64,000 nt of DNA, from positions 341,001-405,000 of the forward strand of contig JAQGDQ010000009.1 of assembly GCA_030141605.1 (NCBI GenBank), written 5' to 3'. The notes under the pieces were generated by a model that saw only the letters and a list, made by a program, of their open reading frames with translations, was not told where the DNA came from and searched no databases. This DNA comes from Tubiluchus corallicola. Lineage: Eukaryota > Priapulida > Priapulimorpha > Priapulimorphida > Tubiluchidae. This document shows positions 1-64,000 of this stretch, one piece after another (position 1 is the stretch's first letter; every line of letters starts with the position of its first letter). The position numbers were made by a program, and so were the translations under genes.

Positions 1-555
1 TTGAAGACATGACTGAGAAATGAATTTTTCACCACTGTCCTTTTCTGCAATCCAGAAAAAGCACCTCCACAAAAAGAGCACTTTAATAATTTAGAGACAT
101 GATAGCTGTTGACCAGTGCTACAGGCATTTGGTACTTTTTTGATGGATCGTATTACTGATTTCAAATCCTTACATACAAAATGAAAGTACCTTTTTCTCC
201 ACTCTTTCTTGCATGTGCAAAGCATACACTTTCTCTCTGACCGCCTGAATTATGGTATGACTTGCATGAAGCATCTGGGCTCAAATGCAGTTAAGTTTTG
301 TCATTTTTCCTTGTAGCTTTTTGCTGATATAAACAAGTGGCTGTTTAATCTTTTATTTATACATTGAAGTTGTTATAATTGTCGTATTTGAAACTGCTCA
401 TTCAGTGCAAGTAAAAATAACGCCACAAACTAAACTGTCAGGAGAGGGTCGTCATCAGATTAAGGTGGACCAGAATTTTAAACAACTTTTTATCTAATGA
501 TTTTGAAAAGGCTTCTTTAATTACTAATACTTCTTATTATTGTTGTTTCTTTTAG
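1..555. other. RANBP2 upstream intron, no exon recognised
   Basis: AT-rich sequence ending in the acceptor TTTCTTTTAG at 555. An AG at about 54 precedes a short open frame ending at TGA, but it has no similarity I can name and is not called an exon. Confidence 0.5.
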
Positions 556-3500
556 TGCGAACGAGACACCGTACTCTCTCAACTACTTCTGAAGGGGATG
601 TATCTGACCATGAACCAAGCATCGAATTTACTCCAGTGATTCCACTGCCTGATGTGGTATGTAATTTAATATACATTTTGATAAGCAAAACAGCTTCATA
701 ATTCAGTAGTCTCTGATTTCTACGTCTGAACCGTCACATAGCTATATCTAGATAAATGGAAATAATTCATTGTTGTGACAGATGCGTTAAAAAGAAGTGT
801 GCGTACATGTGCGCTGTAATAAACTGCAATGAATCTCTGCTTACCAAAGTGCATGTGTATGACTTATATGTTCTGTAATAACAATATTGATCTTGTAATA
901 TAGGTGGACTCATACACGGGCGAAGAGGATGAAGTACCTCTCTTTGCTGAAAGGGGAAAGCTCTTCCGGTTTACAGATAAAGAGTGGAAAGAGCGTGGCA
1001 TCGGCATCATGAAAATACTCAACAATCCTCAAAAAGGAACGATAAGGATTTTAATGCGCAGAGAACAGGTATTGTGTTTATATACGAACAAAATTTAGTT
1101 ACAGTCACGTGACAGTAGTGATGGGCCAACATGTGTAATGCAATAGTCCCCCCAAATGCTTATGAATCAGGTGGTACAAGAAAAGTGCCAAAGTTTTGAT
1201 CACAATTTTATGAGAAGGAAGAAAACGAAAACTTTAAAAATGACCATATTGAAGTTACAGACGTTTATGTGTAAACACTAAAAATATTAGGTTGTTCTCT
1301 TAGATATTTCCTAAGATACCGAAATTTTAAAACAAGTCAGAAAAAACACCGAAAAAGTTTTGTGTCATTATTGTTAAAATTTACAGCATGTGCTCTACTG
1401 GTCTGATGTAAACTGCAACCTGCAAACTAGATGAAGGTATTTGTTCTAACATGTAACACAGTTTCTCACTTCTTTAAGGATATTTGGTCCCAACAGTCAA
1501 CAGTTTTTGACTAGTTCCTTTGCATCAAACATCTCCGTGCGGCTGTTGTGCCCTTTCTCTTTAAGGGAACTCCAGGTACCATAATACAGACAATTAAGAC
1601 CCATTTTTTCTTGGCAATAAATTTTTATTAGTGCTTTACTTTCTGTTGGGAAGACCATGATGTAAGCTGATTGATTTTTTTATTGCTTTATTGCCATGTA
1701 TTGAGTGTTTTATACCTCAATGCAGCTGTTTTTCAGTTACAGACTCAATCGCTTAATTGACCCACAAACGCCTGGGACGGGCCGCTTCTTTTCAAATATA
1801 CATAAAAACTATCGGTAATTGACTAAAAAACTCCGCATAATTGACTCAATATTTTTTCTTCACTTACTTAAAATAAGACATTTGTATGTGCCAAAAGAGC
1901 CTTTCCTACTTTTATGTCATCTTTACTTCCCTTATGTGCACTATGTATGCAGAAACAATCATGTTAAGTACCGTTTTGTTTATAAGCAGGTACATTTATC
2001 ATGAACTAATAATACGCTAGCATAGTGGTTTTGCTTTGAATCAGTTACCCGCTCGCCCACTGTTACCTAAAGAATTTCTGGAAGCTAAACATCTAATCAC
2101 TTGCCTAGCGGTTTCCTTTTGATGCTCTCGTTGCAAACCACGCTTTCAGGCTTAATGAGTTAACAGACAAAGATGCAGGTACAGTATAATCAGCTGGTAT
2201 TCCTTGTGACTTACAAGAGTAAATATTGTATAGCAAATAAGAGCAATGTAAGTGAGCAGATGATTCAGAACTGTTTTAGTCACATTTTTATAATTACGAG
2301 AACTTTGTGGGCCAACTTCTTCACGAGAAAATGAAGCAGCTGGCTTTGAAGGAATTTTTGTAATTTTTGCAAATAAACAGACTTAGAAAAGTCTGTGATT
2401 TAGCAAAGTTTACTTTTTAATTTATTGCTAATTCACTTATACAAATTAACATTTTAAAATATTTTTTTCTAGTTTTTAACTGCACAAAGGAATTTAGGCA
2501 TTACTTTGTTTCTATAATTCATTAAAAACCTTTGCAGTGCATAGTAAACTGATGGCTCATACTTCTACCTGTAATACTAATTCACTTATATAAATTAACA
2601 TTTTAAAATATTTTTTCTAATTTTTAACTGCACAAATTAATTTAGGCATTACTTCATTTCTACAATTCATTAAAAACCTTTCCAGTGGATAGTAAGCTGA
2701 TGACACATACTGCTATACCTGTAATACTACACCCATCGGTTAATTGGGTCAAAACACATTGATCCCAAAATGAGTCCATTAAGTGAGTCTATTAAGTGGC
2801 GCCTACTGTGTAAAATTTACTTTAATTTAATTTATTAGATATTTAAAGTACATTAACATTAAAATAGACAAATGCATTTTACGTACATAAATCTTAACAC
2901 ATAAACGCATTTAAAGTTGGCCTATATAATACATATTGTTTAACGAGGAATTTGAAATTAAAAGCAATAAACAGGTAGCCTACAGATACATATTAATCAG
3001 TGAAGAGATTAATATAAAAAATATTGTAAGCTGATATTGTTCCGGCATTTAATTTTTAAACATAGAAAAGCTTCTCTGCCTTAATGTACTAAAGCTGCAA
3101 ACTTGTAACAGCCAAAAGACACTGTATTGTAATATGCTGTCATATTTCAGCTATATAGAGCGCTTGCTTCTATAATTATTGTAGTCTAAACTTCGGCAAA
3201 TTTTCTGCCCCACCTAATATATGAATGAAATTTAGTTTAGTTACGTCGCAGTAGTTATAGGGAAACTTGTGCGTAATGCTGTAGCCTCCCAACATTCAAA
3301 TGTATTTAAAGTATTGTCAATGTTATGCAATATATGAGGTTATTAGGAAACTAATATAAACAATTTATGTGTGTTGGACTGAGAAGATTCATTTGAATGT
3401 GCCATCTAGGATTTTTTATTTCTAGCAATATGTAACATTAAATGATGAACCACTTTAGTGAGATCTTTACAGTCAAATAGCTTTTCATGTTGTTACAGAT

Positions 3501-6500
3501 TTTGGAATAAGTGAATAACGCATCTCTATCTGTAGCTTAAAATTCTTTGTAATTATTTTATCAGGTGTTAAAAGTTTGTGCAAATCATTACATTCAACCT
3601 GACATGAGCCTGAGCATAATGCCTGGCAATGAGAAAGCATGGATATGGAGAGCTGTTGACTTTGCCGAGGAAAAAGCGCTGAACGAAAACTTCTGCATTA
3701 GATTCAAGACACCAGAAATTGCACAAGATTTTAAACTCGTGTTTGATCAAGCGAGACAGATTTTATCCAAGACTGGTAAGGTTGACAGGATGGATGCCAT
3801 ACCCGAAAAAACCGCTTCGGAGAACGAAGGCTTTGGAGATCAGTTTAAACCTAAAGCAGGTGTTTGGAATTGTGAAGTCTGTCTTGTCTACAACAGTAAA
3901 GACAAAACAGCATGCATGGCATGCAATACGCCAAAGCCAACATCATTTACTACGCCACCTGCTGCTGCAAAGTCTGTCAATGGTAGTCAGACTCCAGATT
4001 TGGCTAACACTGGTGCAGCGGGTGTCAAATTTGGAGCAGCTAGCGCACCAACTCAACTGTTTGGTACTGGATCGACAAGTTTTACTTTTGGTTTAAAGCC
4101 AGCTACTACTGGTTCAGGAATCACTGCTGGAATACCAGTTACAACTACTACAGTAGTTGAAGTACCGGGTAGTTTGTCTTCACGTGAAACATTTGTTCAG
4201 CAGACACCTGCTTTAACAGCATTGAGCAGTTATGTGTCAAAGTACGCAGGAGAAAATGAAAACGCCTCGCACTCATCTACAGTAAGTAACCCATTGCCTG
4301 GACAGCATACAAGTTTTGGCGGGTTCAAATTTACATCACCACCTAAAATTGGTCAAACAATTGAAACACCTGTCGAGGTTTCAGCAACTGTAACAAAGCC
4401 TGATACTACTGCTAAGTCTAGTCCTTTTGCTGGCTTTAAGTTTCCGTCATCATCAAAACAATTAGTCCAAACACCAACAACATCACAAGATGACATGTCA
4501 CAGAACGCAGACCCCAAACTTACAGACGTTACCCCTGGTTACGGTGCAAGTCAACAGACTGAAATACCTGTCTTTGGTGACAATACTTCACTTGACTTTG
4601 CTACATTAGCTGCAGCACAAGCTGATGATGCATCTTTTAAAAAGACAGAATCCTTTGCTGGCTTTGAAGGGGCTGGGACACGTGTGTTTACTCATGAAAC
4701 CAGTGGAACTGAGGGCGAATACGAACCCGATGTTGATTTTAAACCCATAATTGCATTGCCTGAATTAATAGAGGTGAAAACTGGAGAGGAAAATGAAGAA
4801 GTATTATTTCGCTGTCGCTCAAAGCTCTATCGCTTTCACCTCGAGTCTAAAGAGTGGAAAGAAAGAGGCATCGGTGAAATTAAAATATTAAAGCATAAAC
4901 AGACGGGTCGCTTTCGTGTCCTGATGAGACGGGAACAAGTTCACAAACTCTGTGCAAACCACCACATTTTGCCGACAATGAATCTCAATCCACTCGAAGG
5001 TTCTAACAAGTTTTGGACCTGGCACTGTGTGGATTTCTCCGAAGAGACTCCCAAACAAGAACTGTTTGCAGCAAAGTTTAAAACTGAAGATCAAGCTGCC
5101 GAATTTAAACAGGTGTTTGAAGATTGCCAGCAGCAGTTGCACGAGACTTCTGAGACCAAACCAGATGCAGCTGTTACAGAAGAATCAGTTGAAGCACCAA
5201 AAGGGCAAACGTCAGACCAGATTCCACTTTCAGTGATGTTTAAGTCTCGGCCTGGTTCGTGGAATTGTGAAGTATGCTTGGTTAATAATCCTGCTGACAT
5301 GACAGTGTGTGCAGCCTGTGCAACTCCTAAGGCAGGATCTTCTGAACAACTGCTGTCTGACAGGAAACCACTTTCCGAACTTTTTCGATCGAAGCCTGGT
5401 TCATGGAATTGTGACGCTTGCTATTTAAACAATGCAGCTTCTGTTCAGCAGTGTATTGCGTGCAACACTCCTAAGCCAGGAAGTGAAGCACCAACCAGCA
5501 GCGACGCTGATGCTAAGGAAACGGATGCTTCACAGTCTACTGTTGGTATGCCGAAACAAGACATTAAATCTGTTTTTGGACAGACAGCTGGAACTGGGTT
5601 CAATTTTGGGCTTGCTCCTTCAAGAAGCGATGCATCTAGTTTTTCTTTTGGTGCACCAACAACTACAAGTGATGATAAAATTGGATTTAAGCTTCCAGAT
5701 AAGTCCTCGACTGCGGTGGACTCGACTTCATTGACTGATGCCAGTGAAATGAAAACACCCTTTACATCTGGCTTTTTATTCGGCGCTCCAAAAGATAAGA
5801 CCACCAGTGATGCTGGGTTTAGACTTTCAGATAGTTTATCATCGACTGGTAACGTAACTAGTTTTACTTCAGCTGATACTAGTGGAACAAAACCTGTTAC
5901 TGCGACTGGTTTCTTATTTGGTGCTCCAAAAGACAAGACTGACAATGTTGGATTTAAACTTCCAGATGCTTCTTCAATGGAGAACATATCTTCTACTTCA
6001 AGTGTTGCAGATGAAGCAAAACCCACTCAGTCCGTATTTACGTTTGGAAGTTCTGGTTCTTCTAATCAGTTTAAATTTGACGCCTCGAAGCCGATGTTTA
6101 CCATTGGGAGCAGTGGATTGAGAACAACTGACATTGGTGAGGACCAGTTGAAGGCTAAGCCTGCGCCATTCACTTTCTCACCTGCAAAGACGCCACCATC
6201 TTCTACTCAGTCTAGTGCTCCATTTCAATTTGGTGGCAGTGCTCTACCTAGTGAATTTGTCTTTAGTGGTGTGCAGCCATCGAGTCCTGTAAAATCTCCC
6301 GGAAGAGACGAAAGTGATTTGTATCACAGCGAAGGTGAGGGTGACCATATATACTTTGAACCCGTGATTCCCCTTCCAGAAAAAATTGACGTAAAAACCG
6401 GGGAGGAGAATGAGGATATCCTGTATTCCCATCGTGCCAAGTTGTTTCGCTTTTCAGATAGTGAATGGAAAGAGCGCGGCTTGGGTGATATAAAAATTTT

Positions 6501-9500
6501 ACAGCACAAAGACACCAAAGCTGTCCGCTTGTTGCTTCGCCGGGAGCGTGTTATGAAAATTGCTTGTAATCACTACATAACCAGTGAGATGAACTTGATC
6601 GAACATGATGAGCGATCTTGGATGTGGTGTGCGATGGATTCTACTGATGGTGCTCCGGTCTTAGAGAAATTTGCCATTCGCTTTAAGACGTCTGAAATTG
6701 CAGTGGAGTTTAAAGCTGCATTTGATGATGCTAAAGCCAGAACTTCCTCAACAAGTCCAGTTAAGTCTAAAGAAGTTGATGCTGAAAAACCAATTTCAGA
6801 AGTTGATGTTTCTAGTAAAGATGACGTGAAAGACGAAAAAGCAAACGAAACAAAGCCGGAGAAGTCTAGCTCAATTACAACCTTCTCTTTTAAAAGTAAC
6901 CAGAAAGAGTCACCATCTTCTGGGTTTTCGTTTGGCCAAAAATTTGGCACGGCATCTTCTACAGCTGGACAGCCATCTATATTTGGCACACCAAAAATTG
7001 CACTATCGCCGGGATCTGTTTTTGGAAGCCCGGCTACCACATCCAGTTCTGTATTTGGCGGAGGATCAGTATTTGGTGGCAAGGCAGCATTGACGACGAC
7101 ATTCGGCGAAAATAACACAACGTCTTTTCCAGGATTCACGTTTGGTGGAGCTCAAAAAGCAAAGGTCCCAGAAGCCAGTCGTAAGTAAGCTTTTCTTTTC
7201 CTTTTTTACGGAATATGTCTACTGATACCGTCTGCTATAAGAATTTCGGAACTATTTTATGAGGGCATTTTATGGCATAACTTATTATAAGATGTGTGAT
7301 AGCCCAACTAGAAACTGTACTACTTCAAGTATATTTATGCTGGTGTATGAGGTTGAAAGCAGTATTGTTCTAATGAGGCTGTTACAGCAGTGTTGGTAAA
7401 TTAACTAGCCAATGCTTTTAATTCTTGATAGATTACTAAATAGTGACATGTAATATGAGAGAATTAATAAACCCAACAGTTTATGCCTAATCAGCAGTAT
7501 GGACGTATTACAGTTCGATGCATTGATCTAAAGCCAGCTCTTTAATGATTTTTAATTCTTGGTCGATTGAAATAGTTTGTTCTTGTGACTATGTTCTGCT
7601 GTGCAGGCGTATTGTCAATTTTTGTTGTTGTTTATTTTACCAAAATCTAAACTTCAAAGCTGTCGACTTTTTTCAGCTTTTGAAAAATTACTGCTGCGTG
7701 CAATGATTTCATATCTTTTGTTTAATTGTAATGGGAACATTTTCTTCTCTGTGCCTTTTCGATTTTTATCCAGGGTTTTTTTCGTTATGATTAACTAAGA
7801 CTGTGCTGTTGTTCTTTGTTTCAATCTTGACTACTTGTTAGTTGTCATAGTTACTTGCTGTCTATACTCAAGAATATTAGATGTTTGTTTATGAATTTGT
7901 AAGTCTCACAAAGTTTGAAAATATTTTCACTATTTCAGAAGACGTGATTATTGTTTACGAGAAGAAGGCAACTCCCGATAAAGTTGCCGCTGCTAGGAAG
8001 CTTCAGCTTCCGGATAACTTCTACTTGTATGAGGATGCTCCTGGATGTCCTGGTTGCCGAGGTTGCCACCCGGATGATCTGCATGATTCGGCTTCACCAG
8101 CTCAAGAAACTAGTGGTAAGAATTAAGTTTAATGTTGAATAACAACTTATTAGTTTTGTGTAACAACTTGTATGTTCAGGTTTGATCTTAAATTTGCTTT
8201 TTCTGCTCCAGAAAGTGATGTACAGTATAACGCCATTATAGCGAATATTGTTTATTGCATACACACTGGTAATGAGAACTCGCAAAAAAGAACAAACATT
8301 CATTATTTATTTAACTAGTATTACTAATGCTAACTAACTAACTATTGTTTAGTTTGAAGTTATTGTACATGTCCTGAAATTTTAATGTTAATAAAGTTTG
8401 AGCAATGTATATGTGTGGCACATTAGGTAAGCTAGGAACATTTTTCTGCATTTTTCAGGGATTCCATGTTGAAACCTTGTTGAATAAAGAATTTCGCATC
8501 TAACTATGTCTTTCTGCAAAAGAAATTCATCCCAGCTGTTCTATGAACAATGATTCCTGTTACTGCAGCTGCTAATCTTTTCTATCCTTGAATTCTACCA
8601 TTTATCTTAAATGTTTTCCGGCTTTGGTGGTTTGTTTTTGTAGGGTACATATAAAATAATATAATAAGAATGATGATTCTTACAAAAAAAATTTCAGATT
8701 TGTGTAAAGCAATGTGTTCTAACTCTTCTTTCCAGGTTGGCAAGACAGTGAAAAAGAGGTCGCTCATGAAAAAGAGGTGCCAAAACAGTTTACACCTGCT
8801 TCTTTTGCAGATGAGTCTGAAGGTGATTACACACGTTAACATTCATAATTATTCACAGTAAGTTAACATAGCTAAAAAGTCTTGTCTGGACATCTGTAAA
8901 ATTGACTTGTTGAATAGTTTTTATTCAACATCTGTCACTGTCTTCATGTCTTCATAGTCTAGCCAGTCATCTGTTTCATAAATAGGATAAATTGTGAGAC
9001 TAAACAGGAAAAAAAACACGAGACAATATCTTTGTCAACCAAAAACACTGACCAAAGTTCTCTATTTCTTTAAAATACTGCAAATCTTCTGATATATTTC
9101 TTTACAAAGGTGAAGCTGCACAGAGGGAATCGGGTATCATGTTCGGTGGACAAGATCAAGGCTCTTCGTTTGCCGATTTAGCAAAAACTGCCGGAGAGAC
9201 ACCGTCTTTTGTTAAAAGTTAGTAAACAAATTCTGTCAATGTAAATTTGTTTAATTTAGTTGTAATTTTTGCACCAAGGAATTTTGTCGGCGATTGTCTC
9301 TTGTCTAAAAGTAATTTGTGTTTTGATGGCGAAGGCTGTTATTGATTTTGCAGTAAAATATTGACATTAATTGTTTAATAACAATTCAGTCTAGCTATGT
9401 AGTGTAGGTAGGTGTAAACATACCACAGACGGGTAGCTCTAAATGTATGCCAAATCAACAGGGATCATCTCAGTATTTAGATACTTAATCCGGATCTCCT

Positions 9501-12500
9501 TTCTATTAACATCAAAAGCACTATAGAAAATTTCACAGAAATTAACAAAAATTGTTACTTAAAACAAAAAAAGGAATACTATTAAGGAAAATTAATTGTT
9601 ACTGCATGTAGATGGAATAAAAATTCCTCGCATTTTTGTGCTTAAACTGCCGCATTGTTTTTGCAGGTTCTGATAAACCATTCAGGTTTTCGGGTGCTGG
9701 AACAGCCATTTTTGGACATAGCACTAACGAACATGAAGGAGAAGATGGTGTCATACCCAGTCACGACGTTCACTTCGAACCTGTAATACCTCTTCCTGAG
9801 CTGATCGATGTAAAAACCGGTGAAGAAGAAGAGGAGAAGCTGTTTTGTCACAGAGCTAAATTGTACAGGTTTGTTTTCTTTTTTTACTTTTAGCCAGTGA
9901 GTCAATAAAATTTTGACAGATTTTTTTCTATTTTGTTTAATTTTTTTAAACGGAACTGCTAGCTCTTTATTCTCAGCATATTTACTCATTTACTATCAGT
10001 CTTTTAAACTGTTTGCTTTAAAACCAACAAATTTAATTTTGAGAAGCGATCACAGCTCCTGTAAGACGTTCTTTGTAAGAGCAATAACTTTCACTTCTGT
10101 TACATGTGGAATTAATCTACAAGTAAAACCATAGTGTGATAATGATATTTACTTTCTATGAAATGCTTTTATATTCAAGCAATTTCATGTGATTTCACTT
10201 TGCTGTTTTACCTTAACAAAGATTAGTCAATTTTACTGTCACGGATATTTTGTCTCTTGTGTTAGATATGATAAGACAACCAATCAATGGAAGGAAAGGG
10301 GCATTGGAGATATGAAAATTCTAAAAAATCAGTTAACAGGTACTTTTTCATTAGAAGATTTTCGTAGCAGTTTTACGTTATGTTAAGCTCATGTATGTTT
10401 TGCTTTACTACATTTTGTACAACAAAAATAGGCCTAATTGATTAGAACAGTGCTGAAATCACAATAGAAACAGCTAGTCTTATAATAAAAAATCAACTTT
10501 ATTGCTAAAACGAGAAACAACATGATGAACCATGTACGTTGAGCCTCAGTGAAGAAGGTGCAAACGGTTTCGAGTTGATTTAAACCGGCCTCAAGCTCAA
10601 ATTGCTATATTTTAGTTTGTCAAAGAAAAATTTTAGCAAGCATAAAGCATCTTCTCTCAGCTATTTTAGTAATTTAGCTAAATTAAAATGTTTTCAGCAG
10701 TTTGTACCTGAGGACGGCCTCTGTGCTGAATGACTTACAGAGAGAATTTACAAGTTCCTCTTGCTGAGCCAAGTCTTAATTGTACATAATAAAGTGAAGT
10801 CGATGCATCAGTATTTTTTTAAAATTTTGCTATAATAGTATTAATGAATTGTAGAATTAACAATTGCTGCATATTTACTTCATGCAGTGACCTAGACATT
10901 GATCTGGCACTGTGCTGACCTAAATGTTGATCTGGCACTGTGTTGACCTAGACGTTGATCTGGCACTGTGTTGACTTAGACGTTGATCTGGCACTGTGTT
11001 GACCTAGACGTTGATCTGGCACTGTGTTGACCTAGACGTTGATCTGGCACTGTGTTGACCTAGACGTTGATCTGGCACTGTGCTGACCTAAACGTTGATC
11101 TGGCACTGTGTTGACCTAGACGTTGATCTGGCACTGTGCTGACCTAGACGTTGATCTGGCACTGTGCTGACCCAAATGTTGATCTGGCACTGTGTTGACC
11201 TAGACGTTGATCTGGCACTGTGTTGACCTAGACGTTGATCTGGCACTGTGCTGACCCAAATGTTGATCTGGCACTGTGTTGACCTAGACGTTGATCTGGC
11301 ACTGTGTTGACCTAAATGTTGATCTGGCACTGTGCTGACCTAAACGTTGATCTGGCACTGTGTTGACCTAAATGTTGATCTGGCACTGTGTTGACCTAGG
11401 CGTTGATCTGGCACTGTGTTCTTACAGCATTAACAGTCTCCTCGCTCAGTCTGACTTCTCAATACTGTTTCTTTCTATTATTTTGACATTATTTGAAGAA
11501 TGTCTTTGATGCCAAGATGTAATTGTATTTAAAGGATCAGACAAGTCTCTTGGGAAGTTGAGCTCATTTTAGTATTTGAGAAATTTGTTGGAAAGTTTCA
11601 GCAATAAAATTGTGATGAGCACCTTGCATAATTAGGTAATAAAATTGAAGTCGCAATCACTTCACTCTTATTTTAAGCGAAAAATGATGTTTATATGGTT
11701 ACCATGGGATATAGACATTTATCCCGCCAAGTGCTTGAGCAAATTTTTGCAGCCACATTTACTATACTCTGTTACTTTACTTTACGCTATTATTAACTAC
11801 AAACAATCAAAACTTTAAGCGACGTAATGAAAACCAGTTACTAATGATAACATAATGACCTCCAACTCTAATTAACCCCGTCAGAGTAACTGAATAATTA
11901 TTTTAATAAGCTAAAACTGAACTCTGTGAACTTTGACACCACTCAGCACTTTCTGTATGCTCACAGAATTCCATGCTTATCTGTAATTATATTATGTGTA
12001 GTACTTAGACATTCCTGTAGATTAATGCTAGGTAAGCATTTTAAAGTTATTTAAAATAGATCCGACGATTAACTTTTACATAAACACAGTTGAACACGTA
12101 GATTTAGTCTGCAGGAATAGTGGAACGGATTTCTGAGTGAACTGTAGACACTGTCCAGCAGCTTATTCATATATGCCCACAGCGAGGTTCGTTTTGTGTG
12201 AGATAAAAATGACTTAAATTTCTTTTGCATTTTTAAGGGAGGGATTTTGCATACAGTATGTAGTAGTTTCAATATTTTTAAGTGTATATTAACATACAAT
12301 AAATGTCATTCAAGAGTGGTTTTTCCTTTAATAAACTAGAATCGGACTTTGAATTAAGTTGGTCGTGTTTTTTCAGGCAAATATCGGCTTCTTTTGAGGA
12401 GGGAGCAAATATTTAAGTTGGCTTGCAATCACCTCATAATGCCGGAAATGGAGCTGCTGCCGATGCTCACGTCAGAAACGGCTTGGTGCTGGAATGCGCT

Positions 12501-15500
12501 CGATTACAGTGAAGCTGAGCCTCATCTTGAACAGTTCGCTGTTCGATTTAAGGTTGTAATTTCTGAAATTGTCCAGGGTTGCTCATCGAGTTTGAAACGA
12601 CTGCTGTCGACCATGCTCTTCATGTTTGGCCAAACCCTTGTTTTTAGCCAAATGTTGATCTTGTTCTTTGCAATAGCTCAGATTTTCTTAGTTTCTTAGA
12701 GTTTGCCGCAACGAAATAAACATTTTTCTACTAAACAGGCAGTAGGAATATGGACTTTCGAAGCCATCTGTTGACTAAACAGTGATAACTCTCAGCTCGT
12801 TAAACATGGAAAAACCTTTGAGTACCTGGTGGCTTTTATAAATTTAATTTAAATAGAAAAGAAAGGTTTTTTAATAATTGTTTATTTATTTAAAAACTAA
12901 TCACAAATTTATAGTTTTAGCTCACAAACATATAAATTTATTTCATTATGAACTAATAAATGCAAACTGTGTTAAAAATATATATTCTGTTATAATATAT
13001 ACATGTATGTATATCAGAGATTAAAAGAATTGTGTAAGCTAAACTAAAACATTTATAGTAGTTGTTATGCTAAAAGCGCAAAATATCGATACTTCTTGTG
13101 TTTTGAGTATATTTTTGACTGTTTACTGAATCTTCTGAGAAACACTATAAAAAACTCTGTATCTAGCAATAGGTATTTTTCCGTTACGTTCATTAAAAGT
13201 GCTTGTAAAATTTGCTGTATTTAAACGATTTAATGGTATCTTGCTAGCTCCTTAGTAAAAAAATGATTTTGGGGTGACGATGTCTTAGTACGTAACAACT
13301 AGGAATTTAAAAAGTTTTTTATCTAATCAACATATAAATCTTTAGCTATCACGAAATATTATTCTGCTACATTTCTTAAGAGCGGTACTAAAATTTTCCA
13401 CACCTGAAATTTTACGTACTTTCAGTATAAATGTATAAAAAGATATTTGATCATGTTCTTAATAAGAAAAAAACTGCATTCATATAGTACCATTTTGTAC
13501 TGGTATATGAAAGTCACATACCTTGCTGTTTTTCTTACCTAACCATTTGTCAAGCTTTCCTCACAGAATTTAAATTTATTTCATGTTGTTTTTCTTTAAA
13601 AGTATGAATTCTGTTGTAAAATGTATATGTCAGAGAAATTAGTGATTCACATCGCTGGTTACTTATTGTGACAACATGTTGCTGAACCTGTATGCTTGGT
13701 TGCTATGCATTAAAATAGTTGTGATGTCACTTGGTTGCTATGCATTAAAATAGCTGTGATATCACAACATGAGGTCATCACTTAGCAACCGCTCTGTTGT
13801 CATCACTAAGCTGTTGTCATGGAGATGATGTCATTCAATAGCATGTTGTCAGATGATGAAGTCGGTGCTTAGTATCTTTACTTATTATCTTGTTTATGGT
13901 CACTTTTGCAGGAAAAAGGCACAGCTACGGAATTTAAGACGAAGTTTGAGGAAGCAAAGAAAGAGTTAAGCACTGCTAGCAGCATTTTTGGTGCTGATAC
14001 AGTTAAAGGTACAAGCATTGTTCATACAAAACTACCAAATAGTTTTTCAGTTTTCGTTCTCTTGCCAGCTTGATTTAAAGGTAGCACTTGATGTTTGGTG
14101 GTTCACCTGCTGCAGCAAATAATACAGTTATAACTTCGATAATCTATACTTCTGTGATGTAGGATAATAATAAAAGTTTATAAAATCAAAATAACATGCA
14201 GGTCATGTGGTATCTAGGAACTTATGGGATCAAACAGCATAATAATATATGCAGCTGCAGAATTTGACATTTTTTTAGATTTTGGTACATTAAATCCATT
14301 TGCTTAGAAAAGAAATGACCTTTGTAATAAAAAAATGATTAAATTAGGAATGGCAAAAAGGCATGCTATAGTAGTTACATTTGACAGGTGAAGATCAATC
14401 GGTGATGGCCAGCGTGCAGAAACAACCGGAGGCAGGTGATAACAAAGATGTCACGGAAGAGGAAACAGAAGAAGATGATGAGGAAGAGATTTTGTTTGAG
14501 AAAAGAGTTAATCTTCAGTGCAGTTTGAATGGAAATGAATGGAAGGTTGAGATTTTGCACATTTCTTAGTATAAAATACATACAGTCATTAGTTTGTAGA
14601 ATTTTGTTAACAAAATGTGTAATTAAGCTTCAATTTATTTCTGTTTGTCCATTTCAGAAATAACACATAGAAATTGGTCAGTAAAAAATCTCACTTTCAA
14701 AAAATATTGGCGTGAAGACAGAGCATGCCAATATGCTTGTAAACTAATAATTATGATTTCGGTGAAAAAGCAGTCATGATCTTTTTGTTCCTTGTACCTA
14801 AAGCTTCATCAAAAGCTCTTAATCTAAACTGGTATTAGTGATTATGCAGTAATGACTGTATGACTGACACTTTGACTATCCAGACTTCACTGCATGTTGG
14901 TAGCTGTATGCACAATAGGAAGCTAAACTGTTGATCTGATTTTTCAAACTTACTGCTATGGCAATGCTTTGCCGTGCCAGATGGGACTGTAATATTGACA
15001 TGCGCTGACATCTCAGTTATTGCCCAATTCTGCATTAAATAGACAAATCAAAAGTTGCTGAGGACGATAACACATTCAACTCTGTATTTGTTATAATTCT
15101 TATCTTTCAGACTGCCGGCATGGGTGTATTGCACGTTCTCTTTGATGACGATGTGTATGGCACAAGGCTACGTATGAAACTAGATGACGGAAAATGTGTT
15201 ATGAACCATGTAATTACCAGGGAGATTAATTTGACGCTTGACGAAAAAAATAGAACCTGCCAATGGATGGCAACCGATTTCTCGACGGAAAATGGTGTGC
15301 TGCAGTCCTTTTTAGTCCAGTTTAGTTCCGTTAATGCCATGAAAGAATTTTTGGATATCTTTGGAAAGGTTGGTGCTCACACACATTAGATATACAGTTA
15401 AACCTTTTTAAAAGATAAAAAAATCTCGCGTTCTAACAGGTCCTTTTTGTTAGTTTTGCACTTATATTATATTAAATGCTAGTATAACCCTTGTGTTTTT

Positions 15501-18500
15501 GTTTACAGAGTAACTGACTGAGTCATTGTTTTATTGACAAATTGAAGCTATAGGAATAGCATAACTAAACAAGGCAGTCATTATAAGCAGTTTGCCCACA
15601 GAAAAGAATGGCAGCAGCATTAATTATATATGTAAAACACAAAAGCTTTCACACCAGATTTGATGGCTAATTTTAGATTTCTGGCAGCATAAATAGGTTG
15701 AATCACGAAACACAATTTAATCCTAGAATGATTAGCCTTTTGAGCAGTAACATCTGACCTGCTCTTCATCACAAATAGTACCAATAAGACACGGGTCTTA
15801 TGTTCTGTGAGTGGTGACAACAGTATTTGGTTTATGCATTCACTGAGACATTGGCATAGCTGGGGAAGAGGGGTAGAAGAGGCAGTCCACCCCGGGTGGC
15901 ACTTTGATCAAATACACTGAAAAGGCTGGTTCTGTCAGAGTAGTAGAAAGGCAAAATGCCTGATATGATTTAATCTTCCACAAAAACGCCACTTACAGCC
16001 TATTGTGCAGAAAGTTTTGCGACAAAGCAAGATGATAATTAGTAATTTGATGTCTTTGTAACATTTACATAGTTACGAAATGATAAACAGTGCGGAAAGT
16101 ATTGCAATAACGTAAGATGGTAAATGGCAATTTGATATCTTTGTAATGTTTGCATAGTTACGGTAGTTTTTCTTTTTTTAAAGTTTCTCTGCAGTACTCA
16201 ACTTGATCTAACTGTGAAGTATATTTATATTCACGTTCTCTCCTGTGTTAACATGTCAAGATTCTCTGAGTGGGCCTATTATAGCTTTTGAAGCATGTAG
16301 AGAGAATTTATTTCTTCAGAAACACATTTTTTTCAGTATTATTTATTGCAACTGCAACATAACACAATTTCACATTTCTTGTAAAGTTCTAAAATTACAA
16401 CTATGTGCTAGGTTGGATTTTTAATAAGGGGGGAGAAAGAAGTGCCACACTTAGCACCACAAGCTCCTCTAGCTATGCCACTGTAGCAGTACTGCTAATG
16501 TGCAGGTCATCCGAGAATCGGTGAATAATAAATGTTCTTTTGTTTTTAAGGGTAAACAACTAGCTAAAGAGTCCGAATTATCTGACAGGGAACTAAGTAT
16601 TGCAGCTTCTCCACATAAGTCTGCACTGGAGTGGATAGGTAGTTCAGGTGAGTTATTGGTGCATTTTCCAAGTTTATATGTAGTCTTTTAGAGAAGTTCA
16701 AACCTTGGAATGTGAGAAGACTAAGTTTAGTTTTTTGGCAAATGCACATCTTTGAAAATGAGCATTTTTTGGCAAATTACAAGTATTTCTGAAAGTACTG
16801 TGTCATTTTCAGTTTCATTCTTTAATAACAAAATTACTAAATATTTGTCAATAAAGTTTAGAAATATTGTCTAATACATTTTTTATCTTTTTTTACGTTT
16901 TTTCATTTTCCTGTCTCTTTCCAAAAATTCACCCCTATTTTCCTTTTTTTCCCTTATTGCCTATGCCCTTTACCACAGCAGAACCATACATACAAGGCAC
17001 ACCGAAAACTAAAGCGCATGAACAGTGAAACAGCGATGTCAAATAACTGGAGCTTCTGCAGTGAATAAATCATCATGTAAATTGTTAAAATTTTGCCAGA
17101 AAGTACATTTATTCTTGATAGATGTAGCTTCTATTATTTCAATTGATGATATTTCGTCTTCAGTAATTGCACTTTTTAATAGTTGACATGCTGCCAGTCA
17201 TATAAGTAAATCTAAGCACGTATTTGAGCCAGAAATGAAAAATTATTTTTTGAGACATTGTGCTTTTGTTCTGATGTACGTTGTTCACTGGTAAACAGTG
17301 AGTAACATTAGATATGATGTAATTTTGTTTATACAATTTAAATTTTGGAAGTAAATTTTCATTTTCTTTTTAAAATCGCATGCGGAATTCTTTATTAACT
17401 TTTTCGAGTAAAAATTTTTGTTTCGATGGAATATGCCATACACAGCTGCTATTAAATTTGTACAAATTATTTGTAATGTAAACAAATTGTCATTCCTTGT
17501 AATGTAAACAAATTGTTCAAACATTCACATATTCACATTTGTCATACTCTGATAAATTCAGCTGAACAACACTACTGATAAAGAGCTTGTACATTTGTAA
17601 CTTATTTATTACCCAGTGTTCTATTTTATAAGTAACTTCAATATTTCGTCTCTTTTTTGTAAATTTGAACTTGATTCATTAACATACTAATATCAAACTT
17701 TAATGCGTAGTGTGTGTCATGTTACATTAAGTACACATATAACAAAATAAAATTCTTTGATCTTCAAGGAAATTTCTTTTTCTATACCTGCTTAGTAGTT
17801 TTAGGCACTGTGCAGCCTTGCAAAATTTTGTTTTTATTTTTCAAATACTCAGTTTTTATTTCGCTATAAGCTTTATTAGCATCTTTCATATCAACATGCT
17901 GCAAAATGATAGCAGTGGTTTCTCCCTGTGCGATACATGTAAACTGTTCTGCTTGCATGCAGTTAGTGTGTTAGAAGTTGTTAAGTGACATGTTTTACAA
18001 CAGCTTAATGACCTGTGCCTTTGGAGCAATTTCAGGTTATTAAAACTGGGTGGCATCAAAAAAATGTTTAATTTCGAATTTAGTGACTCCAACATTTCTT
18101 TATTGCCTTATATTGTTGAATTTGTCCAACTGTTAAGTGTCTGGTGCAATGGTTTTTACAGCTGAAACTGAAAGCAGTAGATGAAAGGAGGTCATCTTAG
18201 ACAAATTTGCAAATGAGTTTGCCAACAGGATAGTAGTTGCATTAACCATTTTTTTAAGTAAACTTAAATTGCATTGACCATTTTCTTTACACGATTCTTT
18301 GACTCGCATTTTTCCATTTTACCATTCACTTTCACAAAACCATGGGATTGAACTTGAACCATTAGAAACTCCATCCAATTTTGTTTGTTACTTCCGAATT
18401 TGATGGAGCCACTTTGAGTTAAGTAGCTTTTACTGAGCCACTTACAAATTAAAATTCTGGCTGAAGGCTACTCCATTTTCACAGCTACTGCACAAGTTTG

Positions 18501-21500
18501 GACAGAGACCTTTAAACAAATATATGAATTTGTTGCCATTACTAATAAACACGCAACATATCAACCGACTTTTTACTTTCTAGTATTATTATACCTATAG
18601 TAGATATTTTATAGTACATGGGTTAAGCAGTTAATAGTTTTTAAATGTTTCGTACATTACCTTTCTCATTTCTACTGTAGACTGCATTAATGAGCAATCA
18701 AGTAATGCCAAAGCCTTGCCCTCAACATCCGAACTTGAATGGGATTATGATGGTTTCCAGAGCTATGGGCACAAAAAAATTTCCCGAAGCAAAAACACAT
18801 CCTCAAAAGTGCGTAAGAAGCGTCAAAAATTTACTGCAGGTTCAAACAATAACAACAATTTAAAGATGGAATTGCGGAGTGAAAAAGTGTGGAAAAGAAA
18901 TTACACCATAAATATAACGACCATGCCCAATGCAAGTGGCAGTTCAATTTTCATTCATTTTCCCGATAAAAAAACTGAGAGTGATAGAAGTAGCATACGA
19001 TCAGTAGATGGATGTAGCACACGGTCAGTTGACAGTGTCAAATCAGATGCAAGCAGTGTAGGCATTCTGACTTATGTTAAAGATTTATTCAAAAGTGAGA
19101 CATCCTCTTCTCAACTCAACATGTGCCTTGATGATTTTTCTATTAACATACCAGAGTTTCCTGATAACAGCAAGTGTGGAGTGACAGTAGAAATGGAAGA
19201 AGTGCTTGTGAATGATGGCAAAAAAGACTGTGAGAAAGATGAAGGCAGTGAATTTTGGCTTTCGCCGCAGGCGAGTGTCGTTTATCTGGATTATGAAGAC
19301 GATTCGATAATTGCCAGGCCTGCAAGCCTTTGTTCTGGTGCAAATGCGATCAGGAACGTGCGAGAAAATATCACTAAATGGAATGATAACTATTATCACC
19401 TAACTGACGATTCGACGGAATATGCGAAAATTGACAATGGAGGTGGCAGCCGTACTTGTTTTTCCGAGTCCGAATCGGAAATACCAAGCATTGAAATGTC
19501 TCACAACGATTATATCTGCTTTCCAGCTATTGATGATTCTGCCGAAATCTCAGAAGCATTATCTCGACAGTATGCCATAGACACAAGCGGTCTCTCCTCT
19601 GCTGATGAGAAATCATTGACAGATGTTGTAGGTGCAAAAAGTAGGAAGCGGATATCCCCGAGAGTCAACAAAAGTAACAATAACGGATATTCAAGTGATC
19701 ACGAGCAGAATGAACAAGATGCTTTCAAGCTTGGTGTAGTAATGTCAGATGATGGTGAGAGCACCTCTGAAGCTGTCTCGGGCGCATCTACTTTTGCCGA
19801 AACTATTACCGAAGAAAGTGATCCTAACAACGAAGTCAAAATACAATCTGATGCAAATGCAGACGGTGACATTTTAGAAAAATCCAACAAATTCACGGTA
19901 GGAAAAGTAGAGAATTTCATCCGCAACACATTGCAAGCATTCACTGGAATAGGAGACATTTTTCCAACAGTTGATCAAAATAACAAAAAATCAGCAGCTG
20001 AATTAATCACACGTATCTACAAGCCTGATGTAGAATTGTGCAGTGACACAGACACAGATTTGGCCGTAGAAGACACTATTCCATCTTTGAGCCATTCCTT
20101 CTCACAAAATGACGAAGGAGCACCACAAGCAACTCCTTACCACATCTGCTTTCATAGTGATGAGGATACTTTGTCCGAAAATACTGTTGCCGGTGATACA
20201 GAACAAGATGATGTTCAAATATTTGAGCCAAAAGAATACAACTGCAGTGATGATTACAATGTTGCACCAATAGTTCAACGTGATGACGACAAATTTCTGC
20301 CATTGAATAATGCGACTGATAAAGATCACACATTTGCTCCAACCGATAATCAGTACGAAGATTCCAAGTTTGCTCCAATAAGTGACCAATGCACTGATGA
20401 AAAATTTGCACCAAAAGAAAATCACTGCAATAGTAATTGCAAATTTACATCAACAAACAATCAGTATGATGACCGAAAATTCACACAAACAGACAACGAA
20501 TGCGCCGAGACTCGCGCATTTACACCAAATGATGACCAGCTACACGATCAGAAATTTGTACCAATGAAACATCTGCAAGACGAAGATGACATAGCTGTAC
20601 CAAAAAGCGATCATTATGATGCACCAGCAGACGAACAGTCTAACAAGGATAAGATTCACATTCAAATTGAATCTAACAATCATTATGATGCACCAACAGA
20701 TGAACGCTCTAATGATACGAAATTTTTACCACCATCCGTTACGTCTGATGGAGGTTCTATTGCACCAAGTCACCAGAGTGAAAATGCAGAAGTCACATCT
20801 CAATTACTAGTTTGTACAGAAACTGACAGCGTAACCAGTAAGCCTGTGAAACTGACTTTGCAAAACACTGCTGATGATGATGTTCATGCTAAGCAGCAAG
20901 ACACTGCAAAACAGTCAGATCTTGTAGACAAAACAGCTAACATTCAGTTGAGCACCACATTGCCAGAACATAATACATTACCAGAAAACTACAGTAACGA
21001 GGAAACAGAGGATGACGTCATGCCAATTCCAGTCATCGGACGCTACAGAGGCAATAACAATGACTGCACTCCAAAGCAAAAACTCCTTCCAACTCCACTA
21101 CTGTATAACAGCAAACGCAGTCCACTAAGAAGACGCATAAGTGGAAAGCTTTCAAATGACGCCATTGTGGATGTGAGTGATCAACAATTTCACACTAATC
21201 CAATGACAGTGACAAAGCAGCGTAGCACCGGTGCAGTAGCCGCTATTTTACAGGCAGAATCAAAAACAAGCATCACCAAAAACACCTCAGAAACTGCCGT
21301 AATTAGTCCAAAAGTAAAGAAAAGTTTCTCCCAAATAGGAATTAGGAAAACCACCCCCTTGTCTAAAGCTTCCTCGCCAACAGCAAAAAGCAAAACATTT
21401 GATCCAAAGGATGTGGATTCTTATAGAGACCTGCCAAATAATCTTATTAAGTTTGTGGCATTAAAACGCAAATTATCTGGTTTGGACGAAATCTACCATC

Positions 21501-21583
21501 CTCAAAGCAGCAGCAATTTAAATAATCAACAACAACTTAAAGACAAAGATAGTCAGTTCTTGAGTGGCCATGAGCACTGGTAA
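556..21583 (+). CDS. RANBP2: RANBP2/Nup358 nucleoporin, 3' part (14 exons)
   Basis: Cytoplasmic-filament nucleoporin that binds Ran-GTP and acts as a SUMO E3 ligase. Exons: 556-656, 904-1068, 3565-7180, 7939-8115, 8736-8822, 9110-9217, 9667-9868, 10266-10339, 12377-12552, 13912-14008, 14388-14545, 15111-15368, 16551-16647, 18681-21583. Every junction is AG/GT and the codon phase carries through all 13 introns to the stop, giving about 2,738 residues in the window. Domain order: RanBD1, zinc finger, FG region, RanBD2, two zinc fingers, FG region, RanBD3, FG region, one IR (SUMO/Ubc9) repeat, FADLA segment, RanBD4, degenerate RanBD5, long unique C-terminus. Ran-binding signatures (FEPVIPLPE, KTGEEn[18 protein letters not shown]) recur. 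The first exon enters after one base of a split codon, so the N-terminus, expected to hold the TPR domain, lies left of the window. There is no cyclophilin domain. Orthology to RANBP2 is firm. The end of the gene depends on the 16647/18681 splice. Confidence 0.93.
1740..2808. mobile_element. Pogo-like MITE nested in copy A
   Basis: Left terminus CAGACTCAATCGCTTAATTG and inverted right terminus CAGTAGGCGCCACTTAATAG share CAG, C-x-CTTAAT and GAC-x-CAC over about 26 bp. The layout resembles pogo/Tigger ends (CAGTATAATTCGCTTA in Drosophila pogo, from memory). There is no coding capacity; it contains an internal 149-bp tandem duplication. Confidence 0.5.
2428..2726. repeat. 149-bp tandem duplication (two copies)
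   Basis: The segment beginning CTAATTCACTTATA at 2428 recurs at 2577 with about 90% identity and ends at GTAATACTA each time. It lies inside the pogo-like element. Confidence 0.8.
3565..7180 (+). CDS. RANBP2: RANBP2 giant exon: end of RanBD1, ZnF, RanBD2, two ZnF, RanBD3, FG repeats
   Basis: One 3,616-nt exon open throughout. It opens with [10 protein letters not shown], the second half of RanBD1 (to about 3,760), completing the exons at 556-656 and 904-1068. A RanBP2 zinc finger (W-N-C-x2-C-x10-C-x2-C, Ran-GDP binding) follows at about 3,841-3,940. Then comes an FG/FxFG region with GFKF motifs, RanBD2 at about 4,710-5,135, zinc fingers at about 5,237-5,330 and 5,380-5,475, and an FG region with three related modules around GAPKDK and GF(K/R)L (about 5,635-5,990). 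RanBD3 is at about 6,345-6,735, followed by SVFG/FGSP-type FG repeats. Vertebrate RANBP2 groups its zinc fingers between RBD1 and RBD2; here they are interspersed. The true donor is 7180/7181 (C then GTAAGT); an open frame runs 8 nt further into the intron before a stop. Confidence 0.95.
7181..7938. other. RANBP2 intron, no further features
   Basis: AT-rich intron between GTAAGT (7181) and TATTTCAG (7938). No repeat or ORF of note. The 8116-8735, 8823-9109, 9218-9666 and 9869-10265 introns are likewise featureless apart from T-rich acceptor tracts. Confidence 0.6.
7939..8115 (+). CDS. RANBP2: RANBP2 exon: single internal repeat (IR) of the SUMO E3 ligase region
   Basis: The exon reads Q-D-V-I-I-V-Y-E followed by [20 protein letters not shown]. 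This matches the start of the human IR1/IR2 repeats, where a DVLIVYE-type SUMO-interacting motif precedes a helical TPT..KA..LKLPPTFF stretch that wraps around Ubc9. Vertebrate RANBP2 has two such repeats separated by a middle segment; only one is visible here. Downstream of the conserved part is a Cys/Gly-rich stretch ([13 protein letters not shown]) with no vertebrate counterpart that I recall. Exons 8736-8822 and 9110-9217 then continue into the SSFADLA motif that lies upstream of RBD4 in vertebrates. SUMO ligase activity is inferred, not shown. Confidence 0.8.
9667..14008 (+). CDS. RANBP2: RANBP2 exons encoding RanBD4
   Basis: Four exons (9667-9868, 10266-10339, 12377-12552, 13912-14008) encode one complete Ran-binding domain. 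It is preceded by a [15 protein letters not shown] linker like the DKNFQWANTGAAVFG segment before human RBD4. The domain has [54 protein letters not shown], an AWCWNALDY strand and AVRFK, and ends with a helix ([14 protein letters not shown]). The split codons (AG|A, G|GC) rejoin correctly at each junction. The middle intron (10340-12376) holds the 28-bp minisatellite. Confidence 0.92.
10887..11420. repeat. Minisatellite: 19 copies of a 28-bp unit
   Basis: The unit GATCTGGCACTGTG + TTGACCTAGACGTT recurs without a single indel: the GATCTGG of copy 1 is at 10901 and that of copy 19 at 11405, exactly 18 x 28 bp apart. Variants are limited to GTGT/GTGC, CTAGACG/CTAAATG/CCAAATG and a few single changes. 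Because 28 is not a multiple of three and the unit lacks stops in one direction, the minus strand shows a spurious open frame. It lies in the intron dividing RanBD4. Confidence 0.97.
12553..13911. other. RANBP2 intron with diverged AT-rich repeats
   Basis: AT-rich intron. It holds a 35-bp perfect-length tandem duplication (13695-13729 and 13730-13764, starting CTTGGTTGCTATGCATTAAA) and two related stretches around AAATTTATTTCAT at about 12,930 and 13,575. No coding similarity is seen. Confidence 0.6.
14388..15368 (+). CDS. RANBP2: RANBP2 exons encoding a degenerate fifth Ran-binding-like domain
   Basis: Exons 14388-14545 and 15111-15368 encode an acidic run ([20 protein letters not shown]), then [34 protein letters not shown], a CQWMATDFS strand and a C-terminal helix ([14 protein letters not shown]). 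The spacing of the W-K..G.G strand, the R-x-RM strand and the W-x-A-x-D strand is that of a RanBD/PH fold. The usual ERG, RRE and CANH residues are replaced, more like the divergent domains of Nup50 or RanBP3. Ran binding is doubtful. It occupies the position where vertebrate RANBP2 has its cyclophilin-side linker. Confidence 0.7.
15369..16550. other. RANBP2 intron with an 85-bp imperfect tandem duplication
   Basis: Sequence beginning GTGCAGAAAGTTTTGC at 16005 is repeated, diverged, from 16090 (GTGCGGAAAGTATTGC). Both copies run to CATAGTTACG. Otherwise non-coding. Confidence 0.6.
16648..18680. other. Last RANBP2 intron, nothing recognised
   Basis: A 2,033-bp AT-rich intron from GTGAGT to TACTGTAG. 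A direct repeat CCTTGTAATGTAAACAAATTG-like (about 17,470-17,515) is the only structure noticed. Confidence 0.5.
18681..21583 (+). CDS. RANBP2 terminal exon: 967-residue low-complexity C-terminus of unknown function
   Basis: A single long exon is joined in phase to 16551-16647 (TCA G|AC TGC) and ends in TAA at 21581-21583. I recognise no domain. Visible features: an N-terminal LEWDYDGF motif followed by a basic patch (KVRKKRQKF), many acidic and Ser-rich stretches, and about ten imperfect 12-13-residue repeats of the form (D/S/R)KF-x-P-x-(D/N)-x2-x-D between about 20,285 and 20,740. A basic region with SPLRRR, KRK and [14 protein letters not shown] near the end could carry nuclear-localisation or docking functions. 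No cyclophilin, GRIP or zinc-finger residues are present. It could instead be a separate downstream gene whose first exon I have merged. The matching phase and the acceptor TACTGTAG at 18680 favour fusion. Confidence 0.7.
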
Positions 21584-21787
21584 TTTGTTGGTATTACAAA
21601 TTTACATTTGTTTTTATTCACAGATCATTTTCACTAATCATGTAGCAAGTAGGAAAAATTTTATGTGCAACATACAAAAATAATGCAGCTATGCTTATAC
21701 AAATTTGTATTTCTGTATTAATACAATCTACATTTCATGATGAAAAACTGTGCGACGTCTGTAACAAAAATAACTTATCTTCTTCAT

Positions 21788-21793
21788 TTTATT
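21788..21793 (-). terminator. Candidate methyltransferase polyadenylation signal (minus strand AATAAA)
   Basis: TTTATT on the plus strand, 269 bp beyond the minus-strand stop codon. Using it together with the RANBP2 site at 21,891 would make the two 3' UTRs overlap. Confidence 0.4.
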
Positions 21794-21890
21794 TTTGCGC
21801 ATAGCAAAATTAAGTTCAGTATAAAAAACTATACACTATAAAAATGTATACCCCGCCAATTATGGTGAAGTTAAGGAATGCAAAAGAAAC

Positions 21891-21896
21891 AATAAA
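21891..21896 (+). terminator. Candidate RANBP2 polyadenylation signal AATAAA
   Basis: First plus-strand AATAAA after the stop, 308 bp downstream. A second lies at 22118-22123, inside the last methyltransferase exon. Confidence 0.45.
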
Positions 21897-22061
21897 TAAT
21901 TTAGCAACTTTTCACTTATTAATATAAATTATAACCAAGGAGAATTTTGAAGTGGCATTACCTTAATCCGAAAGAAAGCAAACCAGCATTCAATGAACAC
22001 CAGTTTCACAAACTTGTGTAGCATCAATTCGTCAACACCACTGACATGTGATTAAAAAAAG

Positions 22062-25000
22062 CTAGACTTTAGTGCCTGTAATATGTACACATTTGATGTA
22101 CCCGTGTTTCCAAAGCCAATAAAGTATTGTAGCAATCACTCGTATCTTCCACAACTCTGTCTGATTCACTACATCACTCAAATTCTGCTGGTGCTTAATG
22201 GTAAAATGATAAAAGCCTAGAAAAATCAAAAACTCTATTATTCCACTACAAAATTTATGGTTTATTGCATTCAACTTTTCCCAATGTCTATTTGTTATTT
22301 TGGTTTCAATGAATGGAACAGTTAAAGACAGAAATGTTTAAAAGGAAATATTGTGTTGTGTGAATATAAGCAAGAATCATAAAATTTAGGCATGTATATG
22401 TATCTCCTTTAACATGTTAAGAAAGGCATAACATCTCAAAATGATCATGCTTAGACCATAATTTTTGGAAATCAGTTACATGTTTGTCTCATCAATTGAC
22501 CAAGAAAAACATGGTGCAAACTGATATGACCCACATTGAAAATCAGTTTTCACAAATGTGATGTTAAGCAAAAAAAGATTCGCTGGCTTTACAAAAAAAT
22601 ATAATTTATTTTGAATTCTATTAAACCCTGAACTGAAGGATACCCAAATGACTGGCCAAGTTTTGTGCATTTGAGAATCAATGTAATGTTTGTATTCTTG
22701 CTCTTCAAAAAGCTTAAACCTATTATAACTGATTTCACTTAATTAACTTATTACACATTGCATAAAACATGTAAATAAAATTTTCCTTTACACCCTATTG
22801 AAAAACGGGAACTTGTCTAGTCGGCAAGCCCTTAATGTGTCACTGTAGCAACATACTGCAATACAATGGATAAACAAAGCGTAATAAAACAATTGCAGTC
22901 ACATTTAATACCTCCAATGACATTGGTAGATATGTCTTCTATGCAGATATCTCTAAATCCACATTCTTCTAGGTCTCTCTTGTATGTTTCTCCAGAAACC
23001 ATGTTCTCACGAGGTATATGAGCTGCTTTTGATATTGCAGCACTAAGTACATATTCCAGCAGGGTAGTAAGCTTTCTGAAAATAACAAACGCAGATATAG
23101 CTAAAGAACTAATAGAATTGTATACGTGTAAGTGCAATAAAATTGAATACGTGCACACACAAGAGATAATTTAAAGTTGAAATTTAATATTTTAACGGCG
23201 TCTTTTAAACCAAAATAAAACAGTGACTCTATTTTTACTACATTTAAGGGCATGCTTCATAAAATAATGCGTCTGAAGTTGCATTTCTCGCCAAAACAGT
23301 TAGTGTAGTTTTGCTTGGGGAACTATGGCAAATGTAGGTTATAGACACTACTACGTCTTCATCGCAGTTCATTTGACAATTTTCTAAGACAACAATTAGT
23401 CAGATAGCTCCTACACTGTACACTACAGTGTAGACAAAAAAAGCAGAGCAGCCTTGCCTAAATGAAAGAGGCTTTCCTATATAATTAACAAAACCTTAAT
23501 AAGAACTGTTATATGTAATACAAATTATCAATAACATAATTCTACCTATAAAACAATGACAATGTCACTAAATTTCAACAAACTACTATATCTACTGCAT
23601 CCCTTACTGATGCAGTAGTAGGTTTCACAGAAAGAATTGCACTAAAGTGTTCTATTAAGTTACCATTCAAAGCTCCCATAGTTCGCTACAGGTTTTACCA
23701 TAACTGGACAAATAAATTTGGCAAGTACCTGTGAAAGACTAATCTGGCAAAAAGTCATGTAACTCTATTGTTTCAGACATGCTTAGTTAGCAATGGAAGT
23801 GAGGATTTCAACTTAAGAAATGATTTGGCTCAATAGTTTCATACATGATGTGCCAAAATTCATATCAAGATTTCAGATAAGCGGTACAAATTGATGTCAA
23901 TCTAATCAATTTTTTATTGCGTAACATTAATACAAAGCAAAAAATTTTCGTTGCCAAGAATGTATACCCGAAGATTACCTATGTTCTCAAAAATGATTAA
24001 CCAAAGCAGACATGGTCAACTTATGTTCAATGTACCATGTAGGACAGGCCTAAACAGCATGTGTCACAACAGTGGGATGTATTCGTTACTAGGACTATCG
24101 TCTAATGAGCTTTTCTTAAAAATAAATGATGAGAAGCATTTTACCTTTATTTTTTTTTGGAAAGATAAACAAGAGTTGAAAGCAAATACATGTATTTCAC
24201 AATGCTGAATTATTACTGAACTGGCCTACACTCTAATGTGACCTAATCTATTACCTCTCCATAGTGAAGTCTATAAATGCAATATGTCCATTTTTTCTCA
24301 AGATTCGGTGAGACTCTAAGAGAAACTTAACTCGTGTTTTGAAGTGGTAAGCACTGTCCAAAGACACCACCTGGCGTGGAAAATAATACCTGATGATATG
24401 AAGCATAACAAAGGCATCAAGTAAAAAGTGAAAAAATGATGCAACATATTTTAGTGGCACTTTTGCAAATTTCTTTGTGCAATTTATTTGTAGTCAATGC
24501 AACGTCATTCAAGGAAGATTTGTCATATCCTGCTCCATTTTGAAGTACTATAAAAAGTATATATTTAAACAACTAAAATAATGCCACAGTGTTTCTGATA
24601 AGTAATAATAGCTTAAAAACTTAACTAGTAGTAGGTAAGTCCAGACAGCGAACATAATTTTCAACAACACAAACATTCCATGAGTGTGTTCCACATGTTT
24701 GCAAAAGGAAAAATTGAAGAACAGTACTATTGTACAACACTCGTGGGTTTTACAAAAAAAAACTCTACAAATTTTAACTTTAAAAATTCAAAATTTCAAG
24801 TTTACCACTGTATTTATGCATGAACTGTTGAATGTGTACATCACATCACAACTAAACCTCATCTAAAGTTCAGAACTGAGATGCACAACACCTGTTTTTG
24901 TGCATTGGGTTTCCGAGATACAGGTGCTAGTCCCCATTTGACTAGCGAATGGCGAAATGCATATACTGGCAAAGAACTAGTTGCTCAAATGCAAATTAGG

Positions 25001-27369
25001 TTTCTGCAGTAATAATTCTTTCGTGTAAGTTATTTTTAAAAAATAGTGTTTCTCAATATTTTATAGAGTACATTGTTTTGAGCCATAGTTTAAGAATGGG
25101 TCCGGTTCAACATAACTCAAGACCTGTATGACATCCTTCCCAAAAAATTAAATACACAGGCAAATTTTACATAATGAATGCAGAGTAATTTGTTACTTGT
25201 ATGCAAAAGCATTGCCACAACGACATTAATGCATTCTCAGAATTGCAGCTTCTACAGACCAATAACTATTCAAATAAGAATTTAAACACAAAAAAGTATC
25301 TAATTCCCCTTACATGTAGGTCCATCAGAGCAGTGAACAGTAAACTCTATTTATCCCATTGGCAAATATATGCACCATGTTGTAAAATTGGCTGTAACCA
25401 TGTCTACCTACCTTGGTAAATGTTTCTGGCTCATACGGAGACAAGTCGGTAGCTGAACCTACTTCAAATGATAGACCTTTCACTGCAAGTAATGCTGCCT
25501 TATTCCGTGCAAACTCAATCTACAACAATGATCAACAAACAATAACAAGTGTTGGGAGGGGAGTAGGACACTAGCCGAAGTAGGACAGTTGGGCGTAGGA
25601 CACATCGTACATGGGCTAGCCCAAGTAGCACGCATCATATACGGGCTGCCCAAGTAAGACCCAAGAGACAGGTCACAAATTGACTCGTTAACCGTACTAG
25701 CAGCATCCATCATCCTTGCTTATTTAATAATAATTGAAAACGTCAATACAAATTGAATAATTTATTATACATATGATAAAATAAAATAATCTTATTCTGA
25801 GCTATTAGAATGGCCAATAATAAATTTGGCTTAAATATTAATCTATTTGAAGTGAAATAAGCCCTTTTAGGAGATTCCAACATTTGCTCACTCCACAGAC
25901 CGGTGATCCGTTTTACTACCTCTTGGACAAATAATTTTCTACTAAATAAAAATTTCATTTTTAAACATGCAATTATTTCTGTAATAATTGTGTGCATAGT
26001 TTCTCTCTTTAAAGCATTAGATACTTAGTTTAATGTTATGATGAGCTAATAATAATGATGATATTATGGTAAAAATACATTTGCAAATTGTCAAGGCCTA
26101 TCCATCATTATTATAGTTTATGTTTAATTTAGTTTTATGTTTTATTATGTCATAATTCTCGATTCTCGACAGAAATCGCCAGTGCCTACTTGGGCTGCCC
26201 ACGTACGACACAGCTTTTCCGCAAATTTAGAACATGCGTTTAGCGGAAGTGTCCTACTTCGGCTAGTGGCGTACTCTCCGCTTATAAATCTTATAAAGCT
26301 TACAAATCCAGCCATTTAATAAATCCATTAAATTGTGCATAGGCGAAGAATTCTTTACTACTGCCTGTCTCCATTGTGTGTCAGATATTCAAATATGGGA
26401 CTAAAAATAAATACTTAGATTGCTATGTTGTAATCATCAACAGTCACACATGAATTATACCTGATCAGGCGAAATATCAATTGCTGTAATTCTTAAAAAG
26501 CTGTCCTTGTAAAGCATCATCCAGTAAATATCCTGGTCTCCACAGCCACAGCCGACATCCAACACTTCCTCATTTTTGCTAAAATCTTTCCCAAGAACAT
26601 TAGCTAGTTCCTCACAAGCAGACTTGAAATCTTGGTCACTTGATGATAAGCCTTCAAAGTAAACTTACAGTGTTCATCAATACAAACTGACATAAAATTT
26701 TTACAGATTACATACATGAGTAAAAGAGGAGAATACACAGAGAAGGAAACATGTTGTTTTTTGCAAACAGATGAAACGTTATTAAGCTGGTCCACTTTTA
26801 AGGCCTACCGTTAAACAGATGAAACGTTATTAAGCTGGTCCACTTTTAAGGCCTACCGTTATGCATGTTTAGCAATCTAGCAGAGGCACTCTGAAAACCG
26901 CAGCAAAACTACCCACTTAAACGCACTAACTTGGATTGAAACACACAAAGTTGACATCATGATCGTATAACCGACATTACCTTTCTCGGTAGCAATATAA
27001 CTCTAGTTTTTTTCCATGCTGCACACAAGACTTATAAATAATGGCAATCAAATAATGTGAAAACAAAAACAAACCGTGGTCAGTAGTTTTCCAAAGGCCA
27101 AAATTCATCCACATCAACTTGTTAGTTGCCAAGTTAAGTATTTTTCTCGTAGCAGCAGCACTTCTTCTATATGGGTTGTATAAGTCTCCTGCATCTCGAT
27201 ATTTCTTTTTAACAACGTGGCGTAAAAGCTTATACGAAAATAAAAATTCTAGCGCTCTTCTTAGACACTTGGTATAAAACTGTGATAAATCCTGATCGCC
27301 TCCAACCAAAGAAATACAAGTTAATCCAAAGTAAACGCCTAAAATAAAACATAACAACGGCGTATCCAT
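22062..27369 (-). CDS. Membrane-anchored class I SAM-dependent methyltransferase (342 aa, 6 exons)
   Basis: Exons in transcript order: 27369-27075, 26651-26461, 25519-25412, 24370-24255, 23075-22912, 22216-22062. All junctions are GT-AG and the 1,029 nt divide exactly into 342 codons plus TAG. Residues 4-22 are hydrophobic (LLCFILGVYFGLTCISLV), a likely signal anchor. NFGLW at about 89-93 resembles the N-x-G-x-W entry motif of small-molecule and lipid methyltransferases. VLDVGCGCG at 128-136 is motif I (SAM binding), ITAIDISPDQ is the acidic motif after strand 2, and VGSATDLSPY and VVSLDSAYHFKTR followed by HRILRKNGHIAFIDF correspond to later motifs. The substrate is unknown; related invertebrate proteins carry borrowed antibiotic-methyltransferase names. 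An upstream in-frame TTG extension lacks ATG, so the start is set at 27369. Introns hold a MITE (25,557-26,280) and a 48-bp duplication. Confidence 0.9.
23411..23433. repeat. Perfect 10-bp palindrome with 3-nt loop
   Basis: CTACACTGTA, CAC, TACAGTGTAG, in methyltransferase intron 4. It could be a transposon remnant or a chance palindrome. Confidence 0.5.
25557..26280. mobile_element. MITE with long terminal inverted repeats in a methyltransferase intron
   Basis: The left end GGGGAGTAGGACACTAGCCG continues AAGTAGGACA. The right end read on the minus strand is CGGAGAGTACGCCACTAGCC continuing GAAGTAGGACACTT. Subterminal GGGCTGCCCAAGTA also recurs inverted (about 25,651 and 26,190). About 724 bp, AT-rich centre, no transposase. 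Superfamily unassigned. Confidence 0.75.
26765..26860. repeat. 48-bp tandem duplication in methyltransferase intron 1
   Basis: AAACAGATGAAACGTTATTA and the following 28 bases are repeated without change at 26765 and 26813. The near identity implies a recent duplication. Confidence 0.95.
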
Positions 27370-27482
27370 TGTAAACAAAACTATGTCACAAAAATGTAAC
27401 AGCGCAATTACTTTAAAGGACAAGAAAAGGGAAACCTGAAGTAAGTTTCAGAAAGATCACCTTAAAAATTATAGCAATTATA

Positions 27483-27539
27483 TGCGTATGTCGCACTCGC
27501 GTTGAAAGAATTGCGTCATTACATGACGTCACATACGCA
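27483..27539. promoter_or_regulatory. CRE palindrome and inverted repeat upstream of the methyltransferase
   Basis: TGACGTCA (27524-27531), the palindromic CREB/ATF site, lies about 155 bp upstream of the minus-strand ATG. It is flanked by TGCGTATGT (27483-27491) and its exact inverse ACATACGCA (27531-27539). Role inferred from position only. Confidence 0.4.
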
Positions 27540-27565
27540 CAACGTAAATCAGGGGGAGAAAAGTA

Positions 27566-28505
27566 AATGTCAAACTTACTGTAAAAGTTAGGAACACCTT
27601 AGGAAGAACTTTTAGCACGAATATTGGGGTCCCCCAGGGGGACTGCCTTAGTCCAATACTTTTCACGCTCTACCTAGCAAATACACTTAAGATCCACACT
27701 CCTCCAAATGATGATCATGATTACGATACCACTGTCTGTGATAACCTTCCTCAACATATTCTGGATCACTCCAATCCTGCTTTGGAATCCTATGAACCAT
27801 TCCTTATTGATCAACAGTACGCAGACGATATTGGATGGATTAGTGTATAAAATTTCCAAACTAACACAACAAAAAGGGATTTTCCCAAAAAAAACTAGAG
27901 AAAAGAAATCTCCAAGTAAACCAGCCAAAAACAGAAGAATATATTATTGCAGGAGACGGTAATGAGTCTTGGAAAAAGTGCAAGTACATGGACACTTTTC
28001 TAAGCACTGAAGATGATATTAACAGCAGAAAGTAACAAGCAATGCATGCTTTTCTTCAGCACAATAATGTATTAACTAGCAAGAAATCAAATCTTAATGT
28101 AAGACTTCGATTATTTAATGCTTACGTTACCAGCATATTTATGTATGGCAATACATAATCAAAAATGAAGATTTATACACCAGAACAAAAGAAATTTATT
28201 GGAGTTCAAAAGTCAAGATCCGAAGATTAAGATGGCTATGACAGCTTCTAAGATTACCAAATGAAGCACCAGTAAGAATTGCCTTAAAGGAAGCCTTAAA
28301 ACCTTGCAAGAAACCACCTGGTAAACCTAACACAACTTGGATAGCTAAGATAAATAAAGATGTTCAACAACTTCAACCAAATCTATCTTTAGGAGTAGAA
28401 GAACTTACGCTGTTAGCTGCAGATAGAAGAGGTGGAATACTCTGACAAATGTTGGTACCTCAATGCCTACAACAGGTGGGATGAGATTTTGGAGAAGAAG
28501 AAGAA
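27566..28505 (+). mobile_element. Decayed non-LTR retrotransposon (RT and C-terminal region)
   Basis: Interrupted frames translate to IGVPQGDCLSPILF (RT palm), QQYADDIGWI (catalytic ADD), then WKKCKYMDTFLSTEDDI, NAYVTSIFMYG, RRLRWL and ALKEALKPCKKPPGKPNTTW. This succession is typical of the RT-to-C-terminus of a LINE whose ORF carries the RRLRWLGH motif. Several stops and frameshifts make it dead. It begins about 200 bp upstream of the methyltransferase start. Confidence 0.85.
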
Positions 28506-31123
28506 ACTATGTCTCAAAAAACTTTACATGCAAAGTTATATTACTTAGCATTTCGCTTACCTCCTTGAAAGACTTATGTAACTAGAAAAGAAAATTACTA
28601 ATTATTTAAAATGTTTTCACCTTTTCACAGTTCAAACAACTGATGATGATCGTGAAAAGGTCAAAGGTTAAGTGTTCCAGACAACACATTTGTGTACACT
28701 TGACAATGTCTCGCAACCCATGCCATTGTAATAGTAAAAATTTTAACAGCTACCTATAGAACCTTACCAGGTTCATTTTTTCTTGCTCCTAAGCAAGATT
28801 CTGCTAGTAAATCACGCTATGCTATGCGTTGCTGTGGTACACTGTGGATGTTATCCACCTGTGGATAGCTGCATATAAAAAAATCAATAGAAATATAGCT
28901 GCAGAATGCATGTGCATGACATATACGCAAATGGTAAACACTATTTAAGTCAAGTGACAGATTAGACGTGCCCACAGAGAAAGATTGCTAGACTCACGCA
29001 AAAAGTGACACAACAATGGGTTGTGTCAATAATTTTTTTAAAATATTTTAAATTTCTCGTAGTGGCAGAAATATGTATGTAAATACACAAGAAGTACCAT
29101 TGAAAATACATGTTGGCAAGTTGTCGACAGCTGTTGTTGCCCAATAGCATGACGCCCTTGAGAGTCACATGTTCGAAATATTGTTCTATATGTATGCTAT
29201 AGCAATCTCAGATGTCTGAAGAAAGACTTATTAAATACTCCACTTCAAACTTGACTTAAATGATGAGAATACTTAAATGACTTAAATGATTTAGATCGGG
29301 GAACATGGCATCAAATTGTGAAATGAGAGCAGAAACTAGATATTGCTCACACTAGAATGAATGTAATTAATTAGATTATTTATTATTTTAATAAATATTG
29401 AGCCTAAGATTTCATATAATCAACTAATTATTATAACCTTAATGTAAACATTTAAAAATATAATGAGTCACTATTATAGTGATGGTAAAAGCCCACAATT
29501 ATCATTAGATTTTAAAGGACATGAAAATTTAACGTGAAAAATTTACGAATTAAAGGAAAAGCCATTCCATCGAAGAACTTAATATAATCTTGTTTCAATG
29601 TTTGCAAAGAATCTTAGAAAGATGTAGTAATAAAAGTGCAAGTCGTGATCATTTCACGCTTGAGTGCTCACTGCCCACATTGTAAATGCGTATTCTAGCT
29701 CTCATCAACAACACCATTCATCAACTGAAATAAAGCAACATGCTTACTATTTCCTCCAAAATTATAATACGTTTTTACAAAAAAATACGAAAGTTAATTT
29801 TGTAATAGTCCTGCATGAACATTTGATATTATAAGCTTCAGAAGTTTGGATTAGTTGACAGCAGCACATGCTTAAGGAAAGCCACAATACGCTTGCACCT
29901 CAATTTCAAGTGAATTGCACTACCACCATGCTTGAAAGCTTTTAATTTTACAAATTAACTTTATACTTTACGGGCAGTTTCTTTAAGTGACTTGTCTTTT
30001 TCTTTAAAGCATATGCTTTACGTGTTTAGGCCACCACATTCTCAAGGGTGCAAGGTAGGAGTTAACTTTTATTCCCAGCTTGTGTAGACTGCAACAAGTT
30101 GCAATAGATGCTGCAAACATAAATCAGTCTAAGAACAAAATAGGACCATTCACTGAAGAGATGGAAAGTGCAAATTTAGAACTTATCTCTAATGGTCCAC
30201 AGTGCTGCGACTTTAAGAAGTTTGAAGTGCATGTTTACTGCCCTTTGTACTAGGTTTTGCACTCAAAGACCACTCACAGAAGTACAAAGTCTCTGAAAAA
30301 ATAATGGTGATAGTATGAGCGGTCTTTCCATCTTATCCTATTAGACATATCTTTTCTCAACGATGTAAATAGATGAGGGCAGTTTGATAGGCGAAACTGA
30401 ACAAAGGAAGTGTTCCTGACAGTCACTCTTCCATTTACTGACCACGTACACTTATCATAGTTTAAATTAAGTTTGTTCGCTATAGGTTTACGTACCAGTA
30501 CATATTCCTGCTGCAGTGCAGCTTGCATGTTAATTGTTGTTGCTATTTTTATAATTGTTATTTCAGTTATTGTTCTTGTCAATGATGCAATCATTAATTC
30601 ATTTGGTTTTTTTGCTGCTGCTGTACGCTGTTCTTGTTCTGTTTGTTGATGTTGTTGTTTTTATTACTATGCTGATGTTATTATTGTCAATAATTTTCAT
30701 TGTAGTTATTCTGAATTGTTGTTGTTGGTGCTGGTGGTTGTGGCAGCTGCTGCTGTTTTTGTCAATATTATTTTGGCTTGCATTGCATTAAACTGACAAA
30801 CTGTACATGGTTTATGCGGCCCATATCTGCATGTCAAAGCTTAATTTATTATGACGTTTTAATGTGATGGCAGAAGGCGTAATGTGTGATTATTTTACTC
30901 GTTGCAAGTGCATTGCTTAAGCTGCTCAGTTGTAGATAAGTGCAATAAACCCAACAGTGCTTGGTTACTCTAATCTAAGCTTATAATCTGTTACATGTAC
31001 CTAATGAAACATACATACATACTTATCTTGAAGGATCGGTACATCTTCTGTTGTAGAAGTTAAGAAAATTAACTTAAAATAACTTCGCAAAATTTTACGG
31101 TACTTAATGTTACTACACATCTC
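28506..31123. other. Intergenic region upstream of PIGU, low-complexity TTG tract
   Basis: No gene recognised. From about 30,540 to 30,790 a GTT/TGC-rich low-complexity stretch creates an artefactual hydrophobic open frame. A TTGTAG at about 31,058 could be a 5' UTR splice acceptor for PIGU. Confidence 0.5.
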
Positions 31124-31129
31124 ATGAAA

Positions 31130-32446
31130 ATGGCGGCTTTCATAACGTTGGTTTTATGTGCGATTGCATGTGTTCTTCGGTATTTGTCTCTTAATACTAC
31201 GTGGTCTCAATTGTTGCAAAATCGAGTTGAAATATCTACACCAATTGATGCATGGAAGCGCGTCACAGAGGGTGTCTTTTTGCACAACAATGGGATAAAT
31301 CCTTTTCTGGGAGATTTATATCATGATACTCCGCTTACCTTGATTGCATTTCAGTACTTGCAAAGTCAAGAGTGTATTTTGCGGGTTGTATTTGTGGTAG
31401 TTGATATTGTAGCTGCACTCGCCTTAATGAACGCAGCAACACATATAAGCAGTCTTTATATGTCACGGCAGGAATTGGAACTTTACCGATATGGGAAAAA
31501 CACCGACAAGATCTTGCTTAACGAAATGCAATTGAGAAAGATGAAATTGTTTGTGTTGCTTATATACTTGTTTAACCCATATACCTTATTTACGTGTCTG
31601 GCTCAATCGATGGCCGTGTTTCGAAGTTTCGTGCTCGCTCTGACCTTTATGTTTTTATCCCATGGCTCACGGACATTTTCTTGCTTTTTCCTAGCAATCG
31701 CAACTTATCAGTCATGTTATTCGTTAATGCTGATTGTACCGGCATCAATGATCATTGCAAAATCAGAGGGTAAACGTTCTACAAGAACTACTTATGCCGA
31801 AACCATGACGTCTGTCATTAAAACAGTTGCACTATTTATATCTTTCATGTCCCTGTTACTCTGGACATCGCGGGCTGCAATGGGTTCCTGGGATTTTGTC
31901 TACTCAACTTATGGATTTACTCTGACTGTTCCCGACCTAAAGCCTAATCAAGGACTGTTTTGGTATTTCTTCACTGAAATGTTCGAACATTTTCGTAGTT
32001 TTTTCCTGTGGGTTTTTCAAATCAACGTCTTTGTGTATACAGTACCACTTGCAGTGCGACTCAAGGATGACCCATACTTACTATGGTACATTTTAGTAGG
32101 CATAATGACAATATTCAAATCCTACCCGTCACTCGGTGATGTCGGTTTGTGCTTGTCAATGTTTCCTATTTGGGGTCATCTCTCGAGATATATGCGTAAT
32201 AGTTTTATTATGAGCTGTACATTGCTTTGCACAACAGTTTTGGCACCAGTGCTCTGGCATTTATGGATATATGCTGGCAGTGCAAATGCTAATTTTTATT
32301 TTGCTGTAACTCTAGCATTTTCTACTGGACTGATTTTCTTGGTTACTGATATCTTGTATGCCCACCTGCGATGGAGATATGATCTGCACAATGGATATAA
32401 ATTAAAAGATGCAGATGGAAAACCTATACAGATAGCATTAGAGTGA
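31130..32446 (+). CDS. PIGU: PIG-U, GPI transamidase complex subunit
   Basis: Multi-pass ER membrane subunit of the GPI transamidase (with PIGK, PIGT, PIGS, GPAA1), which attaches GPI anchors to proteins. Encoded by one uninterrupted exon of 438 codons (human PIGU, from memory, about 435). Counting from the ATG two codons upstream at 31124, the N-terminal hydrophobic segment is followed by PIDAWKRVTEG (40-50), DTPL (68-71), LFNPYT (149-154), ALATYQS-like AIATYQS (191-197), SWDFVYSTYGF (255-265), VPDLKPNQGLFWYFFTEMFEHF (269-290), FQINVF (298-303), FKSYPSLGDV (331-340) and WHLWIYAGSANANF. These are the best-conserved PIGU blocks. ATG 31124 is also possible; 31130 has the better context (AAAATGG). 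A variant ATTAAA signal sits at 32623-32628. Confidence 0.97.
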   Translation: MAAFITLVLCAIACVLRYLSLNTTWSQLLQNRVEISTPIDAWKRVTEGVFLHNNGINPFLGDLYHDTPLTLIAFQYLQSQECILRVVFVVVDIVAALALMNAATHISSLYMSRQELELYRYGKNTDKILLNEMQLRKMKLFVLLIYLFNPYTLFTCLAQSMAVFRSFVLALTFMFLSHGSRTFSCFFLAIATYQSCYSLMLIVPASMIIAKSEGKRSTRTTYAETMTSVIKTVALFISFMSLLLWTSRAAMGSWDFVYSTYGFTLTVPDLKPNQGLFWYFFTEMFEHFRSFFLWVFQINVFVYTVPLAVRLKDDPYLLWYILVGIMTIFKSYPSLGDVGLCLSMFPIWGHLSRYMRNSFIMSCTLLCTTVLAPVLWHLWIYAGSANANFYFAVTLAFSTGLIFLVTDILYAHLRWRYDLHNGYKLKDADGKPIQIALE

Positions 32447-35400
32447 AGTGCCCAACCCTACAGTGTTCTTTGCTCAGCTGTTGTTTCGTTGAGCCAAGTT
32501 TATCTTCTTTTATAACATTAATTCCTCCAGTTTCTGATCAATTTGTTTGTATATGTTGTAGTACATTAATCTGCAATAATTTCTTTAAAGTGTTATTGAA
32601 ATTGTCACTGACTTAAAGAATTATTAAAATTTCGAATATTTTGGTAACCTTTTTATTAATATGCATTTCTATTTAAATCTATTAGAAAAGGCATTAGTGT
32701 CAAATTCAGCTGTGTAGTACATTTGAAGAACAATCCTTCACAATAGATAGCTTTTCAATAATTATTTCAGTACAGGAAGTAACATTATATGTGTTATCTG
32801 CCTTATATGAAGTTATTTCTTATTGTGTGCTTAGACTGAAAAGTTACCAAGAAACTAGCAAGCAGGACTAGAGAGCAAAATCAGTAGCAAATTACTTTCT
32901 GTGAGCATATCTCATGACAGATTTTGCAGCAGTATTCATACTACAGAGAAAATATGCTTGGCAAGTTTCTATAGGTTTCAGCAATTAAGAATTGTTGTGA
33001 GTGCTGTGAAGACTTCCGAAAGCTGCTGACAATAGACTCACAAAAGCATTGGACAAGAAATTAACTCACGGCAACTCAGGAAAAGTCCAATTTCTTATTA
33101 CAAGTTTGTTGTGAGATAGACAACTATCCAGTCTGAACGCGGCTTTAAGACGGAAACCATGTTAACAGCAACAGTATAAATGCAACATTTCAATTTTTTT
33201 TCAAGGAAGTTTTTCAGAAATGCGATGAAGAGGTAACCATTATTCAGACACTTCTAAAATTCCTGATTTTTTGCTCTATTTTCACCCATAACAGAGTAAG
33301 TAGGTATATGATGTAATCATCCTAATGTTTTCATACTATTTTCTAGCAGAGATTCAGTCTATAGGAAATGTAGCTTCTTCGGTGACACAACAAATAAAAA
33401 AGCTAGTATTTCTCACTGTGGAGAGTACAATGCTAAATTTAATAAGTTAATAAACTACAACTGCTATACAAATTATAAAGTCAGGCTACCTTGGTAACTT
33501 TTAAGATATTCAGGCTTCATTCGTACTAAACAAAAAACTATAATCATATTCAATTAGAATTCTAAAATTTAATGAATTTATCAAAACATAAAGATAATAA
33601 TCATGTTGAAAAAGTGCTTGCTTCTACATTGCAGCTGTCTAAAATGCATCAGTGTAAAAATCAGTAAAATTTATAAAATTTGTTTTTTAACATGGTATTT
33701 CCAACATCAGATGAAAATTACATTTCATCATTAAAAAATGAAATAATGTAAATAATGAAACTGTTAATTTATGTGGTATAAATGTGATTCTGTTGAAACA
33801 AATGATTTATAATGAATTAGCTTCATGTTACAATGGAATTATAATGAATTATGAAATTGTTATTTCATCTTGGTTTGTAAACCCACAAAAAACTGGGCAT
33901 TCTAATCTAGTAAAACAAAATATCTATGCAACACTTTAAGATCCTTGTCATGCTTTAGAATTTACTTAGTATTTTCCTCAAAAGTCCAGGATTTTTGGTC
34001 AACACCAACCACAATTATTCTTGCAAGGAGAATAAATTTTCACAAAAAAGATATCATTTTTTAATGTCAGTGTTTTCTTTTCTCCAAAATCGATCATCTA
34101 CAAATTATATTCATGCAATTGTCCACGTTCACCGTCGTTACACATTGCGTCTGAAAGTGTACCACTCACAGCAAACAATAAAAAAATGTCACCGGAACGC
34201 ACACAGTAAATGAAGGGTTGCAGCTGTTTCAGTGGTGCGCCATAAATTCTGCACTTTACAGTGCGTACTGTGCAGTGCCCAGGCGGTGCGTCTAACAGGC
34301 GGGTTTCTTGATGCCAGACTGTATATTAATTATTATTTTTATTTGGAAAAAATGTGGTAAATTATTTGCGCATCTTTTTTCTTGTATAGTTTTCGTTAGA
34401 TACCGATTAATTTGCTTTATCGTAATGTGCCGTGTTCCGTATTACTAATTGGTATAACGATTTTAGTGGTGCCGTATCATCATGCAGGTATTCCTCCATT
34501 AGCCTATAATAAAATATTAATAATTTATTATGCTACCAGGCATTAGATACTAGATCAGATAGGCTTGTGTTCTCACGATAATTCTGTCGAGGGTCAAGCT
34601 GAAGCTTATTATGGCGATTTCTTCAGATATTAGTTTGCTTATCCCAATCCAGTGCAATCTTTTTTGCTTACTCCAGGAGTGTTCTTTCTTCACTAATTCA
34701 CATTATAAATCTTTGTAATTATTTCCTATTGTTGTTTTGCTTTTATTATGTGCATTTGTAATAATAATATTATGGAAATATGGTTAAAACTCACCAGCAG
34801 TTCAAACTTCAAAGCTCATGCAGATGTACTGGTATTGCCTTGGTTACTCCTTTTTACAAAACAGGAAGGATTCAAGATTTAGTTTAGAGATATAGTTTTT
34901 TGTTTTCAAAAACCTTAGTAAAGTTTGAGTAAGAGGCAAGATAATCATTGTCAAATCTGTGTTTAACGCGTTTGAAATACCTCAGTCAGCTTGCTTCCTT
35001 AATGTGTGAATGCATTATACTGATCTGGCAAGGCAGCAATAAGGAATATGCAATTAAATACAATTTGGGCTGCACTCAAAAAATTAATAAGTGGTTTTAA
35101 AAGATCAAAAACTAAAACTGTTGTTGGATAAAAACGAAATTGAAAATATTAGACTGAGTAAGATTTAAAGTCAAACACTATACAATATCCAAAAAACTTA
35201 GAAGGGTTTACCAATAGATTATATTTAAATTGCATGGTGTTTTATATAAATATAGGTAAGAAGTTCATGGTAGATTGTGTTTATACAAAGTTATTCCTAC
35301 AAACAGGACAATAAAGCAGATTAAGTTGTTTTTTTTGCTTTAACAATGTTTTGTAATGGTTTGTTTGTCCACTTCCCTTCAGATGTATGGTTATTGAAGG

Positions 35401-35959
35401 TCATATGGGTTACATTTGTTAATGTCCTGTTGATGTCAGTGATGAGCTGCTTCGCCATTATCTTGGACAAATTTGGAAATAAGATTTTCAGTGCACTTTT
35501 TAGGCCTTTTGGATTGTAGTGACTGAGACAACCTATTTGTATGGTTACAAACAGCACATCACATTTCAGAGTTTAACCTACCTTGTAGGGTTTTTTTGTT
35601 GTTGCAGGTATATAAATGTACACCTGTTGCCATGAAATTTGTGGTCTTGAGGTTGTTTTTAAAGTGCTCTTTCTATGACTAATTTTACCTTAGCATTGCT
35701 AAGCATTAAATACTTGTACTTCCTGTGAAACTCTTATTAAATTTGGACTACATCATTTAGGACATGTAGTTTTCAGGTCGTTACTCATTGCTGTGTAACT
35801 ATGTTAATTATGTTTTATAGATTTCTGGTATGTTTTATACTTCAGATATTTAGTTTAGGCTTCAGCTAATTATCACTTATTGCATAAATCTGATGTAAAT
35901 ATAGTGCACATGCACTGTCCGTACTAGATTATAATATGCAAGACATAAACACATGTGAG

Positions 35960-36387
35960 AGATATAAATAGCATTGAAAAGGTCCAGAGATATTTTTCTC
36001 TTAGGCTGTACCAACAATGTCAGATTAATTATGTTTCTTATTTAGACAGACTATCAGAACTAAAATTGTAGCCACTCAAATTAAGGGGCTTTGTCTCTGG
36101 TCTTAAGATGTTATACAGAAGTTCTCATAAAATGGTGGGTTTAAATTTTAATGATTTTTTTCGGTATGCTTCAACCAATCGATTGCGCTGGTGGGTTTAA
36201 ATTTTAATGATTTTTTTTTCGGTATGCTTCAACCAATCAATTGCGCTGTCACAAAACTGTTCACGTCTTATTTGAAATTAAACGTCTCAAAATACTTATT
36301 TGTTAACAGAGTTGTAAACATTTGGAATGCTCTGGATTCTTATGTAGTTGATGCTACTAGTTTGTCAGTTTTTAGCAGTTGATTAGC
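35960..36387 (+). mobile_element. LINE C-terminal fragment
   Basis: Translations IEKVQRYF, then SYLDRLSEL, LKLRGFVSGLKMLYR and FVNRVVNIWNALDSYVVDA ending in SVFSS then TGA match the conserved tail of CR1/Jockey-like ORF2 proteins (EKVQRRFT..R, RR..GDLI..YK, NRVVN.WN.LP..VV.A.S...F). A 57-bp duplication interrupts it. The 3' flank ends near an AATAAATAAAAAAAA tract at about 36,664-36,678. Confidence 0.8.
36132..36246. repeat. 57-bp tandem duplication inside the LINE fragment
   Basis: GGTGGGTTTAAATTTTAATG through CAACCAATC(G/A)ATTGCGCT occurs twice, from about 36,133 and 36,190. The copies differ by one base and the length of a T run. Confidence 0.9.
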
Positions 36388-38696
36388 TAACGTAAATTTA
36401 CTGCCTTAATGCAACTTTATTCAAAACATGTAAGATTATCATAGGTCTGATTGGATTTCTCCATACCATATTATTGTGTAAAATCTGTTACATAGAATAT
36501 ATTATTCATATTTAGTTACATTTATTAGGAGTCTTTTAATCAAATTTATTCAATTTTTGGCATTGTTTTCATATATTTTATTTTTGTGCATCATTTTATG
36601 TTTTATAGGATCAGCCGATTCTTTCTTTTATACTATTTTAATAGGCTTATATGTATACATGCCAATAAATAAAAAAAATACTATGGCAGCCCAATTATTA
36701 GTGCTTTGAGTTAACATCAAGTCAGTAAGATGACCAATTACTAACCCATGTTCTTTCCATGCTCATATATCCTTAATACATTTATGTCTTCATGCAGAAA
36801 CAAAGTATTGTTAATGTCAATTGAGAGGAAGTAAAATAACTGTGTGTGCACCCACATCTCTGAGATTTGAATCATTTTTAACTTCAAGCAAAGTACTTCC
36901 GTAGTTTTACTGAATGATGAACAGTAAGCTTTGGCAAAACATGGGAATACATTGTCTTATTCCTTGAAATGCAAAACTGTGTAGGCTTTGTTTCACCTGC
37001 AGCTATTGCCCAAGGTTAGAACTAGAACTCTGCATTAATGAGAATAAACAGACCCAGTAGTACAAGTTCAACCAAAACGATGAACCAATAGCTGGGTGAT
37101 ATCCTGTAGGTGATATATTTATAAGCAGACTCATTTGAAAGTTCCCAGATGTGTGGAAGCCTTGAACAGTGGTAACAGCAATAAATGTAAAAAAACTAGG
37201 TTTAGGTAAACAAACTGTTTAAAATATATTAGTCAGATATAATTAGAAAAATGACTGTTTGATCCAGATTTCTTATCAATTCTGTAACGGCACATACATA
37301 AAAAGAATATGCGGGTTCCAATGGAAACGACTTTTATGAGAAGAGTGTAGTACAAAACTGCTCTTCAGCCAGATGTTTGGGACCTCTTGTTTTCAAGGTT
37401 GGCGCCAATGCAGCCAAAAAGTTTTGCTAACAAATTAGTGATGCCTTGTTTAAATCCTGGTCAAGGAATGTTTTTTATCTTTTTCTTTCCACACAAACTA
37501 ATAATCTGTTTCTCCAGGCAAAAGTTGTTTGGCCGTGAACCTTAATCACCTAGCATGTTCAGTTAGTCAGTACTGCCAAGTGGGTACTTAGTTAAAATGC
37601 ATAGCTCATTTAATGCAAAGTTCTGTCTAATTTATAAACAGCATCTACCAGCTACAGTTATGGGATTTGTAGAAACATAAATCATTTTTTTTGATAACTG
37701 AGCAGTATGTTAACTAAAAACGAACTTTACAATTTGTAATTGTTTTATTATCTTGAAATCTTGGATTTGTATAACGTGTTAGCGAAACATCGTTAACTGG
37801 TAGTTACAACTAGTATGCATTATGTTTCTTGCTGCAAGTATGTGCATCAACCTATTGCATTTGGATCTAATTTAGGTTATGCATTCCATTATATTTTATG
37901 CATCCTTAACAGTCAGCATTACAATATAAATGTTTATGCACTCATAGCTGTTTTAAATAATTAATGCTCAAGTCCTTCCCATGGATGTGCAGCAGAATAG
38001 ATTTTTGAAATATTTATTACTCTATGATTAAATACAGCAAATGAATTCTTCCTATTTTAATCTTTCATACATGTTTGAACACTACTGTGTGTGCACTATA
38101 TTTACAGACCTGATACGTGCACAACTGCACCAAGTCACAAAACCAAGCGAGCTCTAGCTTGCTTAATCAAATTTGGATTGTGAAAATTTACCAACAGCCT
38201 ACAAGATTAAATAAACTCAGTAAATTTGTTTTCTAAAAATAATTTAGTTGTGGCTTCTATTTTGAAAGCAGTAGGGACTACATGTTTGCTTATGATATAT
38301 AATACTTAAGCCTTGATTCTTGTGTTAGTTTTCCAAACACTACTGCAAAAAAACTGTGGAAAGCAAAATAAGACGTCTGTGGTTTCACTTGGTAGTTCAG
38401 CATTTCCAGATGCCTCCGTGTCTAACCTAGATAGCATTCACTGAAATTGGTATACTGATACTGATCCTACGTAATTTAACCATGTAAGTGGTATGGAAAA
38501 TGTTATTGATTTGTTGCACTTGTTTTACTCATGTGATTGCTTTTAGCACTGAATTTGTTCATGTAAACATATATGTAACTCACCTCACATTTTTTTCAGG
38601 TTTCCTATGGTTTAAACAAAATCATATCATATTGATTAATTTGGTCACATAGTCCTAGTCTTGTAAGCTGCAGCTTTGTTTGAAATATTATCAGCA

Positions 38697-40562
38697 ATGC
38701 CAGGCAAAGAAGAAATAACAATTCTTCATTTTAATGATGTTTACAACATCGAGCCACAAGACATGGAGCCACCTGGTGGTGCGGCCAGGTTTAAGAGTGC
38801 CATACAAAGCTTTGCACATCTAAACCCTTTAGTTGTGTTTAGTGGAGATGCTCTGAATCCGTCACTAATGAGCACTTTCACTAAAGGTCAGCAAATGAAT
38901 GCCGTACTTAATGCTTGTGGTGTGCAAGTGGCCGTTTATGGAAATCACGATTTTGACCATGGTGTAGACGAACTTGTAGATTTCAGCAAGCAGTGTCCCT
39001 TTCCGTGGCTATTATCAAATGTTTATGACAATGAAACGGGTGAACCTTTAGCAGAGGGTAAGTTAACTCATGCAATGGAATGGTGTGGCGTTAAATTTGG
39101 TTTCATCGGACTAGTAGAGGAAGAATGGTTAGCAACTCTTTCTACAATAGAACCTGAGGATATTACATATGTAGACTACGTTGAACAGGGTAGACAATTT
39201 AGCAAACAACTTCGCGATGAAGGTGCTGAATATGTGATAGCGCTAACACATATGAGGACGCCGAATGACATCCGACTCGCTGAGAATGTGGATGGAATTG
39301 ATTTAATATTAGGTGGACATGATCACTGCTTTGAGGTCTCCCGTGTGAACAACAAGTACATTGTGAAAAGCGGTTCCGATTTTAGACAGCTGGGAAAGAT
39401 TGCTTTGACTTTGAATTCTGAGAAAGTTGACGTTGATATAGAGGAAATAACAATTGATTCTAGATTCCCAGAGGATCCATTTTTGAAAGACTTGGTGGAT
39501 GAATTTATGAAAACTATTGAGGAAAAAATGGAGGGAATCTTGGGTCATGTTGACACTGATCTAGATGGTCGGTTTCATATGGTAAGAACTCAAGAAACTA
39601 ATTTAGGTAATTTAATTGCCGACGTTATGCAGGCCGCCACTCATGCTAACGTAGCTTTATACAATTCCGGAACACTCCGGTCAGACAGGATACATTATCG
39701 AGGTGACTTTATGATGCGTGATTTGGTTACCATTTTACCGATGGTTGATGAACTGGTTGTGCTAAAGATTTCTGGAGAACAGCTTTTGGAGGCTTTGGAG
39801 AATGGGGTTTCACAGTATCCCAAACTTGAGGGAAGATTTCCTCAGGTAGCCGGAATTTCGTTTGCATTTGATCCTGAAAAACCACCAGGGAGAAGAGTGA
39901 ATCCTCGTTATGTGAAAGTAGGAGATGAATACATTCAGGTAGACAAATACTATAGTCTTGTTACCAAAAATTATATAGCAAGTGGAAAAGATGGTTATGA
40001 TGTGCTGAACAAGTGTGAAGTGCTTATAAACAATGATGACTGTCCTAACTTAACAACATCCGTGCAAAATCATTTTAGGTCTGTCAACATCGTGCGTGGT
40101 GTTACACCGTGTAGGTCACACCATAGGCAAAGTCTAGTTTCTTTGCACCGTCGAAACTCATTGCTGCACATGGGACTGTCTCACAGCACCCTCGATTCTT
40201 CACGTTGCAGTACGGCTACTGTAAGCAGTACTGAATTGAACATGTTACCTGAGTCTGGCCTTGAGATCCAGGGCACGCCAACCCATCCCGATCTGGTGCA
40301 GTCATGTTTCAATGATTTGACCCCAGAGGTACGAAAAAAACGTAGGAGGCTTAGGCGACAAACCAGTGTGCATGAGCATGAATTGAACTGTAGCCGCCTC
40401 GCACCTGAAGTTGATGGAAGGATTATAGTACTGAATGATCATACAAGAGAAGCTCTAGAACATGAACGAGTTCAGTATGATGTTACCACAGCTATTTACG
40501 AAAGCGACGAATCAAACCCATCCTGTTTGTCTTTCGACAATGATGCTTCATTTGTGGAATGA
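38697..40562 (+). CDS. Cytosolic 5'-nucleotidase-family metallophosphoesterase (621 aa)
   Basis: Two-domain calcineurin-like/5'-nucleotidase enzyme that would hydrolyse a nucleotide or sugar phosphate at a dinuclear metal site. Counting from ATG 38697: HFNDVYN (D14), FSGDALNP (D51), YGNHDFDHG (N83, H84), ALTHM (H185) and LGGHDH (H208, H210) supply the metal ligands. The C-terminal 5_nucleotid_C domain (about 300-455) has ETNLGNLIAD and LYNSGTLRSD. No signal peptide or GPI signal is present, so it differs from CD73-type ectoenzymes. Invertebrate homologues are often named after the archaeal mannosylglucosyl-phosphoglycerate phosphatase, without proof. A tail of about 165 residues, rich in Ser, His and Arg (RKKRRRLRRQ near 553), has no recognised domain. 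The frame extends upstream only to a TTG. One exon. Confidence 0.9.
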   Translation: MPGKEEITILHFNDVYNIEPQDMEPPGGAARFKSAIQSFAHLNPLVVFSGDALNPSLMSTFTKGQQMNAVLNACGVQVAVYGNHDFDHGVDELVDFSKQCPFPWLLSNVYDNETGEPLAEGKLTHAMEWCGVKFGFIGLVEEEWLATLSTIEPEDITYVDYVEQGRQFSKQLRDEGAEYVIALTHMRTPNDIRLAENVDGIDLILGGHDHCFEVSRVNNKYIVKSGSDFRQLGKIALTLNSEKVDVDIEEITIDSRFPEDPFLKDLVDEFMKTIEEKMEGILGHVDTDLDGRFHMVRTQETNLGNLIADVMQAATHANVALYNSGTLRSDRIHYRGDFMMRDLVTILPMVDELVVLKISGEQLLEALENGVSQYPKLEGRFPQVAGISFAFDPEKPPGRRVNPRYVKVGDEYIQVDKYYSLVTKNYIASGKDGYDVLNKCEVLINNDDCPNLTTSVQNHFRSVNIVRGVTPCRSHHRQSLVSLHRRNSLLHMGLSHSTLDSSRCSTATVSSTELNMLPESGLEIQGTPTHPDLVQSCFNDLTPEVRKKRRRLRRQTSVHEHELNCSRLAPEVDGRIIVLNDHTREALEHERVQYDVTTAIYESDESNPSCLSFDNDASFVE

Positions 40563-40853
40563 GGTTAAAGACACTTATGCACTCATCATATGCATCCACA
40601 GTCCTTGTAATATTAACATGCTATATACACATTGCTTAAAATAATCAAGCATAAGATGGATAACATTTTTGTTCTGGTTAATCATTGTGTTTTTATGGTA
40701 ACTTAATGTAAGTGATTTTAGCTGAAATATTTCTATAATAATATTATTTTATAATACCATCATAGGTCGCTAGTGATTGTAGCTTTCGAAGTATTCAAAT
40801 GCGTTTGGTTTTTAGGTCATGTTTTTTCTCCTATTGTATCAAATAGGGATATA

Positions 40854-41600
40854 TCAGGTGGCTCAGAAAAAACGTGTCAAAGTTTAGAATACAATTATAT
40901 TTGAAATTCCACAGCACGATATATTGGAGTTATAAGTTGATAGTTTTGGAGATTTAAGTTATGGTAGTTTTAGAGTTTTGTAGTTATGGCTAAAAAACTT
41001 TTGCATATTAAAAAATCAAATGCAGGAACAATGTCAGCTAATCATCAACTGAAAAGCATCCACTTTGACGTGTAAAGCACTCAGTGCATGGGAGAAAACC
41101 AGTAAGGAAAAAAATCAGTTTACATCAAGGTCAACACCACAGAAAAAACACCGATTTGTTGGCAAGAAAAGATGCAACAATCCTTTTGATTACACTATTT
41201 GGAATACCCGTAAAGAGAAGGTATACAATGGCCTCACGAATGCTAGATGCAAAGGAACTAAAGCCAAAAACTGTTGAGTGCTGGGCTGGGTCCAGATATC
41301 ACTGAAGAAGTTAGAAACTATATTAGTGGAAAAATGCCTTCATCTAGTCTGCAGTGAGAATGGTGGATATATAAAGCACTTATTGTAAATTTTAACAATA
41401 ATGGTAGAAATTTTTTTCCGCCTTTTATTTTTTGAGTTGTTCATTTAAAACTTCTGCACCTTAGACCAGATTTAAGGAAATGACCTAAAATTTTTGATGT
41501 TTATACATAAACGTCTGCGACATTAATGTGGTAATTTTCAAGTGATTCCCTTATTTTCTTCCGTGGTCAAAACTTTGGCACATTTTTTTGCACCACCTGA
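40854..41600. mobile_element. Tc1/mariner-like non-autonomous element (copy B)
   Basis: Begins TCAGGTGGCTCAGAAAAAAC and ends, on the other strand, TCAGGTGGTGCAAAAAAATG, with TATA on both sides (TA target duplication). Inverted-repeat similarity continues over about 37 bp (GTG-x-CAAAGTTT). The right subterminal region matches the left end of copy A at 1167. The 747 bp hold only a 70-codon open frame, with no DDE residues. Confidence 0.8.
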
Positions 41601-43600
41601 TATATGTGAAATGAGGAGCAAAACCTATCCATCGAAGAATTGCTAAGTTTTCTGTATGTTGTGAAGATCCTCGGCCTGTAATGTGTTACCAAAATTTTCC
41701 TATTTTCAGTCTGTTAGTATCTGCCAAAAGGCTCATGAGATCATGAGTAGATTTATTCAAGCTAAAGATCACCCAAATCACGGTCAAAGTCTAAAAGTGG
41801 ACTATATGGATTAAACTAGTGGGAGTTACACGGGTTATTTTATACTTCGTTCATTAACTATTTAAAGGCATTCAATGACTGCAGACTGAATGCTACATTA
41901 TTCCTCTTGTTTACCTTGAAATTAAACGTGTGGACTGTCCAGCGTTAAGTTTTTGTTTGTCTGGATAAACAGTAATTTGCTGTTGCATTGCTGGGTTAAG
42001 TAAGCACAATATGCTATACAGTAACTATGTATGTTTCTAAAATCTATGTTACTGTATGTTATGCTAGAAAAGCTTTCCAGCTAATATTATTAAGACACAA
42101 GCATTTGGTTGTGTTATCATATTCAATGAGAGCTGTAGCTAAATTTATTTTGCCTTTACTATTTTTACCTGTATCCTTCACTGTGCCTTTTTGGGTATGC
42201 AAACATCTGTAGGGAACGTGCATAAATTATTTGTTTTTGTGACTAGTTTATATATTATCCTGTTACTGCAGAATAGTATATTGTACAAAATATTGTTTTG
42301 TTAAGTTATGGAGGTATTTATTTTTGTAGCTTTTAGTTTTCAAATTTAATCTATTTGTTCTGTAATGAGAATGATGTTTGTGAAATTGGAAACTTGTGTA
42401 ATGAATGAACAGGGTTAGTTTGTGATGGAACAGAGTGATATTTAAGTTTGTGATGTAATTTTGTTTTAGTTGTTTTTGCTCAGTGAGCAGGGACCTGCAT
42501 TCTATTTTTTTATTCAAATTTGTATACAGGTAGATGTGCTTGCTATTCTGTTTGCTTCATAAGGCTATGCAGACTTTCACATGTTAATGGGCCTCTTCAG
42601 TTGCATTTTGAACTACTGTGTGTATCATGCATTTATAATCTTATCTAAATCTGCTGTTGTTATTGATGAAGAAAGCACTTTAAATATTTTAAAATGCTAA
42701 ATGGCTTAACATTATCATTCTAGTTTTAGCTGTGAGTTTTCTACTTAAATTTGAAAATTTAGTGCCAGGGTACTTATTCATATAACCGCTTTGTAACAGC
42801 AGTTATAGCAAATATAATTTTTAAAGGATATGTTTAGATCCTTAGAAGTTTATCTTCCTGAACTCCTTTTAAAACAAATAAGATGGCTTAAGCTTTTTTA
42901 CATTGTTTTATTAAATATATAGTCATATTTTTGTAAAGTTTTAGCTACGTTTTATCATACTAAAAGTGTGTTATTAGACGTTTAGTAATTCTTTATTTTG
43001 TCGTTAAAAGTCATTTTGAGGTACTGTATTTTATTTCATTCAAATTATTAGGAAATAAAGTTAAAACTAGTTCATCTATTTTAACTAACCATGCGTAACT
43101 ATAATTTACTGCATGCAGTATAGAAGTACTTTGTACAGTTTCTTACTTTTTTTGTATATAGCGTATGAATAGAGTACTTGTTGACCTTTTAGTTGCGTAA
43201 TTGTGATTCTTAGTATTATTGTATCATCGCTATAATCATGACAATGCTTTACCTCAAACAAATACCTTTGTTGTTCAATCAGGTGTTAATCTATCAATAT
43301 TTAACTCTTATTGTGTGCCACTATAACTGTTTTGTTAAAAATATAATGACTTTGTGTCATGTAAAAATAAAGATGTTAACTTGTTGTTTTGTGTCCAATG
43401 AAATGCCATGTAATCGCGATAATAATATGACAACAAAGGTTGTCTGCAAGACGCAGACATGGTATGGTTATCACTGGTGCTAAGTGTGTTAATTGCCAGT
43501 GTGGATCGTCTGTATTGTGTTGGCAACAGGCCAACAAAATATCTTTTCTTTAAATTTTGTAGAAGGCCTGCGCATTTGTGATTGTGTTCAGTAAACAAGC
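41601..43600. other. Intergenic AT-rich region, no gene recognised
   Basis: About 2 kb with short chance ORFs only. Together with 40,563-40,853 it may contain the 5'-nucleotidase 3' UTR. Confidence 0.5.
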
Positions 43601-44846
43601 CTACACAGTATCGTAATTGGTTAAACAACATAATAAAACTCTCTAAATCTTATTATTATCAAAACAAACTAGAACAAGTTAAAACTAACTTGAAGAAAAC
43701 GTGGATTATTATGAAAGAAATTTTGCAGGCAAATAGAAAATCTGGTTCATATACTCTTAAAATTAATAACTGACAATAAATCTGTCGCTTGTGCTTTCAA
43801 CGAGCATTTTTCACAGATTGGTCAAAAATTAGCTGCAAAAATCCCAAATACTGGTGTCAACCCTAAAGTTTATCTTAAGGGTGATTATCAGTCTACTCTT
43901 TTCTTCAGTCCTGTCACAATAAATGAATTAAAATCTATATGTAAATCTTTCAACCGTAATACTTTCTCCCCAAAGTCATAATTGATTTAATTGATAACTT
44001 AGCTGCTCCTTAGCTGATAACTAACGCATATAACCAATTGCTCATTAACAGCAGGAAAATTACCTTATCAACTTAAAAAATCAGTAATTATTCCTGTGTT
44101 TAAGGCTAAAGACTCCTTAGATATTAATAACTATAGACCTATATCATTATTACCTTTTTTCTCTAAAATATTAGAAAAAATAGTCCATAAAAGATTATTA
44201 GACTACTTGACTATACATAATGTACGTTATAATCATCAGTACGGCTTTAGAAAGGGTAGTTCTACACGGCTAGCCCTAATAAATATAATAAATAACGTAA
44301 TTAATTCATTAGAACAAAACGCTGGCTGTTGCCATTGGCATTTTCTGCGATCTCTCTAAGGCCTTTCATACAGTTAATCATGCTATTCTGTTAGATAAGT
44401 TATTCCACTATGGCATTAGAGGGGTCGCATACTCATGGTTTGCTAATTACCTCAAGGACCTAACTCAAGCAGTCAAATGTAACAATGTTCTTTCCAACGT
44501 TTTTAATATACATTAATGACTTACAAAACTGTATTACTTACAATGAAAAGGTCTTCCAATTTGCTGATGACACAAGTATTTTTTTCAAGATCAACAGCAA
44601 GTCACTTGACACTAACATTATTAATAGTGAACTGAGTAAAATTACAGCCTAATTTAAAATAAATAAATTAGCATTAAATTCAACTAAAACTAAATACATT
44701 TTATTCAAAGCTCGTAACAAACCTATAAATATGAACAGTATTATAAAAATTGATGGTAATGCTGTAGAACAAGTAAGCGAAATGAAGTTCTTTGGTGTTA
44801 TGTTAAATGAACACCTAGATTGGAAACCACACTTAAATATGATTCA

Positions 44847-46412
44847 TCTATACTCTTATATTAATATTCTTTGTATATATATATATATATATATATATTT
44901 ATTTATATATAAGATTCGAGGCTACAGCCCGGACGAGGGCACCATTTGCGGCGATCTATACATCATACGAAAGGTCTCGATCTAGTGTCGTCTCATTGGG
45001 GGTTTATTTTTCGAATCGGGCCCACCGGGAGTAACGGGGGGCGAAAAACCTCCAAAAATGGCCCTTTTTCAGGCGTTTTTTGCAAAAGTTATACGGCTGA
45101 GATGTAGAGAATGGGAACGGGCCGAGGGTGGTGCTGGGTATGGATAGATAGCCCGTTCAGCGGTGGGTGTCATAGGCCTATTTTGAATTCGCGAGAAGGC
45201 CACGGCGTCCCGCAACGGGCGTTTTCCCGGACCCAACTCGCGATTTTTTCGAAATTTTGACCAAACTGCGGAAAAAACGTTCTAGCGGCGCCTGGTGGGA
45301 CTTTCGGAAGGAGATATACGGCTCTTTAGAAAGAGGAAGGACAGGGCTACACGGTGATGTAGGCTATATGTTAGGGCAGGTCCACCGAGAGAAGTACCGA
45401 CGAGTTAATTAGAGGTTCCATTTTCGGCAATTTTCGCTTAGAAAATTGCTGACGCAAAGGCATTGTTCTGACGTCATCCATTGTACTCTACTCTGCTTAT
45501 AGCTTTAATTCAGTAAAAGCTACAGGCTTTGCGTTAGTTAAACAAACAGTAGGCACGTTGTTAAGGGCTTTGTGTTATAAATGAGGACTAGGTAGGATGT
45601 TCGCGTATTATTGATTACCCGTGGTTTTTTACGCAAAATCTTTTGCGGGGCCTTTGTTATTTATTATATTATAGCACATAGTTTCAACTTTGTGAAAAAT
45701 GTTTGGAATGGTTTTGTTGTAATGCTGTGTTGTTGGTGCTTGTGCTATAGGTGTCATCATCATTGCCACCATCATCATCATGATCACCACGTGAGGTGGT
45801 GGATTTGATGTGGTGTGGTGGTGGTGTGTTTTGTGTGTTGTGCTATGGATGGTGTGGTGGGGTGATAGGGTGTGTGGGGTGTGGTGTGGGTAGTGTGGTA
45901 TGGAGTGGGTGGCGTGGTGTGTGGGTGGGGGTGTTGTGGTGCAGTGTGGTGTTATGGTGTGGTGCAGTGTGGTGTGATGTGGTGGAGTATTATGGTGTGG
46001 GTGGTGTGGTGTGGGTGGTGCGGTGTGGTGGTATGGTGTGGTGCAGTGTGGTGTGATGTGGTGGAGTCGTATGGTGTGGTGTGGTGTGTGGGTGGTGCGG
46101 TGTGCTGCAGTGGTATGGTGTTGTGCGGTGTGGTGTGATGTGGTGGAGTGGTATGGTGTGGGTGGTGTGGTGTGTAGGTGGGTGGGTGGTGTGGTGCAGT
46201 GTGGTGTTATGGTGTGGTGCTGTGCGGTGTGATGTGGTGGAGTATTATGGTGTGTGGGCGGGTGGTGCAGTGGTATGGTGTGGTGCAGTGTGGTGTGGTG
46301 TGATGTGGTGGAGTGGTATGGTGTGGTGCAGTGCAGTGTGATGTGGTGGAGTGGTGTGGTGTGGGTTGTGTGTTGATTTGTGCACAAAATTCTTTTTGTG
46401 GGGTTTGGCTAG
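44847..46412 (+). mobile_element. Helitron-like non-autonomous element, copy 1
   Basis: Starts TCTATACTCTTATATTAATA immediately after host A (44846) and ends GGGTTTGGCTAG. A perfect 7-bp hairpin, CACAAAA-TTCT-TTTTGTG (46383-46400), ends 12 nt before the 3' end. TC start, CTRR end, 3' hairpin and A/T insertion site are the Helitron hallmarks. Internal order: TA-rich 5' end, GC-rich block (about 44,910-45,400), a region with TGACGTCA (about 45,471), then a G/T array to the hairpin. No Rep/helicase frame, so any mobility needed a partner element. Confidence 0.8.
45795..46375. repeat. G/T-rich strand-asymmetric array in Helitron copy 1
   Basis: Imperfect TGTGGTG/GGTATGGTG/GATGTGGTGGAG units with almost no C on the plus strand. 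The long open frames of Gly, Val, Trp, Cys (plus) and His, Thr, Pro (minus) are artefacts. Runs of GG and GGG make it prone to G-quadruplex formation. Confidence 0.9.
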
Positions 46413-48093
46413 TCTCTTATATTAATATTCTTGGTATATATATTTATTTATATATATATAAGATTCGAGGCTACAGCCCGGACGAGGGCACCATTTGCGG
46501 CGATCTATATATCAAACGAAAGGTCTCGATCTAGTGTCTTCTCATTGATGGTTTATTTTTCGAATCGGGCCCACCGGGAGGAACGGGAGGCGAAAAACCC
46601 CCAAAAATGGCCCTTTTTCGGCCGTTTTTTGCAAAAGTTATACGGCTGAGATGTAGAGAACGGGAACGGGCCGAGGGGGGTACTGGGTATGGATAGATAG
46701 CCCGTTCAGCGGTGGGTGTAGTAGGCATATTTAGAATTCCCGAGAGGGCCAGGGCGTCCCGCAACGGGCGTTTTCCCGGACCCAACTCGCGATTTTTTCG
46801 AAATTTTGACCAAACAGCCTGCGGGAAAAACGTTCTAGCGGCGCCCGGTGGGACTCTCGGGAGGAGATTTATAGCTCTTTACAAAGAGGAAGGACAGGGC
46901 TACACGATGATGTAGGCTATATGTTAGGGCAGGTCCACCGAGAGGAGTATCAACGAGTTAGTTAGGAGTTCTATTTTCGGCAATTTTCGCTTAGAAAACT
47001 GCTGACGCAAAGGCATTGTTGTGACGTCATCCATTGTATTCTGTCTATAATCTTATAGCTTTAATTCAGCAAAAAGCTGCTACAGGCAAAGTAAACAAAC
47101 AGTAGACACGATGTTACGGGCTTTGTGTTATAAATGTGGACTAGGTAGGATGTTCGCGTATTATTGATTACACGTGTATTTATACGCAATCTTTTGCGGG
47201 GCCTTTGCTATTTATTATATTATAGCACATAGTTTCAACTTTGTGAAAAATGTTTGGAATGGTTTTGTTGTAATGCTGTGCTGTTGGTGCTTGTGCTATA
47301 GGTGTTGTCATCGTTGCCACCATCATCATCATCATCATCAACATCATGATCACCACGTGAGGTGGTGGATTTGATGTGGTGTGGTGGTGGTGTGCTTTGT
47401 GTGTTGTGCTATGGATGGTGTGGTGGGGTGATAGGGTGTGTGGGGTGTGGTGTGGGTAGTGTGGTATGGAGTGGGTGGCGTGGTGTGTGGGTGTTGTGGT
47501 GCAGTGTGGTGTTATGGTGTGGTGCAGTGCGGTGTGATGTGGTGGAGTATTATGGTGTGGGTGGTGTGGTGTGTGGGTGGTGCGGTGTGGTGTGGTGTGG
47601 TGGAGTCGTATGGTGTGGTTGGTGTGGTGTGGTATGTGGGTCGTGCGGTGTGCTGCAGTGGTATGTTGTGGTGCGGTGTGGTGTGATGTGGTGGAGTGGT
47701 ATGGTGTGGGTGGTGTGGTGTGTAGTGGGTGGGTGGTGTGGTGCAGTGTGGTGTTATGGTGTGGTGCTGTGCGGTGTGATGTGGTGGAGTATTATGGTGT
47801 GGGTGGTGTGGTGTGTGGGTTGTGCAGTGGTATGGTGTGGTGCAGTGTGGTGTGATGTGGTGGAGTGGTATGGTGTGGGTGGTGTGGTGTGTAGGTGGTA
47901 TGGTGTGGTGTGGGTGGTGTGGTGTGTAGGTGGGTGGGCGGTGTGGTGCAGTGTGGTGTTATGGTGTGGTGCTGTGCGGTGTGATGTGGTGGAGTGGTAT
48001 GGTGTGGTGCAGTGTGGTGTGATGAGGTGGAGTGGTGTGGTGTGGGTTTTGTGTTGATTTGTGCACAAAATTCTTTTTGTGGGGTTTGGCTAG
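46413..48093 (+). mobile_element. Helitron-like non-autonomous element, copy 2 (head-to-tail)
   Basis: Begins TCTCTTATATTAATATTCTT directly after the CTAG of copy 1, and ends with the same hairpin (48064-48081) and CTAG at 48090-48093, followed by host T. By eye about 90% identical to copy 1 in the GC-rich block. It is 115 bp longer, mostly from the G/T array. Confidence 0.8.
47359..48055. repeat. G/T-rich strand-asymmetric array in Helitron copy 2
   Basis: Same unit types and order as in copy 1 but expanded to about 700 bp. It is preceded in both copies by a CATCATCATC tract and CACGTGAGGTGGTGG. Confidence 0.9.
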
Positions 48094-49181
48094 TTCTAAA
48101 ATTGCTAAAAACATCGGGTTAATCAGTCGAGTTAAACATTGTTTCACTAAAGAACACCTAATCACACTTTATAATTGTCTGGTACTGCCATACCTGGACC
48201 TACTGTAATATACTTTGGGGGCACACCTACCCTTCAACTCTAATTAAACTAAACTCTCTACAACGTAAATTTATAAGATGGATAGCTAATTTGAACAAGC
48301 GTGAACACGTAGGTCTTAATCTTTTTAAGAATTATTCTGTCCTTAGTGCTAAATGATCTAATAAACCTGAATACCGCTGTTTACATCTACAAAACCAAAC
48401 ATAAACTTCACCCCGCTTTCTTTTTAAACCCATTATCTATTAACGTAAGACATTACTCAACAAGATTTAACGAATTTCGTATTAAGTATTGCAGGACTGA
48501 TGTAGCAAGGCACTTCATCACTAACACTGTCCCTAGACTTTGGAATAACATCAACGAATACATAAAAAATTCTTTATCTATAAATAACTTCAGAAGAAAT
48601 CTTAAAAGTGAAATCTTTTCTAATTATAATGAATAAATCAATTTGATTAATTATGCTGCTGTCTCTGTCGGAATCCATTGCGTTGCTGGCTATGTCAATT
48701 TTTACATTTCTATAGTTTACGTTACTTCATACAGATACCATCACATCTTTCTCCTCTTTCTATTCTCTATTAACCTTTCTTTCTACTGCTTTACTGCTCT
48801 TTTCTATTACACTCAGTCCACATTCAGTTGGGGTGCTCTAAACAAGTAATTGCTTCTTGAGTACCCCACGGGTCTTTTGCGGCTTGGCATCTTGTGTACA
48901 TAATAATAAATATGTTATTAAATACTTTTATGTGCAATACTGTAATGATCGTTGTGGATATATTTAATAAATAAAATAAAATAAATAAACACCAAACAGC
49001 CATGACTAGTGATCCAATTAACAAACAAGAAAGGGTGAGAAATTTAACAATGTACAACATGCTGAGTTTGGTCAGTATTATCCTAGAATTGCTTATTTAA
49101 AATAAATTTAACCATAATACCAAGTGGATTGGGTCATGTACCAAAAGCACTAAGCTTCATTAAAGTTACAGAAGGAAAGAA

Positions 49182-49860
49182 AATAATTTCTTTACAGGTT
49201 TTTCGGTTGGTGGACTGGGGAGTTCCCCATCAGGTGAGTGATGTTAATCAGCATTTTCCCATTGTTATGATTTGTTGTTACTGTTTTTGCTGCTGTCGTT
49301 GTTATGTTGTAGTTGTTGTTAGATGTGTAAGAAATTATCCCGAAGAAAAATAATTAATCAATGATAATAGAATATTCTAAACACATTTACTAATTTTTGC
49401 GCCATAGTTACTGATGGCGACATACCGCTGTTTTTATATGCAATCACGATTTAGCCTAGGAAGATTAAAGAGGCTCATAAGCTAACTAAGGTAATTACAT
49501 AAATTTTATAGTAATAGTACCAAGAACACGTCCTACAAAAATACCGCTTATTTGATCATATCTTGTAGCTGCGAAGGTTTCTTGTCTTAGCAAATTACAA
49601 TGGCGTGATCAACAGTTATACAAGCCATAGAACCAGCTAAAAAGCCTGCAGGTGGACAAATGTTAACATATTTAGATTTTGCACAGAAAGATTTAAACAC
49701 TTCAGCATTGATCCTTAGAAATAAATCCACTTGGGGCATTGCAGCGTGTAGGGAGTCCTGGCATAGAGAGGTGAGCAGAATCATGCCTTGGACGTATGAT
49801 TCATTGAAGAAGCAAAAAACAGTTGGAAATTGTGAGGACAATTTTTTAATATTTGTATGA
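49182..49860 (+). other. Candidate coding exons of unknown affinity
   Basis: A 36-nt segment (49199-49234) sits between TTCTTTACAG and GTGAGT and would read VFRLVDWGVPHQ. About 400 bp further on, an open frame from about 49,601 to 49,858 reads IEPAKKPAGGQMLTYLDFAQ and KSTWGIAACRESWHRE, with a possible donor (GAG|GTGAGC) at 49,771. The composition looks protein-coding, but I recognise no family and found no consistent phase between the two. It could be an exon pair of a small gene, a processed fragment, or chance. Confidence 0.25.
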
Positions 49861-50648
49861 AACTAAAAATATTTCGCAGATCAGTCATGCAGTGAGGACA
49901 GTGAAGTTGCCCAAGAAATCTCCACTTTCCATAGCATGAGCTAGAACTCTTGCCCACAAAATAACCAGAGTGATCAACTAGGTTCTAAAATCCATAAAAC
50001 ATTAATATTAATAATAAAAAACAATACCATTTCATAGAAATACTACAGTTGAGAGTCGTGAAGGTAGACCACGGACATGCACAGTTTTAGAACTCCAATG
50101 TAAAGTGTGGACGATACCGCAGAATATTAAATATTATCTGTTAAATTATAATAAATCATTAAATGCTTGCAATGTAATTAGTGCCTAGTGGATTAGTGCA
50201 TAGTTTCAAGTACAACGAATGACAATGCTTTTTATTGATTGATTATGCTACCCGGTTAACTCAGCTTTTAAGATGATTACTAGCACACTGACACAGTCAG
50301 TGCACCATGGATTGTCTACATGATTACATCATTCAATGTTGGTCAAGGGCAGCAGTTGCTCAATGTTGACAAGTTTTGCTGCTCCTTTTATTTACGTGTG
50401 CTGATATATGTGAATTTGTGTAAAGATAAAATAAGGATTATTTTATTGCATTCACTAAGTGTAAAGAACTCACGTAGTACTGCCTTTTTCAGTTGTTAAA
50501 ACATCAGACGTATGCAAATCTGAATTATTTAATTTATGCACAAAACTACATGCAAATTTATGCATAAAATGAACATGCAAACCGGAAGAATCCTATTTCT
50601 ATAATATTTTCTCTTCCATGTATTCTATGTAGATTGTTATTTTTCAGG
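49861..50648. other. Region upstream of TMEM138
   Basis: AT-rich, no gene recognised. It ends at TATTTTTCAG (50648), a strong acceptor 17 nt before the TMEM138 ATG, implying a non-coding 5' exon or a trans-splice site. Confidence 0.45.
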
Positions 50649-50665
50649 CCTAAGAAGCTGTCTTT

Positions 50666-53175
50666 ATGGCGTTGAACAGGTACCAGCCTGTGCTTAGTCT
50701 GCAGTGTTTGTTTTTACTTGTAGATCTGTTTGTTAATGCATTTTCTGAATTACTGCGGTTTGAGAATGTCATTCTGCTTGTTTTATACATGTAAGTGAAA
50801 ATGGCTAAATATACTTTTTAATTTGCATTTTTAGAAAGTGATTGTTGTTGTCTATGTAGTGTAAAAAAGTCATAATGTTCATAGTGTAATTGAGGAATAT
50901 AGTTTCTTCGTAGATAAGCTATTTATTAAATTTGACTTTTCATTTAAAATTAGTTTGTCACGCTGACAAAGCAGCATCAAAACAGGCAATGCAGAACTGG
51001 CGAGAAAACATGATAATATGTAACAATGACATACCAGTACAGATAAGGCGTGAGCATGGCATGTTAGAGTTCAATTCGAACGAGTTTTTCTAATTCGAAT
51101 TCAGTTCGAACCTAAAATGGTGGATTCGAATAATGCACCATTTAGACTACAAAAGTTCTTTATCACTAAAACATCTGAAATAACATGCAATCAGCACATT
51201 TTAGCCGTGATTTCTTGTGCACAATTTTTGAACAAATTATTAAGGTTTTTACTGCAGAACAAAATAAAGCAACATACATAATCTTTATGAGACTGCTTTT
51301 TATTAACGATTCGGAAATTTATTCGACAACCCTTAAAACTGCATTCGATTTCTGATAGAGAATGCTCGCCCCTAGTAGAGACTATTGTAAGTGTATTAAA
51401 TTTTATGCTGGATATATTTGCATACAATTCTTGCAATTCTTTGCAGTATGCAATTAATTCCTGTACTAACATTTATTTTGTATTATTATACATTGCACTT
51501 CCAGCATTTTTATACTTATGCCAAACCTACATTTGCCTAAAAGCTTTTGCACTAAATTGAATCCTCAAGTGTATACAGTGTGTACCATGGCAGCATAATG
51601 ACAATATTGCCTTCGACTGTAGATACCAATTGTTACTGTATTTTGATACTGATAATTATTGATTTTTTTTTCAGTATTCAAGACATATGCTTGCTGTTTG
51701 CTATTATTGTAGTCTTTCTGATGTTCTTCAGTACATACGTCTTCCAAGCTGGTCTGATTAATGTGCTCATTCGCAAATTTAGACCCACAATCTTTGTCAC
51801 ATTTTTGTACCTTGGGCTTTCTATTGCCCTACATATATGGACACTGGTATGTTTAACAGTTATCATTAAGGTTACGTGCTTAAACTAAAAATGCAAGTAC
51901 ATTAAGTCCTCACTTAGATTATTATTTTTAAAATATTTCTTGTGTATTATTGTACGTACCTTGAATTTGTATTGGTAAACGTGGTAGAATTATTGCTTTA
52001 CCTTGCTGCAATGTACGTGGGAATAGTTTTTGTCAAGGTCACTTGCTGTCGTATGATGGTGGCTGTTAACTCCAGTGAAACGAGCATGCTTCACACACGC
52101 TGAGTTCAATTCATTAGCTAGTGATATGAGTTTGCTGCTTGTTTGCACCACGATAAACACAAGGGGAAACAGCAATTAGTTAACGAACTCATAGTAAAAG
52201 GTAGAATCAGCATGTGCTGCCAGACGTCATTTGTTGTTTGTATACTTAGTATGTATACTTAGCTTAAGACTGTTTATTACTGATGGACATGCATTTATTT
52301 TTCACATTTATTTGAAGCTGGTTTCATAAAGGAATCTAATGTGTGTTTCTGAAAGATAAAATGTTAAAATATGATCAAATGCTAGGATACATACTAGTAC
52401 ATCACATGGTGATTAACAATTGTGTTTGCCACAGCTGCCACTATTCTGCAACTTCGCAGGGAGCACAAATTGTATGGCAAGTAATCACAATATGCCCATG
52501 AGGTCATATTTTACCATAATAATTATAAATATATACATATATATACATTTTTCAGACCTTAAGGTGGAATGATACAAACACATACATATGGACTTCAGGG
52601 TATCATTCGCTTTTTGCCCTGCAACGAATATGTAAGTTATTTTGGTTTGTATTGTGCATCTGTTGGGGTGTAATGGCTGATTTTACTTGGGATTACATAT
52701 TTTTAATGTTCGGTTGTTCTAATAACTGTTTTGTGTTGTTGCATCTTCAGTGTTTCTCCACACATTGCTTCTAACTGCATTTGAAGTCTGACACGATCGA
52801 TAAGACTGGTGTCAAAGCTCGTAAAATTGTTAAAAATTAGTTTGGGTGGGCCAAATGGTAAAGTAAAGAGGTTGTAAAACTGCCATTTTACAGATATTGT
52901 CGATACCAATGATAACGATCCCAAAAATACCAATATTTTGAATTATTGCAGAGGTAATCATTAGGTTTTTTATCAGTTTTATTTTATTTGTGGTAATGAC
53001 GTGTATCTATACGTCAATTTATAACTGACCGGTAGTTTTGTAAGTACTTGTGTCGTATTTTTCAGGTGCCGTCTTGTATTACTATTTCTACAAAAGAACC
53101 GCATTAAGACTATCAGATTCAAAGTTCTATGAAGATTCTCATTGGCTGAGGTCAGAGTTTGAACGCAGGAGGTAG
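50666..53175 (+). CDS. TMEM138: TMEM138, ciliary transition-zone membrane protein (160 aa)
   Basis: Four-pass membrane protein required for ciliogenesis; the human gene is mutated in Joubert syndrome. Exons 50666-50790, 51675-51846, 52556-52631 and 53066-53175 splice in phase to 160 codons plus TAG (human, from memory, 162). Conserved blocks: [99 protein letters not shown] and the end [11 protein letters not shown]. Hydrophobic segments match the four expected helices. The last 34 coding bases, the stop and the following 2 bases are part of a 40-bp duplication. AATAAA at 53486-53491. Confidence 0.95.
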
Positions 53176-53219
53176 CCATCATTGGCTGAGGTCAGAGTTT
53201 GAACGGAGGAGGTAGCCAT
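53140..53219. repeat. 40-bp tandem duplication spanning the TMEM138 stop codon
   Basis: CATTGGCTGAGGTCAGAGTT...GGAGGTAGCCAT occurs at 53140-53179 and 53180-53219 with one mismatch. Only the first copy is translated to its stop; the second lies in the 3' UTR. Confidence 0.95.
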
Positions 53220-53485
53220 TGGGGAATTTAACTTGAGCAGATGTCACATACTCATCTTGCGTGAAATTTAACGCTTCGTGAATGATTACTGTTTCTCCAT
53301 TCTTTAGTAATATTACTAGTCAACACTTTTATCTAGTAGGTTTTATTTATTTTTAACACTCTGCTTGTGAATGTAAAACTTTATTTAACATTTTCAGTTT
53401 TTCTATGGAAGTCGATTGTGAATTGTATTGCACTTGTACCAAATTCCGTCCATCTGTATGATATTATCAGTGTCTCAACTTAGTT

Positions 53486-53491
53486 AATAAA
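53486..53491 (+). terminator. TMEM138 polyadenylation signal AATAAA
   Basis: First AATAAA after the TMEM138 stop, 311 bp downstream. Confidence 0.6.
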
Positions 53492-53996
53492 AACAAATTT
53501 TAGTTAACATATTTTTTAGTGTTCTGTGAAAACTAGTGCTGGTTATAATAGGTGACAGATATTTCTAAGACAATTCAAAATCTCAAGAAAAATGGTTTGT
53601 GACTTCATGAATGGTTTGTGTGGGAAGGTGTCTGAACCGCACAACTTTCTTTTCCGATTGTACTTTCAATACAAATTTGCTGCTTTTTTTGTGTGAGCTA
53701 ATTTGCTTATATTTATATCTTGCTTAATTACTTTTTGTTTGACATTTTCAACACTTGAGGGTCAACTTTTTCCATCTATTTTGCATTTTACGAAATAATT
53801 TTTTCATTGAACTTTTATTTACATAATGCATTTACATTTATTTACATTTATACTTGACATTAACAACTTCAAGTTCTACAAATTACAAAGCAAAGAAGCA
53901 AACCACGATGAATATTAATGAAACATATGAATGCTAAAACTTAAATGACTAGTGTCTTTTTAACACTGCAATACTTTATGATTTAAGCTGGGTCGT

Positions 53997-54002
53997 TTTA
54001 TT
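53997..54002 (-). terminator. COPS6 polyadenylation signal (minus strand AATAAA)
   Basis: TTTATT on the plus strand, 192 bp beyond the COPS6 stop. About 505 bp separates it from the TMEM138 signal, so the convergent genes need not overlap. Confidence 0.55.
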
Positions 54003-54193
54003 AAGTTAGCAGACCGTATCATGAATGTAACTCTATAACATTCATTACTTTATAGTATGCAAAATCTCGGGTCTAGAGTCTATAACAATTAAACTTTCAG
54101 TCCTAGAAAAGTCCTGACTAACATACCATTATTTTGTAGAATTTACCAGACATTTTGACATTAATTTATACAAATTTATGTACAGTATAAAGT

Positions 54194-57100
54194 TCAAAAC
54201 AAAAGTCCTCTTGGACGTCTTCCCATTCCGTGCCGATCGTATAAAACACTAAATTTGTTCACAAACTGATTAGTGGTATTACATCCCTTCGTGACAGCAC
54301 CAAGATAGGTGATCAATAATACATCACTGCATTGCTGAAAGTAAAAATCAATAAAATTCACTCATAAAAATGAGCACATATTTCTTCAAGCTAAAACAAA
54401 GTACAGTATACTTCACTTAATAAATCCACGTTGGTCAGAAATCAACAGGATTTATTAAGCGGCTGGATTTATAAACTGAATATCTTAGTGACTGAAAAAC
54501 TACTCGCAAAAAGTTTTTACGCAAAGTGCAATAATTTACTAGCAGAGCGATTAAAGTAACTCGCATAAAGTATGTATTATTTATTTATGATGCCATTTCC
54601 CTTTACATGTGATAAGCTGTTTGCTAAATTAAAAAATGCAATATGTGTTACTTTAATATCAGCCAAGATTCAGTATTCATTTATATGAGTCAATGATATT
54701 CTCGCGCACATTGGTTTGTCAGCAAGAAGTAGCACGTTAGTTTAACTTAAACTGCAAATCAGCAAGGAATTAAATGTGCTTAAAACAAACATGCTGATCT
54801 AGCTCAAGTTAAAATGCGGGAGAATCATATAAGCTTACTTCACAATTTGCTTGTCTTTGCAGCACACAAGGTGGACTTATAAAGTAAAGTTTGGATTTAA
54901 TAAACAGCAAATTTTAATATGTTGAAGCATTATACAGTTACGTTCCAGCTAATGAGGCTACAATAAGCAGCTGGATTTATTAAACAAATTCTACTGCATC
55001 CTGGAACAACCAGTTACTTGTAATTAAGGCAGTTTTCTTTTATGACAGGTAAAGAAGCAATGATAGATAAATTCTAGTACACTGTCAGGCTTGGCTGCAA
55101 AATGTTCATACCAATCCATAGTAATGATACCTATTAATCTTTAAAAAACGCTGCAGTATTTTTAATAAAATGGTGGACTTACATTATAGAAATCTTCATT
55201 AAATTTAACATTATTTACGACAGGTAGTCTGTTGCATAAACTGTAAATATCCCTAAGCACTTCATGATTTCTTGGTAATTCACCTGCAAAGAATAATAAG
55301 CTATTACGTTTGTTTTTCAAAAAAAAATGTTTGCACTCTTCAATTACATTAAAATTGGCTTGAGACAAATTTACAGCTATTTCACAAAGGCAGGGCCTAC
55401 CTAAGACACATGATTGTGGCAAAACTGAAAATTCGGTCTATAATAAAAATAATCCTTTGAAATGAAAAACTGAATTTGGTGAAATACCTTAGCCATGTAT
55501 GGAAGTATAGTACATACCATACATGTTCCTTCAACAAGGTTTTCCGGCAAATTTGCTAATTACAATTACTGAGTAACTACAGCACTAATGCAATTAGTAT
55601 TTGGAAGTTGCAATTTGGAACAAGCAAGCTTAAATTTGTACCTGAATGAATCGCTTTAACGTATTCAAGAATAAGTTTCACTCGATGATGCAACATCTTG
55701 ATAGCATTATGTTGAGCAGTCAGATGGTCTGCCACTGTGGAAAATTGAAAAATGCACAATTAAGATTGCACATGTAATGAAAAGAAACAAGTTTATTTCA
55801 AAATTTGTTTTACTGTATAGTGTTTAAATATAACACATAGATTTGAAATGCATTAATAAGAATGGTTATTTTTATTAAAATTTCTTTCAATATTAGAAAG
55901 ATTTTTTAATAATTAAGCCACTGCTCGACTTTCTCAAATGAAACTGCATAATACATGTCTATGGTCAAGAGACCTCAACAAATTTTTGCCAAAAATCTGA
56001 TGGATTCAATTTGGTACCAATACTGGTCAAATAATTAGAGATTTTGAAAGTTTGAAAACATCAAGATCTGACACTGAGTTTACTTTCAATTCTTTTAGCA
56101 ACGGTTTCCTGCAAAAAAATTTCCCTGACACTTGTTGTTACATCAAAGATTATGTACCAAACTTTTGCATAAAATGAGCATTTCACATTGCATTAAAAAG
56201 TTTGACTATCTGCAAATGCAACTCAGAAACGGAATTGTCAGTTTTTTAGCAAACGCACCTGCTGAATTTTCACCAATATCGCTGGACATACGCGCTACAT
56301 GATCCACACCGATTCGCTCTGCCTCCTCAGTTGCTAGTGTAAACGGAATTTCAACAAATAACATTGTTGCTTCGCCTCCAACCACATCAATCACAGATTC
56401 GTACATCTTTACTGGTAAATGCTGCGAAACAAAATTAAAAAGTGGCCATAAAAATTTACAATGATAATATAGATTTTTTTTTAAATAGTTCAAGAATTTA
56501 GCTGATTATCAAGGACAGTCGCCTGAGATGAGAAAATCATTTCATGAAAAGCAAACAGTGATAAAATAAGGAAAATGCTCCTGATAATAACTTCTTATTC
56601 TTAAGCAAGAAATGCAGGGTGCATTTCAAATTTAGAGATCATCAGTCTAGTCTGATCAAGAATTAAAGTTCAATCAACAGTTTTAATCCAATTTATGGAT
56701 TATTAATGGAAATTTTAAACAGGACTTGAATAAAACAAACGACCAACATCAATAATTAATAATTTAAGCTTTAGCAGAATGTTGCAGAGTTTTTTCAATG
56801 TTTCCGGAATACAGAATCAAACTAGGTTGAGGATTGGTCAAATAAAACACCTTCAAAATAATCACTGATTAAACATACAAAACATAAAGAAATAAAAAAA
56901 ATTTACTGGCAAACGTCGCTTTTTTTACACTATAAGTTTACAGGTCTGGGTTCACAGTTTGCTGTGAATTGGTATGAATTGGCACTCGACTTTTATTCCG
57001 ATGGTTATATCAAATAAATTTTATACTATTTGAAGCAGACTGATGAAGACGACGTTGCATGTTTACACAGTGAACGACTCCTAATACAGAAAATATTAGC

Positions 57101-59769
57101 ACTTTAATGATCAGCATTGCTAAAACAGACATGTTCTAAAGCAGGTGCACCACTGTATTGAGAAATTATAGATCCACTAATGAATTAACACATGGCTATT
57201 TCATTTACATTTCTACTGCAGGACCTGAAAATTTGATAAATTTTACGCAATTTTATTACAAAATTGCCCTTCTAACATCAAGTGCAGTTGCAAGTTGCAG
57301 TAAATCCGGAGGTTTTAACGGATTTTTCCAAGAAAACTGCACTGCAAGTTTATTAGAAATTCGATCAAAATCAGATTCAATATAAAATGGTTTTAAGGAA
57401 AAATTCGGTGCAAAAATCGAATTAAAAAAGCAGCACAATGATATTCCGAATATCAAACTACCAGTACCCAAATCTAAAAGTTTACTGGAATTAAAACTAC
57501 TTGCCAAAATAACTTACATCTGTATGTCGAGCTATGGTATTAAGCTTTAAAAACACAGGGCTTTCATTCATATCTGCCAACACTTGTTTATGTATTTTTA
57601 CATCACTTTCATCTGGTGGTCCTCCTGTGGTGTACCAGCCTAGGAAATCCAAGTCACTGAAAACTTGCTTAACTGGAAAAAATATTTTATCAATTTTTAA
57701 AACCAAGAATGAAGACAGAAAACGGAACACAAAATTTAAGTAATCGAATAGTATTTTGACTATTTCTTGTACTAAAATGCACTCTTAACATATTTCGACA
57801 TAATTGTTTATCGACAGTGTAATTACGAAGACAAATGTTTTAAGGTAAAAATTCTTTGTTAAAATTGTTAGGCTGCAGTATCAATATGCTTGGCATTAGA
57901 CATACGAAATTCAGAGAAAAGCAACAAATCTCTCTGACAGAAGTGGTAAGAAGAGTTATTTTATAAAAGTAGAAATGTGAGTGTGTGACATAAAATGTTG
58001 CATTTATCATAATTATTAAGGCCATTTACAGTGCAAAACTGTGTTCAACTTTTATTTAAGGACAATATCTCATTAAAAGTTTAGGATAAGGTCCATACTA
58101 GCAGATCAAGCCTTAGTATGACACCTTATTGCCTTGATGGCACTTGACCATCTTACTTCTGGTTTATTTTATGTTTGTTTATTCAGTATTTATCATTTGT
58201 TGCTTATATTCGAATATATCATGGTATATACTAAATATTTACTGTTTACAAAATTTAAACGTAAAACACTTATCTAACCTATATATTTACCCACACCACG
58301 TACATTGTACCTGTTATTGCAGCTACTGATTAGGTTTTTACTAAGAACTTAATTTTCTAATTACACAAGTCTTTCAAACAGGTAGGTGTAATACTAACTA
58401 ATATAACTTTGTATGGAAAGTTTTTTGGTACATCCTTTAAAATTGGCTTTTCCTCTCCTTTGAAGATGTTTCCCTTAATATACCATACTGCTCTAATGCA
58501 TTATTGTTATCAAATGACAAAAAGCATGAAAAATAACTAGCAACTACAGTTAATGAAGGACAGAGAGAAGAAGACTATGATTTAACATAATAATAAAGCA
58601 ATGTTTAGCTCATGTAAAAGTTTGCATAGTTAGATTATACACGTATTGCAAATATAAGCGCATAAACATTTATATTAAATATATGAATCAAATATGATCA
58701 TTACACAGTGTACTTACATTGTTCTTCCTTTGTATTATAATATTCTTTATCTATGACAATATTGTTGTCTACAGTGTCGAACTTTAGTTCAAACGAATTG
58801 AAAATTTCAAGAAAACGACCTTTTTGCTTTCCAATGAGCGCACCTAAAACTGAATAAAAAGGTAATTATAAATACTACGTTTAAATTTTAGAAAATAGAC
58901 AACAGTAAGACATACAAAGGTGGTGGTGCGAAACTTCCATCACAAATGCATTTCTAGATATTTTCGTCGGCTTCGAAGACATTGTAAGAAACTTTTTGTC
59001 CTAATGTTAGAACTAATGTACAGAAACATTTCAGTACTAATCAACAGGTTCATCCAGGGCAAGTGGTCGCCTGTAAAAGCTTCGTGTAAATGGCTGGCAA
59101 CCACTAGGGTTCAATACTCAATCTGCACAGTTTCATACTCATTGTGGCTGTTTAGTCATTGTATAATTAGTTCATTGAATTGGCTCCCAAATAATGTAAC
59201 AGAAACAGAGAGTATACATAAATTTAGAAATGCAATTCGCTCAATGCCAACTATACGCTAGCATCAGTAAACCATTCAATGACTATAGATTCGGTGATAC
59301 AGAACTAATAGTAAAACCACATAAATTCAAATCAGGTGAGCAATGTTCAATATCAAATAATTTATTCTTCATCCCAATAATAATATATAGAAAAAATAGT
59401 ATAAGTTAAAAAAACCAAACAAAATGGGAAGGGGTGGGAAACCACCAGTGGATTCTACTGGCACCGACGGTGGAGGCGGTGGCAACCCTAATTCAATGAA
59501 CTCATTCTCATAGACACATTCATCCTCCTCACAGCCAATGTTCCACATCAAAGTGCGAAGTAAATGTATATACATCAAATACAACTAAAGATAAGTCTAC
59601 CTTGTAGACTACGGCCTTCTTGAGCTTTCACGCGAGTCCAGTGCTCTGAGACGTTCATAATCACAAGAGGATGTACGGAAACTGACACACTTCCAGATGT
59701 ACCAGAAGAAGCCAATAGCTCAGTGTTCCTCTTCACTCCTCTCACATTCGAAGCTTGGTCCACTTCCAT
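54194..59769 (-). CDS. COPS6: COP9 signalosome subunit 6 (315 aa, 7 exons)
   Basis: MPN-domain scaffold subunit of the COP9 signalosome, which removes NEDD8 from cullins. Exons in transcript order: 59769-59601, 58843-58718, 57672-57518, 56421-56259, 55734-55642, 55283-55183, 54334-54194. All are GT-AG with continuous phase; total 948 nt, ending TGA. Conserved blocks: [127 protein letters not shown] and GRRPRG. As in other CSN6 proteins, the JAMM zinc ligands of CSN5 are absent, so this is the non-catalytic MPN partner. Compared with human CSN6 from memory, two residues (VI) before GALIGKQ are missing at the exon 1/2 junction. Intron 6 contains a pogo-like MITE. Confidence 0.96.
54404..54996. 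mobile_element. Pogo-like MITE in COPS6 intron 6
   Basis: Left end CAGTATACTTCACTTAATAA continuing ATCCA. Right end, inverted, CAGTAGAATTTGTTTAATAA continuing ATCCAGC. A TA precedes the left CAG. The first bases match pogo/Tigger-type termini. Internal copies of GGATTTATTAA recur near both ends. 593 bp, no coding capacity. Confidence 0.7.
55735..56258. other. COPS6 intron 4, nothing recognised
   Basis: AT-rich. The same holds for introns 2 and 3 (57673-58717 and 56422-57517). In the latter an open minus-strand frame at 57,256-57,507 is judged fortuitous. Confidence 0.5.
58980..59261 (+). mobile_element. Possible LINE tail fragment in COPS6 intron 1
   Basis: The open frame ends [20 protein letters not shown], similar in spacing to the N-x-LP..V....S...F motif at the C-terminus of many LINE ORF2 proteins. 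The upstream part shows no clear similarity, so this is tentative. Confidence 0.3.
59428..59561 (-). repeat. Left arm of an inverted duplication around COPS6 exon 1
   Basis: Read on the minus strand this segment encodes [23 protein letters not shown]. It is about 80% identical to the plus-strand segment 60,132-60,262. It lies within COPS6 intron 1. Confidence 0.7.
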
Positions 59770-59873
59770 TTCAATTGCTTAACCTTGCGATGTTCAAACT
59801 TTACTAATTTCGAGAAAAAATTACAAGAAAATTATAATACTGTCTACACGACATGTGTACATAACTAACGGTT

Positions 59874-59887
59874 GCGCCATCTAGTGA
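59874..59887 (-). promoter_or_regulatory. CTCF/YY1-like motif at the COPS6 promoter
   Basis: On the minus strand TCACTAGATGGCGC matches 13 of 14 positions of the CTCF core consensus CCASYAGRKGGCRS, and also contains the ATGGCG of YY1 sites. It lies 105 bp upstream of the COPS6 ATG. Function is inferred from position only. Confidence 0.3.
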
Positions 59888-60131
59888 AAATTCTGTCGGC
59901 TTGGCGTGGAGTCATAGATCGAAGACCATAAAGATGCAAGACACGTGGTTTAGAATGAATAGAATCTTCATGAAAATAATTAGCGCTATGGGGCCGTCCA
60001 CATAATCATAACGATATCAAGCTTAGGGATGGTAGACCCCCTAGTAGAAGACATGGTAACACCATTATAACTTAAGGTAGATAGGTTATTTAGCCATGAT
60101 AATTTATTGTCACACTTCACACTTTTTCACC

Positions 60132-60262
60132 TTCACACTTTGATGCGAAATATTAGGAGGAAGAATCTGCAGAATGGGTCTACGAGAATGACTTCAGTGA
60201 ATTAAGGCTGCCACCGCCTTCACCGCCGATGCCAATAGAATCCACTAATGTATTCCCATTAA
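60132..60262 (+). repeat. Right arm of an inverted duplication around COPS6 exon 1
   Basis: Encodes EWVYENDFSELRLPPPSP..PIEST, then continues to TGA at about 60,307-60,309. Many differences from the left arm are at third codon positions, suggesting both arms derive from a formerly coding sequence. Source family unknown. Confidence 0.65.
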
Positions 60263-60309
60263 CTAACACAAATGTTATTGTTGCTTGTCCTTTGCAAGAG
60301 CAGGAATGA

Positions 60310-62523
60310 AATGTACGAAAGCTACATTAATGTGATTATCGATGTCAATATAAAAGGGTAGTAGGCGGTGTTACATAATTAACGCAAGGTAGGTAAGTCC
60401 TAGAAATTAACCAAAAACTTCATATTGTTTTACTTTAGAGTTTACTAAAAATAATCTTGACTCAACTAGCAATTAACTAAAAAATAATAATTTAGAATGC
60501 ACTTGGGATTTTTCATGACACTTTAGCACACTGCAAGTTGTACAAGCAGGATTCTGGCATTCAGTGCCAGAGGTCATGACTGTGGGACTGTAGCCCGACT
60601 CAAAGTTAAGCCTCAAAATTGAGGTGCTGAATCAGTAGAGGTGTCAGAATCTGAAACACTCAGGCTGCCAGAATCTATTAATTAGTGCTGTTATCTCTAT
60701 AAATTCCATTACCTTCCAGTTTGCCAGTAATGGTTGAACAAAATCATCCAGTCACATAATGTTGCTTCAGTAATCTGCCCAAGTTCATGATTTTGGCCTA
60801 GAACCACAAGTGGCACAATACATTGTCCCTTCTTTCTTAGAGTGTTATTTTGGCCTTGTGCTTATCGGCTCACGGATATGGTAAACTTTGCATTAATCTA
60901 ACACCTTCGTTAACAGAGAGTTTTGGGACTTTCAGTGAAGCCAAAACATATCAATGATTAAATAATGACAAAAAATAAATAAAATTGGCCTTTCATAACA
61001 TTTATTTTAAAATTTCATTTCTGACACTTGTTATTGTTGCCCTCCAAGTCCAACCAACATCATGAGTAGAACGACCCAACATGACAGAATATTAGTCTTT
61101 ATAATGATTAGTACAATAATTTACAGTGGTAATTTCAAGACGAATAAACTACATCTCTATGCAAAAATTTAGGAATTAAGTGGTCAAACCCAAAATTATC
61201 CAGATTCTTAATTCTTAAATTTATGCACAACACAGCACTTAAATGGAACCAGCAAGTAGCATTCAAAAATTCATGGTTTGTAAAACTAAAATTAACACAC
61301 TCCAGCAATAAGGGACCTATCCTATCAATATTTATAACCTCATACCAACAAACCCTAATGGTTGGTAAGCAAAGCAGAAGAAAATTTTATAATTATTACT
61401 ATTACGCTTCTCTTTACAAACACATGCATTTGACCTAACAGACTTCAAAACATCAAAATATAAAAATCAATGCTTAAGTAAGCAAATGGAAGCTATGAGT
61501 TAATACAAGTGTTAAACTATCTAAATGCAATTATCACTCATAATTATTCAAAGTTACATTGTACAGCATACACAATGCAGTGTGCACTGACCCTGTTACT
61601 GTTAATAAACTAATTTGGTGAATTTTAAATAAGTTGACCGGCATTTATTATAAATGCCAGATTGGACCTAACCCAAATGATTTCTAGCATAATGCGGTAA
61701 TTTGCTAAAACATATCATATGTACGAAATATGCTGCTAACCTATTCCTCTTATTTAACAAAACACACAAACTGGATATAGAAAATAAAGTAATTCACTGA
61801 TTGCTTAGAAAAATAAATCAGTGGTTACATTTGCCACGTAATTTATAAGCAGTGACCTAAACCCTGGTAAGCTAAACCAAAAGTTCCCTGAACATTCATT
61901 GCACGTAAAGCTCCTGACATGCATAATGAAATAAATCTGCTGTTTGAAATTCACATTAACATATAAGCATTGCAACAACTTCGTAGGCAACTCAGTTATA
62001 ATTTGCTAAAATCATCAAGGTCAGCACAGATGCGTTTAAATAAAACTCCTACACAATCGTACAAACTTGTGTCTTACCATTAACAGGTAAAAAACTTAAT
62101 GTACCATGACGCATGAACTAACGTTATAGTACCCATATCTATGACAGAGTTCAAACATTTCAAGGGACAGCCCACCAAACTGGTACACTACATTTACAAC
62201 ACACTTCAGTATAGCACACAGTGCAGCAATGCTGTGCACTATATTGTAACATTATAAATAATGCTAGCTCATCAATTTCAATACAAGTCTAGGAATGATC
62301 GTGATTGGTGAATTTTACAAAATATTAAAACAAAAACAAACAAACGAATGTCAACTATACAGATACGCCATCGTAATCGTAGCAAGGACAATATATATAT
62401 ATATATATAATTAGCAGAAAGTCATTAGACAAGTTGTACACAGAACCTTGCATTTATAATCATAATGTCAATGAGAGTTGAAACTAATGCCAACTAAAAC
62501 AAGTGTGTTTCAATGTAAAGATG
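60310..62523. other. Intergenic or 3' UTR sequence, no gene recognised
   Basis: AT-rich. It includes a (TA)n tract at about 62,389-62,409. The minus-strand gene ending at 62,524 probably has its 3' UTR here; a minus-strand AATAAA lies at 61001-61006. Confidence 0.5.
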
Positions 62524-63598
62524 TCAAACTGATTCAGAGTCCACTTGATTTTCACCCTGAAAAACAAAAAAAAAAACATTACAGAAAAGTAACAGCTTGT
62601 ATCATTAATTATAACTGCAATCACTGAAAGTAAAATTAATAGACACAGTAAAGCTTTTGGCTATTTTGCTTGTAGTTTTTTCCGGTTTACTTAAAAAATG
62701 TTTCCAATTCAAAAAACAAAACTTTGGCAGTTTACAAATATAACTTCATAAATCACTTGCATTGGTCACTGACCCAAAATCAAAATAATTTAAGAGGCTG
62801 CAACGTTTACACATGCTACAATGACTTAGGCAGTTAGGTGGCATGCGACAATATGAATACTTTATTCTAAAGGTATAAGAAAATTGCTAAAAACAGCTTA
62901 TTCGCAGAATGTAAACAAGGCAGCTATCACCTATAACACAAATACTTTGTGAACCAACCACAAGCATGGAAGTACATAAAGAAAAAAAACTGCTCCACCT
63001 ACACCTTGAGTATTGAAATGTTAATGAGGTAAGTTGTTAGATTGCAAGCATCAGTTCAATACCAAGCAAAAGAAGAGTCTTAAATCCCTATCACCCCTGA
63101 GTCACCAACCACAGATTAAAATCCTTTTTTAGATGGTCTCATTTACATGAGAATTACACAAGAAGTCCCATTTATGAAACGAGGCAACTTACCCTCGGCA
63201 ACTAAATTTATTTTTGGGACTTCCAAAATTTCTTAATCGCACTTGATGACTTGTGGCCGGACTTTTCCTACGTCACATTAATAGTCACATCAAAAACATG
63301 AAGCAACATATAAACTGGGTGTGGAAACAGTTTGGAACATCTAATGCACACGGTTTAATAAGCCACGTAAAAATTATCGATAATCACTTAAAAATACATG
63401 AAATTTCAGCCAAATGGTACCAGGTTTACTTTTTTTTACCTGTCAGGAGACTAAAATGATAAATGCTCTGAACAGACTATAATCCTTTCTAGTACAAGCA
63501 CAATGACATACCTGTTGAGGCTGTTGTGCATTTAGTTGTTTGTTTTTGAGTAATTCCTCCTCAAGTTGTGCTTCTCTTTCAGCTAACTTTGCTTTTAA
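62524..63598 (-). CDS. Last two coding exons of an unidentified coiled-coil protein
   Basis: Exon 63598-63512 (between TTTGCTAG and GTATGT) reads LKAKLAEREAQLEEELLKNK then QLNAQQPQQ, a heptad-patterned helix followed by a Gln-rich stretch. Exon 62556-62524 (after TTTTTCAG) adds GENQVDSESV and TGA. Both junctions are in phase 0 with good splice signals, and the 29 + 10 residues form a plausible C-terminus. The rest of the gene lies beyond the right edge. I do not recognise the family; many cytoskeletal and adaptor proteins end this way. Confidence 0.6.
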
Positions 63599-64000
63599 CT
63601 AGCAAAAAAATGAACAAACATTGCATATTAACTTAATTAGCACAACAGTTATCTTAAAAGAAAACTGGACCCAATCTTACAATTTTCTCAACAATGACTA
63701 GGTGAAAGAATTATCATCACAGAATTCCAATTTTGCCTTCGCGCAGTTAGTTCTTTGCTATTATATGCACTTCACCATTGCTACTTAGATGGGCACTAGC
63801 GCCTACATATCGGAAAAAAGTTGCACTAAAGATGCTGCACCGTTCAAATCAGAGTTGCTCAGTTGTGATGTAGTGCACACGTTCGAGAGCTCATATGGGA
63901 GTACAGATGTAAATTTGAAATTTGAATTTTAAAATTAAAATTTGCTAAGTTTTTGTTATGTTACACTGAATGTTATACAGCGGCAACACACTTTAATTTT
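63599..64000. other. Intron of the right-edge minus-strand gene
   Basis: AT-rich sequence upstream (minus strand) of exon 63598-63512. No further exon recognised before the window ends. Confidence 0.4.

Follow-up and report, generated by a model that had tools for sequence, protein, structure and literature searches.

Successive insertion as the probable origin of head-to-tail Helitron arrays in Tubiluchus corallicola

The closest described counterpart is a pair of neighboring maize Helitrons, for which Du et al. (2008) put forward consecutive insertion and left the order of the two events open (PMC2267711, in excerpt). That pair resembles the locus reported here in that dissimilar Helitrons are joined CTAG^TC without a spacer (the caret marks a junction or point of insertion), and insertion between a host A and the resident's T was one of its two options; it differs in being a single pair for which a GT target or an excision was invoked, whereas the family described here supplies roughly 100 junctions as well as nested splits, a motif for the target, and a spacing rule for 5′ ends. 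The same excerpt reports an argument of Pritham and Feschotte against consecutive insertion, namely that a host A would be expected between CTAG and TC. Successive insertion is known as a proposal for this one maize pair; what is added here is the order of events, the motif, and the spacing rule.

Among other described systems, Helraiser and Helibat of bats share the TC...hairpin...CTAG architecture, the A^T target, and the lack of a target duplication, and they too occur with alternative or truncated 3′ ends; the excerpts of the two reports (PMC4778049 and PMC5876387) describe neither a phased ATTAWT nor self-targeting of left ends, and they record no clustering of Helraiser retransposition near donor sites. 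The AT preference of Helraiser lies on the 3′-flank side (PMC4778049, in excerpt), which agrees with the side of the motif found here. Fusarium FoHelis, as excerpted in PMC5148889, likewise insert into themselves near 5′ ends and have multiple 5′ termini, and their authors did not decide between insertion and rolling circle for a three-copy tandem; unlike the present elements, they have Helitron2-like ends and a TNAT^T target, and the cases are few. Helentrons, HINEs, and DINE-1 are similar in being non-autonomous and in sometimes having internal repeats, and differ in their T-rich target and sub-terminal inverted repeats (PMC4067079, in excerpt), where the elements described below have an A^T target and TC/CTAG ends. 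A search of the open-licence literature turned up neither an account of a phased motif common to target and left end nor a title on Helitron targets with TTAAT.

The window is a stretch of 64,000 nucleotides of the Tubiluchus corallicola assembly (GCA_030141605.1, contig JAQGDQ010000009.1, positions 341,001 to 405,000, forward strand). Within it, 44847-48093 comprises two non-autonomous Helitron units, head to tail, inserted in a LINE. The insert starts with TC and ends with CTAG, and its coordinates are exact: the left host flank ends ...ATGATTCA (last base, A44846) and the right host flank begins TTCTAAAATT (first base, T48094). Unit 1 ends with CTAG at 46409-46412, and the TC of unit 2 starts at 46413 without a spacer. 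The right end common to both units reads CACAAAA-TTCT-TTTTGTG and then GGGTTTGGCTAG, and its hairpin has a 7-bp stem (fold energy, −5.4 kcal/mol; z, −2.7). The 5′ ends differ, with unit 1 being of L type (TCTATACTCTT) and unit 2 of S type (TCTCTT). The original prediction of a Helitron-like dimer with these termini, this hairpin, and a direct CTAG-to-TC inner junction was thus correct to the base. The features, all on the plus strand, are as follows.

44300-44846 (+), LINE (non-LTR retrotransposon), left part; its last base supplies the A of the A^T target, and 44500-44846 has 42 matching stretches
44847-46412 (+), Helitron unit 1, long form, 1,566 bp, TC...hairpin-CTAG, probably the newcomer; nearest sampled relative L011 (2.2%)
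44847-44869 (+), L-type left terminal sequence TCTATACTCTTATATTAATATTC of unit 1, with ATTAAT from position 14
45631-45660 (+), bypassed short-form 3′ end inside unit 1, CGCAAAATCTTTTGCGGGGCCTTTG and then TTAT (CTAG in the short form)
45809-46372 (+), GT-rich minisatellite of unit 1
46383-46412 (+), right terminus of unit 1: 18-nt hairpin, GGGTTTGG, CTAG
46413-48093 (+), Helitron unit 2, long form, 1,681 bp, probably the resident and inserted first; nearest sampled relative L004_4509 (2.7%)
46413-46430 (+), S-type left terminal sequence TCTCTTATATTAATATTC of unit 2, with ATTAAT from position 9, within the host target motif range
47184-47211 (+), bypassed short-form 3′ end inside unit 2, with CTAT (CTAG in the short form)
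47375-48045 (+), GT-rich minisatellite of unit 2
48064-48093 (+), right terminus of unit 2: hairpin, GGGTTTGG, CTAG
48094-48640 (+), LINE, right part; its first base supplies the T of the A^T target

Genome-wide counts refer to the assembly of 343.5 Mb in 2,344 contigs. Seven of the 42 stretches matching the left LINE flank were compared with the joined flanks (L065 to L071, of which L066 to L068 look redundant, leaving perhaps 5 independent copies). All seven were gap-free within 50 bp of the junction, matched the joined flanks at 93 to 96%, and read ATGATTCA^TTCTAAAATT at the site; the insert therefore lies, as had been predicted, exactly between A and T, with no duplication and no loss. Both units have the 5′ TC and 3′ CTRR ends of canonical Helitrons (Helitron1), and the target is A^T without duplication. 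The definition of Helitron1 includes a hairpin of 16 to 20 nt located 10 to 15 nt from the 3′ end (PMC13286980, in excerpt), and the hairpin here has 18 nt and lies 12 nt from the end. Membership of the Helentrons or HINEs was rejected because the target is A^T and not a T-rich T^T. The window element is an ordinary non-autonomous canonical Helitron.

The base before the left end was A in all 20 L-type loci, which were unselected for that base; before S-type ends it was A in 88, T in 11, and C in 1 of the first 100 listed, with a search pattern that excluded G. Across the sampled loci, A stood at −1 in 49/50, the 20 S loci among them having been taken from matches with A before the end. Among the matches listed, T followed CTAG at 95/100 long ends and 97/100 short ends. 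The left-end counts led us to reject an order of events in which unit 2 entered a G^T site behind unit 1.

The family is large. The 20-nt 3′ end had 436 genomic matches at ≤2 mismatches and its reversed control had 1, so this end is not due to chance. The L-type left end TCTATACTCTTATATTAATATTC had 232 genomic matches (≤1 mismatch), and the S-type left end TCTCTTATATTAATATTC preceded by A, C, or T had 152 exact matches genome-wide; left-end variants other than L and S also exist. The short-form right end GCGGGGCCTTTGCTAG, with a 6-bp stem (−5.9 kcal/mol), gave 659 matches to the flank pattern. The terminator bypassed within the long units (TTAT or CTAT in place of CTAG) suggests that the long form derives from a short Helitron that was read through and gained a new terminus.

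The two left-end types provide a natural control: concatemers are expected in both, self-targeting only where the left end agrees with the target motif described below. Direct CTAG^S-type junctions numbered 118 (exact, genome-wide), and direct CTAG^L-type junctions numbered 0 genome-wide with ≤1 mismatch allowed (Fisher test of CTAG junctions versus other ends, 152 S and 232 L; P, ~5e−39). The figure of 118 is inflated, since at least 20 of the 100 junctions listed look redundant (contigs C1752, C1831, C1974, C2072, and C2074 have the same five junctions with the same spacings), and P was ~1e−33 once 20 redundant entries were dropped. By these counts, occupancy of S-type ends is about 44% (118 of 118 + 152). 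The TCTTATATTAATATTC block stood no more than 20 bases behind a long-form right end at 56 places, 45 of which read CTAG^TCTCTT; by manual count, three had an L-type end, with a spacer after CTAG that ended in A. L-type copies are plentiful, yet none has the junction that its own concatemer would leave.

The host flanks point to an extended target motif, A^T-N3-8-ATTAWT, with ATTAWT starting from +5 to +10. The flank set comprised the first 100 of 219 and the first 100 of 659 ends listed; of these 200 flanks, 65 were left ends of the family itself, 7 were related-family left ends, and 21 were microsatellites (TTA/ATT-type); with all of these set aside, the remaining 107 gave 103 distinct flanks. 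Three of the 103 were themselves own-family (two being the family's own left end in opposite orientation) and were dropped to leave 100. ATTAWT began at +5 to +10 in 55/103 distinct flanks and in 54/100 without the three own-family remnants, compared with 1.35% of 5,029 A^T sites in the window. Within the 100 host flanks, ATTAAT was phased, with its start at 6, 7, or 8 in 29 of 31 occurrences. In the sampled loci, the motif was present in 16/32 flanks, and in 14/27 when five non-host flanks were left out (L002, L030, and L053, internal to long units; L003 and L026, own-family), compared with 6.1% of 378 A^T sites 25 to 150 bp away. ATTAAT itself lay near the site in 7/32 (6/27 host-only), compared with 0.5% of local A^T sites. 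The LINE site in the window, A^TTCTAAAATTGC, is without ATTAWT.

The left ends were compared with this motif. The S-type end, A^TCTCTTATATTAAT, has ATTAAT at position 9 and fits, as does the end of a subfamily (L072, 80% identical), A^TCTATATATTAAT, with ATTAAT at 8; the L-type end has ATTAAT at 14, 5 nt too far, and falls outside. A host A, the element's first T, and the phased ATTAAT together make the S-type left edge itself a good target. Extrapolated from the window density, sites with the motif would number on the order of 10^6 genome-wide, and, set against an S-end occupancy of ~44%, this means that left ends attract insertions far beyond what the motif provides. The motif alone is insufficient for that occupancy.

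Order of insertion can be read from nested copies. The left end TCCCTTATATTAATATTC, intact in L047, is found at L012 as two pieces, TCCCTTA and TATTAATATTC, with a unit inserted between them; L020 has two units flanked by TCTATTCTCTTA on the left and TATTAATATTC on the right. In both, the downstream unit is split, and the 5′ tip that it lacks stands just left of the inserted DNA; L018 is a similar nested split and a good case. The split left ends identify the upstream unit as the newcomer at these three loci. After the L012/L020 split point, ATTAAT starts at position 2, short of the main range for the motif. L002 is ambiguous, since L016 has the same left end without a partner, and L005 has a truncated junction at which the expected left piece is absent. 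Residents are thus interrupted at L012, L020, and L018, and their left edges are reused at the 118 junctions (some redundant), in both cases at A^T. By the logic of the three splits, we infer that unit 2 entered the window LINE first and unit 1 second. A comparison of ages leans the same way without reaching significance: among 31 adjacent pairs, the downstream unit, expected to be the older resident, was farther from its nearest relative in 18 and nearer in 11, with 2 ties (P = 0.13).

Relatedness was measured in a sample of 79 units out of a much larger number of copies; the array loci in the sample were chosen for being arrays and not at random. Between units 1 and 2 the difference is 8.4% (0.084 over the ~800-bp alignable 5′ part, gaps excluded; BLAST identity, 89%), close to the roughly 10% first judged by eye, and as mutual neighbors they rank 41 and 66 of 78. 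Each has a closer relative elsewhere (0.022 from unit 1 to L011, 0.027 from unit 2 to L004_4509). It had been left open whether the units aged together in place or came from different donors, and the second branch is the better supported, by the L and S ends and by the relatives elsewhere. The 31 adjacent pairs had a mean distance of 0.0687, compared with 0.0716 when re-paired (P = 0.056); array neighbors are at most slightly closer than strangers. Three of the 31 are mutual nearest neighbors or nearly so (L007, 0.015; L036, 0.037; L003, 0.042), and local amplification could account for some arrays such as these.

We consider that arrays of this Helitron family form mainly by successive, independent, self-targeted insertion and not as concatemers, with a probability of roughly 0.85. 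The original prediction had instead taken the window dimer for an end-to-end concatemer, made when a single rolling-circle run passes CTAG, re-enters the TC start, and deposits a tandem dimer in one event. A spacer-free CTAG^TC junction is what such a run would leave, and head-to-tail junctions have been cited as support for rolling-circle transposition (PMC5876387, in excerpt). A single donor must, however, repeat its own 5′ end and yield units of recent common descent, and the window dimer has L followed by S in two units that are not each other's closest relatives. L-type donors should also give CTAG^TCTATAC, which was seen 0 times against 232 L ends (and 118 S junctions), and the nested splits at L012, L020, and L018 also speak against a single run; we regard this origin as very improbable, and that part of the prediction did not hold.

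Another possible origin is growth of arrays by unequal crossing-over, or formation of the dimer once elsewhere, by whatever route, followed by its movement as a composite past the inner CTAG. A few close neighbors, such as those at L007 (1.5%), are consistent with this, as is the bypassed inner terminator of the long form, which suggests that read-through happens in the family. For joint movement of both members of a dimer, a Mantel test gave a weak positive correlation short of significance (r = 0.17, P = 0.13; for the 16 pairs at S junctions, r = 0.33, P = 0.08). Against it, at least three different upstream 5′ types (several were seen, including L, TCTACTATTA, S, and others) stand before the same S junction, and the nearest relatives of the two window units are at different loci, which makes this origin improbable. 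In a variant compatible with successive insertion, newcomers would follow nothing more than AT-rich or easily melted DNA close to the left end, and no motif would be recognized. Helraiser favors AT-rich DNA, most strongly on the flank of the transposon 3′ end (PMC4778049, in excerpt), and TTA/ATT-type microsatellites make up 21 of the 200 listed flanks. General AT-richness fits poorly with the phasing of ATTAAT in the host flanks, with its excess near the site over local A^T sites, and with L-type ends, which have the same AT-rich block and at whose edge no insertion was found; we consider the variant unlikely.

Under self-targeted successive insertion, the window dimer would have arisen in two steps, with a RepHel transposase moving the units in trans. 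Unit 2, with its S-type 5′ end, would first have entered the A^T of the LINE, and this would have created at its left edge a new A^T made of the LINE A and the element's first T, with ATTAAT at position 9. The differently descended unit 1, with its L-type 5′ end, would then have inserted at exactly that A^T, joining its CTAG to the TCTC of unit 2 and the LINE A to its own TC. A single RepHel transposase may recognize the motif in host DNA as well as at the left ends of Helitrons. Judging from the sequences, target joining would require ATTAWT close behind an A^T, and the start at the donor left end would tolerate the L spacing. On balance, we favor the view that the transposase selects targets by a rule that its own left end satisfies (A^T, then ATTAWT after a short fixed interval), so that every S-type copy would act as a high-affinity landing pad and arrays would seed themselves leftwards, with nicking at the start accepting ATTAAT at 14 and target joining refusing it.

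If this is true, the two nicks, at the start and in target joining, would be mechanistically separable, and head-to-tail Helitron arrays alone would be no evidence for rolling-circle concatemers. Insertion between a host A and a resident T leaves an inner junction without A, which offers a way round the published counter-argument. The extended motif would amount to a sequence rule for Helitron target choice, directly testable with an active element.

A candidate source of transposase was sought in the same assembly, which has gaps. Two candidates were scored, and one Helitron_like_N match was obtained, on contig C2069 (E = 1.1e−49). No helicase frame was recognized at C2069 in frames inspected by eye (in a Pfam search of three unspliced open reading frames of L022, only Rep matched), no 5′ end matching the units was found there, and its 3′ end has no clear hairpin (−2.5 kcal/mol; z, −0.5). 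Positions 14915-15140 of C2069 match unit positions 541-675 (67%, E = 0.003) and 728-798 (78%, E = 3e−10), and the related stretch ends GCCTTTGCTAG^T, that is, CTAG^T; C2069 appears to be a relative of the units rather than a proven partner.

Fifteen of the 40 left-end loci of the Helitron family that were read by eye (L024 to L063) stopped early despite an intact 5' end, among them the copies L024, L045, L055, L056 and L060. Five early-stopping copies within this set shared a common stop point, GGTGGGTGTAGTA, and were followed by T and then ATTAAT or ATTATT; in these five the 3' end was reached too early, while the target was chosen as usual. Within the long-form units of the window, a mutated short-form terminator was found at two places:

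45631-45660, mutated short-form terminator inside unit 1
47184-47211, mutated short-form terminator inside unit 2

In both units, this sequence was followed by a GT minisatellite and then by a new hairpin with CTAG, as if the old terminus had been bypassed and a new one gained. A 3' end related to the short form, GGCGGGGGCCTTTGCTAG|T, was carried by the locus at C2069:1-18000 of the genome assembly (G000; L022-L023), the sole match to Helitron_like_N in the genome search; the 8 kb beyond this 3' end contained no frames of at least 120 aa.

Because arrays of head-to-tail units reach contig ends (L002, L003, L004, L007, L008, L016 and L017 are interrupted in this way), array lengths and numbers in the assembly are underestimates. 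Repeated matches with the same spacing or the same or nearly the same coordinates (contigs C1752/C1831/C1974/C2072/C2074, C457/C628 and C1787/C2264) suggest that redundant contigs inflate the raw match counts.

The left end of a related, 80% identical subfamily (L072), TCTATATATTAATTC, was likewise used as a landing site, directly after CTAG. Reading by eye identified two further junctions in the assembly, which are insertions into the left end of a resident copy from the other strand:

C559:13756-13790, right end followed by a left end of its own family in opposite orientation
C1056:299084-299118, the same arrangement
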